Shown one piece after another: positions 1 through 64,000 of a stretch of 64,000 bases of DNA (position 1 is the stretch's first letter; every line of letters starts with the position of its first letter). The notes under the pieces are model-generated. The model searched no databases. It was not told where the DNA came from and saw nothing but the letters and a program-made list of their open reading frames with translations. The position numbers and the translations under genes are program-made. The stretch comes from a virus: the IMG/VR virus record IMGVR_UViG_3300008952_000004, positions 62,001 through 126,000 of that record. The stretch is one strand, 5' to 3'.

Positions 1-2
1 GA

Positions 3-3000
3 CCGGTTAATATTAGAAACATCCAAACTGTGACATCTTCGAATGATCTTGGTAACTATTCAAATGTATTACAGCTTGTTAACACTCAGGACACGAATAC
101 AAGTCCATGGTTTGTAAAGTTGCAGGCAGCAACAGGCTCTCAAGGGCTTTCTACTCTTATGTCGGGTAAGGCGAGTGATTTCGGTATTAGCGACGTCCCA
201 GATAGACCAAAATTAAAATATTTTGCTAAACATTTAATGGGTGAAGAAAATTTAGCTGCCCCATTTACTGAAGAAGAAGTAACTGCATCTTTATCAAAAC
301 ATAAAATAATTGAAAGATTCTCTGCTCCTGGCGGTCCCGACACAGCAGGTGATGCATATGGTGGGTTTGGGTTAAGCCAGATTACAACAATGTATTCTCC
401 AAATAACTCTATCAACTATAGAAATCTTTCTGTAAGGACACCTTTAAACGCTTTATTAAAATCGCCCATGGGCAACTATGGTTCTTTTTCCGGAAGCACC
501 TTGTCGATTTTAGGTGAAACGACTGCCCTGTCAGCATCTTATCATAAGGTAAATCGTAATGCAAGACTTCGCACAGAACTAGTTGGAGACTCACCATTTT
601 CTTCTTCTTTGCACGGCTTTGACCGCGCCATTGTTCATTGCACTTCTTCGTATGACAACTGGTTTGTACAGCATGCAATCCCTGCAACTGACTTTGCTTA
701 TGCTTGGATTACAGCCTCGACAAACAGAACCGATTATTGCACTTCGCTTGGCACCTCATCATTCATTAGCGCAAGTGAATATATGTCTTATATCAACACC
801 GAAGAAGATAATGTCCGCTTGTGGGGCGCTACACCGAACGGTATAGCAGCTTGGTCTACTTATTTGGGTGAATATACAGTTACAACACAAACAGATTTTG
901 TTGGTTTGAATCATCATATATATGCACCGGTTTCAGCAAGTACCAACATGTTTGGGTATGCATCGAGTCCTGAACAGGCATATTTGAATGATAGTTTCGT
1001 TGATCACCCGTCAGGTTTTGAACCACAAGATACAACACCTCCTGCAACACTGAATTCTATTCTTCTCAACCGGGATGGTCCTTACGGGTATCCTTCTTGG
1101 AAACAAATTCGAACTGGGGAACACCCAATTGTGAGATCTCACAAAAAGAACAATATTCTTTCTATAGGAGAAAAACCAAAGACGATTAATTTTGTTGTTG
1201 CAGGCGCACTCACTTCTAGCACAGAGTTACGCTCATCGCGGTTTACAAATTACACTGAACCGCCTGTATCATCAAAATATTACTCAATGATCCATCGTAT
1301 TGATACACATAAATCAAAAGGCGGCAGCAAACAATTTCCGCCTCTTACACTGCTTCATACGTATGCAAACAATTTAGGGATGTTTGCAAACACAGAAATA
1401 ACAGAAAAGTTGGATGTAGAAAAAACAGATGAGCAAATGTATGATACATTACTTTATAAATACACCATTGGAAATGCCCAGGCTAAAAAACCGCTCGAAT
1501 TTTTTAAATCCCTTCTTTATAAGGAAACAATATATCCGAAAGAAGTTAATACTTACCTGTCTGGCGCCCGAGGGCGGACTGCCTTTAGTGAAACGACGGA
1601 AGAACTCTCTGCGAGTTCTCGCGTTTGGGAGCGCACTTTTTGGAGAACTAGAGCAGAAAATCGTGCCCGTGAAGAAGGCGCAGTTAACTCAATGGGGTAT
1701 AGAATTTATAATTCCTCGAATAGATCAAGTCGTGACTTTATGGCTTCCGATAAGCTTTCCGGCTCGTGGTTTTTACCATCAGGTTCATTAAGTATCTGGC
1801 CACTAGATACGGGTAATAGTGAAATAGAATACGTCACTCCATCACCGAGCACGGGTGTCCAAAGTACTCATGCAACGCAAAATACAATCCGCCCCGGCGG
1901 CTCCCAATGGGGCGGACCATCCGTTGGTGAATTGTATATGGATCCAATCGGAACTCTGTATGGAAGCTTATCGACTGCCGATCTGACTGGTATGCAGCCT
2001 GGGCATCATTTCTTAACAAAAGACGGTGATGGATTATACAGCTTCGGCGGCGTCAATCGAATATTTACAACTCACGGCACAGCATCCGTTTGCTTTAACC
2101 ATTTTTGTTTAGCTGGCACGACGCACGATCATGCTCTTCAGGGTTCAAATATAAACCGTCGTCCGAACGAACCAAACCACATTATGCAATGGCACACAAA
2201 CCAATATGCTGGAAGAAATCCGTGGTTTGATTCATATGAAGAATATTCTGAGGACATTCGAGTGATGGGGAAAAACTATACAGTCATTCCGGAATTTAGA
2301 ATATCAGAACATATGGAACATTATCTTGACAATGGATTTTTCACAGAACCAAATTATAAATTTTTGTCACTCCTCGGCGCCGCCAACAGTTCCAGCGCCG
2401 ATCAATATGATAAAGATTATGTAGAACCGTTTTGGAAAGAGTATTGCCATTCAGATTTTTTGAAACACTTTACTCAAATTCAGGAAGACCACAAGGATAT
2501 AGCGCCTGTAACCAGTATAAGTTTTAAGTGCAATGCAATCAAAAAGCTTTTACCATATAATGGATTCTATCCTGTGCAAAGAAGCTTGCAGTTAGCTAGT
2601 CTCTTTTCTCAGTCCTATGGACCATACATTGAAGGCTCTTCCAAAGCCGAGTATGGCGGCGCAGGCAAATACCAAGCTGAGAGATTACAATCTCTTCTTC
2701 AGCCATTTTATGCGCCGGGTATTATGTATAATACTTTAAAATCTTGTGTAGCAGTTGATTATCCAGTTTGGACCGGCTCAGCCGCAGAAGTTGCAGATAT
2801 GCGCGGTTCTTATACAAATCAATCGACGATGACACTTCAAGATTCGGGCTCCCGACGCACTGTTTTGGATGACCCAAATTACAGAATGCCATTTGAAGCA
2901 CTCATTGAACCACATAATTATTTACCACAGTCATCCAGTATAACTCCAACGTCTCCTGCTTATGACGCTTCGGCTGAAAATCAAGGGAAACTATATCTTA

Positions 3001-5081
3001 CAGCCCCCTATTATGGATCGGCTTCGTTTTATTGCCAGTGGTCTGGACAGTATAAAGACCATTATTCTCTTGCTGCACATAACTTTTTTGCTGAGGTTCC
3101 GAATTTCTTCTTGGAAAATAAGGTATTCACAACATTTGAGAGTGCTCAAGAATCACAGTTTGGGATGATGCGCTCGGGCTCGACCTACTATATGGATGTA
3201 TACATACACAAGACTAACGATTATGTTGCATATGAGAACTTTGCTTATGATACAAAAACAGATGATGATGACGCCATAACCACTCGTGGCTGGGGCTATG
3301 GTCCTCCATTAGATCCAGGCTTAGGCGTGACTGCTGCTGATCCAGCTTGGGCGCCATTTACTCCTCCATATTTTTATGGGCGTTCTGTGGCACGAATTCA
3401 ATTTTCACCACATAAGCATATATTTCTTGATGAGGGGCACCAAGCCCAATTTGGTTTACAAGAGATTATGGACGGAGCAAAAATTGAAACTGAGTTTGTT
3501 CATGAACAACAAATCAATGCGCCGCCATACGAAAAAGAAGTTTCCGAGATAATGGCAATTGCACAGGATGATACTGATACAAATCCGGCTGTCAAAAACC
3601 GGATGCATGTTTCATCTTCTGTGAGCCTGTTCGGTAAGAGAATGAACCTTGCATACGAATATAACCCGTTCACTGGTGAAGCAATATCAGCGACAGAGAA
3701 CCCCCAAGCAGGGTTGGAGAGTTGGGTAATCAATACTAAATTTGAGTGTCCCTCATTGAACTTTTATGGTTCGCATGGCGGAGCACCTGACCATGACGGG
3801 ACCATACCATCGATCCCCGCTGACCCTGCAAATCCCGATCTCACATCGGGCTCCTTGCAACATAGGATTCGTGGCTTATATAATGGATATGGCGAAGTTA
3901 CAGAAAATAGCTCAGGGATATTTTTAGGCGTGCGAGACTCTTTCCCACAAATAACAAATTCAGCAATAAATCCAGATTTGCAAACCACCGGTTCACTTCT
4001 TAAAGTTTTGGGCTTTAAGCCCGAAGAACGAAAGCTTGGTCAACTGGCTGCATCAAAAGAGATATCGGAGGCTGTGGTAGCAATACCTTTTATCGATATT
4101 GAAGGTGAGCGTAAGTTCTTTGGTCTTGGCATGAGCCCCGCACAATCCAGAACAATATTTCAAGATGCCTTTGCTGGAATAGAAGATATAGGTACTTCAA
4201 TTAAAATGTTGGCACAACGAATGCCTAGATATGTCATTCCTCCACATTTTGACTTTCTTAGGGATGAATCAATAGAACCATTTGTAATGTACATATTTGA
4301 ATTTTCTCACAAGCTAACTCGCACGGATTTGAAAAATATTTGGCAAAATGTTATGCCCGATATTGCAGTGACAGCACAGAAAGCCCAGGATATAATAACT
4401 CATTTGGCTGGACCAAACGAATTTTTTAGAGGCAATCCGATTCCAGAACACACTCGGTGGATGGTTTTTAAGGTTAAACAGCGAGCACAAAAAAATTATA
4501 ATAGCTTAACTGCTGATGATTTAGACAACCCGCCGCATACTATAACTGCACAACCATATAGTTATAACTGGCCGTATGATTATTTTTCATTAGTTGAGCT
4601 TGTGAAAGTGGATGCTGCACTTCGAATAGGACAACCAGAAATGCCAATAAAAGCACTAGAAATAGAAAAAATAGACTATACACCGGGTACTGGTACTGAC
4701 ATTGGGCTTGGAGCAAACCTACAGATAGAACAAAACGCTACAAATCTCGGCACCACCATTGCACAGGCAAATCTCGATATGACGGCAATGCCGAGTAATT
4801 TTAACCCTCCAATTATGAACGCTATAGGGGGTACAGTTAAAACTGTTTCACCGGGGCTTCTTATTGAAAAAGCACTTGAACTAGAAAACCCAAAATGGGT
4901 AGGCGGATTTGCTGGTGGACCAATCGCTGGTGATGGTCTGCAAAAAGCTGCTGCCGCCGCGACCACCGGAATGAACCCTGGTAAACAGTCACCGGCTGGT
5001 GGGTCCAAGTCTGGCGCAGGCGCCAAGGGCTTTGGTTTCGGAAAACCGGGAGGATTTGGAAAACCGGGAGGATTTGATTAA
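3..5081 (+). CDS. Giant virion structural protein, 5' end cut by window
   Basis: The reading frame is open from the left edge of the window, and the codons before the GTG at 30 still read as normal protein, so I treat this as a gene whose true start lies upstream. At least 1690 residues are visible. The composition is rich in Ser, Tyr, Gly, Asn and aromatic residues, as in phage tail or baseplate proteins, with no transmembrane segment, signal peptide or catalytic motif that I recognise. The C-terminus is low complexity (Gly, Ala, Lys) and ends in a twice-repeated GKPGGF. Its stop codon shares a base with the ATG of the next structural gene, so the two are co-translated. A baseplate or fibre-attachment role is inferred from size and neighbours only. 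Confidence 0.75.
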   Translation, partial: PVNIRNIQTVTSSNDLGNYSNVLQLVNTQDTNTSPWFVKLQAATGSQGLSTLMSGKASDFGISDVPDRPKLKYFAKHLMGEENLAAPFTEEEVTASLSKHKIIERFSAPGGPDTAGDAYGGFGLSQITTMYSPNNSINYRNLSVRTPLNALLKSPMGNYGSFSGSTLSILGETTALSASYHKVNRNARLRTELVGDSPFSSSLHGFDRAIVHCTSSYDNWFVQHAIPATDFAYAWITASTNRTDYCTSLGTSSFISASEYMSYINTEEDNVRLWGATPNGIAAWSTYLGEYTVTTQTDFVGLNHHIYAPVSASTNMFGYASSPEQAYLNDSFVDHPSGFEPQDTTPPATLNSILLNRDGPYGYPSWKQIRTGEHPIVRSHKKNNILSIGEKPKTINFVVAGALTSSTELRSSRFTNYTEPPVSSKYYSMIHRIDTHKSKGGSKQFPPLTLLHTYANNLGMFANTEITEKLDVEKTDEQMYDTLLYKYTIGNAQAKKPLEFFKSLLYKETIYPKEVNTYLSGARGRTAFSETTEELSASSRVWERTFWRTRAENRAREEGAVNSMGYRIYNSSNRSSRDFMASDKLSGSWFLPSGSLSIWPLDTGNSEIEYVTPSPSTGVQSTHATQNTIRPGGSQWGGPSVGELYMDPIGTLYGSLSTADLTGMQPGHHFLTKDGDGLYSFGGVNRIFTTHGTASVCFNHFCLAGTTHDHALQGSNINRRPNEPNHIMQWHTNQYAGRNPWFDSYEEYSEDIRVMGKNYTVIPEFRISEHMEHYLDNGFFTEPNYKFLSLLGAANSSSADQYDKDYVEPFWKEYCHSDFLKHFTQIQEDHKDIAPVTSISFKCNAIKKLLPYNGFYPVQRSLQLASLFSQSYGPYIEGSSKAEYGGAGKYQAERLQSLLQPFYAPGIMYNTLKSCVAVDYPVWTGSAAEVADMRGSYTNQSTMTLQDSGSRRTVLDDPNYRMPFEALIEPHNYLPQSSSITPTSPAYDASAENQGKLYLTAPYYGSASFYCQWSGQYKDHYSLAAHNFFAEVPNFFLENKVFTTFESAQESQFGMMRSGSTYYMDVYIHKTNDYVAYENFAYDTKTDDDDAITTRGWGYGPPLDPGLGVTAADPAWAPFTPPYFYGRSVARIQFSPHKHIFLDEGHQAQFGLQEIMDGAKIETEFVHEQQINAPPYEKEVSEIMAIAQDDTDTNPAVKNRMHVSSSVSLFGKRMNLAYEYNPFTGEAISATENPQAGLESWVINTKFECPSLNFYGSHGGAPDHDGTIPSIPADPANPDLTSGSLQHRIRGLYNGYGEVTENSSGIFLGVRDSFPQITNSAINPDLQTTGSLLKVLGFKPEERKLGQLAASKEISEAVVAIPFIDIEGERKFFGLGMSPAQSRTIFQDAFAGIEDIGTSIKMLAQRMPRYVIPPHFDFLRDESIEPFVMYIFEFSHKLTRTDLKNIWQNVMPDIAVTAQKAQDIITHLAGPNEFFRGNPIPEHTRWMVFKVKQRAQKNYNSLTADDLDNPPHTITAQPYSYNWPYDYFSLVELVKVDAALRIGQPEMPIKALEIEKIDYTPGTGTDIGLGANLQIEQNATNLGTTIAQANLDMTAMPSNFNPPIMNAIGGTVKTVSPGLLIEKALELENPKWVGGFAGGPIAGDGLQKAAAAATTGMNPGKQSPAGGSKSGAGAKGFGFGKPGGFGKPGGFD
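5040..5075 (+). repeat. Perfect 18-bp tandem duplication at gene end
   Basis: Two identical 18-base copies lie at 5040-5057 and 5058-5075 and encode the two GKPGGF units that end the giant structural protein. The second copy carries GGGAGG at 5066-5071, nine bases before the ATG at 5081, so it also serves as the ribosome binding site of the next gene. Confidence 0.9.
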
Positions 5082-6193
5082 TGGCTAAATTTTTTAACCC
5101 TAAAGAGGACATAATTGATCTTCAGGTTACATCTTATGGGAAACATGCCCTTTCAAAAGGTGCTTTCGTTCCAAAGTATTATGCTTTTTTTGATGATGAC
5201 ATTTTATATGATTCTCAATGGGCATCTGCTTCTTATGGCGAACAACAAAATGAGATTAAAGAACGTTTAATAAACGAAACTCCCAGAATAAAAGTTGCAC
5301 CAGCGCTATCTGGAGTTGAAACAAATATTAAGAAGGCGGTGGAGATGGTTAAACATAATCTTGCCCACATCGGCGCCCAACAAATACAGCCCGCCAAGGA
5401 TAAACACTTTGCATTGCCAATGCCGCTTGGTAATAGCTCTTTAGGGAGTATCTCATTACCGGCTTGGGATTTATATTTTTTAAAGGGTGAAATATCGGAC
5501 TCGGCATATCACTATTCAGGATCCGCTCAGGCACCACATATAAGAACTCCTCAAATTAATGCAGAGATAACTTATAGAGTTACGCCGTTTACAAGTGCTC
5601 AGAAGATTCCATTAAGTGAAGCCGAGGCTAAAGTTAACGCAACAGGGATCGATGGTTCGACACTGAGTTCAGATGCTGACACTATTGGAGTTTGGGGTGG
5701 CTTATTTGACGACTTTATCGATGGCTCCAGGCTGAAGATTTATAAGGATTCGTTAATCATAGAATTGAATGAGGAAAATACAGATTACCTTGCAGATAAT
5801 TTTGACATCGAAGTATATGAAACCAGACAGGTCACAGGATCTGCCTATCCCGGCGACAAAGGTCTTCAGGTTGTTGAGGAATTAATCCCGTTGTATTTCG
5901 CTCGCGGTCGCCGCCCTGACACGGGTGTTTCATATCTTTCTGACGAACATTTCGATCTCGACGAATCAATAATAGACGCAGATTCTAATTATGTTGAATA
6001 TTTTTTCGAGATTAATGTGGATAAGGAAATTGAGACTTCCGAGCTATGCGCGCACTTACCTCATGAGAAGTCAAGAAGAAAGAATTTACTTAGAGAGGTA
6101 GACTGCGGACGAACCCAGGGCAAGACAATTAAAGATGCTGCTTACGGCGCATATGCTGATTCCATCACTGTTGATCCGGAGGATTGTGAATAA
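5081..6193 (+). CDS. Virion structural protein (baseplate/fibre cluster)
   Basis: 370 residues, start ATG overlapping the upstream stop by one base, preceded by GGGAGG. I do not recognise a named family. The N-terminal ~35 residues contain the pattern V-T-x-x-G-x-x-x-L-S-K-G followed by a short strand and F-D-D-D-I-x-Y. An equivalent pattern (L-T-x-x-G ... L-A-K-G ... A-D-D-E-I-x-Y) opens the 304-residue protein at 12744, so the two probably share an N-terminal module. The rest is mixed alpha/beta and acidic towards the end. Placement between two very large structural genes suggests a tail, baseplate or fibre component. No enzyme motif was found. Confidence 0.7.
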   Translation: MAKFFNPKEDIIDLQVTSYGKHALSKGAFVPKYYAFFDDDILYDSQWASASYGEQQNEIKERLINETPRIKVAPALSGVETNIKKAVEMVKHNLAHIGAQQIQPAKDKHFALPMPLGNSSLGSISLPAWDLYFLKGEISDSAYHYSGSAQAPHIRTPQINAEITYRVTPFTSAQKIPLSEAEAKVNATGIDGSTLSSDADTIGVWGGLFDDFIDGSRLKIYKDSLIIELNEENTDYLADNFDIEVYETRQVTGSAYPGDKGLQVVEELIPLYFARGRRPDTGVSYLSDEHFDLDESIIDADSNYVEYFFEINVDKEIETSELCAHLPHEKSRRKNLLREVDCGRTQGKTIKDAAYGAYADSITVDPEDCE

Positions 6194-9100
6194 TGCCAGC
6201 AATAGGACAACAACAAATTCTGGGCGCCTTGGTGCCGGATATAAGTATCGATAAAATAACATTGGAGTCTGCACCTACAGTGCAAAAAAGGCGCCGAAGT
6301 GATCGCATTTCAGCGCACGTGCAAGAGAACAAGGTCGACGGGACTTCTTTAGAGTTTATTGAAGGATACCAGAACATCCACGCCGACCCTGAAAAAAATC
6401 TTACTGTCACATTGAGTATGAGCATTAAAGACCGTCTAGATAATGGCTCCATCACTACGTGGTTTAATAATCAAAACATTCATGAATTCTTACATGTGAC
6501 AGTCGTACAGTCGATCGATCCCTTTACCAGCAAGCTGTTATCAGCATCAAACAACGCCATTCAAATAGCTAATTTCAGTTCAGGACAAGATCAAGGCTGG
6601 GAACAACCTGGCGGCATGAAAGAAAAAATAATGTCTATGCTAATAGATATATCTGGAGATCCCGAATTTAAGGATTTTCAGAACAAATTCGGCATCGATG
6701 CAAGCTTAAACGGCGCACAATCTGAAGCAGTCTTTGAGTGGATGAATTCATTTATGACCACGAAAGGGATGACATTCTCTCAGATTGCCGCCCAAAACGA
6801 CATTGGCGATCTTATGGATAGTCAATATAGCGATGAAAATACCAATTCATTTGACGTGCCTTTCCAGCTTCAATTCGAATTACAGGGGACACCTCAACAT
6901 TTATCATACTTTGCCGTGGTTGCGTTTTCACCATCGGCAATTCAAAATAAATATGGCGTTCATATGGATGATCCATTCTTTATTGATATGATGACTGGTA
7001 ATACCGTAGGGGAGCTTGTTATTAACGGGAGTCGGGTGATTGACCAATCATATATTTATAGGATGATTGACGGTACGATTTATACAGGACCGGTTGAACA
7101 TATTAATGATTCTTGGTGGTGGGTTGGAGCAAACACAGCGACTGATGAGCCGCTTACGAGAGATCTGTACCCACATAGTAAAGTGCAAGATTTTCGAGTG
7201 CTTGAAAGATTGAAAGACATGAGGTTTGCTTTTACTGAAGCGCAGGCAAATTTGATGGACTCTGTTGGCAAATATAAAACACCACATTCAGAAAAAATAT
7301 CTTGGGATTTACAAAAAATATATTTTTCTAATTTTGCTATAACGACCACCCCTAATCATAATCTTAAATTCGCTTTCAGTATGGACTACGGTTCACTAGT
7401 GAGAGATAATACAAAATTTTCAAAACTTTTTAAGATTCCGAAGTCCGGATGGACAGCAGATACTCTAAAAGAATTGATGTCTGCTGTTGAGATAGCAAAC
7501 ATGACGATCCTTCGTCGCCGAGTATCAAATGAATATCAGGGCTTGAACGCTTTAGGCTCACCAGCCGATCTCCGAAATATATTTAATGAGGCAGAACAGG
7601 TGCCGGTGGTTATTGCTTCCGGTCGAGATGTTTCAGGAAAGCTGGAGGAAGTACCCTCTCCCATAGGGTTAATTAAAGAGTCTAAGATTCAAACCGCAGG
7701 TGACACGCCGCTGCATGCGATTCGGCATTTCGAAGCTGCTGACAACACAATGAGCACAGTCACTGACGGACATTATCAATATGGTGTAGAGCTTGAGATT
7801 AAAGATAACACTCATAAAAAAATAGCTAATCTGTTGCAGGATTTGCTTGTGCATAAAGCCGAGTTTGATAAATACGCCTTAGCTGCAAGTGTACCAACTA
7901 CTGGTACCAAAGGCAGTGATGCGTCTAGCGTGACCACCAGATCTGGTTACGGTCTGTCTGCTTCGCAAACACTGGAAAAAAGAACACTGGGTGTATTTGA
8001 TCCGGTCAGAAATCGCTTTACTGATAAATTTATAAAAGAACAAGAAGCATTATATAAAACTCCTACAGTGTTTATCTCAGACAAGCCATGGGAAATGGCA
8101 CCTTTTGCTTATTTTGTATTTCTCAGTTTAATATCTGGAGGCACAGATCTGGATATCAGCGGCAATACAATAGAACAGCTTGTGAAATCGATTGCCCCTG
8201 ATACTGGAACACCACAAGGTATAAGCCTCTTTCAAAAGCTTATGGACGATCTAGTTTCCAAAGTCGAGGGTTATATAAAATCACAGATGGCAGAGTCTAG
8301 CAATAAAACTGGCGCCACTAAAGCGGCTATGCCTTTGGCACCAAGTCACCGCACTTTTAAAATAGCACACTGGTTTGGTGAAACATGGGATAGCAATTTA
8401 CCAAAAGTGGGTTATGATTATTTGTCGGAAGGTACAATTGATGTGACGGATCCGACACAGGGTTTAAAAAATATTCCACTGAATCAATACGAAAATGTGG
8501 TTAATGCTGAAACCACAAAACATTGGAAATCTTTAGGTGAACAGTTGGAGGTTACTAAGGGCGGCAAATCTATCAACACGGGCGATAATCTTGATGCAAC
8601 AAAATGGGAATATTTAACGCCATCTAATGTGGACCTCGGTGATAACGGCGGCTGCTTCCAAACAGATCCGGTCAGTTCCGAAAAGAACGCTATGATGAAG
8701 TCTGCAATTCAAAAATTAAATCAAACCAAGCAAAGTCCATTTTTACCTATTATGCCCTTCCTTGATATAAAACCAATTTTAAAGAGTGTTGGCAAAAGAG
8801 CAGAGACAAGAGAAACCGCGACCGGAAACCACTCCGCTGCAAACTTATTAATGACCAAGGTAAACGTGGCAGACATATTAGCCAACACCGTAAACCTCAC
8901 GGTCCATGTTCCAGATATTATCGCGACTGGGACAGGCGCCAAGTCTTTGCTTGAGGGCATCACAAATAGAGCAGCCGACGATCCTTGGGTTGATGCCACT
9001 AAGAACTTGGGGGATGCTTACGATTTTGTCGATCCAATTGATCCGACCAAGGTCCGGAAACAAAGTCCAGTAATATACGAAGAAGACGCTATAGTTTTAT

Positions 9101-9891
9101 TAGAAGAACTTGTGTCTGATACTCTTGATCTTGCTGATGTGGGTCTGAAAAACAAACCTCAAGCTGTTGTTAACAAAGATATCCTTGAGAAAAAATTTAG
9201 ATTTTATGATCACTCGTTTTACAATTTAAATAATGGGTTTAATGCGATAAATAAGAAAGTCTCGGAAATATTGACAAAGGGTTCTGTTATCCCAGCGTCA
9301 GATGGAGGCTTACCACCGCAAATACAAAATGAGTTCATCAAGATGCCAAATCAAATTAAATCACTGTTTATCGGAAGTTTGAAACCGGACGTGGTAAATT
9401 ATGACATGTCTGCAAATAACGGCGCATACTTCAGCAATCCAATTAACCACGCAACTATTATTTTTAACTATAAGATGATTCGAAAAGTAGAAGTCCTCAC
9501 AGGATATAAAGTGGATGAAACAGGCGCACCAATGCTTAAACAGCCAATATGGACCGCGCTGGGCGATGCGGTATTACAAAAAATGAAAGGTAAGGACATT
9601 CTTTGTAGACATACAAAATATACAGATCGAAGTTTGGGTATCGAAATGCCTTCCTCGATGAAGTTGCCCGTCTATGACAGGTACTTTACTATTTCAGTTC
9701 CTGCTGGCGATAAAAAGAAGAAAAAACCAGCAGCTTCCACCCAACAAGTTATTAAAAAAGCGATTCAAAATATCTTAACTCAAAATAAAAATATACCGGT
9801 AAAACATCTACATACAATAGATGTGAGCATGAAAAACGTTGAACAAAGTCTTGAACATAAGGCTATAATACAAGAGCACAAATGGAAATAA
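6193..9891 (+). CDS. Large virion structural protein, 1232 residues
   Basis: The ATG overlaps the upstream stop by one base, showing translational coupling. The N-terminal 130 residues contain an amphipathic, strand-rich region; the middle is helical with many charged residues; the C-terminal part has a Lys-rich linker (around residues 1170-1180) before a short helical tail. No signal peptide or obvious catalytic motif is visible and I do not recognise the family. Length and position, inside an uninterrupted block of giant structural genes, fit a baseplate wedge, tail-fibre hub or fibre-connector role by analogy with T4 gp6/gp7/gp10-sized proteins, but this is inference from context. Confidence 0.7.
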   Translation: MPAIGQQQILGALVPDISIDKITLESAPTVQKRRRSDRISAHVQENKVDGTSLEFIEGYQNIHADPEKNLTVTLSMSIKDRLDNGSITTWFNNQNIHEFLHVTVVQSIDPFTSKLLSASNNAIQIANFSSGQDQGWEQPGGMKEKIMSMLIDISGDPEFKDFQNKFGIDASLNGAQSEAVFEWMNSFMTTKGMTFSQIAAQNDIGDLMDSQYSDENTNSFDVPFQLQFELQGTPQHLSYFAVVAFSPSAIQNKYGVHMDDPFFIDMMTGNTVGELVINGSRVIDQSYIYRMIDGTIYTGPVEHINDSWWWVGANTATDEPLTRDLYPHSKVQDFRVLERLKDMRFAFTEAQANLMDSVGKYKTPHSEKISWDLQKIYFSNFAITTTPNHNLKFAFSMDYGSLVRDNTKFSKLFKIPKSGWTADTLKELMSAVEIANMTILRRRVSNEYQGLNALGSPADLRNIFNEAEQVPVVIASGRDVSGKLEEVPSPIGLIKESKIQTAGDTPLHAIRHFEAADNTMSTVTDGHYQYGVELEIKDNTHKKIANLLQDLLVHKAEFDKYALAASVPTTGTKGSDASSVTTRSGYGLSASQTLEKRTLGVFDPVRNRFTDKFIKEQEALYKTPTVFISDKPWEMAPFAYFVFLSLISGGTDLDISGNTIEQLVKSIAPDTGTPQGISLFQKLMDDLVSKVEGYIKSQMAESSNKTGATKAAMPLAPSHRTFKIAHWFGETWDSNLPKVGYDYLSEGTIDVTDPTQGLKNIPLNQYENVVNAETTKHWKSLGEQLEVTKGGKSINTGDNLDATKWEYLTPSNVDLGDNGGCFQTDPVSSEKNAMMKSAIQKLNQTKQSPFLPIMPFLDIKPILKSVGKRAETRETATGNHSAANLLMTKVNVADILANTVNLTVHVPDIIATGTGAKSLLEGITNRAADDPWVDATKNLGDAYDFVDPIDPTKVRKQSPVIYEEDAIVLLEELVSDTLDLADVGLKNKPQAVVNKDILEKKFRFYDHSFYNLNNGFNAINKKVSEILTKGSVIPASDGGLPPQIQNEFIKMPNQIKSLFIGSLKPDVVNYDMSANNGAYFSNPINHATIIFNYKMIRKVEVLTGYKVDETGAPMLKQPIWTALGDAVLQKMKGKDILCRHTKYTDRSLGIEMPSSMKLPVYDRYFTISVPAGDKKKKKPAASTQQVIKKAIQNILTQNKNIPVKHLHTIDVSMKNVEQSLEHKAIIQEHKWK

Positions 9892-9897
9892 AAAAAT

Positions 9898-12678
9898 ATG
9901 ACTAATGGATTTGGCAAAGATTTTGGAAATAAGTTCGCAGATTTAGATGTTAAACTCGACCCGAACAGTAAGGTTCCAAAAATAGATTTCGGAAAAGAAC
10001 ATTTCACCACAGGCGGATTTCTTGGATTTACTACCGACGGTTGGACTAAACCTCAGCCCTTTCAAACAGACATAAATCTGCAAGGCACTAGCGCAAATAG
10101 AAAGTTTGTTGTATGTGAAAAAAATTGGTATACACACGTTGCAGCGTTTGCATCGGGTCAAAGACTTTCCGGTCGACCACTCAATGACTATGACACCTTC
10201 TTGGAATTAGCTCGAAAATATTGGACCATAAACCCCAAAGCCGTCGAACCTTCACTCATTTTCTTGAACCCGAGCATGATTCCGGACGAAGCGTTAGGTG
10301 TTCCATTTTTGATGAAGTTTAGTCAACCACAATATAATCCAGCACCCCCGCACGCTGGTCTTCCAGATCATATTAACCTATGGTTTGAAATTTATCAACA
10401 AATGGTGCTCTATCCAGATAAAAGTCAAATATATGATACTCAAATCATCCCAACTGCGATCCCGAATGTAAACATAACACAAAAAAATTATTCACCCGCG
10501 AAGTGGAAACAATTACTCGTGGGTGCAGAAGCCACTGTGGCTCCCGGTGAATTTGGAGTCTTGAACGAGAATGTAAAATATGAATATTTAGCGTTTCAGT
10601 TATCCTTGCCGTACAGTAAGGAGCAGTCAGATAACTCTACATTACCTAAGCAATCATATGTCGAGGTAATTCCAGAGTATAATTTTGATGCACAAAAATA
10701 TGAGCACGCAATTTCAGTAGAAACCGTACCAGAAACCATTCTACCAAACTTGTATAGTCTTCAAATTGTTTCAAATACACAACCAGATGAAATACTGGGC
10801 GTTAACGGACACATTATAAACCATGTTTCCCTACTTGCAAGGCTTAAAGTGGTTATGAACTGGGCAAACGCCACGAAAATCGTAAAAAACAATACTAACT
10901 ATTTTACAACTTACGCTGATAAGATATCTGAATTTGCAGCGATGCCTGGAGGCGTCAGCGCAGACGAAGACCTTATGTCGGTTGCGAATAAATATAAAAA
11001 TATAATTATCCCATCTCAAGAAATATCCAATTTAAAGGACATGGCAGAGAGAAAAGAACTGTATCCAATTCACACAACAATAAATATTTCGACTGAAAAA
11101 TTATCTCAATTTACCGACATATTGAGAGAGACTAATTTGCTTGATCGATTTACTATGGAGATAGTCAAGACCTATATTAACAAAGGGCACGATGTAAAAA
11201 GATTTCGGGAAGTTAATGAGTTACTTATTACCGGTGAAACTCCACTCGGCGAGCCCATAATTAAAAAATCTTCCAAAGAGGCTCTAAGAGATCAGCGCGT
11301 GTGGGATATTACAAAGACTCTGGAAGCAATTTCTTTGCTTAGTTTTGACACAGGAAAACCAGAGGTAACAGAAACACTAGAGCAACATCTGGACGCAGTT
11401 TCAGATTTAATTGTTTTGGATCCAACTGGAGACATAGAAACGCAGGAAGCAGTTCCTTCTGAGCATAAATTCTATAACAATTTGATGACTCTTATAGCAG
11501 TACAAAAATTAAAAAAGTTCTTTAAAACACGTATACGAACATATGAAGACTTGATGAAGGGCAAGTTGAATTACTCTGAGACTGTGTTATACAGAATAGC
11601 AAAAATCCCCACCGACGAGGGCGTTGCCATTGGTGATAGTGAGATCCAAAACATATGGCTAGCTAACATTAGTGAGCAGGATGTTATAACATATGTCGAT
11701 ACACAATTGAAATATGGCGAAGAATATCGCTATTCTATATATGCATATCAAATGGTACTAGAATCTGTTTATCGCTATCAAGATGTTCACGTCAATGGAA
11801 GCGAGACAGCAGCAGGTTACGATCCCGACATGCCAGCAATTGCAACTGTGGTATTACAACCACAGGTTTTGTTGGTGGAGCAAGAGGTCCATCGTTATAG
11901 CTTTATGATACTAGATAGTCCTCCTCCACCACCACAAGTTGATATTGTGCCGTATAAAGATAACCCAAGACAAATTCTTATTAATTTCAGTCCGTCTGTT
12001 GATGATTATTTAGCAGACCCGATCATTATAGAGATGGCTGACCAAACTGTGTTTGACGAAATCAGGAAGGCACAAAAAAAACCAGCGCCAGAAAAAATCC
12101 GGTTCAACGCTGACGATACAACTGGGGCTAATGGGTATTATGAGGTCTATAGAATGAACCGGAAACCGAGCCGGTGGACCGACTTTGCTGGTCATCGGAG
12201 GGCGATAATCGCGAACAGTTATGAACAAGGTTCTAACATAAACGCATCCACGGCATCATTGCGAGATAGTATAACTTCTAACACGAAATATTATTATATG
12301 TTCAGGATGGTTGATACTCACAGTCATATTTCGAATCCGACAGTTATTTATGAGATTGAAATGATTGAGGATCGCGGCGCGCATTATTTTACAAAAAAGA
12401 TTGTAGAACTCAAGCCCCGAGAACCCCGCCTGCCCTCAAAACCATGTCGGCGATTAATCGAGATCAAGCCCGCCTTGGATCAACAGTTTATGGATATGGA
12501 AAGCTTTGGGGATATGGAATCTGCTTTCAATGTTGATGCCCCTCGATTGGGTAATGCTATTTCCCCTTGGGACAAAAAATTTAAAATTAGATTTGTTTCA
12601 AGAAAAACAGGCAAAAAATTGGATCTTAATTTGACTTGCAAGGTCAAACTGGAAAAGGGCAATCCAGATAATGAATAA
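9898..12678 (+). CDS. Large virion structural protein with fibronectin III-like region
   Basis: 926 residues, starting six bases after the preceding stop. Residues roughly 690-850 look like a fibronectin type III-type beta sandwich: a Pro-rich entry, a strand with Y-E-V-Y-R, then S-N-T-K-Y-Y-Y-M-F-R and a final strand before a Glu-rich turn. Such domains are common in tail and baseplate proteins, where they bind surfaces or spread subunits. The N-terminal two thirds is mixed alpha/beta and not recognised. The gene ends the first co-translated block; the next gene has its own leader with an ACTATTTAT box. A baseplate or tail-surface role is inferred. Confidence 0.7.
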   Translation: MTNGFGKDFGNKFADLDVKLDPNSKVPKIDFGKEHFTTGGFLGFTTDGWTKPQPFQTDINLQGTSANRKFVVCEKNWYTHVAAFASGQRLSGRPLNDYDTFLELARKYWTINPKAVEPSLIFLNPSMIPDEALGVPFLMKFSQPQYNPAPPHAGLPDHINLWFEIYQQMVLYPDKSQIYDTQIIPTAIPNVNITQKNYSPAKWKQLLVGAEATVAPGEFGVLNENVKYEYLAFQLSLPYSKEQSDNSTLPKQSYVEVIPEYNFDAQKYEHAISVETVPETILPNLYSLQIVSNTQPDEILGVNGHIINHVSLLARLKVVMNWANATKIVKNNTNYFTTYADKISEFAAMPGGVSADEDLMSVANKYKNIIIPSQEISNLKDMAERKELYPIHTTINISTEKLSQFTDILRETNLLDRFTMEIVKTYINKGHDVKRFREVNELLITGETPLGEPIIKKSSKEALRDQRVWDITKTLEAISLLSFDTGKPEVTETLEQHLDAVSDLIVLDPTGDIETQEAVPSEHKFYNNLMTLIAVQKLKKFFKTRIRTYEDLMKGKLNYSETVLYRIAKIPTDEGVAIGDSEIQNIWLANISEQDVITYVDTQLKYGEEYRYSIYAYQMVLESVYRYQDVHVNGSETAAGYDPDMPAIATVVLQPQVLLVEQEVHRYSFMILDSPPPPPQVDIVPYKDNPRQILINFSPSVDDYLADPIIIEMADQTVFDEIRKAQKKPAPEKIRFNADDTTGANGYYEVYRMNRKPSRWTDFAGHRRAIIANSYEQGSNINASTASLRDSITSNTKYYYMFRMVDTHSHISNPTVIYEIEMIEDRGAHYFTKKIVELKPREPRLPSKPCRRLIEIKPALDQQFMDMESFGDMESAFNVDAPRLGNAISPWDKKFKIRFVSRKTGKKLDLNLTCKVKLEKGNPDNE

Positions 12679-12698
12679 AGCGTTTTTGTTACTAGAGA

Positions 12699-12707
12699 AC
12701 TATTTAT
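12699..12707 (+). promoter_or_regulatory. ACTATTTAT box, candidate late promoter element
   Basis: ACTATTTAT in the 65-base gap before the 304-residue structural gene; the box ends 37 bases before the ATG at 12744. It is one of eight or so copies with similar placement. A promoter role is inferred from recurrence and position. Confidence 0.5.
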
Positions 12708-12743
12708 TCCGTAAGCCTATATACTATTAACAGGAGAAAACAA

Positions 12744-13658
12744 ATGGCATTTCTTGACAACTCCGGCGACATTATTCTTGACGCTGTTTTAACTGATACC
12801 GGAAGGTTTAGACTAGCAAAGGGGGATGGCAGTTTTAAGATTGCTAAATTTGCCCTTGCGGATGACGAAATAAATTACGAACTTTATAATAAAAGCCATT
12901 CCAGCGGAAGTGCCTACTACGATTTAGAGATTCTGCAAACACCATGCCTTGAAGCTTTTACGAACAATACGTCTTCGGTTAAATATAGACTTATGTCGAT
13001 AGCACGAACAAACTTGCTATATTTGCCTGTACTTAAATTGAACGACAAAAAATTTCCAGGCAGAACGGATACTGCCAGCACACACGTTGTGGCAGTTGAC
13101 AAAGAAACTGAAAATATTATGAATGTTCAAGACGCTGGTAGTATGTACGGTGAACGACCGAAAGATTCGCCATGGCAAATTCAGCTCGACCAAGGGTTGG
13201 ACACGAATGAGCTTCCACCGAGTATGAATATCGATGCAGATTTGGTTGAAACACAATACATTGTTCAAATTGATAATCGTTTTGGAAGTATTGTATCCAA
13301 AAACGGACACCCCGCTGCTGTTTCGTTTATCGACGACGACAGCGTTGCAACATATTACTTTTCTTCGAACACTGATGATCAGTTTGTTACAAACAACTCC
13401 AATGATGACGCCGACGCAGAGAGTGAAGTTATTGCGGGACCACGCGGCACAAATTTTGCTTTTAAGATCGCATCTTCGATAGAACTTAACAGCAGTACGT
13501 ACTTGTTTGAAAAACTGGGAAGCACCGCTGCATCAGCCGGGGCAAAGCCCTCTCTTGGTTCGGACATATATTATATTGACAGCATTGTGCGGGTTACTGG
13601 AGCAACTACGGGATATAGTGTTGATATTCCAGTCCGCTTTGTTAAGAAGAAAGCGTAA
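12744..13658 (+). CDS. Virion structural protein sharing N-terminal module
   Basis: 304 residues, ATG preceded by AGGAG and by an ACTATTTAT box. The first 45 residues (L-T-x-T-G-R ... L-A-K-G ... F-A-L-A-D-D-E-I-N-Y) match in pattern the N-terminus of the 370-residue protein at 5081, suggesting duplicated docking modules. The remainder is strand-rich with Asp/Asn-rich turns and a C-terminal basic strand ending VKKK. The following two genes are also structural and separated by short gaps with good ribosome binding sites, so they probably form one late transcription unit. Function unknown; a fibre, whisker or baseplate component is the likeliest reading. Confidence 0.7.
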   Translation: MAFLDNSGDIILDAVLTDTGRFRLAKGDGSFKIAKFALADDEINYELYNKSHSSGSAYYDLEILQTPCLEAFTNNTSSVKYRLMSIARTNLLYLPVLKLNDKKFPGRTDTASTHVVAVDKETENIMNVQDAGSMYGERPKDSPWQIQLDQGLDTNELPPSMNIDADLVETQYIVQIDNRFGSIVSKNGHPAAVSFIDDDSVATYYFSSNTDDQFVTNNSNDDADAESEVIAGPRGTNFAFKIASSIELNSSTYLFEKLGSTAASAGAKPSLGSDIYYIDSIVRVTGATTGYSVDIPVRFVKKKA

Positions 13659-13677
13659 ACAATAAAAGGAAAAATCT

Positions 13678-14865
13678 ATGGCAACCACATTTAAAACATT
13701 TTTGAGCAACGACATTGCAGCATCTCGCACGATGCTCCATGAAGCAATTCCAATCACTGGGTCGCTGGTTTCGGGGACGTATGGTACCGGACCTGTTGAT
13801 CTTGGCTCTGAACCACATATAAAGAGCTATTCTCACGGAATGTTCCAGTCAGTATATGATTATCCATACCTGAGTTCTTCCGCAAATCACATTTTTGATA
13901 TTACGATCGGGCTATCTCCAAGTGGAAGCCTTTATTCTTCAACCACGAGCCAGAAAAGCAAAAAAGCGAATATTTATAACCAAATGGCGCAAATCCTGAT
14001 GGGTCATGACGCAACTGGTTCTATTCGAGAGTTTGACGAAGATGGAAACATTGTTGCCGGTGGAAATAAACTTCAAGAGGTTTTCTTTCTAAACTTTTCT
14101 CGCCTCCTCACAAAAGACGAAATTAAAAAAGGGTCCTTTGAATTAGAACTTGGCGTAAACAGTGATTACTCCGAGGATACCAAAGTAGCTCAAAAGCGAA
14201 TTAAAATCACTGATGCTAGCGGCTCCGACGGATTTCACGTCAATTCGCCCGCTGGCGAGTACGGCATCTTGTATGCTCAAACTGCTGCTGGTACTACACC
14301 ATTGTTACATAGCGAGGGTGTCAATTTACCGAATGCGAATTCTTCCAGAATTGGCAATGCTAGTTATCATCCCCCTTGTGGTTTAATATTCTATCAGGCA
14401 GGCATCATTGTTGTGTCTGGTTCAGTTTTTAATGACGCAACGGGCTCTGCTACCGCATTGGGCACAGGCATCTTGCACACAAACAACGTTGACTCTATGG
14501 AGATGCTGAACGGGAAAGGTTATACAGGATTCGGGTTTGTGACCGGATCTGCTATCGGTGTTTGTGCTGACCGAATTAGAAATCGAATTTATAATATTCA
14601 ATTCAACAACACAACAGAATTGAATTCTTCAATTTATTTCTGTCGTGTTAATCACAATGATTTCAATTATAGTTCAAACCCAACTTATTTGTCTGGTAGT
14701 AAAATTCGAATGAAAAATGCGACAACAGACAATCCAGCTACATATATCACTACGGTTGGTTTATATTCAGCAGATAATGAGTTGTTGGCAGTAGCAAAGC
14801 TCAGTGAGCCTTTGAAGAAGGACCCGTCAACTGAAATGACTTTGCGAGTACGTTTAGACTACTAA
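13678..14865 (+). CDS. Virion structural protein, paralogue of next gene
   Basis: 395 residues; ATG after AAAGGAAAAA. Rich in Ser, Gly, Thr and Asn with beta-strand periodicity, as in fibre and spike proteins. The last ~45 residues (threonine/tyrosine strand, V-G-L-Y-x-x-x-x-E-L-L-A-V-A-K-L, P-L-K-K, then R-V-R-L-D-Y at the end) align with the end of the 416-residue protein encoded next, where the same positions read I-G-I-Y ... L-I-A-I-A-K-L ... P-I-K-K ... K-L-K-L-D-F. The two are therefore probable paralogues with divergent bodies and a shared C-terminal assembly domain. No enzymatic motif. Likely tail or baseplate surface proteins. Confidence 0.7.
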   Translation: MATTFKTFLSNDIAASRTMLHEAIPITGSLVSGTYGTGPVDLGSEPHIKSYSHGMFQSVYDYPYLSSSANHIFDITIGLSPSGSLYSSTTSQKSKKANIYNQMAQILMGHDATGSIREFDEDGNIVAGGNKLQEVFFLNFSRLLTKDEIKKGSFELELGVNSDYSEDTKVAQKRIKITDASGSDGFHVNSPAGEYGILYAQTAAGTTPLLHSEGVNLPNANSSRIGNASYHPPCGLIFYQAGIIVVSGSVFNDATGSATALGTGILHTNNVDSMEMLNGKGYTGFGFVTGSAIGVCADRIRNRIYNIQFNNTTELNSSIYFCRVNHNDFNYSSNPTYLSGSKIRMKNATTDNPATYITTVGLYSADNELLAVAKLSEPLKKDPSTEMTLRVRLDY

Positions 14866-14893
14866 ATCGATATAAAGACTAATTAATAATGTT

Positions 14894-16144
14894 ATGCCAC
14901 TGTACCCATTTGAACCAAACGATGTTTTTTATAATCGTGTAGAAACTCGCCCAAAGGTGGAGTTCTTTATATACGATACAAAAGTATATTATAATAACAA
15001 TGGAAATGATATAGGACAGCACAGTGATCAGGCGACACATGTACCGTCTGGGCACATATCTCTATACGAAATGAATGTTGATAGAGACACAGATGCTGAT
15101 AATCAACTAATACACCCATTTATCACAAAAGAGAGTGGGATTACTGCTTTTAAGACTGTTAGTACTTCTAATTTTAATTCTGGGTTTCTTTATGGAGAGG
15201 AAATAGAAGGTAGCTATCCGTTGTCGGCTTCACTGGCTTTTTATCTTTATCGAAGCGAGATAGCTCCGGATATCTCCGGCGGCAAAGTAAATCGCCCCCA
15301 TCTACTGGCTTTGAAAAATACGCTCAATCATTACAAATTTCTAAGTAATCATCATGCATATTCTAGTAGTCTAGGAGACAAGGGCACCGACGATGTTCGT
15401 CTGATAAGCATCCCGTCTATTTTTTATGGCTCTAGCATAGAGAAAGGGAGCGTGAGTTTAAGGTTCTATGTCACCGGTACACTTGTTGGAGAACTTCAAG
15501 ACATTCACAAAAATGGTGAACTAATACAGGTCAGCGGCGCCGCCAACGATCTAGGTGCTGATTTCGGTTCCGGATCAGTAGCCGGAGTTGTCTTGTACAA
15601 TGAGGGGTTTGTTGTCTTGACCGGTAGTTGGTCTTTAGACCCTGTTCACACAGGATACTATACTGCTTCGGCTAATGGAATACCTCAGTGGCTAGGATTT
15701 GGTCAATCTGTCGGAAGGGATCAGTCAGATTCGAATTTGAGTTTGCCGAATTCTTCTTGGGGGGTAACCTTTAGAGGTATAAATTATGTTCCAACACTGA
15801 CGATGATGGCAAATGCTCCGAAGGGCATGTATAACCATTCAAACAATCCAACATATAAAGACTTCGGTCAAGTTGAAAAACTACCAGCTTCAGGATCAAA
15901 GATGTTTAAAGAATTTACTGAATTTAAAATAAAAAATACTGTAAGTTCTAGTTGGGATGTGCTAACATCAAGTAATATACCGAGCTATTCTACGAATTCT
16001 GCTTCTTTTGAGAAGCATACATATATTTCAAAGATTGGTATATACGATGAGCAGAAAAATCTTATTGCAATTGCAAAGCTGGCAAAACCGATAAAGAAGG
16101 CAGAACAAGATGCTTACACTTTTAAACTTAAACTAGATTTTTAA
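14894..16144 (+). CDS. Virion structural protein, paralogue of previous gene
   Basis: 416 residues. The ATG at 14894 has only a weak upstream ribosome binding sequence. The N-terminus (Y-P-F-E-P-N-D-V-F-Y-N-R) is followed by beta-rich, Ser/Gly/Asn-rich sequence typical of virion surface proteins. The C-terminal ~45 residues match the C-terminus of the 395-residue neighbour, ending K-L-K-L-D-F. The gene closes the first structural block: only three bases separate it from the RuvC-like gene, so late structural and recombination genes share a transcript here unless an internal promoter exists. Confidence 0.7.
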   Translation: MPLYPFEPNDVFYNRVETRPKVEFFIYDTKVYYNNNGNDIGQHSDQATHVPSGHISLYEMNVDRDTDADNQLIHPFITKESGITAFKTVSTSNFNSGFLYGEEIEGSYPLSASLAFYLYRSEIAPDISGGKVNRPHLLALKNTLNHYKFLSNHHAYSSSLGDKGTDDVRLISIPSIFYGSSIEKGSVSLRFYVTGTLVGELQDIHKNGELIQVSGAANDLGADFGSGSVAGVVLYNEGFVVLTGSWSLDPVHTGYYTASANGIPQWLGFGQSVGRDQSDSNLSLPNSSWGVTFRGINYVPTLTMMANAPKGMYNHSNNPTYKDFGQVEKLPASGSKMFKEFTEFKIKNTVSSSWDVLTSSNIPSYSTNSASFEKHTYISKIGIYDEQKNLIAIAKLAKPIKKAEQDAYTFKLKLDF

Positions 16145-16147
16145 AAA

Positions 16148-16678
16148 ATGATTTTAGGAATGGATATTTCCACGAGCATTACAGGTATAACCGTGCTAAA
16201 TAATAATGGCGAGGTGGTGGTGTGCGATGTTTGGGATCTTCGTAAAAATAAAAACTTTTTTCAAAAGGTGGAGAACGCGAAGAGCCATCTTGAAAGAATT
16301 AAAAAGAATCAGAAAATTGAAAGGATCTTTATTGAACAGAGCCTCCAGTCGTTCAGAACCGGTTTCTCGTCGGCGCAAACGCTCTCGACGCTAGCACGAT
16401 TTAATGGAACCCTTAGTTGGTTATGTTATGAATTGTTTGATATTGAGCCTGAATTTATTAACGCGGCAACGGCTCGCAAATTATATGGTGTTAAAGTCCC
16501 ACGCGGTCAAAAAGCAAAAGAAGTTGTTTTAAAAAAAGTTCTTGACACGGAAGAGGGTTTTGTAGTAGACTATACAAGATACGGGAACCCCAAACCGGGT
16601 ACCTATGACAGAGCAGACAGCTTGGTTATTGCGAAAGCCGGATATAGAATTTGCACAGAGAAAAATATAAAATCTTAG
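16148..16678 (+). CDS. RuvC-like Holliday junction resolvase
   Basis: 176 residues with an RNase H-like fold pattern. The first strand reads I-L-G-M-D-I-S-T-S-I-T-G (acidic residue D5), the second acidic motif is I-F-I-E-Q-S around residue 60-65, and a C-terminal Y-D-R-A-D-S-L-V-I-A helix supplies the last acidic residue. That arrangement is characteristic of RuvC-type junction resolvases. T4 itself resolves junctions with the unrelated endonuclease VII, so this would be a functional replacement for branched DNA before packaging. The 3' end overlaps the primase gene by 28 bases, and the gene sits next to the gp46/47-type nuclease, consistent with a recombination module. Confidence 0.7.
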   Translation: MILGMDISTSITGITVLNNNGEVVVCDVWDLRKNKNFFQKVENAKSHLERIKKNQKIERIFIEQSLQSFRTGFSSAQTLSTLARFNGTLSWLCYELFDIEPEFINAATARKLYGVKVPRGQKAKEVVLKKVLDTEEGFVVDYTRYGNPKPGTYDRADSLVIAKAGYRICTEKNIKS

Positions 16679-17601
16679 CAAGAGCACTGGGTACCTCATA
16701 TAAGTCTGGCGATGAGCGTCTGTACTTGTGCCCCAAGTGTAAACATCATAAAAAGAAATTATCAGTTAATATAGAATTAGATAAATTTAAATGCTGGATA
16801 TGTGAATACGCTGGACACTCTTTGAAGAAACTCATAAGAGACTTCGGCAGTCACGACTGCAACCAAAAGTGGGATTTAATTGACAGCGAGAATATTGACC
16901 TTTCAGCGTTTAAAAACATTTTTAAAGATGAGGCACAGGAATCGCCACAGCACAGAGTAGAACTCCCTCAAGAGTTTCAGACTTTGACTGGCAAGACATC
17001 GCTTCTGTCATCACCCGCAAAGAAATATCTTCAAAATCGCGGCATTTCTAAAAGGGACATCATCAGGTGGAAGGTCGGGTTTTGTCCTACAGGCGAATAT
17101 AAGGGGCGTATAATAATACCGTCTTTTTCTTTGGAAGGGGACCTTAACTATTTTGTCGCAAGGAGTTATAATGGTAATTGGAAGAAGTACATGAATCCTC
17201 CTGCGTCTAGAGATATTATATTTAATGACTTGATGATAAATTGGGATTCTGATATTGTTTTAGTTGAGGGAGTCTTTGACGCCTTGGTAGCAGGAACAAA
17301 TTCGATCCCCTTGTTGGGATCCCAGATTAAAGAAGGTTCAGTATTGTTTCAAAAGATTATTGATAAAAAACCAAAAGTTTATCTGGCTTTAGATCCAGAT
17401 ATTGAAAAAAAATCAGCAAAAATAATCAAAAAAATGTTGACATATGGCGTCGAACTTGCTAAAGTAGAGATTAAACCATATTCAGACGTCGGAGAGATGT
17501 CAAGGGAAGAGTTTCAGCGTCGGAAGTCCTCCGCAGTATCTCTTTCTACCTCATTTGTGGATTATTTTTCTTATTTGTTAGGACACACGGTTAAAATATG
17601 A
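16651..17601 (+). CDS. DNA primase, zinc ribbon plus TOPRIM
   Basis: 316 residues. Residues ~25-50 hold a zinc-ribbon pattern, L-C-P-K-C ... C-W-I-C, as in DnaG-type primases. The C-terminal half has a TOPRIM domain: I-V-L-V-E-G-V-F-D-A-L (glutamate motif) near residue 205 and Y-L-A-L-D-P-D (acidic motif) near residue 247. This would make RNA primers for lagging-strand synthesis with the gp41-like helicase at 62219. The best start is a TTG at 16651 inside the 3' end of the resolvase gene; no in-frame ATG lies close, so the precise start is uncertain. The stop overlaps the next ATG by four bases. Compact compared with DnaG. Confidence 0.8.
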   Translation: MHREKYKILARALGTSYKSGDERLYLCPKCKHHKKKLSVNIELDKFKCWICEYAGHSLKKLIRDFGSHDCNQKWDLIDSENIDLSAFKNIFKDEAQESPQHRVELPQEFQTLTGKTSLLSSPAKKYLQNRGISKRDIIRWKVGFCPTGEYKGRIIIPSFSLEGDLNYFVARSYNGNWKKYMNPPASRDIIFNDLMINWDSDIVLVEGVFDALVAGTNSIPLLGSQIKEGSVLFQKIIDKKPKVYLALDPDIEKKSAKIIKKMLTYGVELAKVEIKPYSDVGEMSREEFQRRKSSAVSLSTSFVDYFSYLLGHTVKI

Positions 17602-20600
17602 AGTTTGCACACATAGCTGATACACATATCAGAAATTTGAAATATCATTACGAGTATAGGGCAGTGTTTGAGAAACTCTACGAACACCTCCGCGCCGAAA
17701 AGGTAGACTATATTATTCATTGTGGCGACATTGCACACACTAAGACGCAGATTTCTCCGGAATTTGTCGAGATGTGTGCCAAATTCCTTGGGAACCTGGC
17801 TGATATCGCCCCAACCTATGTAATTTTGGGTAATCACGACGGAAATCTGAAGAATTCCAGCCGTCAGGACGCACTTTCACCGATTGCAGAGGCTTTGGAC
17901 CATAAAAACCTCCATTTGTTGAAGAATTCGGGCGAAACTGAGCTAAAAGACGGGTTTACTCTCAATGTTTTGTCTGTTTTTGACACAGACAACTGGGTAA
18001 AGCCCACTCCCGGTGGAGATCGGGTCAATATTGCTCTATACCATGGCTCAGTAAGCGGTTGCCAGACGGATACGGGCTGGACAATGGATTATGGCGAGAA
18101 TGACATCAGTATCTTCGACAATCACGACTATGCTTTCTTGGGAGACATCCATAAAACAGACCAGTCATTGGACAAGGAAGGTCGCATTCGGTATCCGGGC
18201 TCCACGGTCCAACAAAACCACGGAGAAACCAACGACAAGGGGTTTTTAATTTGGGATATTAAAAATCGCGATGATTATATTTGCAAACACATTGTTTTGG
18301 AGAACCCCAAGCCGTTTGTTACGATTGAAATGACCCCAAAAGGTCGCGTACCCAAAGGGACAGAGGTACCAGAAGGTGCGCGCATTAGATTGGTGTCCAA
18401 CAACAACCTTCCTCTTGATAGGATGCGCCGAGCAGTCGATGTAGTTAAAACGAGATTTAAACCGGAATCAATTACTTTTTTAAATCGTGCCGCTGGCGAG
18501 CGAGGTTCCGTTGAGGACCTTACAGACGGACTACAGCAGGAGGACTTGCGAGATATTGCAGTGCAAGAAGAACTTATCGCTGAATACCTGAAGGACTATC
18601 AAGTAGAGGATGAAACGCTGCAACGGGTGTTTGCAATGAACGAGAAATATAATTCTAAGGCAGAAGAAAATGAAGAAGTAGCTCGCAATGTGAATTGGAA
18701 ACTAACCTCTTTGGAATGGGACAATCTTTTTAACTATGGAGAGGGCAACCGAATTGATTTTACAAATTTAAGTGGCATTGTTGGGATATTTGGTAAGAAC
18801 TTCTCTGGGAAATCAAGTATCATTGATAGTTTTTTATATACCTTATTTAATTCAACTTCGAAGAACGTTAGAAAGAATTTAAACATTATCAACCAAACAA
18901 AAGAGTTTGGTAGTGGTAAGGTTACGATTGAAATTGGCAATAAAGAATATGTTGTTGAGAGAGACTCCGAAAAATATACCAAAAGACTTAAAGGGGAAGA
19001 AACAACAGAAGCAAAGACAAATACCAATTTTATAAGTAAGGATCATGTTCTACAAGAAGAGGTTAGTTTAAATGGATTGACAAGGGCAGATACCGACAAG
19101 GCTATTCGCAGGGTCTTTGGTGGTTTAGATGATTTTCTTTTAACCGCAATGTCTTCTCAGTTGGGTTCTTTGGCATTTATTAGTGAAGGTTCGACAAGAC
19201 GTAAGGAGATTCTTGCAAAGTTTCTCGACTTGGAAATATTTGATAAAAAATATAAATTGGCACACAATGACGCTGCTGATTTGAGAGGGGCACTGAAGCG
19301 CCTGGAGGAAAGAAACTTTGATGAGGAACTAGTCGAGGCTCGCCAACTATTATTTGAAAACGAAGCCAAGAGCCTGGGTCACAAGAACGCTTGCAAGAAT
19401 ATTAAGAGGAAGATAACCAAAGCACAGAAGCTTGTAACCAACCTTCAAGAGTCGATTGACGCGGTACCAGGGGAGCCAATAAATATCAAGAATGTGGAAA
19501 GGCTCCGAGAGGAGTTGATTAACTCTTTAAAAAAATACGAACAAAAAAATACAACAAATCAAAAAAATATTGAAAAAAATAATATTTTTATTGAAAAGGC
19601 AAAGAGTTTTCTTAGGGATTTCGATATAGAAAAATTAGAAGAAAAACAGCAAATTGAAAAATCCAAGAAGCAGGAACTGGATCAAATAAACAAGTCCTTG
19701 ACAGAAGAGTCTAGAACCCACGAACTGTATTGTAATCGTGCTAAAACCCTTGAAGGGGTTCCTTGTGGGAATCAGTTTGTTACTACTTGCAAGTTTATAA
19801 AAGATGCCTATAGTGCATCAAAACTGATTGATTCTGTCGCAGATAACATTGCTGAACTAGAGGGTAATACCAAGAAGATAGAACAAGAGGTCGTCGAACT
19901 TGACATGGATTCAGTTCGAACTTATATAAAAAAACATAAGGAGTTGCTTGACAAGAAAACCAAAGTAGAGAATGATAATGTCAAGCTTCGACTTGGCATA
20001 GAAAGAAGTAACAACCAAATCTTACAGGATACCAGTAGTTTAGAGAATTGTCAAGAAAAAATAGATTATTATTATGAAAACAAGACAGCAATTGAAAACT
20101 ATAATGTTCTTTTGAATCAAAAGGAAGATGCACTTATAAGTATTCGAGAATTGGAATGTTCGCTAGAAGAATGTGAAAATGAAGTGCTTGAACTTTATAA
20201 GATTCATGGTTCATACGAACAAAATATAATTAACCTTGAACAGTTGAAAGAAGAGCTTCAGCAACATAGGCAGTCCTATGAGGCATATGATCTATATTTG
20301 AAGTGTATGAATAGCAATGGAATCGCTTATGACATTATTAAAAAAAGGCTGCCTGTTATTAATAATGAGATCGCTAAAGTTCTAACCAATATAGTTAACT
20401 TTGACGTTTTCTTGGAAAATGATGGAAGAAAGCTGGACATATATATAAAGCACCCAAGATTTGAGCCAAGACCGCTGGAGTTGGGATCCGGCGCCGAGAA
20501 AACTATTTCGGCTATGGCTATCCGCCTAGCCTTACTCAGTGTATCGTCTTTGCCAAAGGGGAATGTCTTTATTCTTGATGAGCCGGGTACGGCATTGGAT

Positions 20601-20756
20601 GAAGACAATATGGAAGGGTTTGTTCGTATTTTAGATATGGTCAAAGATTATTATAAGACTGTGTTACTTATTAGTCATTTGGACAGTCTTAAAGATTGTG
20701 TCGACACTCAAATAGTTATCGATAAAAAAGATGGATTTGCTTTTATTAACCAGTGA
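17598..20756 (+). CDS. Fused gp47-gp46 (Mre11-Rad50/SbcDC) recombination nuclease
   Basis: A 1052-residue protein joins two activities that T4 encodes separately. Residues 1-330 are an Mre11/SbcD phosphoesterase with metal ligands visible: D8-x-H10, G-D44, G-N79-H80-D, H149 and G-D183-x-H185. Residues ~375-1052 are an SMC/Rad50-type ATPase: Walker A G-K-N-F-S-G-K-S at 399-406, a long coiled coil (~550-930), a signature-like G-S-G-A-E-K-T near 965, and Walker B F-I-L-D-E-P near 990 followed by the D-loop. The hook region has C723 and C731 (C-x7-C), not the usual C-x2-C. It would resect DNA ends for UvsX-driven recombination-dependent replication. ATG overlaps the primase stop by four bases. 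The frame is continuous and no internal restart is evident. Confidence 0.93.
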   Translation: MKFAHIADTHIRNLKYHYEYRAVFEKLYEHLRAEKVDYIIHCGDIAHTKTQISPEFVEMCAKFLGNLADIAPTYVILGNHDGNLKNSSRQDALSPIAEALDHKNLHLLKNSGETELKDGFTLNVLSVFDTDNWVKPTPGGDRVNIALYHGSVSGCQTDTGWTMDYGENDISIFDNHDYAFLGDIHKTDQSLDKEGRIRYPGSTVQQNHGETNDKGFLIWDIKNRDDYICKHIVLENPKPFVTIEMTPKGRVPKGTEVPEGARIRLVSNNNLPLDRMRRAVDVVKTRFKPESITFLNRAAGERGSVEDLTDGLQQEDLRDIAVQEELIAEYLKDYQVEDETLQRVFAMNEKYNSKAEENEEVARNVNWKLTSLEWDNLFNYGEGNRIDFTNLSGIVGIFGKNFSGKSSIIDSFLYTLFNSTSKNVRKNLNIINQTKEFGSGKVTIEIGNKEYVVERDSEKYTKRLKGEETTEAKTNTNFISKDHVLQEEVSLNGLTRADTDKAIRRVFGGLDDFLLTAMSSQLGSLAFISEGSTRRKEILAKFLDLEIFDKKYKLAHNDAADLRGALKRLEERNFDEELVEARQLLFENEAKSLGHKNACKNIKRKITKAQKLVTNLQESIDAVPGEPINIKNVERLREELINSLKKYEQKNTTNQKNIEKNNIFIEKAKSFLRDFDIEKLEEKQQIEKSKKQELDQINKSLTEESRTHELYCNRAKTLEGVPCGNQFVTTCKFIKDAYSASKLIDSVADNIAELEGNTKKIEQEVVELDMDSVRTYIKKHKELLDKKTKVENDNVKLRLGIERSNNQILQDTSSLENCQEKIDYYYENKTAIENYNVLLNQKEDALISIRELECSLEECENEVLELYKIHGSYEQNIINLEQLKEELQQHRQSYEAYDLYLKCMNSNGIAYDIIKKRLPVINNEIAKVLTNIVNFDVFLENDGRKLDIYIKHPRFEPRPLELGSGAEKTISAMAIRLALLSVSSLPKGNVFILDEPGTALDEDNMEGFVRILDMVKDYYKTVLLISHLDSLKDCVDTQIVIDKKDGFAFINQ

Positions 20757-20759
20757 ACA

Positions 20760-20768
20760 ACTATTTAT
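20760..20768 (+). promoter_or_regulatory. ACTATTTAT box before the small membrane-gene cluster
   Basis: ACTATTTAT followed by AA begins just after the gp47/46 stop codon and ends 37 bases before the ATG at 20805, the same spacing as at 12699. Its presence suggests a new late transcription unit starts here. Confidence 0.5.
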
Positions 20769-20804
20769 AAGTGTTAATTGAATGTTTTTTTATAGGAGAA
20801 AATT

Positions 20805-20990
20805 ATGAGAGAATTAGCTGATAAATTACTTGATAAGTTGATTTCGAGAAAACTAATGGTCTGGATGACTGCCACGGGGCTCCTGGCTTATTCCGATTTA
20901 TCCTCAAGCGATTGGGTCGCAATTTCGCTGGTGTATATCGGCTCTGAGGGTCTTGCTGATATAGCTTCCCGCTGGAAACACGGAAGATAA
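20805..20990 (+). CDS. Small membrane protein, possible holin
   Basis: 61 residues, good ribosome binding site (AGGAGAAAA). An amphipathic N-terminal helix with Lys/Arg/Glu/Asp is followed by two hydrophobic stretches at about residues 17-32 and 36-54 and a short basic tail (R-W-K-H-G-R). Size, hydrophobic layout and basic C-terminus would suit a small holin, but no endolysin is present in the window and I cannot assign it to a holin family by motif. It opens a cluster of three membrane or exported proteins downstream of an ACTATTTAT box. Confidence 0.6.
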   Translation: MRELADKLLDKLISRKLMVWMTATGLLAYSDLSSSDWVAISLVYIGSEGLADIASRWKHGR

Positions 20991-21004
20991 TATTGGGATG
21001 GGTT

Positions 21005-21433
21005 ATGACAAATATGTCGTGGAGTGCTACAAAAGTATTTCTAAAGAAGTCTTGGGTCTGGATTAAAACTCACTGGTACGTGCCGCTTGTTTTAATTTAT
21101 ACTGTTATACTGTGGTTTATGTTTCGTCGAAATGATGCCGCAACCAGAAAGGTATTGGAAGCTTCTAGAGAAAGTTATGAATCGCAAATAAAAAGTATTA
21201 ATGAGACACATGCCAAGGAGATTGCTGGAAGGGATAGGGCACTCCAAAATTATGAGGCGATCGTTAGTGCCCTAGAAGAAGAATATGCACTGAAGAGAGA
21301 AGAGTTAGACGAAGCAAAAAAAGAAAAAATAAAAGAATATGTGGAAAAATATGAAGAAGACCCCGAAGAGTTGGCGCGTATTATTGAAGAGCGATTCGGG
21401 ATAAGGTATAAACCAAATGAAGAAAACGAATAA
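21005..21433 (+). CDS. Membrane-anchored coiled-coil protein, spanin-like topology
   Basis: 142 residues from the ATG at 21005; an in-frame TTG at 20993 is less convincing. A single transmembrane segment lies at about residues 22-40, followed by R-R and a long, highly charged coiled coil rich in Glu, Lys and Ala extending to the C-terminus. The topology (N-terminal anchor and helical body) resembles inner-membrane spanins such as Rz, but no sequence motif proves it and the Glu-rich body could equally face the cytoplasm. It overlaps the next gene, which encodes an exported protein, by 17 bases, so the two are probably partners. Confidence 0.6.
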   Translation: MTNMSWSATKVFLKKSWVWIKTHWYVPLVLIYTVILWFMFRRNDAATRKVLEASRESYESQIKSINETHAKEIAGRDRALQNYEAIVSALEEEYALKREELDEAKKEKIKEYVEKYEEDPEELARIIEERFGIRYKPNEENE

Positions 21434-21908
21434 ACTTGTATCTTTAATATTGTGCTTTTTGTTGGCTTTTCCAGCGAGCGTATATGCCGAACCTGAACAA
21501 CCCCCAGAATCGTCGACTGAATTGAGTTTGGGTACTTTTACCCTCTTGAAAAAGCAAGATAAAGCCCCCTTTACTGGCTTTTTAATTGATCAAACCGGGA
21601 TGGCAAAACTGCTCGCTGAAACAGAGTTCAAAATTCAACAGCTAGTATTGGAACACAAATTTTCACTCCAGAGTAGCGAAGCTCTTTGGAAGTTAAAGCT
21701 AGAAAACAGTCAGACATCGTTAACATCACTGCAAGAAAAGCATAGTTCTTTACTAGCTATTAAAGATAACGAGATTAAAAGGTTGTCAGACATAGCAATG
21801 GAGAGTCCGAACGATTATAATGCGTGGTGGTTTGTCGGCGGTATTGTGTTAGGTGTGGGACTTACCATTGGTGTAGTATACGGAGTGGCAGAAACGCTAG
21901 AAAACTAA
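21417..21908 (+). CDS. Exported coiled-coil protein with C-terminal membrane anchor
   Basis: 163 residues. A clear signal peptide occupies the first ~24 residues (M-K-K-T-N-K, hydrophobic core, then A-S-V-Y-A before E-P-E). The mature part has a short A-P-F-T-G-F-L-I-D motif near residue 50, a coiled coil from ~65 to 125 and a Gly-rich transmembrane helix at ~137-157. No lipobox cysteine was seen, so it is not an ordinary outer-membrane lipoprotein spanin. The start overlaps the previous gene, and the stop overlaps the following ATG by one base. A role in the host envelope during lysis or late infection is inferred from topology and neighbours. Confidence 0.65.
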   Translation: MKKTNKLVSLILCFLLAFPASVYAEPEQPPESSTELSLGTFTLLKKQDKAPFTGFLIDQTGMAKLLAETEFKIQQLVLEHKFSLQSSEALWKLKLENSQTSLTSLQEKHSSLLAIKDNEIKRLSDIAMESPNDYNAWWFVGGIVLGVGLTIGVVYGVAETLEN

Positions 21909-23680
21909 TGCCTATTATTACTCAAAAAAGGAGAAGTACCACTGTCGGCAACATGAGTCGCGCCCAATTAAAAGGGTTTGTAAGCGGCTCCGGCGGTGTC
22001 GGCGACACTGGCGCTGATGGCGCTGATGCCTTTACACTTTTTGCCACTAGTGGCGGCGTTATTATGGCAGCAGTTGTAAACTCGTCTGGCGCAGTGACTG
22101 ATAACGCATCAGACTTTGTTTTAATTAAGGGTCTGCGTGCAAATACTACCATTGTAAATAATGGAAACACGGCAGGTGCCGAGGGCACAACCAATGATCG
22201 CTTTGCTTTAGATGTTGAGACTAACGACAAAGTTACTGGGCACAGTTATGACACTAGTGGTAACGAACGAGATGTACATTCAACTTGGAACAGTGGTAAA
22301 ATAGAATTGCGAGATAATAGTGTCAGTGGGGCGATTATCGCCAAACTTACAGTAAGCGACACGGGAAATGATGCAAAACTATTATTAACTGATTTCGCGA
22401 CGGATCAACGAGGAGCTTCCAGCAACACCCTTCAAAAGATTGTGGTCGACGTTCCTGTAGATGTAAGGGTTAATGGTGCCTCAGTTACTGGGTATCCAGT
22501 CACTATAACCATTGTCAAGAACATTCCCGGCGCTAACGGCTCTAATGGTTCAAACGGTTCTGATGGCTCTGATGGGTCGGATGGAGCAGCCGCCCATCGA
22601 ATTTGGTTAACAGGAGGGCATCAGATTACAGCAACACATGTAACCTCTGCCGGGGCAGTAACAAATAGTTCTGCCGATTACGTTGAAGCCAAAGGCTTAT
22701 TATATCCGTCGACATCCATCCTCTACAACGGCAACACTGCTGGGGCAGAAGGGGGCACTAATAATCGGTTTGCATTAGATGTTGAAACAACTGATAAAGT
22801 TACTGGACATAGTTATGACATTGATGGCAACGAGAGAGACGTACATTCAACTTGGAACAGTTCATACATAGAATTAAGGGACAACTCCACTGGTGGTTCG
22901 ATCATAGCCAAGTTGACTCCTACAGACACTGGAGATAATGCTAAATTGTTGCTGACCGATTTTGCAACAGATCAACGTGGCGGTTCCAGCAACACACTAC
23001 AACAAATAAAAGTTGATATTCCTGTTGATGCCCGAGTCAACAGCACCTCAACCGATGAAACGGTTTCTTTGGATATAATTAAAAATATTCCCGGTGCGTC
23101 CGGAACTAACGCACCTTCGTTTATTTCTATTTCCGGTTCCGTATCAAGCGGACTTATAAGTGCCAGATCTACTGGTCACTGGTTGGTCCATGGCGGCTCT
23201 TCCGCTCCTGGCAGCGGCTGGAACCTTACCAGTGGGATAGAGATTGGTCGTGACAATGATAATGCAGGCTCCCCGTCGTCGACACTTACTCTGGATTCTG
23301 GTGTTGGAGAACCTAAAGAAACATTAATCGCAATGGTTCCGGCAGGTAAAACTTGGACATTTAAAAGTGTTTCAGGCACTATTGAGACGACAGCAAGTGG
23401 AGCGGCTTCTCCTCTTGTTGAGGGGGTTTTATGGATTGCCAAAACATCCGCTGCTGTTTCAGGTATGAGTGGCGATGAGGACGTGGTTTTGATGGATGAC
23501 TCTGCCGCTCTTGACATTGATCATTCTGGTGCTGGCACCATGGCTACGTCAGTATACTACACATTAGATGAAGCAGTTTCTGCGGGTTATGGCATCACGC
23601 TAGTCTTGTTTGTTGAAACCCTCGCCGACAGAACTGTTAATATCGGCTTTAATCTTACTTTGGAATTTGAAATTACATAA
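21908..23680 (+). CDS. Adhesin/fibre-like protein with two tandem domains
   Basis: 590 residues. The ATG at 21908 overlaps the upstream stop (TAATG); the longer frame upstream lies inside the preceding gene and is rejected. Two ~170-residue repeats are separated by a collagen-like stretch of G-S-N-G/G-S-D-G units (about residues 208-226). Shared landmarks include N-G-N-T-A-G-A-E-G, R-F-A-L-D-V-E-T, D-K-V-T-G-H-S-Y-D, R-D-V-H-S-T-W-N-S and L-L-L-T-D-F-A-T-D-Q-R-G. A distinct Ser/Gly-rich beta domain follows from ~400 on. Such repeat-plus-collagen architecture is typical of phage fibres that bind cell surfaces. Its location next to membrane genes and away from the main fibre block is unusual. 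Confidence 0.7.
   Translation: MPIITQKRRSTTVGNMSRAQLKGFVSGSGGVGDTGADGADAFTLFATSGGVIMAAVVNSSGAVTDNASDFVLIKGLRANTTIVNNGNTAGAEGTTNDRFALDVETNDKVTGHSYDTSGNERDVHSTWNSGKIELRDNSVSGAIIAKLTVSDTGNDAKLLLTDFATDQRGASSNTLQKIVVDVPVDVRVNGASVTGYPVTITIVKNIPGANGSNGSNGSDGSDGSDGAAAHRIWLTGGHQITATHVTSAGAVTNSSADYVEAKGLLYPSTSILYNGNTAGAEGGTNNRFALDVETTDKVTGHSYDIDGNERDVHSTWNSSYIELRDNSTGGSIIAKLTPTDTGDNAKLLLTDFATDQRGGSSNTLQQIKVDIPVDARVNSTSTDETVSLDIIKNIPGASGTNAPSFISISGSVSSGLISARSTGHWLVHGGSSAPGSGWNLTSGIEIGRDNDNAGSPSSTLTLDSGVGEPKETLIAMVPAGKTWTFKSVSGTIETTASGAASPLVEGVLWIAKTSAAVSGMSGDEDVVLMDDSAALDIDHSGAGTMATSVYYTLDEAVSAGYGITLVLFVETLADRTVNIGFNLTLEFEIT
22020..23100 (+). repeat. Diverged tandem duplication inside the adhesin-like gene
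   Basis: The halves at about 22020-22530 and 22590-23100 encode clearly homologous ~170-residue domains and remain similar at the DNA level, for example around 22160-22250 against 22730-22820. Most differences fall in third codon positions, consistent with an old duplication under selection. Confidence 0.8.
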
Positions 23681-24069
23681 TGGCGGATAATAGAGACAGA
23701 ATTGCTGGCATCGAGAAAGTCATCAAAGAAAAATATGGCGAGGAAGCAATTGTTAACCCTCGCTCTCTTTGGGATGACGAAAAAGAAAGAAATTATCTTG
23801 AACAGTTGAGGAAAGTGACCGCACAGCATTACCAAAAAACTGAAAAGCCAGATAAGGTCGATAATGACGGTTTTTTCATTTCAAAGAAACTACTTAATAG
23901 AGAATCAGAACGAGAGTGCCCTGTATGTGAAATATATTCTTTTGATGTTCGAGATGATGTTTATATGAGTAAATATGAATGTTGTTTCAAATGTTATGTT
24001 CAATATGTTGAAGACAGGGAGGAAAGATGGCTAAACGGATGGAGGCCCAATAATGGCAACAACACTTGA
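23680..24069 (+). CDS. Small zinc-finger-like protein upstream of terminase
   Basis: 129 residues; ATG overlaps the preceding stop by one base. The C-terminal half contains C-P-V-C (about residues 86-89) and C-C-F-K-C (106-110), a spacing that fits a zinc-binding treble clef or ribbon. The N-terminal half is helical and charged, with E-K-V-I-K-E-K-Y-G and a conserved-looking N-P-R-S-L-W-D-D segment. No function is known to me; DNA or protein binding in the packaging operon is plausible. Its end overlaps the next gene by 17 bases. Confidence 0.65.
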   Translation: MADNRDRIAGIEKVIKEKYGEEAIVNPRSLWDDEKERNYLEQLRKVTAQHYQKTEKPDKVDNDGFFISKKLLNRESERECPVCEIYSFDVRDDVYMSKYECCFKCYVQYVEDREERWLNGWRPNNGNNT

Positions 24070-24613
24070 AATCGCGAGAGGAATTTCGCAAGTAATGGCA
24101 AATGTGCACGACGGTGCGCTTGACGAGAAGGGAGATCCAATCAGTATTGGTCTTCGAAGAGAAGAGGATGTGTGTATACACGACCGACGATTAATGGATG
24201 GGTTTAAAGTGGCTCTTTATGGAGATCATCTTTGTTTGAAGTACCATGGAGAGGTGTTCCTTAAAGAAGTTCACGCCAACGGCTTTGAAGATGATATTGC
24301 TAAAATGATTAAGACGTGTTTGAAATATCTTAAAAAGGAATATAAAAACGTTACAGGTGGCGCCCTCTCCCTTAAAGCTGTCGATGAGCCGGATATTATG
24401 GTGCAAAACACTTCTCGTGTTCGTTCGTGGGTCCAAGCTCAACAGCATTTTCAGATTAGTGGCATGGATGGCACTGAAACTGTTAAGCAGGAGAGTGAAG
24501 ATCGGTTGGACGATGCTATTAAAAACTGGCTAGCTATTGGAAAAGATAAATTTCCTAAGACAAAAAAACCGGAAAATGTATCCGGTAAAAGAGATGAGGA
24601 ACCAAGATCATGA
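24053..24613 (+). CDS. Hypothetical protein in packaging operon
   Basis: 186 residues, start ATG preceded by GGAGG at the end of the upstream gene. Pattern: an N-terminal helix, a strand-rich middle with H-D-R-R-L-M-D-G-F-K-V and Y-G-D-H-L-C-L-K-Y-H, a helix with F-E-D-D-I-A-K-M-I-K, then a charged, Lys-rich, probably disordered tail. No family recognised. Overlaps at both ends (17 and 4 bases) tie it to the zinc-finger-like gene upstream and the 105-residue protein downstream, leading into the terminase large subunit; a packaging accessory role is inferred. Confidence 0.6.
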   Translation: MATTLEIARGISQVMANVHDGALDEKGDPISIGLRREEDVCIHDRRLMDGFKVALYGDHLCLKYHGEVFLKEVHANGFEDDIAKMIKTCLKYLKKEYKNVTGGALSLKAVDEPDIMVQNTSRVRSWVQAQQHFQISGMDGTETVKQESEDRLDDAIKNWLAIGKDKFPKTKKPENVSGKRDEEPRS

Positions 24614-24927
24614 AAATGTCAAAAACAAGATTATTAGATATTATTAGAGAAGAAATCGAAAATATTTCTTTATTTGAAGCAGAGCCCGAAGGAGGTGATG
24701 TCGGGGCACCTGCCGGTGAAGAAACTAAAAGGGACGTTCAACGAGTGGGCGATAAAATGGATAAGACGGCAGGCTTGGATAGGTTGCTTGCTGCCATTAA
24801 TACTCCGGAAGAATTCCACCAATTGATGGTTATGTTCTTGCAAAAAGCCTCTCAACACCCTTCGATTAAACCAACCCAGGTCAAGAGATCTCTACTACAA
24901 TTATCAAGAGAAGCTGCGAAACAATAA
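24610..24927 (+). CDS. Small protein before terminase; possible small terminase or head-targeted protein
   Basis: 105 residues; the ATG overlaps the upstream stop by four bases (ATGA). The position directly before the terminase large subunit is where T4 keeps the small terminase gene 16, but I see no clear DNA-binding motif. The N-terminus, T-R-L-L-D-I-I-R-E-E-I-E ... S-L-F-E-A-E-P, ends in an L-x-E|A pattern that matches the T4 prohead protease cleavage consensus, so it could alternatively be a protein targeted into the prohead by a cleaved leader. The C-terminal half is a compact helical bundle with T-P-E-E-F-H-Q-L-M. Both readings are inference. Confidence 0.55.
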   Translation: MKMSKTRLLDIIREEIENISLFEAEPEGGDVGAPAGEETKRDVQRVGDKMDKTAGLDRLLAAINTPEEFHQLMVMFLQKASQHPSIKPTQVKRSLLQLSREAAKQ

Positions 24928-24939
24928 AACGAGTAATGG

Positions 24940-26517
24940 ATGGGGTATCAACTAACCAAGAGTGAAATTGTGCGAGAGGTTGTTAAGTGTGGCAAAGACC
25001 CAGCATATTTTATTAATAGTTATGCAAAGATTTCCCATCCTATGAGGGGGCTTATACCTTTTCGCACATATGATTTTCAAGACGATCTCTTGAGAGATTT
25101 CAATGATTATCGCTTTAATGTAATATTAAAAGCTCGTCAGCTTGGTATTTCCACGGTGACCGCTGCTTATGTTGCTTGGATGATGATGTTTCATCGTGAC
25201 AAAAACATTCTTGTTATCGCCACGAAGTTTTCGACAGCAGGAAACTTAGTCAAAAAGGTCAAGCACCTCATTCGAAACCTACCGGATTGGATGATGGTGG
25301 CTAGTATTTCCGTTGACAACCGAACGTCGTTTGAGCTTTCAAACGGATCCCAAATTAAAGCTTCTTCAACATCGGGCGATGCTGGACGTTCAGAAGCGTT
25401 ATCTCTCCTTGTTATTGACGAGGCAGCACACGTTGAGGGCTTGGAAGAACTGTGGACAGGTTTGTATCCCACACTGTCGACTGGTGGTCGCTGCATCGCC
25501 CTGTCGACACCAAATGGTGTTGGCAATTGGTTTCATCAAACTTTTATCGACGCTGATATAGCTGCAAACGATTTCCATCCGACAACACTCCCATGGGACG
25601 TCCACCCTGATCGAAATCAAGAATGGTTTGAAAAAGAAACAAAGAATATGTCGCGACGTCAAATTGCACAAGAGCTTGAGTGCAATTTTAATATGTCCGG
25701 TGAGACAGTCCTTCACCCAGCAGATTTGGAAAAGTTGGAGAGCGAACATTTATGTGAACCCAAATATAAAACGGGCTTCGATAGAAATCTTTGGATATGG
25801 GAGACACATAATCCGGAACATGGGTACTTGCTTGTTGCTGACGTCGCTCGCGGCGACGGCAAAGACTATTCAGCATTTCACGTTATCGACTTGGTGACTT
25901 TGGAACAGGTTGCAGAATATCAAGGTCGACCGAACCTTGAGTCATATGCACAATTGCTTTTTGAGACTGCTAAAGAATATGGTGAATGTATGTTAGTAGT
26001 TGAAAATAACAATATCGGATTTGCTATTTTGGAAAAATTGATTGAAGCTGGGTACCCAAACATTTATTTTTCTGTTAAGTCGACTCACGAGTATATTGAA
26101 CCGCACCTAGCCGAATATGCTAGTAATTCGGTGCCGGGATTTACTACGACTATGAAGACTAGACCGTTGATCATTGCTAAACTTGAAGAATTTATACGCA
26201 ATCAACTAATTATTCTGCGTTCACCGAGGACAATAAACGAAATGAAAACTTTTATTTGGAATAACGGAAAACCAGAAGCGATGAGGGGATACCACGATGA
26301 CTTGGTGATGAGTTTGGCAATTGCCTGCTGGGTGCGAGATACAGCACTAATAACCAATCAAAAAGATTTAGAATATAAAAAATCTTTCTTAAATTCTATG
26401 ACAAAATCGAATAGTATATTAGATACGACTATACCGGGCATGACCGGACACAAGCACAGCGAAGCAACAGATGCGATCAAGAAGCGAAAAGAATTTATCT
26501 GGCTTCTTAAAGGTTAA
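24940..26517 (+). CDS. Terminase large subunit (gp17-like)
   Basis: 525 residues with the full packaging-motor and nuclease signature. The ATPase has a deviant Walker A, K-A-R-Q-L-G-I-S-T (~65-73), Walker B L-L-V-I-D-E-A-A-H (~160-168), and the coupling motif L-S-T-P-N-G (~188-193). The RNase H-fold nuclease has V-A-D-V-A-R-G-D (~300), V-V-E-N-N-N (~350) and H-D-D-L-V-M-S (~452). It cuts concatemeric DNA and pumps it through the portal encoded next. Length is somewhat shorter than T4 gp17 (610). The ATG at 24940 follows the preceding gene by 12 bases. Confidence 0.96.
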   Translation: MGYQLTKSEIVREVVKCGKDPAYFINSYAKISHPMRGLIPFRTYDFQDDLLRDFNDYRFNVILKARQLGISTVTAAYVAWMMMFHRDKNILVIATKFSTAGNLVKKVKHLIRNLPDWMMVASISVDNRTSFELSNGSQIKASSTSGDAGRSEALSLLVIDEAAHVEGLEELWTGLYPTLSTGGRCIALSTPNGVGNWFHQTFIDADIAANDFHPTTLPWDVHPDRNQEWFEKETKNMSRRQIAQELECNFNMSGETVLHPADLEKLESEHLCEPKYKTGFDRNLWIWETHNPEHGYLLVADVARGDGKDYSAFHVIDLVTLEQVAEYQGRPNLESYAQLLFETAKEYGECMLVVENNNIGFAILEKLIEAGYPNIYFSVKSTHEYIEPHLAEYASNSVPGFTTTMKTRPLIIAKLEEFIRNQLIILRSPRTINEMKTFIWNNGKPEAMRGYHDDLVMSLAIACWVRDTALITNQKDLEYKKSFLNSMTKSNSILDTTIPGMTGHKHSEATDAIKKRKEFIWLLKG

Positions 26518-26536
26518 ATAAAAGAGGGACAATTAT

Positions 26537-28429
26537 ATGGCTGATAATACAAATAATCCAAGAAATTCAGAATCAACACTTTTTAAAAGATTAACGCGCT
26601 TGTTCTCTGGACCCATCGTGAATCATAGAGCACAAACACCGAGATCCTCGCGCCGCCGACAACTTGATAAATATAAATTTACCTCTACGACCGGACAACA
26701 ATTTAAAAAGACCCAATATAATCCGTTTGAAAGTCTTTCTAGTGCCTATATGTCAAATCAAAATCGTGGCGATCGTTACGCGGACTTTGATCAAATGGAA
26801 TATACCCCAGAAATTGCATCTGCTCTGGACGTATATGCTGATGAAATGACCACATCCACATCTTTGCAACCGTTAATGACAATCGATTGTCCAAACGGCG
26901 AAATCAAAGATGTGTTAAATTCGCTTTATCACAATATATTAAATGTTGAATTTAACTTGTTTGGATGGTGTAGGACGATGTGCAAATACGGAGACTTTTT
27001 CCTATATGTCGACATCGATGAAAGAGAAGGTGTTAAAAATGCCATTGGCTTGCCGCCACACGAAGTAGAACGTCTAGAGGGAGAAGACAAAACTAATCCA
27101 AACTATGTACAATTCCAGTGGAACTCAGGCGGTTTGACATTTGAAAACTGGCAAATTGCACATTTGAGAATTTTGGGTAATGATAAATATTCTCCATATG
27201 GCACATCTGTTCTAGAACCCGCTCGCCGGATTTGGCGCCAGCTTACTTTGCTTGAGGATGCCATGATGGCTTATCGTATTGTCCGATCACCTGAGCGTCG
27301 TGTTTTCTACATCGATGTTGGTAATATTGCTCCGAATGACATTGAGCAGTACATGCAACGGGTAATGTCCCAGATGAAACGATCGCAAATTGTTGATCCG
27401 GATACCGGAAGGGTTGATCTTCGCTATAACCCAATGAGTGTTGATGAGGACTATTTTATTCCTCAACGCGGTGGGCAGTCTTCTAGAGTAGAAAGCCTTC
27501 CCGGTGGAACCTATACGGGTGACATTGATGACGTCAAATATTTGCGTGATAAGTTATTCTCCGCGCTTAAAGTGCCGATGTCGTACCTTTCCAGGGGCGA
27601 AGGCGCTGATGAAGACAAAGCGACGTTGGCTCAAAAAGACATTCGATTCGCTCGAACGATCCAGAGACTCCAGAGAGCAATCATTTCTGAGCTTGAAAAG
27701 GTGGGTATTATACACTTATATACACTTGGCTATCGCGAGGAAGATTTAGTTTCTTTTAAATTGAAGCTTAATAATCCCTCTCGAATTGCAGAACTTCAAG
27801 AACTAGAACATTGGAGGACAAAGTTTGATGTTGCTGGGTCTGCAACTGACGGATTTTTTAGCAAGCGATGGATTGCAAAGAACGTTTTCAGTCTTTCGGA
27901 TGAGGAACATCTTCAGAACCTGCGGGAAATGTTCTTTGATAAGAAACACGAAGCGGCGCTAGAAGCTGCCGCCGCAGGCGATGTAGAAGCAGGCGGCGAT
28001 GATCTTGGCGGTGGAGGAGACTTTGGTGGTGACGAGGATGATTTAGATCTTGGCGGAGACGATGAAGGCGCCGAGGAAGCGGAAGAAGGACCACTCCTTG
28101 CCGCACCAGCCCGCCGAGCCGATGACGGCTCATACATTACTCCCGGCGCCAAGGGAAAATATTATACCCCGGTTAATTCTGATAAAAGATCTCTAGGTGC
28201 AAAAAATAGAAGCTTGAGATCAGATTATTCTGATGAATCTGGGCGTAATACAGTACGGAATACCTTTAAGGGCATGACAGATATTAGGACCCTTGTTAAA
28301 ACCACTGGGCTTTCGGAAAATAAAGATTCTAATTACCAAATAGAAGAAAAGATGTTAAGTGTCGATAGCGACGTTAAATCATTGATTAAAGAGTTGGAGA
28401 CAAAAACAAATGAAATTAAAGCACAATAA
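26537..28429 (+). CDS. Portal vertex protein (gp20-like)
   Basis: 630 residues. Directly downstream of the terminase and upstream of head-core and protease genes, as in T4. Recognisable gp20-type sequence includes Y-T-P-E-I-A-S-A-L-D-V-Y-A-D-E (~95-109), H-L-R-I-L-G-N-D-K-Y-S-P-Y-G (~208-221) and V-P-M-S-Y-L-S-R-G-E-G (~347-357). It forms the dodecameric DNA gate and nucleates head assembly. The C-terminal region (~475-530) is extremely rich in Gly, Asp, Glu and Ala and probably disordered, followed by a Lys/Glu tail. The end overlaps the next gene by 20 bases. Confidence 0.95.
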   Translation: MADNTNNPRNSESTLFKRLTRLFSGPIVNHRAQTPRSSRRRQLDKYKFTSTTGQQFKKTQYNPFESLSSAYMSNQNRGDRYADFDQMEYTPEIASALDVYADEMTTSTSLQPLMTIDCPNGEIKDVLNSLYHNILNVEFNLFGWCRTMCKYGDFFLYVDIDEREGVKNAIGLPPHEVERLEGEDKTNPNYVQFQWNSGGLTFENWQIAHLRILGNDKYSPYGTSVLEPARRIWRQLTLLEDAMMAYRIVRSPERRVFYIDVGNIAPNDIEQYMQRVMSQMKRSQIVDPDTGRVDLRYNPMSVDEDYFIPQRGGQSSRVESLPGGTYTGDIDDVKYLRDKLFSALKVPMSYLSRGEGADEDKATLAQKDIRFARTIQRLQRAIISELEKVGIIHLYTLGYREEDLVSFKLKLNNPSRIAELQELEHWRTKFDVAGSATDGFFSKRWIAKNVFSLSDEEHLQNLREMFFDKKHEAALEAAAAGDVEAGGDDLGGGGDFGGDEDDLDLGGDDEGAEEAEEGPLLAAPARRADDGSYITPGAKGKYYTPVNSDKRSLGAKNRSLRSDYSDESGRNTVRNTFKGMTDIRTLVKTTGLSENKDSNYQIEEKMLSVDSDVKSLIKELETKTNEIKAQ

Positions 28430-29249
28430 AAAAAGAAATACAGCTTTTTTATTTGAGGCGCTTGTACGAGAATACACGAGAGCCGCAATTAGAAAAGATG
28501 AAAGAGTCATGACTGAATGTCGGGTTATTCTAAAAAATTATTTTTCTGTTAACACGATCTTGGGGAAGGAACTGTCCTTATATCGCTCTTTGTATGAGAC
28601 AGTGGGATTATCAAAATCCGCCGCCGAAAAACTGATACTGGAAGTCCGTAGGGCTTATAAAGATATTATTTCTGAAAGTCAAAATGAGATCTTTGCCGAA
28701 CAAAGCGCTGTAATTAATAAGATTAATAAGAATGTTTCTACAAATGTTTTTTCTAATTTTGTGCCACAATATAAGAACCTTGCAACCGTCTATCAAATAT
28801 TTAATGGCGGATTGCCTCCTGAAAAAAGAATTCTTCTAGAGGAATATATAAGCGGCGCAATTTCCAGCCCCCCGGTTGAAAAAATACCGAAAGCTAAAGA
28901 TCCCGTAGATAATTTAGTGCTTAAAAACTTTTTAAAAAAGTTTAATAATAAGTATGGAAACTCTCTTCTTGAAGAGCAGAATAAACTTCTGAACCGATAT
29001 GTGCTTTCTTTTTCGGACAATGGGTTGGCTTTCCGGGCATACCTCAACGAAGAACTTGGGCGACTTAAATTAGCTGTGTCACATGGTTTAAAATCGGAAG
29101 AGATCGCAAACGACAAGGATATGGTTGAAAAAACAGAGAAAGTTACAACCATATTAGACAATTTTGCTACTAAAAAAATGACAAACGAAGGCTTGCACCA
29201 AATTTTAAAAATTCAATCGCTAGTCAAGGAGATAAACACTAATGGCTGA
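28410..29249 (+). CDS. Head-core-like hypothetical protein
   Basis: 279 residues, starting inside the 3' end of the portal gene. Almost entirely helical, with a basic N-terminus (M-K-L-K-H-N-K-K-R-N), a central Lys/Asn-rich helical region and a C-terminal T-N-E-G-L-H-Q-I-L-K-I-Q-S-L. I do not recognise a named family. T4 carries genes 67 and 68 (prohead core) between the portal and protease genes, and this gene occupies that slot, so a core or portal-adapter role is inferred by position. The stop region overlaps the next gene by eight bases. Confidence 0.6.
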   Translation: MKLKHNKKRNTAFLFEALVREYTRAAIRKDERVMTECRVILKNYFSVNTILGKELSLYRSLYETVGLSKSAAEKLILEVRRAYKDIISESQNEIFAEQSAVINKINKNVSTNVFSNFVPQYKNLATVYQIFNGGLPPEKRILLEEYISGAISSPPVEKIPKAKDPVDNLVLKNFLKKFNNKYGNSLLEEQNKLLNRYVLSFSDNGLAFRAYLNEELGRLKLAVSHGLKSEEIANDKDMVEKTEKVTTILDNFATKKMTNEGLHQILKIQSLVKEINTNG

Positions 29250-29799
29250 TATTACAATAAAGGTTAATGCTCCGGAAAGTGAACCTGCTCCACAAACAAC
29301 CGTGGAACTTATAGCTAGGAAAACCCTTGATGGCAACATTCTGATTATGGATCATGAGGAAATCGATATTGTTGTATATCCAGAAAATAAAAAAATACTG
29401 GCTTTAGCCAAGGAAAGTTTCCGACATACAGTATACGAAACACAGGAACGTTTTTTTAAATTTTTGTGGAAAACCGGAGTTATTGATATGTCTTCTATAC
29501 AAGCGGGCAATATATTTGCTTCTATGGAGGGGGCAATTCTTGAATCTTCCTCTGAAGGCGTTGATTCAATCCAGATGGCAATGCTCTCTATAGATAAGTT
29601 TATGAACGAAGAAAGACCATATTTTATGGTCAGCAAAGCATACGAGAAAGCTGAACTGGAGCGTTTGACAGAACCGGACGCCGATGAGAGCACTGAAATG
29701 GGAGAAGTCCCTAGCGCCGAAGAAAAGGGAGCGCTGGGCACCGCCTTGGCATATGGAACGGGCGGCGCACATCAGCAACGCGGCAGGCGCTACGTTTAA
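29242..29799 (+). CDS. Hypothetical prohead-region protein
   Basis: 185 residues. N-terminal strand-rich part, a central segment (I-D-M-S-S-I-Q-A-G-N-I-F-A-S-M-E-G) and a helix ending E-R-P-Y-F-M-V-S-K-A-Y-E-K-A-E; the C-terminal 45 residues are Glu/Gly rich and low complexity. No family recognised. It lies between the head-core-like gene and the DUF1360-like gene with overlapping starts, so it probably takes part in prohead assembly; T4 gp67/gp68 have similar acidic character, but no direct similarity is visible. Confidence 0.6.
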   Translation: MADITIKVNAPESEPAPQTTVELIARKTLDGNILIMDHEEIDIVVYPENKKILALAKESFRHTVYETQERFFKFLWKTGVIDMSSIQAGNIFASMEGAILESSSEGVDSIQMAMLSIDKFMNEERPYFMVSKAYEKAELERLTEPDADESTEMGEVPSAEEKGALGTALAYGTGGAHQQRGRRYV

Positions 29800-29808
29800 G
29801 AGGTACAT

Positions 29809-30117
29809 TTGAGTTTAATATATTTTATTTTATGTGCGTTCGGAATGACGCAAATTATAACTTATGGAAAGCTATTTGATGCCATTAGACCCGGCTGTGA
29901 CAAATACTTGGGTTTTTTTCATTGTCCGATGTGTATCGGGTTTTGGGTCGGTGCTTTTCTGTGCGGAATAAACACTTATACCGAACTATTTATTTTTGAA
30001 ATAAATGTTACGAACATTTTTTTGTTAGGGTGCTTGAGTTCTGGAACTTCATATATTTTAAGCACCCTTTTTGATGATTGGGGTATAAGAAGTGAACATT
30101 TTACAAGAAGAGAATAA
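29809..30117 (+). CDS. DUF1360-like small membrane protein
   Basis: 102 residues from a TTG at 29809 preceded by AAGAGGT. Three hydrophobic segments are visible (~2-18, ~38-55, ~67-85). The central F-H-C-P-M-C-I-G-F-W-V-G matches the C-P-x-C-x-G-F-W signature of the DUF1360 family of small membrane proteins, whose function is unknown. A membrane protein within a head-assembly operon might anchor prohead assembly to the membrane, as T4 proheads are known to start on the inner membrane, but this link is speculative. The start codon is not ATG, so translation may be weak. Confidence 0.65.
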   Translation: MSLIYFILCAFGMTQIITYGKLFDAIRPGCDKYLGFFHCPMCIGFWVGAFLCGINTYTELFIFEINVTNIFLLGCLSSGTSYILSTLFDDWGIRSEHFTRRE

Positions 30118-30180
30118 AACAATTATGAAACGTTGGGGGTTACAACCAGTACGGCGATGCTGTAAAGGTTCGTGACTCGC

Positions 30181-30195
30181 GCAGGTAATGCCTGC
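30181..30195 (+). other. Small hairpin in leader of prohead protease gene
   Basis: In the 92-base gap before gp21, GCAGG (30181-30185) pairs with CCTGC (30191-30195) around a five-base loop, six bases before the GGAG ribosome binding site. There is no T-tract, so it is not a terminator; it might modulate translation. Nothing else is evident in this gap. Confidence 0.35.
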
Positions 30196-30209
30196 AAAAA
30201 GGAGTAAGG

Positions 30210-30815
30210 ATGTCTAAATTAGTTTTACGAGAATATTTTGAACTTTGTGAAGGTGGCGTGTGCCAAGATTTTTTAACCGAGGCAGAAAAAGCTGAAGTCA
30301 AAAACGGTACGCTGTACTTGACTGGGATAATGCAGAAATCTAATACACCTAACGGCAATGGTCGGGTTTATCCTGACAAGGTTCTCCGTCGCGAGGTTGA
30401 AAATTATAAAAAACTTGTTAAAGAGCGCCGCGCACTTGGTGAGTTGGATCACCCAGAAGATTCGGTCATCAACTTGAAGAACGCTTCCCACATGGTTACC
30501 GATATTTGGTGGGACGGTCAGAGTGTAATGGGAAAAGTAAAGGTTCTCAATACCCCTTCTGGTAGAATTCTTCAAGACCTAGTGAGTTCAGGAGTTACAC
30601 TTGGAATATCTTCACGTGGACTAGGTTCCGTGCACGAATCTAACAATGGCGCAGCTATTGTAGAAGATGACTTCCAGTTAATTTGTTTTGATTTTGTGTC
30701 AGAACCATCGACCCCCGGCGCCTATATGATGAAAGAACATAAGGAGCCTAATATTTTTACAAAGGCAGATCGAATCAATCGAGCTTTGAACGACATTATA
30801 ACGAGCGTGGAATGA
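30210..30815 (+). CDS. Prohead core protease (gp21-like)
   Basis: 201 residues, close to T4 gp21 (212). The peptidase fold is supported by I-M-Q-K-S-N-T-P-N-G-N-G-R-V-Y-P near residue 40-55, a catalytic-type histidine in G-E-L-D-H-P-E (~76-82) and serine in G-I-S-S-R-G (~130-135), followed by F-D-F-V-S-E-P-S-T-P-G-A. It degrades the scaffold and trims capsid proteins after L/I-x-E sites before DNA packaging. Strong AAGGAG ribosome binding site. The stop overlaps the next ATG by four bases. Unlike T4, the scaffold and capsid genes do not follow directly but lie about 5.5 kb downstream. Confidence 0.93.
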   Translation: MSKLVLREYFELCEGGVCQDFLTEAEKAEVKNGTLYLTGIMQKSNTPNGNGRVYPDKVLRREVENYKKLVKERRALGELDHPEDSVINLKNASHMVTDIWWDGQSVMGKVKVLNTPSGRILQDLVSSGVTLGISSRGLGSVHESNNGAAIVEDDFQLICFDFVSEPSTPGAYMMKEHKEPNIFTKADRINRALNDIITSVE

Positions 30816-31234
30816 AAAAAGAACAAATTAAAGAAACCTTAAAGCCTATAATCAAGCAGTGTATTAAGGAGGTACTCTTCGAGGAAGGGGTACTTTCAGG
30901 CATTGTGTCAGAGGTTGTTCAGGGCTTGGGACGTCCCGCAGAGGTTATTCGAGAGGATAACAATAATGTGACAGAATCCTCAGCACACCGAGAAAGAGAG
31001 TTGTACATACAACAAGCCAGAGAAGAACACAGGAAAGAAATAGAAGCTCAACGGAAATCGTTGAATGAGTCTATATCTTCTCGCTTTGGTGGTGTTGATT
31101 TATTTGAAGGGACAGCGCCTATTTCTAAGGCTGGTTCCCCAGACGGTACCGTCACGCCAACCGGAGCCCTCCAAGGGGTGGACCCGAGCGATTCCGGTGT
31201 GGATATATCACGCTTGGGAATATTTGGAAAATAA
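30812..31234 (+). CDS. Small head-associated protein candidate
   Basis: 140 residues, ATG overlapping the protease stop. The first 27 residues form an amphipathic helix (K-P-I-I-K-Q-C-I-K-E-V-L-F-E-E-G) resembling capsid-targeting leaders that end near an L-x-E site. A charged helical middle (R-E-R-E-L-Y-I-Q-Q-A-R-E-E-H) is followed by S-R-F-G-G-V-D-L-F-E-G and a Gly/Pro/Asp-rich tail ending L-G-I-F-G-K. Family unknown. Coupling to the protease suggests a core or internal head protein processed in the prohead. Could instead be a protease regulator. Confidence 0.55.
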   Translation: MKKEQIKETLKPIIKQCIKEVLFEEGVLSGIVSEVVQGLGRPAEVIREDNNNVTESSAHRERELYIQQAREEHRKEIEAQRKSLNESISSRFGGVDLFEGTAPISKAGSPDGTVTPTGALQGVDPSDSGVDISRLGIFGK

Positions 31235-31244
31235 AGGAAGACCA

Positions 31245-31460
31245 ATGGCAAAACGCCCTATCAACGTAGAAATTAAACCTAAACACAACGAACATCCGGA
31301 TCGGCTTATCCGCCGCTTTACCAGAAAGGTAAAAAAAGAAGGTATTTTGGATGAAGTTCGGGAAAGAAGATATTATGAAAAACCTTCTACCCGTAAACGA
31401 AAAGAAAAAATTAGAAGAAAGCGTCTTGCTAAGCGAGAACAAGAGAAGAACAGTAAATAA
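31245..31460 (+). CDS. Phage-encoded ribosomal protein bS21 homologue
   Basis: 71 residues from ATG 31245, preceded by AAGGAAG; the longer frame upstream overlaps the previous gene and is rejected. The sequence has the bS21 layout: a short N-terminal strand, R-L-I-R-R-F-T-R-K-V-K-K-E-G-I-L (residues 20-35), then E-V-R-E-R-R-Y-Y-E-K-P-S-T-R-K (37-51) and a Lys/Arg-rich tail. In bacteria bS21 sits on the 30S platform near the anti-Shine-Dalgarno helix and helps initiation. bS21 genes are known in some phages; a phage copy could join host ribosomes and favour phage mRNAs. It lies between head genes and fibre genes. Confidence 0.88.
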   Translation: MAKRPINVEIKPKHNEHPDRLIRRFTRKVKKEGILDEVRERRYYEKPSTRKRKEKIRRKRLAKREQEKNSK

Positions 31461-31463
31461 TAG

Positions 31464-31472
31464 ACTATTTAT
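31464..31472 (+). promoter_or_regulatory. ACTATTTAT box upstream of fibre-region genes
   Basis: ACTATTTAT followed by AG, starting three bases after the bS21 stop and ending 18 bases before the ATG at 31490. Same sequence as the boxes at other structural gene starts, but nearer to the start codon, so the leader would be very short if it is a promoter. Confidence 0.4.
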
Positions 31473-31489
31473 AGTACGAGGAGAACACA

Positions 31490-31897
31490 ATGGCAACAGG
31501 AAGATCAACATGGCAAAGCTATGGACGCACACGGTGTCCCAAAAATATAGCAGGGGCACACGGCACCGCAGTTACGGTTCTTGCCCACGACGCCGTTCCA
31601 TCAGGTATAACAGCGACCAATGGCTCTGGAGGTTATTCGACTGAAAATCAAAGATATTTACACGTGACGGTTGATAACGCTGGAACAGATGATCCCGGTG
31701 AGGATATTGAGGTCTGGGCGTATTCACATTTTTCTGGCGTGTGGTCAATTTTTACTACTATTAATTGCGATGCCATAACTCAAAATACAACATATGTAAT
31801 TGAGATTTACGGCGCCGACCGCGTTGCTTTTGTTACAGGCGGATCCGGCGCATTTGATCACGCTCCTGCCGTTTACGCAGCTTGCAGCACATTTTAG
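31490..31897 (+). CDS. Small virion protein, possibly decoration or fibre accessory
   Basis: 135 residues, ribosome binding site GAGGAG. Beta-rich, Gly/Thr/Ala-rich sequence with two cysteines near the ends and V-W-A-Y-S-H-F-S-G-V-W in the middle; no signal peptide, helix bundle or enzyme motif. It opens the fibre block and is followed after 10 bases by an S74-domain fibre protein. A small surface or collar protein is likely, but I recognise no family. Confidence 0.6.
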   Translation: MATGRSTWQSYGRTRCPKNIAGAHGTAVTVLAHDAVPSGITATNGSGGYSTENQRYLHVTVDNAGTDDPGEDIEVWAYSHFSGVWSIFTTINCDAITQNTTYVIEIYGADRVAFVTGGSGAFDHAPAVYAACSTF

Positions 31898-31907
31898 GAG
31901 GTAGTTT

Positions 31908-32636
31908 ATGGGAGGCTTCGCTAAATTTAGTAAGAATTTTGGTCGTGGATCCGTCGGAGGCGGCGCCGTAACCCTTCAGGACCTTACTGATGTGGGCTGG
32001 ACTCTTCCGACGGAGGCAGAAAACCGCGAAGTGTTAACCTATAACGGCAGCAAATGGACACCCTCAGATACCCCTCCTTTTTTGGAGGGTGGAGACACAG
32101 GTGGTGGTGATCGCACCATTGGTAACAAGGACTCATATGCTCTAAATCTATCTACCAACAACTCCACTCGAATGCAAATCAAAAATGATGGTTATATCGG
32201 TATCGGTTCGACTGGGGCAGACGTCACGCACAAACTTACACTTCCAAATGATTCGAATGGAAATAACGGTAAAGCAAAAGCCTTTGCTTGGGCAACTTAT
32301 TCATCTAGACGATATAAGGAAAATATTGAGCCTATTAAAAATCCGCTTGGGATCATCAATAATATTGAAGGGGTGACATATAACTGGAAAGATTCTGGAT
32401 ATAGCGATATTGGATTTGTTGCAGAAGAAGTTGGTAAAGTTGTACCTTGTGTGGTTGACTATGAAGAGAACGGCACAGACGCTATAGCGATGGATTATAC
32501 ACGCCTTAATGCAATACTGGTTGAAGCCGTGAAAGCACAAGACCAAAAAATAAAAAAATTAATTAATTTAATCGATTCAGTCCATGAAATCCAGCGCAGC
32601 AAAATAAACTCAATCTGTACTATTCTGAAGCCATAA
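31908..32636 (+). CDS. Short fibre protein with C-terminal peptidase S74 chaperone
   Basis: 242 residues, strong AGGAGG site. The N-terminus has a L-Q-D-L-T-D-V-G element followed by the T-Y-N-G-S-K-W pattern often found at fibre attachment regions; a short beta region with L-S-T-N-N-S-T-R-M and D-G-Y-I-G-I-G comes next. From residue ~130 there is an intramolecular chaperone (peptidase S74): Y-S-S-R-R-Y-K-E-N-I (S132/S133, K137), D-I-G-F-V-A-E-E-V, a D-Y-T-R-L-N motif and a terminal coiled coil. Such domains drive trimerisation and usually cleave themselves off. A shorter companion of the 989-residue fibre that follows. Confidence 0.85.
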   Translation: MGGFAKFSKNFGRGSVGGGAVTLQDLTDVGWTLPTEAENREVLTYNGSKWTPSDTPPFLEGGDTGGGDRTIGNKDSYALNLSTNNSTRMQIKNDGYIGIGSTGADVTHKLTLPNDSNGNNGKAKAFAWATYSSRRYKENIEPIKNPLGIINNIEGVTYNWKDSGYSDIGFVAEEVGKVVPCVVDYEENGTDAIAMDYTRLNAILVEAVKAQDQKIKKLINLIDSVHEIQRSKINSICTILKP

Positions 32637-32662
32637 AATTCGACTAATTAGTAGGAACATTT

Positions 32663-32700
32663 GCAAAGGGCACTGGACCCAGCGCATTTGTTTTTTATTT
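32663..32700 (+). terminator. Possible intrinsic terminator after short fibre gene
   Basis: In the 80-base gap, GCACTG (32669-32674, after GG) pairs imperfectly with CAGCGC (32680-32685) with one A-C mismatch; flanking CAAA and TTTG may extend the stem. TTTTTTATTTT follows. The stem is weaker than the other terminators here, so it may be leaky. Confidence 0.45.
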
Positions 32701-32716
32701 TGGGAGGAATAAATTT

Positions 32717-35686
32717 ATGGCTACAGAATATGGAAGATATTCAATCGGGGTTGAAACAAATCACAGTGATACAAACACTGACCCCAGCGGGGCGTCCGGA
32801 GAGGCGTCCATTTTTGTCTCAGGCTCAGGCACTGCGGCAAAATTTTATCAGGTTAACGGTAATGGAGACAAGGGTACGGTTTTGACAACCGACATCGTTT
32901 CCGGTGACGCAACCATGAGTGCCGCAGGCGCACTCACAATTGCAGCAGGCGCTGTTGAAAACAGTATGCTTGCAGATGATGCTGTTGACAGCGACGAAAT
33001 CGCCGCAGGGGCAATTGACACTGCACACATTGCAGATAATCAAGTAACTCTTGCTAAGATGGCGGGATTGGCTCGCGGTAAGCTTATTTACGGTGATGCT
33101 TCTGGTGACCCTGCGGCTCTTGCTGCTGGCGGAAACGGGAAGCTTCTCGTTGCTGACGCAAACGGCGACCTTTCGTGGACTACTTTGAGTGGCGATGCCA
33201 CTTTAAGCGCAGGCGCTCTTACAATTGCTGCTACATCGGTTGAAGGCTCTATGCTTAACAACAACGTGGTTAGTGGATTGACAGACATTGGCGCTGATTT
33301 CGCAACAACTGACGAGATCCTCGTTAGTGACAATGGTACGATTCGTCGTGCCGATCTTTCGCGATTTTCGCCACTGTTGGCTGGCACTGTCACAACGAGT
33401 GGTCTTGCAGACAACTCTGGAGTACTTCAAGTTGACATTAATAATTTGACTGCCGAGACAGCCGTAACAGATGCAGATCTTGTTATGGTTTATGACGCAA
33501 CGGCTAGCGCCCTTCGCAAGATGACTCGCGCAAACTTTATTGAGAGTGTTGCTCTCGATTCCATCAATATTGACGGTGGAGCAATTGACGGCACTCCAAT
33601 CGGTGCAAACTCTGCTGCGGCAGGTACATTTGCTGCACTTAAATGGTCTTCGCTTAGTGGTTCCGGTAATGCTGAAGTTGTAGGTACAATCGCTTCGACT
33701 GGTGCAATTGCATCTAGTGGCTCGATCACCGCTGGTTCAAGCTTTATTATTGGTTCTGCTGACATGAACGAGGCTGACTTGGAGAAGCTTGATGGTATTA
33801 CCAACGGTACTGCCGCTGCAAGCAAAGCAGTTGTTCTTGATGCTAGCAAAAATATTGCAACCCTCGGTACCGTTGGTTGTGGTGCTATCACCTCAACTGG
33901 CGCTTCGTCCATGGGTTCGTTGAACATTGGCGGCACGCTAGCGTGTGACACGAGCTTCACTATTGATGCCGTGGTTTTAAACGCTACCGAGCTTGGATAC
34001 CTTGACTCAACTACCGCTGGTACTTCTGCTGCATCCAAGGCGATGGTAACAGATGCTAGTGGTGACATCCTTATGCCAGACAGCGACAAGTTTGAGCTTG
34101 GCGCTAGCAGTGATATGCAGTTATATCACGACGGTACCAACTCTTTTATTGCTAACAAGACTGGTGCATTAAAGATTGCCACAGAAACTTCTGGTATCGC
34201 TGTAACGATCGGTCACAGCACTTCTGAGGTGACTGTTGCTGACAACCTGACTGTTTCTGGTAACTTGACTGTTACTGGTACAACGATCACGGACTCGGTA
34301 GAAGTTATTTCTACATCGAGCGGTGTTCTGTTCGAGGGTGGCACTGACGACGGTCACGAGGGTACTTTGATTTCTGCTGTTGCAGGAGCCGATGTAACTT
34401 ACACGTTGCCGAACTTGACTGGTCACATTCCTTTGTTGGCTGGCGCAGCCTCAAATGCCAATGTAACTGCTGCTGAATTCCATCTTCTTGATGGTGGCTC
34501 AACCGTTGATAACAGTGTTACTGTTGCCGACGGCGACGGCGTACTCTTCAATGACGGTGGTACGATGAAGCAGGTCGACGTGCGTGCACTTGCAGGCTAC
34601 TTTGATGACGAAATCACTGCAATGCCCAACTTGGTAACAGTTGGAACTATTGGTAGCGGTGTGTGGAACGCAGGCGCGGTTACTTCCTCTGGAAGAATCG
34701 TATCTGACGACGCAACCGAGGCTACCTCAACAACTGACGGTTCTTTACAGACCGATGGTGGTTTGAGTGTTGCTAAGAGCGCGGTCATCGGTGATGACTT
34801 GGATCTCTTGTCTGACGGCGCAATCTTGAATTTCGGCGCAGATAAAGAAGTTACACTGACTCACGTTCATAACGAGGGGCTCCTCTTAGCAGGTGGTAAC
34901 CATGAACTTCAGTTCAGAGATTCCGATCTATACATTAGTGGTGAAAACGATGGTGTTTTGGAATTAGCTGCTGATACAAGCATTATGTTTGATACCGATA
35001 ACGTTCTCTTCACGAGTTCGACAAGTGATGCTCCAACGGTTGCAATCAAAAACACCAATGCTGATGCCAATCCCGGCACCTTGCTTTTCCAACACGACAG
35101 TGCTTCGCCTGCCGATGATGATGAGCTTGGCGAGGTTGTTTTCAATGGTGATGACGACGGTGGTAACGACACCATGTTCGCCAAGATTGTTGGTGTGTCC
35201 ACGGACGTATCCAATGGTTCCGAAGATGGAATGCTTGAGTTTAAATATCAGGGTGCCGGTGCCGTCAAAGAATGGCAGCTTGGTGGTGGAGCAGGACTTG
35301 TTGGTCCTAACGACAGCACCTACGGTACTGTTAAGGCTCACTCCTTCGTTACCTACTCCGATGAGAGCTTGAAGACCAACTTCAAAGCCCTTGACAATCC
35401 TCTTGAGATGGTCAAGAAGCTGAATGGTCTTAACTACACTTGGAAGTCTGATGGCTCCAAGGATATTGGTTTCATCGCTCAGGAAGTTGAGAAGGTTGTA
35501 CCCGAGGTTGTTTACAGTAACGGTGGCGAAGCCGGTAGTTATGGTATGGATTACTCCAGCTTGACTGCTCTTCTTACCGAGGCTATCAAACAACAAGACA
35601 GCGAAATTACTGCTCTTAAAGCCACTCTTTCTAAGGTTCTTTCTTCTCAGGAAGAGCTTCTCAAGAAACTTGGCGTTAAGTCCTAA
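32717..35686 (+). CDS. Long tail fibre protein with C-terminal peptidase S74 chaperone
   Basis: 989 residues, ribosome binding site GGGAGG. The shaft is a long run of Ala/Gly/Ser/Thr/Asp-rich beta repeats (e.g. L-T-I-A-A-G-A-V and L-T-I-A-A-T-S-V-E-G-S-M-L), typical of trimeric fibre shafts, with no catalytic motif. Residues ~879-989 form a peptidase S74 domain: Y-S-D-E-S-L-K (S881 and K885 as candidate catalytic pair), D-I-G-F-I-A-Q-E-V-E-K-V-V, M-D-Y-S-S-L and a terminal coiled coil. Codons resemble those of the capsid gene, suggesting high expression. A strong terminator follows. Probable receptor-binding or fibre component; host range cannot be read from it. Confidence 0.88.
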   Translation: MATEYGRYSIGVETNHSDTNTDPSGASGEASIFVSGSGTAAKFYQVNGNGDKGTVLTTDIVSGDATMSAAGALTIAAGAVENSMLADDAVDSDEIAAGAIDTAHIADNQVTLAKMAGLARGKLIYGDASGDPAALAAGGNGKLLVADANGDLSWTTLSGDATLSAGALTIAATSVEGSMLNNNVVSGLTDIGADFATTDEILVSDNGTIRRADLSRFSPLLAGTVTTSGLADNSGVLQVDINNLTAETAVTDADLVMVYDATASALRKMTRANFIESVALDSINIDGGAIDGTPIGANSAAAGTFAALKWSSLSGSGNAEVVGTIASTGAIASSGSITAGSSFIIGSADMNEADLEKLDGITNGTAAASKAVVLDASKNIATLGTVGCGAITSTGASSMGSLNIGGTLACDTSFTIDAVVLNATELGYLDSTTAGTSAASKAMVTDASGDILMPDSDKFELGASSDMQLYHDGTNSFIANKTGALKIATETSGIAVTIGHSTSEVTVADNLTVSGNLTVTGTTITDSVEVISTSSGVLFEGGTDDGHEGTLISAVAGADVTYTLPNLTGHIPLLAGAASNANVTAAEFHLLDGGSTVDNSVTVADGDGVLFNDGGTMKQVDVRALAGYFDDEITAMPNLVTVGTIGSGVWNAGAVTSSGRIVSDDATEATSTTDGSLQTDGGLSVAKSAVIGDDLDLLSDGAILNFGADKEVTLTHVHNEGLLLAGGNHELQFRDSDLYISGENDGVLELAADTSIMFDTDNVLFTSSTSDAPTVAIKNTNADANPGTLLFQHDSASPADDDELGEVVFNGDDDGGNDTMFAKIVGVSTDVSNGSEDGMLEFKYQGAGAVKEWQLGGGAGLVGPNDSTYGTVKAHSFVTYSDESLKTNFKALDNPLEMVKKLNGLNYTWKSDGSKDIGFIAQEVEKVVPEVVYSNGGEAGSYGMDYSSLTALLTEAIKQQDSEITALKATLSKVLSSQEELLKKLGVKS

Positions 35687-35715
35687 GTTTAATTTTAAAA
35701 GTTATTAAAACTTTT

Positions 35716-35748
35716 GCCCGCTCAGTCTTCGGATTGGGCGGGCTTTTT
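35716..35748 (+). terminator. Strong intrinsic terminator after long fibre gene
   Basis: GCCCGC at 35716-35721 pairs with GCGGGC at 35738-35743; the stem continues inward to a TTCG tetraloop (35728-35731), and TTTTT follows directly. It separates the fibre unit from the downstream unit that starts with an ACTATTTAT-like box. Confidence 0.9.
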
Positions 35749-35769
35749 ATTTCTTTTTATGTGAAAATA

Positions 35770-35778
35770 TCTATTTAT
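35770..35778 (+). promoter_or_regulatory. ACTATTTAT-like box (TCTATTTAT)
   Basis: TCTATTTAT followed by ATAG lies just after the fibre terminator and ends 30 bases before the ATG at 35808. Placement right after a terminator supports a promoter role. Confidence 0.5.
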
Positions 35779-35807
35779 ATAGTGTAAAATGTCTAAGAGG
35801 TGAAAAT

Positions 35808-36311
35808 ATGGCAATTGGCGACACAAGCCCAACAACTTATAGAACAGTATCGGGACTCGGACACGCTCCGGCATATCAAGTTTCCGGTCGACCATGGATG
35901 ACTGGATCACAGATAGAACCATCGGGAACTATTACTATAACTTTTCCGAGTGTTACAAAGAATTTTACTATTGTAAATACGAGGCACCATAGAGGTGTAT
36001 CAAATAATGATACTCATACCGGATCGTTAGCGATTTATTTTGGTCCGACCCCAGGTTCCGATTGGGACGGCTCGAATATAAAACAGATTTATCACAACCA
36101 TTACGTTATGCTAGATGGTCCAGATGATGCTTACACATTTGAAACAAAAGCTGATAAGGTTCATATCACTTGTTTGGGATATGGAAATTATTCTGCTGGA
36201 CTTCCGCAACACTTATCTGGCGTTTCTGGCTCCTTTCGCATCTTGGCAGAACTGACCGGAATCCCTACCGACAGTATGTATCCACTTACTGGTTCAGGAA
36301 TTGACGAATAA
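35808..36311 (+). CDS. Small virion surface protein candidate
   Basis: 167 residues, ribosome binding site AAGAGGTG. Beta-rich with many His, Thr and Gly residues; landmarks are a G-L-G-H-A-P-A-Y-Q-V-S-G-R-P-W segment near the start, F-P-S-V-T-K-N-F-T-I-V-N-T, and L-A-I-Y-F-G-P. No known domain recognised. It stands alone between a strong terminator and the box upstream of the scaffold gene, in its own small unit immediately before the head genes; a head decoration or fibre-tip protein is a reasonable guess, not shown by motif. Confidence 0.6.
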   Translation: MAIGDTSPTTYRTVSGLGHAPAYQVSGRPWMTGSQIEPSGTITITFPSVTKNFTIVNTRHHRGVSNNDTHTGSLAIYFGPTPGSDWDGSNIKQIYHNHYVMLDGPDDAYTFETKADKVHITCLGYGNYSAGLPQHLSGVSGSFRILAELTGIPTDSMYPLTGSGIDE

Positions 36312-36333
36312 AGGGTTTTTTGTGATAAAACAT

Positions 36334-36342
36334 ACTATTTAT
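36334..36342 (+). promoter_or_regulatory. ACTATTTAT box upstream of scaffold and capsid genes
   Basis: ACTATTTAT ends 40 bases before the scaffold ATG at 36382, after the preceding stop. It would drive the scaffold and major capsid genes, which are followed by a strong terminator at 39249. Confidence 0.55.
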
Positions 36343-36381
36343 TTGTGATAAAAAGTAACTTTTATTTTTAGGAGTAATCAA

Positions 36382-37362
36382 ATGTCGAAAATGTTACAAG
36401 AGGCTATTGTTGATGCAGAGGCACTTCGCGAGGCATCCTTGCGAAACGCAGAACAGGCAGTCATAGAAAAGTATGAGTCCGAAATTAAAGCAGCAGTTAC
36501 CGCATTGCTGGAAGCCCCGGAAGATCTTGCCTTGGATGCAGACCCAATGGGCTTGGGAGATGAAGCTCCCGAAGGTGTGGAGACTCTTTCACAACAATTG
36601 CCAGATGCAGCAACTGACGGTGAAAATCTTTGCCCTTGCCCCGAAGAAGAAGAAGCAGTTGAATTAGACTTGGACGCACTTGTTGCCGCCGCTTCCGCCG
36701 AAGAGGAGCCTCCTGCGGGTCTTCCCGGCGATTTAGCTTTGGAAGAGGAGAAAGTGGATTTGAGCGAGGACCTTCTTTCTAAGCTTGTAGCTGATTTATC
36801 TGAAGAGCTAACTGTTGATGTTTCCCCTAAATCTGATGGTTGGGCAGGTGCCACAGCCGGTCAGGTGGAAGAGGCTGAAGAACAAGCAGTAGCAGAAGAA
36901 CAAGATACAGAGATTTCCGAGGAAAACGAGGAACTCAGAAAGAACATCAAAGACCTTGAAGAAAAGTTGGCAAGATCCAGCAAAAGATTCAAGGTTCTTA
37001 AAGAAGAAAAGAACAAAATTAAAAATATCACTCTGAAAATGCGTAATCATGTTGATAGCGTAAACCTTCAGAATGCCAAACTACTCTACACTAATCGTGT
37101 TTTGTCTAGCGCCTCCCTGAATGAGCGGCAAAAAATTAAAATTGCTGAAGCTATTTCAATTGCGAAATCCGTAGATGAAGCGAAGACCATCTTTGAGACT
37201 CTTCAAAACGCAGTGGGGACTTCTTCTAAAAAGAATCCTAAATCACTGAGTGAAGTAGTGGAACGACGGACTTCAACTCTGCCTCGGGCGACCAAGGTAG
37301 AAAAAGCATCCGATCCGGCAGCGGAGAGGATGAGAATTCTAGCAGGAATTTCTAAGAAATAA
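36382..37362 (+). CDS. Prohead scaffold/core protein (gp22-like)
   Basis: 326 residues directly before the major capsid gene. Highly acidic, helical, with Ala/Glu/Asp-rich low-complexity sequence at ~55-180, a coiled coil at ~185-230 (E-L-R-K-N-I-K-D-L-E-E-K-L), then a helical region containing S-L-N-E-R-Q-K-I-K-I-A-E-A-I and a basic C-terminus (R-M-R-I-L-A-G-I-S-K-K). This composition and location fit the T4 gp22 scaffold, which is degraded by the gp21 protease; several L-x-E sites are present. Assignment rests on context and composition more than on conserved motifs. Confidence 0.8.
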   Translation: MSKMLQEAIVDAEALREASLRNAEQAVIEKYESEIKAAVTALLEAPEDLALDADPMGLGDEAPEGVETLSQQLPDAATDGENLCPCPEEEEAVELDLDALVAAASAEEEPPAGLPGDLALEEEKVDLSEDLLSKLVADLSEELTVDVSPKSDGWAGATAGQVEEAEEQAVAEEQDTEISEENEELRKNIKDLEEKLARSSKRFKVLKEEKNKIKNITLKMRNHVDSVNLQNAKLLYTNRVLSSASLNERQKIKIAEAISIAKSVDEAKTIFETLQNAVGTSSKKNPKSLSEVVERRTSTLPRATKVEKASDPAAERMRILAGISKK

Positions 37363-37388
37363 AACAATTAATAAGGGAGGACAATAAA

Positions 37389-39221
37389 ATGTCTGTTTTA
37401 GAAAAACTCACAGAAGGTATTGTTAACCGTTCCCTCGCCAAAGATGGTCAGGCACTTCTCAATAAATGGGAAAATACTGGTCTTTTGGAGGGGTTAGGTA
37501 ACGACACTACCAAGAATAGTATGGCTTGTCTCCTAGAGAATCAAGCCAAGGAGCTTCTCCGAGAAGCTTCAGCCATGTCACAGGGTGACGTGGAAGGGTT
37601 CGCAGCAGTTGCGTTCCCAATCGTCCGTCGCGTATTCGGTGGACTTATTGCTAACGACCTCGTTAGCGTTCAGCCTATGAGCTTACCCTCTGGTCTGATC
37701 TTTTTCCTTGACTTCCAACACACTGATAGCCGGTTGCAGTTCTCTGCTGGGGACTCTATCTATGGTGGTGGAAAGGTAGCCAAGGGTATTGTCGATGGTG
37801 TTAGCACCACTGGCGGGTTCTATGATCTGTCTAACGGCTATGCTTCTCCGACTGGTTCTGTGCTGCTGGCCATCGCTGGTGGTGGTTCTGGTGACCCCGA
37901 CCCGGCAGATATGGCTGACAACGAGATCAATGATGGTGCGACTGCGGCGAACGCTTGCTTCACACAGGCGACTGGTCACACCATTGCTGCCCTCAACAAC
38001 GCTCAGAAGAAAGCGATTCGCTGGGATCCTGACGTGCTCGGCGATTCGGACACTACGAAGGAGGTTACCTCTGTAATTGTTAAGCTTGGAACGTCTGAAA
38101 TGGCAGAGCTAAACGCGGACCAGTTGACTTCTTGCGTGCTTCGCACCACGGCTGAAGGCTCAACCGTATCGGTTAATGGTCTTAGTGGCGATTCGTATTT
38201 GCGTCGACTGACCCATCTCGGTTATTACGACGTCAATGGCGATCTCGTCGCCGGTTCTAAGGATCAGTTCCTTTCGATGTACATTCTTTCGACGGCTGGT
38301 TCACTGGCGCTCTCGGGCGATCAGTTCCTGCACTTCGCTCGTAAGGATGCGTTTGCGGCTGGCGGCGCCACTGGTGCGGTCGTGGGCGCTGACGGTTGGG
38401 GTCTTGAGGGTCGCACCAACTCTCCGGCTTCTGATCTTTCCAGCGCCGATTTGAACACTCGTATCCCTGAGATCGACATCAAGGTAGACAGCATCGCTGT
38501 GACTGCCGTGACGAAGAAGCTCAAGGCTAAGTGGACTCCGGAGTTGGGACAGGATCTCAACGCCTATCACAACCTTGACGCTGAGGTTGAGTTGACTGGT
38601 ATTCTCTCCGAGCAGATTGCTCTTGAGATTGATCAGGAGATTCTCAACGATCTCGTTCAGGGAGCCACGGCTGGCACACTCTATTGGAGTCGCCGCCCCG
38701 GTCAGTTTGTAGATCCTGAGACTGGCGCAAGCATCACAAGTGCAACCGCACCTCCGGACTTCACCGGAACGGTTTCCGAGTGGTATGAGACGCTTGTTGA
38801 GACAATCAACGACGTTTCCGCTCGTATTCACCGCAAGACTCTTCGTGGTGGTGCCAACTTCCTTGTTTGTGGACCCGAGGTCGCAAACATCCTTGAGTTC
38901 ACCAGTGGTTTCCGCGCAAGCATTACCGCTGACGACGACAAAGGGACAGTTGGCGCTGTTAACGCTGGTTCAATCAGCAAGAAGTGGGATGTATGGGTTG
39001 ACCCTTACTTCCCGCGCAATGTGGTCCTTGTTGGACGTAAGGGTGGTAGCTTCCTTGAGAGTGGCTATGTGTATGCTCCTTATGTTCCTCTTCAGGTCAC
39101 ACCAACCATCTTTGGTGACGAAGATTTCCTTCCTCGTAAGGGAGTAATGACTCGTTATGCTAAGAAGATGGTTCGCCCCGACATGTATGGTCTTGTCGTG
39201 GTACGCGATCTGATTGGTTAA
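37389..39221 (+). CDS. Major capsid protein (gp23-like)
   Basis: 610 residues, ribosome binding site GGGAGG. The HK97-fold family is recognised from F-A-A-V-A-F-P-I-V-R-R-V-F (~72-84) and V-Q-P-M-S-L-P-S-G-L-I-F (~96-107), both strongly gp23-like, and from a C-terminal P-Y-V-P-L-Q-V-T-P-T. Residue E59 in L-L-R-E|A is a probable prohead protease cleavage site, close to the T4 site at residue 65. The protein is about 90 residues longer than T4 gp23 (521), with an extra Gly/Asp/Asn-rich region in the middle (~125-330) that may form an inserted surface domain. Codon usage looks optimised, as expected for the most abundant virion protein. Confidence 0.95.
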   Translation: MSVLEKLTEGIVNRSLAKDGQALLNKWENTGLLEGLGNDTTKNSMACLLENQAKELLREASAMSQGDVEGFAAVAFPIVRRVFGGLIANDLVSVQPMSLPSGLIFFLDFQHTDSRLQFSAGDSIYGGGKVAKGIVDGVSTTGGFYDLSNGYASPTGSVLLAIAGGGSGDPDPADMADNEINDGATAANACFTQATGHTIAALNNAQKKAIRWDPDVLGDSDTTKEVTSVIVKLGTSEMAELNADQLTSCVLRTTAEGSTVSVNGLSGDSYLRRLTHLGYYDVNGDLVAGSKDQFLSMYILSTAGSLALSGDQFLHFARKDAFAAGGATGAVVGADGWGLEGRTNSPASDLSSADLNTRIPEIDIKVDSIAVTAVTKKLKAKWTPELGQDLNAYHNLDAEVELTGILSEQIALEIDQEILNDLVQGATAGTLYWSRRPGQFVDPETGASITSATAPPDFTGTVSEWYETLVETINDVSARIHRKTLRGGANFLVCGPEVANILEFTSGFRASITADDDKGTVGAVNAGSISKKWDVWVDPYFPRNVVLVGRKGGSFLESGYVYAPYVPLQVTPTIFGDEDFLPRKGVMTRYAKKMVRPDMYGLVVVRDLIG

Positions 39222-39248
39222 TAGCCTAAAGATAACGTTTTAGTTATG

Positions 39249-39289
39249 AAGCCCCGTGTTAGTTTTGCTGATGCGGGGCTTTTCTTTTG
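39249..39289 (+). terminator. Strong intrinsic terminator after major capsid gene
   Basis: AAGCCCCG (39249-39256) pairs with CGGGGCTT (39274-39281) around a 17-base loop, followed by a T-rich tract. It closes the scaffold-capsid unit. Confidence 0.9.
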
Positions 39290-39324
39290 TCCAAAAACTA
39301 ATTACACGTGGAGGAACTTAGCTT

Positions 39325-40599
39325 ATGGCAACACCCACTTTGACACCTGCTTCTACGGTTAGCGTTTCAAGATTATCTGTGACCGGCAGCACCGATGACG
39401 TCGCTGCGGAGTTACCACTTGGGATCTACGCCGCGTCGGCACCATTTATATCAGGCGCCTCTGATCAGGTCGCTTATGTATATAAAAAGCTAGGAGGCGA
39501 TGTACTCGATATTGAAATCACTAATGGTCAAGTATATTCAGCCTATGAAGAAGCCACATTAGAATATTCTTATCTGGTAAATATACATCAAGCAAAGAAC
39601 ATCCTTGGTAATGTCCTCGGAGGTACAACAGGTTCGTTTGATGAAGACGGTCAATTGACCAATGGTCATGCACTGGAAGGAAAAAATGTAAATTTGCGAC
39701 TCCCACGATTTGATTTCGCATATGCCCGCCGCGTTGCTGAAGGGATTTCTGCTGAAAAAGGCATGGGGGTTGCGACGATATATTCTGCCTCTTTCCCGTT
39801 AGAAGGCGGCGTGCAAGATTATGATTTACAACAGATTATTTATAGTGCCTCGGTGGATGCTGGCAACTCAGATTTTCCTTATTATAATAAGGTTGGGCTT
39901 AATAAGATATCAATTTCAAAAGTATATTTTAAAACGAATTCGGCTCATTGGAGATTTTTTGGATATTACGGTGGACTAAACACTGTTGGAAATTTAGGCA
40001 CATATGGTCAATATGCCGATGACTCGACATTTCAAGTGGTGCCCGCGTGGCAAAATAAAGCTCAAGCAATTGCATATGAGGATGCTCTTTACACACGAAA
40101 TTCTCACTGGTCATATGAATTGAGAAATAATAAGGTTCGAGTTTACCCAATTCCCCCCACTTCTGGAGGATACCCAGAGAAACTATGGATTGAGTTTTCC
40201 CCAACCGGCACGAACACTTGGGAAGAACAAGCCGATCGAAAAGAGGGAGTTGAGGGCATTAACAATATGAACACACTGCCGTTTGAAAATATACCATATG
40301 GAAGTATTAATGCAATTGGTAAGCAGTGGATTCGCCGGTTTGCGCTGGCTTTAAGCAAAGAGATGCTTGGACATGTCAGATCTAAGTTCGCTTCTATTCC
40401 GATTCCCGGCAACGATGTGTCGCTAAACGGCTCAGATTTAATAAGTCAAGCCAAAGAAGAACAAACAGCTTTACGCGACGAATTGAAGACAGTACTTGAT
40501 GAAACAGCTTATGGTGAGTTGATGAAGGGAGACGCGGATATTGTCGACGCTTCGAACAAGGTCCAACAAAATGTACCGACATTGATTTATAGTGGATAA
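39325..40599 (+). CDS. Neck protein candidate (gp13-like position)
   Basis: 424 residues, start ATG with GGAGG upstream. Mostly beta-rich N-terminal part followed by a helical C-terminal domain with W-I-R-R-F-A-L-A-L-S-K-E-M-L-G and R-S-K-F-A-S-I-P-I-P-G-N-D-V-S-L-N-G-S-D-L. The gene sits between capsid and gp14/gp15-like genes, the place of T4 gene 13, and the C-terminal region resembles the gp13-type neck proteins of large T4-like phages as I recall them. It would help close the filled head and join the tail. Longer than T4 gp13 (309). Confidence 0.65.
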   Translation: MATPTLTPASTVSVSRLSVTGSTDDVAAELPLGIYAASAPFISGASDQVAYVYKKLGGDVLDIEITNGQVYSAYEEATLEYSYLVNIHQAKNILGNVLGGTTGSFDEDGQLTNGHALEGKNVNLRLPRFDFAYARRVAEGISAEKGMGVATIYSASFPLEGGVQDYDLQQIIYSASVDAGNSDFPYYNKVGLNKISISKVYFKTNSAHWRFFGYYGGLNTVGNLGTYGQYADDSTFQVVPAWQNKAQAIAYEDALYTRNSHWSYELRNNKVRVYPIPPTSGGYPEKLWIEFSPTGTNTWEEQADRKEGVEGINNMNTLPFENIPYGSINAIGKQWIRRFALALSKEMLGHVRSKFASIPIPGNDVSLNGSDLISQAKEEQTALRDELKTVLDETAYGELMKGDADIVDASNKVQQNVPTLIYSG

Positions 40600-40613
40600 G
40601 GAGGTAATTTAAA

Positions 40614-41102
40614 ATGGCAGACGACAAATGGACACAGCCATCAGCCCCTCCGCCACCCCTGTTTGCAGGAGAAAAAGAGAGGAACTTGGTTAAGCAAGTG
40701 AACGACGAACTTATTGAGCGAGTCATTGGTCAGCAAATTGCTTATTATCCGATAAGCGTCGAGCATACAAATTATCATCCCCTATATGGAGAGGCAATCC
40801 GAAAAACGTTTTTGCCCCCTGTAAGGGTATATGCTTTAGTTGAGTGGGAGGGTAGTGACACCACAACATCCAACTTGGGAATCGACAGGAAGGGTTCTAT
40901 TGTTGTACACTTTCATAAAAAAAGATTGGTTGCCGACCAAAATTTATTCGTCAGAGAGGGCGACTTTGTGGCTTACGGCAGTAAGTTTTATGAAATTGTC
41001 ACGCTTGGCGAACCAAGAGAAATGTTTGGACAACCAGAAAACAAAGTTGAAATAGTTGCTAAATGTATTAGAGCGAGAGAGGGCTTGTTTAATGGCGAAT
41101 AA
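40614..41102 (+). CDS. Neck protein candidate (gp14-like position)
   Basis: 162 residues, excellent AGGAGG ribosome binding site. N-terminal helical segment with E-K-E-R-N-L-V-K-Q-V-N-D-E-L, then N-Y-H-P-L-Y-G-E-A-I-R-K-T-F and a beta-rich domain (V-H-F-H-K-K-R-L-V ... G-D-F-V-A-Y-G-S-K-F-Y-E-I). The beta barrel-like pattern and position between gp13-like and gp15-like genes suggest a head-closure or neck ring protein like T4 gp14. The 3' end overlaps the tail-completion gene by 11 bases. Shorter than T4 gp14 (256), so equivalence is positional. Confidence 0.65.
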   Translation: MADDKWTQPSAPPPPLFAGEKERNLVKQVNDELIERVIGQQIAYYPISVEHTNYHPLYGEAIRKTFLPPVRVYALVEWEGSDTTTSNLGIDRKGSIVVHFHKKRLVADQNLFVREGDFVAYGSKFYEIVTLGEPREMFGQPENKVEIVAKCIRAREGLFNGE

Positions 41103-41952
41103 AGATCCAAATACAACAGAAATACCATTTCAACCATCGACCATAGAAACCATTGACTATGCAATAACAAATTGGCTTAAAGACATGAATATTCATGCCA
41201 GTTCTAACAAGGGGTTTAGGTCTATACCAGTTCAATGGGTAACTCCAGAAAGAGCATACTCAGTTAAAAAGAACAAAGACATAAGAGATTCGGGCGGCGC
41301 CCTGATTTTGCCGATTTTATCAATTGAAAGAACGTCGATGGAAAAGAATCTTTCGAAAAAGGGCACTTGGTGGGCAAACATTCCCCCACACGGCGACTAT
41401 AAAGGTGGCTCTATAGTTATTGCACGAAACATAAATCAAAAAAAGACGTCAGAATTCGCTAGCGCAGATGCAAAATATAATAAAAAGCAATTCAACTATC
41501 CACGTAAAAATTCGAAAGTGGTGTATGAGACAATAACAATTCCAATGCCGGTATACGTTGATGTCACTTATAAAATTACTGCTCGTACAGAATATCAGCA
41601 GCAGATGAATGAAGTGATTCAGCCGTTTATAACAAAGTTTGGTAGCATTAATCATTTCACCGTCAAGCATGATGGGCACAAGTTTGAATCTTTTATGCAA
41701 GCAGACTTTGCTCAAGAGAGTAATATAGCGGAGATTGGAGAGGAAGAACAATATTATCAAACAGCGTTTGAAGTAAACGTTTTGGGTTATTTGGTTGGTG
41801 GAGGCACAAATCAGGACAGCCCAAAAATGGTTGTTAGAGAAAATGCAGTAGAAGTAAAAATCAGCAGGGAACGCACTTTACTTGGCGATGAACTTGAGGG
41901 TGCCGGTAGAAATAAAAATAAAGCCGGGATTGACGGGAAGTATCGTTCTTAA
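41092..41952 (+). CDS. Tail completion/sheath terminator protein (gp15-like)
   Basis: 286 residues from ATG 41092, overlapping the previous gene by 11 bases; the upstream in-frame extension is rejected. Typical gp15 features: P-V-Q-W-V-T-P-E-R-A, then L-I-L-P-I-L-S-I-E-R-T-S-M, and a beta-rich centre with I-P-M-P-V-Y-V-D-V-T-Y-K. T4 gp15 (272) forms the hexameric terminator of the tube and sheath that receives the head. A Lys/Gly-rich C-terminus follows. The gene immediately precedes sheath and tube genes, exactly as in T4. Confidence 0.82.
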   Translation: MANKDPNTTEIPFQPSTIETIDYAITNWLKDMNIHASSNKGFRSIPVQWVTPERAYSVKKNKDIRDSGGALILPILSIERTSMEKNLSKKGTWWANIPPHGDYKGGSIVIARNINQKKTSEFASADAKYNKKQFNYPRKNSKVVYETITIPMPVYVDVTYKITARTEYQQQMNEVIQPFITKFGSINHFTVKHDGHKFESFMQADFAQESNIAEIGEEEQYYQTAFEVNVLGYLVGGGTNQDSPKMVVRENAVEVKISRERTLLGDELEGAGRNKNKAGIDGKYRS

Positions 41953-41977
41953 AATAAGGTATTTGAGTTTCTATGCA

Positions 41978-50029: not shown

Positions 50030-51031
50030 ATGTCCAAAGAACCTAAAGCGGCAGGCACACCTGGGTCCACCTCTACTAAAGCGGTGGATGCCACTAGATT
50101 TTATTCTGGTGCAAAAATACGTTTTTTTAGTATATCTCAGGGCACCAATGTGAGCTTCAAAGCATTTGTTAAAAGCTTTTCTGATAAATATGAATGTAAC
50201 TGGACTGAAACCCGTGCTTTCGGACGGATGGACCCTTTAACAACATATCAAGGTACGGGGAGAAAAATCTCAATTGAGTGGGATATTCCGTCATACAGTT
50301 TAGGAGAAGCAAGAAGAAATTTGAAGAATTGCTCAAAGTTGATTCAAGCGATGTATCCAAAATATTCTTCCACAGACGGCGCAGCTACATTGCAAACCCC
50401 GCCGTATTTTAAGGTCAAGTTTATGAATATGATAACAAATTCACGCTCATCCGGCGGCGGACAAGCTGCTACCAATGGCTTGTTCTGTACTATCGGTGGC
50501 TTTGAGTTTAATCCAGATTTTGAGGCAGGCGTATATGTGAAGGGGGGCAATATATATCCAAAAGTTATTAATGCGAGTGTTGAGATGACAATTCTACATG
50601 ACCACCTCTGTGGAGCCGGTGCGTCCAGCGGCTATAATTTTAGTTCTTTTCCGTATGGCAAGAGTAAAGCACCAATGACGCCAGAAGAGGCTCAGGAATT
50701 AGCATCAGCCACAATGCAGACGATGGCGACACTAGGTGGCGCAGGGGTTGCCGCCGACGCTGTTGCATATTCAGCCGGAACTGGTGGAGAGATCGACCCC
50801 GCCACAGCCAAAATGATGGCAGAAGCAGAGAAGGAATCAGAATCACTAGGCGCTATCGCTGCAAAAGGAGCAACGATGGGGCAGACGGAAGCACCGTTCT
50901 ATCAGAATGCACTCGATGCAATACCACAGACTAACAACGATTCCGTGGCGAAACAGGAACAAACAGCTAGCGCAGTGGAATCAGTTTTTGGTGCTGGCGG
51001 CGGTGGCGGCGCCGCCAAATATTTGGATTAG
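50030..51031 (+). CDS. Baseplate/tail-tube junction protein candidate
   Basis: 333 residues, ribosome binding site AAGGAG. The N-terminal ~200 residues form a beta-rich domain with F-S-D-K-Y-E-C-N-W-T-E-T-R-A-F-G-R-M-D-P and I-S-I-E-W-D-I-P-S-Y-S, then F-E-F-N-P-D-F-E-A-G-V-Y, resembling tube-like or hub-proximal proteins (T4 gp48/gp54 act at this junction). The C-terminus is Ala/Glu/Gly-rich and low complexity. Position between tape measure and gp53 supports a tube-initiator or hub role; the exact T4 equivalent is uncertain. Confidence 0.65.
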   Translation: MSKEPKAAGTPGSTSTKAVDATRFYSGAKIRFFSISQGTNVSFKAFVKSFSDKYECNWTETRAFGRMDPLTTYQGTGRKISIEWDIPSYSLGEARRNLKNCSKLIQAMYPKYSSTDGAATLQTPPYFKVKFMNMITNSRSSGGGQAATNGLFCTIGGFEFNPDFEAGVYVKGGNIYPKVINASVEMTILHDHLCGAGASSGYNFSSFPYGKSKAPMTPEEAQELASATMQTMATLGGAGVAADAVAYSAGTGGEIDPATAKMMAEAEKESESLGAIAAKGATMGQTEAPFYQNALDAIPQTNNDSVAKQEQTASAVESVFGAGGGGGAAKYLD

Positions 51032-51041
51032 GAGAAAACAG

Positions 51042-51377
51042 ATGCGCTATAGATTAAGAGACATGAACAATTCCTTGCAGCCGTTTTATTACGACTACAG
51101 TCAGAAACACAATAGAAGCCAATATATAACTCATTATACAACACCGGCATTCCACGTACTTGAGAGAGAAATTATCTCCGAGTTTGAGCACGTTCGGCAT
51201 ACTTGGAAGACCGGCGATAGATTATATAAGCTCGCTGAATTGCATTATAGCGATGCTGCATCTTGGTGGTTAATTGCGCTTTATAACAATAAGCCAACAG
51301 AGGCACACATTAATAACGGCGATGTAATTTTAATTCCAAAACCTGTGGGTCAGGTCCTAGCTAGGTACGGGTATTAA
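51042..51377 (+). CDS. Baseplate wedge protein gp53-like, LysM-type fold
   Basis: 111 residues. The correct start is the ATG at 51042, after GGAGAA at the end of the previous gene; the longer frame beginning at 50907 runs inside that gene. The C-terminal half has W-K-T-G-D-R-L-Y-K-L-A-E-L-H-Y, W-W-L-I-A-L-Y-N, and I-N-N-G-D-V-I-L-I-P-K-P, the LysM-like pattern of T4 gp53 and related wedge or tail proteins. In T4 gp53 joins neighbouring baseplate wedges. Shorter than T4 gp53 (196), missing the N-terminal extension. Confidence 0.82.
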   Translation: MRYRLRDMNNSLQPFYYDYSQKHNRSQYITHYTTPAFHVLEREIISEFEHVRHTWKTGDRLYKLAELHYSDAASWWLIALYNNKPTEAHINNGDVILIPKPVGQVLARYGY

Positions 51378-51382
51378 AAGTC

Positions 51383-54300
51383 ATGAGTTTTGAAGACGGA
51401 ATGCTCGGCGCCGCCGAAACAGTAGAAGCACAAGCCCGAGAAGCCAAATCAGACGCCGCAGCGGCTGCAAAAGAACCCTCGCCTCTGACTGCCAGTCAGC
51501 AAGCGGTGGCAAACGAAAATACAGTTTACCTTGGCGGCGACGGGAATACCGCCGAGGACGGGCAAAAAATAGCAAGATTCAATCAGCAGTGTTTTTTGAT
51601 TGATTACATGGATATTTTTAAATATCAAGCGCCTAAAGAATATTCTCACCTCACTGTTTTTGCTGACGGCGATCCCAATAAACTCATTCGATATTTGACT
51701 GGTGAATCAGGTTTGAGAACATTTATGCATTTAACTCCAGTTCAAATTGCAGCATTGATACCGACTGTTAAAATCTGGATCGTAAAATCTTCAGGTGCTG
51801 GCAATGAAAACTTGTCAAAAGCTGCCGCCGTACCGTTATATTTTTCGACAAATTACGAAACATCTGGCGTAGAAGCTATATTAAAAGGCACGGCACCACG
51901 AGGCACCGGGGTGGTACTTGAAGAAGTATATTATTCTTTGGACGGGGCAAAGGCTGGCAGCGCAGCGCAAGTCAATGAAGATTATAAGGTCACTTTAAAA
52001 TTTAAGGCAGAATCAATGGCAGCGTTGGATCATAGACCGCAAGGACAAAATGCCACTTTGATGGATCTTTTGGCAGGCGAGCCACTGTCAGCACTTGGCA
52101 GTGCAAAAGCGGTAGGTCAACACACTCGCATTAGGGTTCAGATGGGCTGGGCGACCGGCGAAGCAGGCAAAAATAAATTAACAGGAATACAAAAAAGTGC
52201 CGTTCTCGGCACGTGCATTCGGTTACTTCTGTTCAAGGCAGCTATTCCCCAGATCGATTTGATGGAGGATGGCACTGTACAAGTTGTTCAAGAATTTTTT
52301 GCACAGACAGAGCCAGATCCAGAAAGAGATGCAGATATACTTGGCGGTCACGTTAAGGATCAGGACAATTCTAGGGTTAAAACTCATGTTGAAGAGCAGC
52401 GTGTCCATCGAGCCACTACCAACGCCGCTCTTGGTACTCTGAAGAAAGAACTCGAAGCCAACGGTATCGAGCCAGGAGCGATTTTTCAAAATCAAGGGGA
52501 TGATCTTTTCTCTCAAGCATTTGGCGACAATTCCGAAAAGCTAAATCCGGTTGACTGGCAAAAGAAGATTGCACAAGCTAAGGGGATCAATTACCCCAAG
52601 GACTGGCAGGGGCAGAAGATGGGACTCAGGAGTGCCACAACCGCAGTTGCAGAGCTTCAAGCGAAGTGGGCAGAGGCAAAAGCACAAGAAAATATACAAA
52701 CACAGAGCATACTTCATGCCCGCTACACGAAGATGTTTACGGATCTCTTGGATAACGAGGAGGTTATGTCCGTTCAAGTACCAAAATCGATGCTCGGGGT
52801 TGGTGGTACATCAAGCTCGATTTTAAACGAGAAGGGTCACAGAGTTACCACGGGTATTAAAGAACAGGTGGGCGTTGCTCTCAATAACATAAAAAACTAT
52901 TGGGGTGAAATGCTCACAGGCAAACCCGGCGTCACATTCGAAAACACATCAACACAACAGAAGTATGGCAATCGTGCCGAACTCAGTGCCGTTCATGAAT
53001 ACAGATTGAATAGGCTTAAATTGTTCACTGGCGGCTCCCATTCTGTGAAAGAGCTGGATGACGTGAAAAAGGGTATTTCCAAAATGTCTACCAAAGATGC
53101 AGATACGCAAAAAATCAGTCAAGACAACATCTTGCGATCGCTCGCCTCCAATAGAGATGGCAATAAGGAGCAAGCTGCCAAGGGCAATATCACCATACAG
53201 GGTGGACTCCAAATCAATCCAGGCTTTTTACCAATGGATCCTTCAGGTGAGACGGTGAAAGTACACTATACGTACTTCGGTGCTCTTGTCAATTCGGCTT
53301 TGCGATTAACGGGTCATGACAGTATCCCACCAAAAGCGCGTATTTTGTTGGGAACATATACGTGGTCCCGTCCCGGTTCTAAGAATGCCGAGACTTTTCC
53401 ATTGGCTGACTTTCCTGTTTCTATGGACCTTTTTCGAGCTTGGTTGGTTAAAACTGTGGTGGCACCCGCCAAGTCATCTCTCGCTCTTAAAGACTATTTG
53501 GAATCGATGATTGAAACTTTGGTGCATGGTATGTTACAGCAAGGTAATTCCGGGTGCTTTGGTGGGAACGATCCGGCAAACCGCACACATACAAAATGGG
53601 ATACGTTTGAGGCACCATCGTCTGCCAAGGGAAGAGATAGACTTCCAAGGGGCAGAGTTACTGTTGAAACTGTTTCCGGGCTTATGATGAAACCATTGCC
53701 GGTTGAAGCTGTTCATCATCCTGGCTACGGCTCACGAAATTATATTTTGTTGCATGCAACTAATGAAAAGGCAAGCGAACAGTTTGGTGTAAGCGAAGCG
53801 GCAGATGATAAGAAAGGGTGTTATTGGCTCAGCGTCGGGCTAGCCACTGGTCCAATTAAAGAATTTAAATTTGAAAGATTAGAAGAAACACGCGATGAAT
53901 ATTTCAACTATATGGAGTCTAAAGAAGGCGGTAACGTAAAAGTATCTGACGCAAGAAAAAACCTGCTTCAGCAGAAGGACCTTCAACAAATGTACAAGGC
54001 ACAGGTTCAAATACTAGGGAACTCAGTTCTTAAAATAAATGGCGATGTGTTTGTCAATATTAACGGTATTGGCGCAGCCAAGGATCACTCCATAGCAAGA
54101 GGCTTGGGCTTCGGCGGTACATATAAAGTAATTAAAAAAGAGGGAAAAATAGATTCTACTGGCTGGTGGGAGGACGTTGAGTGTTATCCCACTCCAATGC
54201 ATGAGGCGCATAATAGACAGAACAGACTTGAGTATTGGGGAAAGCGACGAAGCGTCTTTGAGAAAAAACCAGAGGATATGACCCCTGAAGAACTTGCAGC

Positions 54301-54757
54301 ATTTACCAAAGAAGAGATGGCGCGTGAAAAAGAACTAGAAGCAGCACAAAAAGGCGCTGGTGTTGCCAAAAGAGCAGCGGAACAGGCACTGCGAGCCAAT
54401 GAAGTCAAAGCTGCCGAGCTTCGCGATCGCAGAATAAAACTTTTCCATAGTGTATTGGAGATTCAAGGCATCGATATGCAATTGTCGGTATATCAAGAAG
54501 CAGAACAATGGTTTGCACAAGAAGGCAATAAATCGAAGCAGGATTGGGATGCATTTATGGCATATTTGCAGTCCCGAGATGAGAACATGTTCCCTTTCGA
54601 AGGTACCAGCTTGCTGTTGAAAGATGAATTCACCTATGGTGGTAAAATCAGTTTGTCTGCTTATTGGAATGAAACTGACTTGGCAGAAGCAGAAGAATTC
54701 ATGGCGTCAGATGCCATCACCGGCAACAACTGGATCCTCGCGACGCAGACATTTTAA
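51383..54757 (+). CDS. Large baseplate/hub structural protein
   Basis: 1124 residues, starting six bases after the gp53-like stop. N-terminal ~40 residues are Ala/Glu-rich; then beta-rich regions with I-D-Y-M-D-I-F-K-Y and I-W-I-V-K-S-S, a Gln/Lys/Ala helical stretch, a mixed central region with W-S-R-P-G-S-K and M-D-L-F-R-A-W-L-V-K-T, and a C-terminal V-F-V-N-I-N-G-I-G region followed by a charged helical segment (~960-1030). I do not recognise lysozyme or protease motifs. The gene follows gp53, where T4 keeps gene 5 (hub-lysozyme), so a baseplate hub or spike role is inferred. Confidence 0.65.
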   Translation: MSFEDGMLGAAETVEAQAREAKSDAAAAAKEPSPLTASQQAVANENTVYLGGDGNTAEDGQKIARFNQQCFLIDYMDIFKYQAPKEYSHLTVFADGDPNKLIRYLTGESGLRTFMHLTPVQIAALIPTVKIWIVKSSGAGNENLSKAAAVPLYFSTNYETSGVEAILKGTAPRGTGVVLEEVYYSLDGAKAGSAAQVNEDYKVTLKFKAESMAALDHRPQGQNATLMDLLAGEPLSALGSAKAVGQHTRIRVQMGWATGEAGKNKLTGIQKSAVLGTCIRLLLFKAAIPQIDLMEDGTVQVVQEFFAQTEPDPERDADILGGHVKDQDNSRVKTHVEEQRVHRATTNAALGTLKKELEANGIEPGAIFQNQGDDLFSQAFGDNSEKLNPVDWQKKIAQAKGINYPKDWQGQKMGLRSATTAVAELQAKWAEAKAQENIQTQSILHARYTKMFTDLLDNEEVMSVQVPKSMLGVGGTSSSILNEKGHRVTTGIKEQVGVALNNIKNYWGEMLTGKPGVTFENTSTQQKYGNRAELSAVHEYRLNRLKLFTGGSHSVKELDDVKKGISKMSTKDADTQKISQDNILRSLASNRDGNKEQAAKGNITIQGGLQINPGFLPMDPSGETVKVHYTYFGALVNSALRLTGHDSIPPKARILLGTYTWSRPGSKNAETFPLADFPVSMDLFRAWLVKTVVAPAKSSLALKDYLESMIETLVHGMLQQGNSGCFGGNDPANRTHTKWDTFEAPSSAKGRDRLPRGRVTVETVSGLMMKPLPVEAVHHPGYGSRNYILLHATNEKASEQFGVSEAADDKKGCYWLSVGLATGPIKEFKFERLEETRDEYFNYMESKEGGNVKVSDARKNLLQQKDLQQMYKAQVQILGNSVLKINGDVFVNINGIGAAKDHSIARGLGFGGTYKVIKKEGKIDSTGWWEDVECYPTPMHEAHNRQNRLEYWGKRRSVFEKKPEDMTPEELAAFTKEEMAREKELEAAQKGAGVAKRAAEQALRANEVKAAELRDRRIKLFHSVLEIQGIDMQLSVYQEAEQWFAQEGNKSKQDWDAFMAYLQSRDENMFPFEGTSLLLKDEFTYGGKISLSAYWNETDLAEAEEFMASDAITGNNWILATQTF

Positions 54758-54784
54758 AGAGATATCACTTGAAAGGAGTAAGAA

Positions 54785-55996
54785 ATGTCAGATATCGGTG
54801 ATTTAATAAAACAATATGCAACAGCAACCAACGCGGGTAATCATAACACTCTTGAAACATTTCTCAAGCGCGATTTTTGGGCAGCAGTTGTACCCCAATT
54901 GGGCGCACCCCTAGAACAGACTATAAATTATTGGACCCAAACCGGTGCCCTTCACGGCAAAACCTCTCCAATTGGGGATTTGTGTTATTTGTCAGAAACG
55001 AACCTGAAGCAGTTTTCCTCTCCACTCCACAAATCACAGGAAGTTGTTATGGGGGTCGATTTTGTCGTCGATGCTTTTTTAGAACTTCAGACACATTTTA
55101 TGAAAGCCCATGGACTTAAAAAGCTTAACCCCAAAGGTATATCAGCGATTCGCAATCTGGTGCCCAAAGTGGGGTGGACAAGTTTCATTAAGGGACACAA
55201 CGAACATTTAGTCTCTTTATATGATATATTTGTTACAAAACGACTCAAGGTCGATCGAAGGCATCATAAAATAAAAAATTTAGATACCTACATAAAAGAA
55301 CTCTTAGAATTTTTAATACGTTCAAGAGGATTATCTTTTATGACTATGAGTGCATATGCAACATCAAAAATTTGCCCAAACGATGTTGGCGGGTTAAAGG
55401 TGGAAATAGCAAAACTTCCAAAATATGCCGACGCTATAAAGGTAGAATGGCTACAGGATCCAAATTATAATTTTTATAAGTCTTCAGCTCAAAATCATGG
55501 GTTTATGATAGATTATAACGCTCCCTGGAGTTTAACAGCAGACATTAGGCACCCTGTAATGAGAAAACATATGGAAACTTATGGAATCATTCCGGAAACT
55601 CTTTTTGAAGAATATTACCACAACACTTCTGGATTTAATGACTTTGCAAATCTGAAAGAGTTTATTATGAGTTCATATAATGTTTATATAGAATCTTACC
55701 CAACATACCAAGAATATGAGTTATGTGCCCGTGGTGAAAATCAGAAAAGAACGATAGTAAAAAATACGTACCGCCAGCGTTTAGATCTTTTTCACCCCAA
55801 TCAGATGTATGATGACGCATACTGGTTAGAATTATATTATTTTGTGAGGCTAACTGAGATGCAGGTTAAAAAAAGCAATGCGACGTTTAATAACGATGTA
55901 AAGAAAATAATGCAAATTTATAACTATAAAGGGCTTGACAATGCTTTAAAATATGTTACTATGATACTAAAGAACACTAGAACAAAGACGTTATAG
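54785..55996 (+). CDS. Conserved-looking structural protein of unknown function
   Basis: 403 residues, ribosome binding site AAGGAG. Aromatic-rich, with S-F-M-T-M-S-A-Y, G-F-M-I-D-Y-N-A-P-W-S-L-T-A-D-I-R and F-A-N-L-K-E-F-I-M-S-S-Y; a basic C-terminus ends K-N-T-R-T-K-T-L. The N-A-P-W ... A-D-I segment looks conserved in the way structural phage proteins are, but I cannot name the family. No exonuclease motif is visible, so it is not the missing part of the DNA polymerase that follows eight bases later. It closes the tail/baseplate block. Confidence 0.6.
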   Translation: MSDIGDLIKQYATATNAGNHNTLETFLKRDFWAAVVPQLGAPLEQTINYWTQTGALHGKTSPIGDLCYLSETNLKQFSSPLHKSQEVVMGVDFVVDAFLELQTHFMKAHGLKKLNPKGISAIRNLVPKVGWTSFIKGHNEHLVSLYDIFVTKRLKVDRRHHKIKNLDTYIKELLEFLIRSRGLSFMTMSAYATSKICPNDVGGLKVEIAKLPKYADAIKVEWLQDPNYNFYKSSAQNHGFMIDYNAPWSLTADIRHPVMRKHMETYGIIPETLFEEYYHNTSGFNDFANLKEFIMSSYNVYIESYPTYQEYELCARGENQKRTIVKNTYRQRLDLFHPNQMYDDAYWLELYYFVRLTEMQVKKSNATFNNDVKKIMQIYNYKGLDNALKYVTMILKNTRTKTL

Positions 55997-56003
55997 AGGT
56001 AAT

Positions 56004-57197
56004 TTGTTTTTTCAACCGTTAGATACTAAAAAAGAGTGCGCTGGTATATATGCCGATGGTAAAATACACAATGACAGCATACCTGTAGGCTTGACCGCAA
56101 CGTGGAAATATAGTTCTCATCTCGATTTGCCTTCTGTGGAGTATGCCAACTTGTATTGCGGCGGCAAATCAATAGCAGAAGTAGTACCAGATTCAAAGAG
56201 GGACAATTGGGAGCTTTTGAACAATAAGTTGCAGGCATACCTCCGAGCTTGCAATACCGCAAAGGTTGATTTAGAAGAAAACTGTTTTTTTGACATTGTG
56301 CCTGAAAAATTCTTATTGCAATATTGTGAAATGAGGAATGACGTTACTAAACACGTTATATTGAACAACAAGAAGCCCGCGAATTATGATTTCTTGTTAG
56401 AGTTAGTTAAGTTTTTATCAAAACTTAGGCACCAACACCTTAAACTTGATCTTACACCGCTCTCAAAGCTCGTGGCGCTGCCCCGTACACGCATTTTATA
56501 TAAGCGCCTTATGAAAAGATCGAGTCACTATATTGAATACGACCCGTTCAAATCTAAGACCGGTCGACTTACAACAACAAAATTAAGTTTTCCTATATTG
56601 ACATTAGATAGGAATTATCGCTCTATAATAAAACCACAGAATGATTTTTTTGTTGAGTTGGATTTTAATGCCGCAGAGCTTCGCACACTGCTGGCGCTCT
56701 CTGGCAGAGAACAACCAAAAACGGATATTCATGATTGGAACGCAAAAAATATATACCGTTCAAGCGTCCTGTCACGTGACGCTGCCAAGAAAAGAATATT
56801 TGCTTGGTTATACAATCCAAACTCTAAGGATTTCCTTCCTTCAGACGTATATGATCGAGAGAAAGTCTTGGTAAAATACTTTGACGGTAGTACAGTGACC
56901 ACTGTATTTGATAGAAACATTCCAGCCGACAATCATCATGCCTTAAATTATATTATTCAGAGTACTACAAGCGATTTGTTCTTAAAAAGAGCGCTAGAAA
57001 TTGATAAAATACTATGTAGTCAAAGCTCAAATATAGCTTTTTTACTGCACGACTCGTTGGTAATTGATTTTGCAAAGAAAGATATGGGTTTATTGAACAA
57101 CATTATAAACACGTTTAGTGACACGGATTTAGGCTCATATGTTACAAATGTTTCAGTGGGTCGCGATTATGGGAATATGAAGAGGTATAATAAATGA
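56004..57197 (+). CDS. Minimal family A DNA polymerase
   Basis: 397 residues from a TTG preceded by AGAGGT. It contains the PolA catalytic core: T-G-R-L-T-T-T (~186-192), motif A V-E-L-D220-F-N-A-A-E225-L-R, an O-helix R258-x3-K262-x3-F266-x3-Y270 with the exact PolI spacing, N-Y-I-I-Q-S-T-T-S-D (motif 6-like, ~315-324), and motif C H349-D350-S-L-V. Both catalytic aspartates are present, so it may be active. No 3'-5' proofreading or 5' exonuclease domain is visible, and the region between O-helix and motif 6 is much shorter than in Pol I. T4 uses a family B polymerase; whether one lies elsewhere is unknown. Confidence 0.85.
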   Translation: MFFQPLDTKKECAGIYADGKIHNDSIPVGLTATWKYSSHLDLPSVEYANLYCGGKSIAEVVPDSKRDNWELLNNKLQAYLRACNTAKVDLEENCFFDIVPEKFLLQYCEMRNDVTKHVILNNKKPANYDFLLELVKFLSKLRHQHLKLDLTPLSKLVALPRTRILYKRLMKRSSHYIEYDPFKSKTGRLTTTKLSFPILTLDRNYRSIIKPQNDFFVELDFNAAELRTLLALSGREQPKTDIHDWNAKNIYRSSVLSRDAAKKRIFAWLYNPNSKDFLPSDVYDREKVLVKYFDGSTVTTVFDRNIPADNHHALNYIIQSTTSDLFLKRALEIDKILCSQSSNIAFLLHDSLVIDFAKKDMGLLNNIINTFSDTDLGSYVTNVSVGRDYGNMKRYNK

Positions 57198-58030
57198 GCG
57201 GTGTCATAGGCTTAGGATCATTTGCTTGTGAATTAGCGAATGAGTTTAAAAAATATCCCCAATATGAGGTATATAATATCTTGGTTGGAACAAAAAAAAT
57301 ATATAGAAAGCGGGCACATATCCCTCCACAGTCAACACCGGAAAAATATGAAGAAAATTGCCCGTCTTTTAAAAAACTTTTTAAAACAAATCTTCCGGAA
57401 GAAGTATTGTTTGTTGTCGACGGCACCGAGCTTGTTTCGGCAGCATCTTTAAGAATCTTATCGGAAATCAAAGACCATAAAATAACTGTTTTATATCTCA
57501 ATTCGGCATCGCGAGCACTTTCAGAAGAACAAATTTTGAATGCCCGCGCTATTCGTGGGATACTTCAAGAGTATGCAAGGTCAGGGGTTTTTGAAAAAAT
57601 AATATTTGTTGACCTTGAACTGGTTGGTACCATATTACCAGAGACAACAATTAAAAGTTATTATTCTAAGATTCGTGAAATGGTTGTATCGACGTTGCAC
57701 ATGATCGAGGTGCTTTCGAGATCAAAAAGTGTGTTGGGAAATTTATCACCACCTCACGAGACATCTCGGGTGGTGACGATAGGAATAAAAGATTTCGAAA
57801 CTGGCAAAGAAAATATGTTTTTTCCGCTTGACTTTCCGAGAGAAAAGTGTTATTTTTATGCAATCGGGAAAGAAAAGATAGAAACCGACACAACGCTTAT
57901 GAAGAAGATTAAGGAACAAGCAGAGCAAGAAAAGACCACTCAGGTGAAACGCTCATATGGTGTCTATTCTACAGACTATGAAGATGATTACGTTTATGTT
58001 GTATATCGAGCTTCGGCTATACAAAAATAA
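57194..58030 (+). CDS. Rossmann-like protein, possible tubulin/FtsZ-like candidate
   Basis: 278 residues, ATG overlapping the polymerase stop by four bases. The N-terminus V-I-G-L-G-S-F-A-C-E-L-A-N-E-F (G6, G8) is a nucleotide-binding-type strand-loop-helix. At residues 71-90, L-F-V-V-D-G-T-E-L-V-S-A-A-S-L-R-I occupies the position and spacing where tubulin/FtsZ proteins have the glycine-rich G-G-G-T-G-S-G loop, but here the loop is degenerate. Later secondary structure alternates strands and helices and ends Y-V-V-Y-R-A-S. I infer a distant tubulin/FtsZ-like or other Rossmann fold; GTPase activity is doubtful. It is translationally coupled to the polymerase. Confidence 0.4.
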   Translation: MSGVIGLGSFACELANEFKKYPQYEVYNILVGTKKIYRKRAHIPPQSTPEKYEENCPSFKKLFKTNLPEEVLFVVDGTELVSAASLRILSEIKDHKITVLYLNSASRALSEEQILNARAIRGILQEYARSGVFEKIIFVDLELVGTILPETTIKSYYSKIREMVVSTLHMIEVLSRSKSVLGNLSPPHETSRVVTIGIKDFETGKENMFFPLDFPREKCYFYAIGKEKIETDTTLMKKIKEQAEQEKTTQVKRSYGVYSTDYEDDYVYVVYRASAIQK

Positions 58031-58038
58031 AAAAAAGC

Positions 58039-58067
58039 TTGACAAAGAGAATTTACTGTGTTACAGT
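58039..58067 (+). promoter_or_regulatory. Sigma70-like promoter before gp32
   Basis: TTGACA at 58039-58044, a 17-base spacer, and TACAGT at 58062-58067, a close match to the bacterial housekeeping consensus. It precedes the gp32, FKBP and UvsX genes and differs from the ACTATTTAT boxes before structural genes, suggesting early or middle expression by host RNA polymerase. Confidence 0.75.
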
Positions 58068-58076
58068 ATGGATTAG

Positions 58077-58126
58077 AAACTTAGAAGATTAGCTGAGTTT
58101 ACTTTAACAATTAGGAGAAAAGTTAA
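58077..58126 (+). promoter_or_regulatory. Structured gp32 leader, possible translational operator
   Basis: AAACTTAG (58077-58084) pairs with CTGAGTTT (58093-58100), one wobble, around an eight-base loop. Then TTAAC (58104-58108) can pair with GTTAA (58122-58126), enclosing the AGGAG ribosome binding site. T4 gp32 represses its own translation through a structured leader; these elements are placed where an equivalent operator would be. Function inferred. Confidence 0.5.
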
Positions 58127-58896
58127 TGGCAATTGATTTAAAAAAGATTCAAGAAAGAAAGTTCGCTCTTGAAAATCGAGGCGGCTCAAAACAAAAAAAT
58201 GGGTTTTGGAAGCCGCAAGATGGCGAACAAACAATTCGGATTATTCCGACGGCAGACGGGGATCCGTTTAAGGATTATTGGTTCCACTATAACGTGGGCA
58301 AGAATTCTGGTTTCCTTTGTCCGAAAAAAAACTACGGAGAGGACTGTCCTGTCTGTGAATTTGCTAGCAATCTATGGCGTGAAGGCGACGATGGAAGCAA
58401 GAAGATGGCTAAATCCCTCTTTGCGCGACAACGTTTCTTCTCTCCTGTGATGGTCCGAGGAGAAGAAGCTCAGGGGGTCCGAGTCTGGGGCTATGGAAAG
58501 ATGGCGTATGAGACGCTGCTTAACCTAGTGTTAAACCCGGAGTATGGGGATATTACCGATACTGAAGCTGGGACAGATTTGGTCATGACATATGGCAAAC
58601 CTCCCGGTGGGCAATTTCCATTAACAAAGCTCACACCAAAGCGCTCAACTTCGCAATTTTGCGAGGATGTGACACCTGAACGTTGCAAAGAAATTTTGGA
58701 TGCTATTCCAAACTTTGAAGACTTGTTTGATCGCAAGACTACTTCAGACGTTCAGGCTCTATTGGATGAATTCCTGCTTTCTGATGACGATGCCGAGTCG
58801 GCATCAACTGAGACAGTAAAATATTCTTCCACAAGCGATACAGCTTCGGAAGCGAACACTGTTTCGGATGCTTTTGATGAGCTATTAGGTAGCTAG
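58126..58896 (+). CDS. Single-stranded DNA-binding protein (gp32-like)
   Basis: 256 residues. The central domain has the T4 gp32 zinc motif in recognisable spacing: H54, C65, C74 and C77 (H-x10-C-x8-C-x2-C; T4 is H-x12-C-x9-C-x2-C). The N-terminal basic segment K-K-I-Q-E-R-K-F-A-L corresponds to the cooperative-binding part, and the C-terminal ~60 residues are acidic and Ser-rich (S-D-D-D-A-E-S-A), ending D-E-L-L-G-S, the tail that binds replication partners. It coats single strands for UvsX, primase-helicase and polymerase. Somewhat shorter than T4 gp32 (301). Confidence 0.95.
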   Translation: MAIDLKKIQERKFALENRGGSKQKNGFWKPQDGEQTIRIIPTADGDPFKDYWFHYNVGKNSGFLCPKKNYGEDCPVCEFASNLWREGDDGSKKMAKSLFARQRFFSPVMVRGEEAQGVRVWGYGKMAYETLLNLVLNPEYGDITDTEAGTDLVMTYGKPPGGQFPLTKLTPKRSTSQFCEDVTPERCKEILDAIPNFEDLFDRKTTSDVQALLDEFLLSDDDAESASTETVKYSSTSDTASEANTVSDAFDELLGS

Positions 58897-58902
58897 TTTA
58901 TT

Positions 58903-58937
58903 ATCCCACAGGGGGGCACAGGGTTATCAGGTGTCTC
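58903..58937 (+). promoter_or_regulatory. Leader RNA element copy 1 (before FKBP gene)
   Basis: GGGGCAC (58913-58919) pairs with GTGTCTC (58931-58937) using two G-U pairs, with an 11-base loop containing GGG (58921-58923). CCC at 58905-58907 lies just upstream and could pair with the loop GGG as a pseudoknot. The arrangement is repeated with compensating changes before UvsX. About 28 bases separate it from the ATG. Confidence 0.6.
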
Positions 58938-58965
58938 GAACCAATTTTATTTAAAGAGGAAAAAA

Positions 58966-59391
58966 ATGAGCAAAGCTAAAAATGGAAATAATGTCAAAGT
59001 ACATTATAAAGGAACTCTTAATGATGGTACTGTGTTCGATAGCAGTCATGACCGGGGGCAAACCTTGGATTTTGAATTGGGTTCAAAAACCCTTTTGCCT
59101 GACTTTGAGAAAGCTGTCGTAGGTATGACAGTAGGTGCCAAGAAATCTTTTAAGATTACAGAAGGTTACGGAGTATATGATCCAACAGCAGTTGTGAAAG
59201 TATCTAAAGAGGTTTTTCCGTCTGACTTCGTTTTCGAAGTTGGCACATCTGTGCAGGGAACTAGCCCAAATGGTCAAGTAGCAGTTGCTAAAATCAACTC
59301 AGTTACAGACACCGAGGTCGAATTGGATCATAACCATCCACTCGCAGGGCAAGACCTTAATTTTGAAGTTGAGTTAGTCGACATCGGTTAA
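58966..59391 (+). CDS. FKBP-type peptidyl-prolyl isomerase, SlyD-like
   Basis: 141 residues. FKBP pattern: V-K-V-H-Y-K-G-T-L-N-D-G-T-V-F-D-S-S (~9-26), L-L-P-D-F-E-K-A-V-V-G-M (~45-56), then an inserted flap-like domain (~70-115) and a final strand F-E-V-E-L-V-D; D-H-N-H-P-L-A-G is the typical SlyD return segment. It would catalyse prolyl cis/trans isomerisation and act as a folding chaperone. The metal-binding His-rich tail of E. coli SlyD is missing. Phage-borne isomerases of this kind are uncommon; it may assist folding of the many very large virion proteins. Lies between gp32 and UvsX. Confidence 0.9.
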   Translation: MSKAKNGNNVKVHYKGTLNDGTVFDSSHDRGQTLDFELGSKTLLPDFEKAVVGMTVGAKKSFKITEGYGVYDPTAVVKVSKEVFPSDFVFEVGTSVQGTSPNGQVAVAKINSVTDTEVELDHNHPLAGQDLNFEVELVDIG

Positions 59392-59396
59392 CTTTA

Positions 59397-59430
59397 ATCC
59401 CGCAGGGAGGCATGGGTTTATAGATGCCTC
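59397..59430 (+). promoter_or_regulatory. Leader RNA element copy 2 (before UvsX gene)
   Basis: GAGGCAT (59407-59413) pairs perfectly with ATGCCTC (59424-59430), with a 10-base loop beginning GGG (59414-59416). CCC at 59399-59401 can pair with the loop GGG. Compared with copy 1, one pair changes C-G to U-A and two G-U pairs become G-C and A-U, preserving the stem. Confidence 0.6.
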
Positions 59431-59454
59431 AATTTACATTCATGGGAGAAGAAT

Positions 59455-60582
59455 ATGGCAAGACCGAAGTCAGGAAAAAAAACAAAAGTTGGTAAGCTGA
59501 GCATCGCTGATATGCGCTCTCTTATTAATAAGAAGGCGGGAATTAACGTTGCACACAACCTAGCAGAGAAGAACCCGACAGAGGTGAGCGATTGGATCCC
59601 TACAGGATCTCGATGGCTAGATTCTATTATTTGTCGTGGTCATCTGGCAGGGATACCAGTAGGCAAAATCACAGAAATCGCCGGATTAGAGTCGACAGGA
59701 AAATCTTTTTTAGCAGCACAGGTTGCCGCGAACGCTCAAAAAATGGGAATCGACGTAATATATTTCGATTCAGAATCAGCGATTGATCCAGAGTTTTTGG
59801 CTCGTGGTGGCTGTGATGTTGATCGAGTATTATACGTTCAGGCTCAATCAGTGGAGTTTGTATTAGAAACCATTGAAGATCTTTTGGAGACAAATGAGAA
59901 CCGGATGCTCTTTATATGGGACTCTTTAGCGCTTACACCATCCACAACAGATGTAGAGGGGGACTTCAACCCTTTGTCATCGATGGCAGTAAAGCCAAGA
60001 ATCTTATCAAAGGGAATGTCAAAGTTGACTGTTCCAATCGCGAACAGCCAATCAACATTTCTGGTTCTTAATCAGCTTAAAACAAATATCACAAGCAACA
60101 TTGCGGAAGCGCTTACGACGCCATATTTTACGCCCGGTGGAAAGGCAATGCATTATGCGTATTCACTTCGCATTTGGCTCACGGGGCGCAAGGCGAAAAA
60201 TGCATTTGTCACGGATGAGCGCGGCTTCCGTATCGGATCTGAAGTTAAAGCCAAGATTCAAAAGTCGCGCTTTGGGACGCAAGGTCGCCAAAGTGCTTTT
60301 AAAATCCTTTGGGGTGAAGAGGTCGGAGTCCAAGACGAAGAAAGTTGGCTCGAAGCAATCAAGGGATCGGATAATTTAAAAAATGCTGGTGCTTGGTATC
60401 AGTTGGTTTATGAAGACGGCTCTGTGGATAAATTTCAAAGTGCTCATTGGCTTGATAAGCTTAAAAATGAAAAATTTAAAAATAGGGTCTTACAAATAAT
60501 GGACGAAGAAGTTATACTCAAGTTTGATAAACGCACAGGAGATGCCACAGACTTTTATGGAGATGATGAAGATGAAAAATAA
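59455..60582 (+). CDS. uvsX: UvsX recombinase (RecA-like)
   Basis: 375 residues, close to T4 UvsX (391). Walker A G-L-E-S-T-G-K-S at 77-84; Walker B L-F-I-W-D-S near 155-160, followed by the L1/L2 regions (L-V-L-N-Q-L-K at ~202-208, then T-P-Y-F-T-P-G-G-K-A). It forms filaments on ssDNA after end processing by the gp47-46 fusion and drives strand exchange for recombination-dependent replication. The C-terminus is acidic (Y-G-D-D-E-D-E-K). The last 11 bases overlap the next gene. Expression is likely influenced by the leader hairpin. Confidence 0.94.
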   Translation: MARPKSGKKTKVGKLSIADMRSLINKKAGINVAHNLAEKNPTEVSDWIPTGSRWLDSIICRGHLAGIPVGKITEIAGLESTGKSFLAAQVAANAQKMGIDVIYFDSESAIDPEFLARGGCDVDRVLYVQAQSVEFVLETIEDLLETNENRMLFIWDSLALTPSTTDVEGDFNPLSSMAVKPRILSKGMSKLTVPIANSQSTFLVLNQLKTNITSNIAEALTTPYFTPGGKAMHYAYSLRIWLTGRKAKNAFVTDERGFRIGSEVKAKIQKSRFGTQGRQSAFKILWGEEVGVQDEESWLEAIKGSDNLKNAGAWYQLVYEDGSVDKFQSAHWLDKLKNEKFKNRVLQIMDEEVILKFDKRTGDATDFYGDDEDEK

Positions 60583-61240
60583 AATTGTTTTATTATTAGG
60601 TGGTATCCTTTTAACAATGGCAAGCTTTTCGCAAGCACATGCCAGACGATGCGTTCGAACACCAGATCCTATTGTTTTGCAGAAAAGTTCGGCTGGAGAA
60701 TACGTGGCTGTCTGGGATACATTTGATCGCAATCCGAGAATTTATTATAGTGACATTGCTCAGTACTATAATTCACCGAATGTACAGTTTTTTGATGTTG
60801 GATATGTGATAGCCGAATTCGATTCAGAATCAAATATTTGGTTATTTTATGGATGGGTTGGTGATAATTTAATCAAGCGCACGCATCGCCACTGGCGCAA
60901 ACATCGACGCTCTTATCGGCGATGTTTGGGCTATGCTGGACATTATCATTATAAGCCATATTATCCACATTATACATATGATTGGTTTTCCTCAAGTCTT
61001 CAATATCACCACCGACTATATCGGAAGCGATATTATGGAGACGGCACGAAACGCCGACTCCATCGTTATTACAAGCCTAGGCATGGTTATCGAAGTCATA
61101 ATCACACCCGTCGCCCTCGTCATTATCAGCCACGGAGAAAATACAGAAGACCGCAGGTTACGCAGCCGCATAAGCAACGCAGAAAACCACACCATAAAAA
61201 AAGAAACAAGAAACAAAAACGTCGCAATCAACGCCGATAA
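60572..61240 (+). CDS. Secreted, highly basic Arg/His/Tyr-rich protein
   Basis: 222 residues from ATG 60572, chosen because GGAG at 60559-60562 lies nine bases upstream and a signal peptide then starts immediately; earlier ATGs overlap UvsX further. Signal peptide: M-K-N-K, hydrophobic core ~5-18, cleavage probably after A-H-A. The mature N-terminal ~70 residues look folded (V-A-V-W-D-T-F-D, F-Y-G-W-V-G-D), while the C-terminal ~125 residues are dominated by Arg, His, Tyr, Lys and Gln with no acidic patch. Family not recognised. It may bind nucleic acid, cell-wall polymers or metal outside the cytoplasm. Embedded among replication genes and overlapping UvsX, which is unexpected. Confidence 0.7.
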   Translation: MKNKIVLLLGGILLTMASFSQAHARRCVRTPDPIVLQKSSAGEYVAVWDTFDRNPRIYYSDIAQYYNSPNVQFFDVGYVIAEFDSESNIWLFYGWVGDNLIKRTHRHWRKHRRSYRRCLGYAGHYHYKPYYPHYTYDWFSSSLQYHHRLYRKRYYGDGTKRRLHRYYKPRHGYRSHNHTRRPRHYQPRRKYRRPQVTQPHKQRRKPHHKKRNKKQKRRNQRR

Positions 61241-61254
61241 GATTAGGTGCTTTA

Positions 61255-62229
61255 ATGACTCCAAGAATATTAATCATCGATGCTCTTAATATGTATTTCA
61301 GAGCATATATTGTAGATCCGAGCCTATCGACCAACGGTCAGCCAATCGGCGGCACTAAGGGTTTCTTGAAAATTTTGCAAAAACTGGTGCGTGAGACGAA
61401 GCCGGATCAGGTTGTTATTGCTTGGGATGGCGCTGGTGGTTCCCAAAAACGAAAGAGTATTGATAAAAATTATAAAGAGGGGCGCAAGCCCATTCGTCTC
61501 AATCGCGAGATTCGTAATCTCTCCGAGAACGAAGAGATGGAAAATAAGATTTGGCAGCAGACTCGACTGGTAGAATATTTAAATTGCATGCCAGTATGCC
61601 AGATAATGCTGCCAGCAATTGAGGCGGATGATGTGATTGCTTATGTTGTGAGTATGTCATCTTTAAAGGGCTGGCAAAAGGTTATTGTGTCAAGTGACAA
61701 AGATTTTTATCAACTGTGCGATGGCGAAACTGTGCTGCACCGACCCATTCAAAAGGCAACTTTGAACAAACATCGTATTATAGAAGAACATGGAATTCAT
61801 CCTTTAAACTTTGCTCTCGCACGCGCCGTCTGTGGCGACAAAAGTGATAATCTTAAAGGTGTTGGGGGCGTGGGCTTGGCTACGATGTCCAAGCGGTTTC
61901 CGTTTTTGGCAGAAGAGAAGTCCTATACAATTGACGAGCTAGTTGATTATTGCGACGATTGTGAAAACAAATTAAAAGTACACCATAACATTCTCGACGG
62001 ACGTGGTATAATAGAAAAGAACTATAGATTAATGCAACTTTACTCACCGAGTATTTCACCTCAATCTAAAAAGATTATTAAACACACGGTTGAGGAGACG
62101 ACTCTGGAGTTTAATAAGACAGAGGTACTGAAGATGATGAACACAGATGGGTTTGGAGTGTTTGACTGGACAAGTCTATTTCAGACGATGCGGCGAATTG
62201 TGGCTGCGGAGGTAGCGAATGGCACTTAA
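61255..62229 (+). CDS. 5'-3' exonuclease/flap endonuclease (T4 RNase H-like)
   Basis: 324 residues with FEN-family motifs: I-L-I-I-D-A-L-N-M-Y-F-R-A (1st acidic, D8), V-V-I-A-W-D-G (~60), A-I-E-A-D-D-V-I-A (~120), V-S-S-D-K-D-F-Y-Q-L (~142) and G-D-K-S-D-N-L-K-G-V-G-G-V-G (helix-hairpin-helix, ~196-209). T4 RNase H (305) has the same set and removes RNA primers on the lagging strand. The family A polymerase here lacks its own 5' nuclease, so this protein supplies that function. Its end overlaps the helicase start by 11 bases. Confidence 0.9.
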   Translation: MTPRILIIDALNMYFRAYIVDPSLSTNGQPIGGTKGFLKILQKLVRETKPDQVVIAWDGAGGSQKRKSIDKNYKEGRKPIRLNREIRNLSENEEMENKIWQQTRLVEYLNCMPVCQIMLPAIEADDVIAYVVSMSSLKGWQKVIVSSDKDFYQLCDGETVLHRPIQKATLNKHRIIEEHGIHPLNFALARAVCGDKSDNLKGVGGVGLATMSKRFPFLAEEKSYTIDELVDYCDDCENKLKVHHNILDGRGIIEKNYRLMQLYSPSISPQSKKIIKHTVEETTLEFNKTEVLKMMNTDGFGVFDWTSLFQTMRRIVAAEVANGT

Positions 62230-63586
62230 CAGAAACGTAGATTTTTCAAAATTTGGAAAAGCCTTTCAAGAGGGGCTAGCCCAACTTATCATGGAGGACC
62301 GCCCCTTCGCAGATCAAATTCAGGAGGTTCTGTCAATAGACTTTTTTGAATTAAAATATTTGCAAGCCTTTACCAAAAAGGTTTTTGATTTTAAGATCAA
62401 GTACGATGTGCACCCATCAAAGGATGCCATGCTGTCAGTGCTCCGTGCAGAGCTTGATGACGAAAGCCCAGCTACCCAAAAACAAACCCGAGATTTCTTT
62501 GCAAGAATTTATAAATCTGAGATAGAAGTTGGCGGCGAAGAATATATTAAAGAGACAGCCCTTGACTTCTGCCGAAAGCAGAAACTAAAAGAGGCTATGA
62601 TCAAGTCTGTTGGGTTACTTGAGGCGTCATCGTTTGATGAGATCAGTTCGCTGATCAATGATGCTCTGAAGCTTGGCTCTAATACTGACTTTGGTTATGA
62701 CTACATGGCGGACTTTGAAGAGCGATTTAAAATCAAAGCGCGTAACCCTATCAGTACAGGCTGGCAGATTATCGATAGTCACTGCAAGGGCGGTCTTGGT
62801 GTTGGAGAACTGGGTGTTGTTATCGCTCCAACTGGCGCCGGAAAATCAATGGTGCTGGTACATCTGGGAGCAGAAGCGTTAAAGCAGGGTAAGACGGTTG
62901 TGCATTATACTTTGGAATTAGCACCAACCGTAATTGCGGGTCGCTACGATAGTTGTATTACTGGTATACCTCTTCCACAACTTTTCGGTTGCAAGGAGGG
63001 CATTTATGAGACGGTAAAAGACTTAGAGGGTCAATTAATAATCAAAGAATACCCAACCAAGACAGCCTCTCCAAACGTTATTCGTAATCATATGGAAAGA
63101 CTTCGGCAGCGGGATATCAAGCCGGATTTAATCATTGTGGATTATGCAGATTTATTGCGACCAAATGTGGTTCGAAAAGAAAAAAGACACGAACTGGAGA
63201 CTATTTACGAAGATCTTCGCGGCATAGCGCAGGAGCATAAATGCCCGTGTTATACCGCATCGCAAACTAATAGGTCTGGATTGAACGCAGAAGTAATCAC
63301 AATGGAATCCATTTCCGAAGCCTTTAACAAGTGTTTTGTGGCAGATTTTATATTTTCCGTGTCTAGAACAGTTGAAGATAAAAATACAAATGGCGGACGA
63401 GTGTTTTTAGCAAAAAATAGGAATGGACCTGATGGAATCATTTATCCTATTTTTATGGACACTGCGCGGGTTAAAATAAAAGTTCTCCCACAAGATGGTA
63501 CTACCGTTGAACAGATCGTTGCACAATCGACAGCCCAACAAGGTAAACAGTTGCGTGAGAAATACAAAGAATACAGAAAAAAATAA
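62219..63586 (+). CDS. Replicative DNA helicase (gp41/DnaB-like)
   Basis: 455 residues, near T4 gp41 (475). Walker A A-P-T-G-A-G-K-S (~203-210), then Y-T-L-E-L (~227-231), Walker B L-I-I-V-D-Y-A-D-L-L (~302-311), and R-T-V-E-D ... F-L-A-K-N-R-N-G (H4-like, ~382-405). The N-terminal ~150 residues are helical, as in the N-domain that forms the hexamer and binds primase. It would unwind the fork with the primase at 16651, giving the two-part primosome seen in T4. Start ATG overlaps the exonuclease by 11 bases. Confidence 0.94.
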   Translation: MALNRNVDFSKFGKAFQEGLAQLIMEDRPFADQIQEVLSIDFFELKYLQAFTKKVFDFKIKYDVHPSKDAMLSVLRAELDDESPATQKQTRDFFARIYKSEIEVGGEEYIKETALDFCRKQKLKEAMIKSVGLLEASSFDEISSLINDALKLGSNTDFGYDYMADFEERFKIKARNPISTGWQIIDSHCKGGLGVGELGVVIAPTGAGKSMVLVHLGAEALKQGKTVVHYTLELAPTVIAGRYDSCITGIPLPQLFGCKEGIYETVKDLEGQLIIKEYPTKTASPNVIRNHMERLRQRDIKPDLIIVDYADLLRPNVVRKEKRHELETIYEDLRGIAQEHKCPCYTASQTNRSGLNAEVITMESISEAFNKCFVADFIFSVSRTVEDKNTNGGRVFLAKNRNGPDGIIYPIFMDTARVKIKVLPQDGTTVEQIVAQSTAQQGKQLREKYKEYRKK

Positions 63587-63596
63587 GGGGATAAAC

Positions 63597-64000
63597 ATGA
63601 CACTCGACACAGCACGAGAAAAGAGCTTAAAATATTTTAATGGAGACGAGTTGGCGGCAAACGTGTTTCTGACCAAATATGCTCTTAAAGATAAAGCGGG
63701 AAAAATATTAGAAGACACGCCAAGCGCGATGCACGACCGCCTAGCAGAAGAATTTTCAAGAATTGAGGAGAAGTTCGGCGGCAAGCGACAGCTTTCTTAT
63801 GATGAGATTCGCGATTCATTTGAAAATTTTCAATATATTGTGCCGCAAGGTTCGGTTATGTTTGGTTGTGGGAACGCCCATGTACATGCCTCTCTTTCGA
63901 ATTGTGTTGTTGTATCACCTCCGGAAGACAATATGTCCTCTATTATAGAGTCGGGTAAAGATTTAGCTAACCTGTTCAAGCGACGTTGTGGAGTAGGAAT
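63597..64000 (+). CDS. Ribonucleotide reductase large subunit, 3' end beyond window
   Basis: The first ~134 codons are present; start ATG after AAGGGG. E-K-S-L-K-Y-F-N-G-D-E-L-A-A-N-V-F-L-T-K-Y-A-L (~8-30), I-V-P-Q-G-S-V-M-F-G-C-G-N (~86-98) and S-L-S-N-C-V-V-V (substrate-site cysteine near residue 109) identify the catalytic subunit; R-R-C-G-V-G follows. It reduces ribonucleotides for phage DNA synthesis. Whether class I (needing NrdB) or class II (B12-dependent) cannot be decided from this piece; the sequence style looks closer to the latter to me. Confidence 0.88.
   Translation, partial: MTLDTAREKSLKYFNGDELAANVFLTKYALKDKAGKILEDTPSAMHDRLAEEFSRIEEKFGGKRQLSYDEIRDSFENFQYIVPQGSVMFGCGNAHVHASLSNCVVVSPPEDNMSSIIESGKDLANLFKRRCGVG

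Follow-up and report, generated by a model that had tools for sequence, protein, structure and literature searches.

The window, the whole 64,000-nt stretch of DNA that was analysed, is part of a 190-kb viral record from IMG/VR. Genes for a gp32-type single-strand DNA-binding protein (SSB), an FKBP-type peptidyl-prolyl isomerase and a UvsX/RecA-type recombinase were located in it behind a probable promoter, and each of the two gaps between these genes was found to hold one copy of a short structured RNA element (Table 1). The names gp32, FKBP and UvsX had been given to these genes in an earlier note on this DNA, and the profile matches agree with them; both copies that the note had described were confirmed in the sequence. 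The CC of copy 1 begins 9 nt past the gp32 stop codon, and that of copy 2 begins 8 nt past the FKBP stop codon. Exactly two copies were returned from the whole 190-kb record by pattern and covariance-model searches. The motif ATCCCRCAGGG, with one mismatch allowed, would be expected about once by chance in the window; the element therefore stands above chance because it is conserved among relatives, not because of the short motif alone.

Table 1. Features of the gp32–FKBP–UvsX region (positions are those of the window)
Feature	Positions	Strand	Evidence or remark
Probable promoter of the gp32–FKBP–UvsX operon, TTGACA-17-TACAGT	58039..58067	+	Consensus match 10/12; prediction only
gp32-type single-strand DNA-binding protein gene	58126..58896	+	PF08804, E 3e-15; phrog_1192, E 3e-25
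Element copy 1, H-type pseudoknot	58905..58937	+	Sequence; covariation in 254 and 65 homologues; covariance-model match, E 4e-8
Copy 1, P1	58905-58907 with 58921-58923		
Copy 1, R/R'	58908 and 58920		
Copy 1, P2	58913-58919 with 58931-58937		
A/T-rich tail of copy 1 with FKBP ribosome-binding site	58938..58965	+	Sequence; family tails T-rich 2-8 nt past the stem
FKBP-type peptidyl-prolyl isomerase gene, between both copies	58966..59391	+	PF00254, E 4e-20
Element copy 2, H-type pseudoknot	59399..59430	+	Sequence; covariance-model match, E 3e-11; exception to X:X' pairing
Copy 2, P1, shifted register	CCC 59399-59401 with GGG 59414-59416		
Copy 2, P2	59407-59413 with 59424-59430		
UvsX/RecA-type recombinase gene	59455..60582	+	phrog_97, E 1e-56; PF00154, E 8e-36; start 24 nt past copy 2

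The consensus of the family is X-CC-R-CAGG-(5' strand of P2, 7 nt)-R'-GG-X'-loop-(3' strand of P2). By comparison of the copies, it was resolved as a 33-nt H-type pseudoknot in which helix P1 is formed by X-C-C with G-G-X', and R and R' make up a matched purine pair at the helix junction. The first loop is the four-nucleotide CAGG; the second has 5–7 nt and ends in CAG or UAG. A loop of 4 nt over seven pairs and one of 5–7 nt over three pairs suit a classical H-type pseudoknot. Copy 1 reads X-CC-A-CAGG-GGGGCAC-A-GG-G-UUAUCAG-GUGUCUC, and copy 2 reads CCC-G-CAGG-GAGGCAU-GGG-U-UUAUAG-AUGCCUC.

A standard X:X' pair was present in 235 of the 254 distinct copies that were collected, compared to a mean of 124 and a maximum of 149 in shuffles. 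The pairs comprised C-G (125), A-U (82), U-G (10), G-C (8), U-A (8) and G-U (2), with mismatches in 19. The purines R and R' were G/G in 165 copies, A/A in 85 and mixed in 4. On the gp32 tree, 16 coupled switches of R and R' between A/A and G/G were counted, and X changed at least 17 times; in an independent-pairs test of X against X', the cases on starred branches were too few for significance. The stem is kept in the family, with double changes at four of the seven P2 pairs and about 99% of cells paired (65 homologues), and the pairing signal was lost when the partner strand was slid. The seven-pair stem of the earlier note, with its C-G to U-A and G-U to G-C or A-U changes between the two copies, is correct. 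The CCC/GGG pseudoknot that it had suggested is real across the family. Copy 2 is one of the 19 in which X:X' fails (its outer pair would be C:U), though a CCC:GGG helix shifted by one position is possible. With copies selected under a looser pairing rule, 101 G-U cells were found versus 5 A-C cells; therefore, the sense RNA is the working form, and a palindrome acting at the DNA level is disfavoured. A local CCC-RCA-GGG hairpin was also considered and rejected. In it, X would face the first base of P2, which is G in 213 of the 254 copies, and the A found at X in 86 could not be explained.

The family is sizeable. A total of 254 distinct copies was obtained from the viral loci that were fetched (about 320), and each of two pattern scans across viral contigs gave at least 120 matches, from which it follows that the family is large. 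Among UvsX relatives taken from IMG/VR, 42 of the nearest 80 loci had the element, and in each it lay on the coding strand. Of 15 whole records searched with a covariance model, 13 had one to three copies per genome; tandem copies were encountered in L112, L162 and L304 only. The carriers number in the hundreds and are uncultured, mostly marine phages. The element was absent, at the sensitivity used, from 50,697 named phages, whose UvsX relatives are all below 60% identity (best, ca. 32%). The 84,980 cellular species that were scanned yielded 11 pattern matches, of which about four (L313, L315, L320 and L322) resemble true copies and apparently lie on phage contigs inside metagenome-assembled genomes (MAGs). 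The records of L315 (CP070664.1), L313, L320 and L322 are titled as WOR-3, Halobacteriovorax and Flavobacteriales MAGs. L315 carries a gp32 end, and all four are probably phage contigs or chimeric bins.

With Rfam 15, nothing at or above the gathering threshold was found in the window or over the elements in 11 further loci; the best sub-threshold match on an element was to freshwater-2 (17.6 of 49.9 bits). A riboswitch or other Rfam family was ruled out by this absence of a covariance-model match. The preQ1-I and SAM-II riboswitches are similar to the element in size and H-type fold. Unlike these small pseudoknot riboswitches, the element has no Rfam match, is tied to a DNA-replication operon rather than to metabolism, follows genes and can precede tRNAs. 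As judged by its structure, then, it is almost certainly a real, previously uncatalogued family of pseudoknot RNAs, and the view of the earlier note that a conserved cis-acting RNA outside the described families is present is upheld by the Rfam and covariation evidence.

Nearly all copies (248/254) are near gp32 or UvsX. The gene directly upstream was gp32 in 127 of 251 copies, and the gene directly downstream was UvsX in 74 of 251; gp32 was downstream of the element in no case. Of 132 multigene loci, in which other genes lie between gp32 and UvsX, 105 have the element behind gp32 and 32 have it directly in front of UvsX, so its place is with the gp32 side and not with UvsX. Because many loci were fetched by the element's own pattern or by UvsX, these counts describe this phage group and not all phages. 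In most copies, the first C of CC is 7–13 nt past a stop codon, on the sense strand, and the next start codon is mostly 18–31 nt past P2. Between the element and the next gene, tRNA genes were found in L070 (checked with ARAGORN), L108 and L114 (both read by eye), and a terminator was found in L085, L084 and L090, the latter two having a promoter-like site as well. Such an intervening tRNA or terminator does not suit a leader, and the earlier definition of the element by its role as leader to FKBP and UvsX is not supported: the next gene may be separated from it by tRNAs, terminators or promoters. The layouts of three other loci fit poorly with an element that acts purely at 3' ends. In L016 and L193, a promoter-like, near-consensus site sets the predicted transcription start within about 1 nt of the element's 5' end, and the element is predicted to be a 5' leader there; in L299, a terminator precedes it. 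Action on the nascent RNA (attenuation) or as a barrier to decay fits both the leader-like and the 3'-end loci.

Very small genes recur between gp32 and UvsX. They encode a 62-aa protein, short acidic lipoprotein-like proteins, a 163-aa protein and FKBP, and they often have an element of their own after them (e.g. L009, L096 and L193). In some phages (L281, L298 and L242), a protein of 286–305 aa starting MKPLFMWAGGKT is encoded downstream of elements in the operon; by eye, it looks like a D12-class DNA adenine methyltransferase.

Relatives that lack the element often carry a strong conventional hairpin with a T-tail in the gap 3' of gp32 (about 27 loci), and at least eight exchanges between element and conventional terminator were counted on the gp32 tree; the element is found at the 3' ends of genes and is interchangeable with terminators. 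A T-run 2–8 nt past P2 is enriched, with T at 0.73 at the peak. TTTT occurred in 46% of copies versus 8% at downstream control positions, and the run was found in 101 of 199 tails versus 29 in shuffles. That it is a general feature of ribosome-binding regions was rejected, as other leaders have no such peak and the run is anchored to the stem, not to the start codon. The earlier note had reported no T-tract and had concluded that the copies are not terminators. The former is accurate for copy 2 and loosely so for copy 1 (TTTT 7 nt past the stem) but not for the family; the latter is not supported, given the stem-anchored run and the conventional terminators at the same spot in relatives. The element and the intrinsic terminators at the gp32 3' end of relatives share a position just past the stop codon, the sense strand, a hairpin and a T-rich tail, and they replace each other. 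They differ in that the stem of the element is weaker (P2 alone has a median of -9.7 kcal/mol versus -19 for the conventional terminators here, the energy of the pseudoknot not being counted), and its T-run is displaced 2–3 nt from the stem and is missing in about half of the copies. A classical hairpin-plus-U-tract score was above 0 in 0% of copies. Ordinary terminators, for their part, are without the conserved pseudoknot and loop sequences.

Other structures were observed as well. A second pseudoknot family, X-CCG-(C/A)U-GGCAGAC-CGG-X'...GUCUGCC followed by (G/A)C-TTTTT, was found after stop codons in many viral contigs (L349, L359, L086, L168, L177, L023 and L064, and most of a set of 95 entries), at up to four copies per contig and at times directly behind the main element. 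Its X:X' is paired in 67 of 95 entries, and there was no Rfam match to it in the scanned carrier locus L162. The gp32 3' gap of L008 (486-606), L013, L025 and L033 holds a long hairpin whose large loop includes a conserved TTCCCCCTA, followed by CTCTTTT. That of L207, L231, L246, L260, L261, L295 and L299 has a conserved stretch around CCTCCTGTGTTGTAAGGG ahead of a terminator-like hairpin. On another viral contig, a tmRNA gene with the tag peptide ANNNYHFEAARLAA was predicted (L232:12588-12957).

The explanation that we tentatively prefer, at slightly less than an even chance, is that the element is a pseudoknotted, terminator-type 3'-end or attenuation element that steps expression down after gp32. 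The pseudoknot would form right behind the stop codon of gp32 or of a following small gene. Aided in about half of the copies by the short U-run 2–8 nt past P2, it would cause part of the transcripts to end at the element, or would halt 3'-to-5' decay, and the outcome would be abundant gp32 with stepped-down expression of the following small genes and of UvsX. The invariant loop bases suggest that the fold may also be recognised, possibly by RNA polymerase or by a phage protein; the step in expression could accordingly be adjustable. The position after the stop codon, the sense strand, the gp32 3' end, the exchange with terminators and the stem-anchored T-run all favour a terminator. So do the tRNA, terminator or terminator with promoter that follows in L070, L108, L114, L085, L084 and L090, and the different pseudoknot hairpin, with a clearer T-tail, that takes this place behind gp32 in L023 and L064. 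Against it are the weak P2, the absence of the T-run from about half of the copies and the leader-like L016 and L193; moreover, the strong terminator just downstream in L084, L085 and L090 would be redundant.

The main rival, which we regard as unlikely, is a translational operator to which the phage SSB (gp32) or UvsX binds. Nucleation on the pseudoknot would be followed by spreading over the A/U-rich tail and the ribosome-binding site, and FKBP, the small genes and UvsX would be repressed at an excess of SSB. In the gene 32 mRNA of phage T4, gp32 binds a pseudoknot of ca. 28 nt, behind which come UUAAA repeats and the gene's own ribosome-binding site (PMC535899; PMC3014915). Like this operator of T4 and RB69 gene 32, the element is a compact phage pseudoknot of the H type, lies in the gp32 region and is succeeded by an unstructured, A/U-rich stretch (26% G+C) with a ribosome-binding site. 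The confinement of 248 of the 254 copies to the gp32–UvsX neighbourhood is consistent with an SSB-bound operator, as is L193, in which gp32 no longer leads the UvsX operon and the predicted mRNA of this operon begins with the element. However, the element comes after gp32 (upstream gp32 in 127 cases, downstream in none), its loops are conserved in sequence, it recurs between several genes, and it swaps with terminators. Repeats of the T4 type (UUAAA/UAAA) were not enriched, TTAA being present in 80 of 199 element tails versus a mean of 68 and a maximum of 86 in shuffles, nor was TTAAA. Because it never precedes gp32 and TTAA is not enriched, the element is not a member of the T4 gene 32 operator family. 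An SSB-bound operator could nonetheless act in a T4-like manner on other genes, as the M13 SSB, gp5, does in repressing another gene (PMC535899). Such action is opposed by the tRNA or terminator that comes before the next ribosome-binding site in L070, L084, L090, L108 and L114, and by the position directly before UvsX in 32 of 132 multigene loci only.

To an element of mRNA stability or processing, which would block exonucleases or mark a cleavage and so protect the 3' end of the gp32 message or the 5' end of the downstream message, we give the same low probability. The start of the fold a few nucleotides past the stop codon, the predicted transcripts that begin at the pseudoknot in L016 and L193, the proximity to tRNAs, which are themselves processed, and the processed and stable gene 32 mRNA of T4 (PMC3014915) are in keeping with it. 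Conversely, a conserved cleavage sequence was not found in the stretch from the stop codon to the element, and a stem-anchored T-run would be superfluous in such a role.

Two further candidates are very improbable. Pseudoknots of viral readthrough signals have a similar spacing of 7–9 nt past the stop codon, and no stop interrupts the frame from copy 1 into FKBP; yet readthrough or frameshifting into the next gene is largely refuted, since the frames are random (of 197 copies, 32 have a readthrough frame that runs uninterrupted into the reading frame of the next gene, compared with 19 and 32 for the other two frames), the distances have no frame preference, and copy 2 has a second in-frame stop. 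A decoy aimed at a type III (ToxN) toxin of the host, as is the pseudo-ToxI of phage PhiTE, would likewise be a short phage-encoded H-type pseudoknot, close in length to the 36-nt ToxI pseudoknot (PMC3475682), and the few tandem pairs (L112, L162 and L304) could be read in that sense, but the element is nearly always single and tied to one operon instead of lying in repeat arrays, conserved cut sites were not found in its flanks, and PF13958 (ToxN family) had no matches in 15 phage records, the control genomes being silent too.

A wider proposal, which is improbable as a whole and marginally more so than either the SSB-bound operator or the stability element, is that these RNAs constitute an undescribed family of pseudoknotted, protein-responsive transcription attenuators that serve the SSB-recombinase operon in a large group of phages. 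The phage SSB or polymerase would read the pseudoknot, transcripts would stop after gp32 or continue into UvsX, and the second pseudoknot family (CCGCT-GGCAGAC-CGG...GTCTGCC) would be a relative in other phages.

With this element, phage biology gains an abundant and well-supported structured RNA that is missing from current libraries. It is situated at the SSB-recombinase operon, where T4 autoregulates by means of a pseudoknot, though on the opposite side of the gene, and it probably sets the output of the downstream recombination genes. If, as in the preferred reading, the element ends transcripts, it would represent a class of terminator in which a pseudoknot determines the strength; were SSB to read it, it would be the counterpart, at another location, of the T4 gp32 control.
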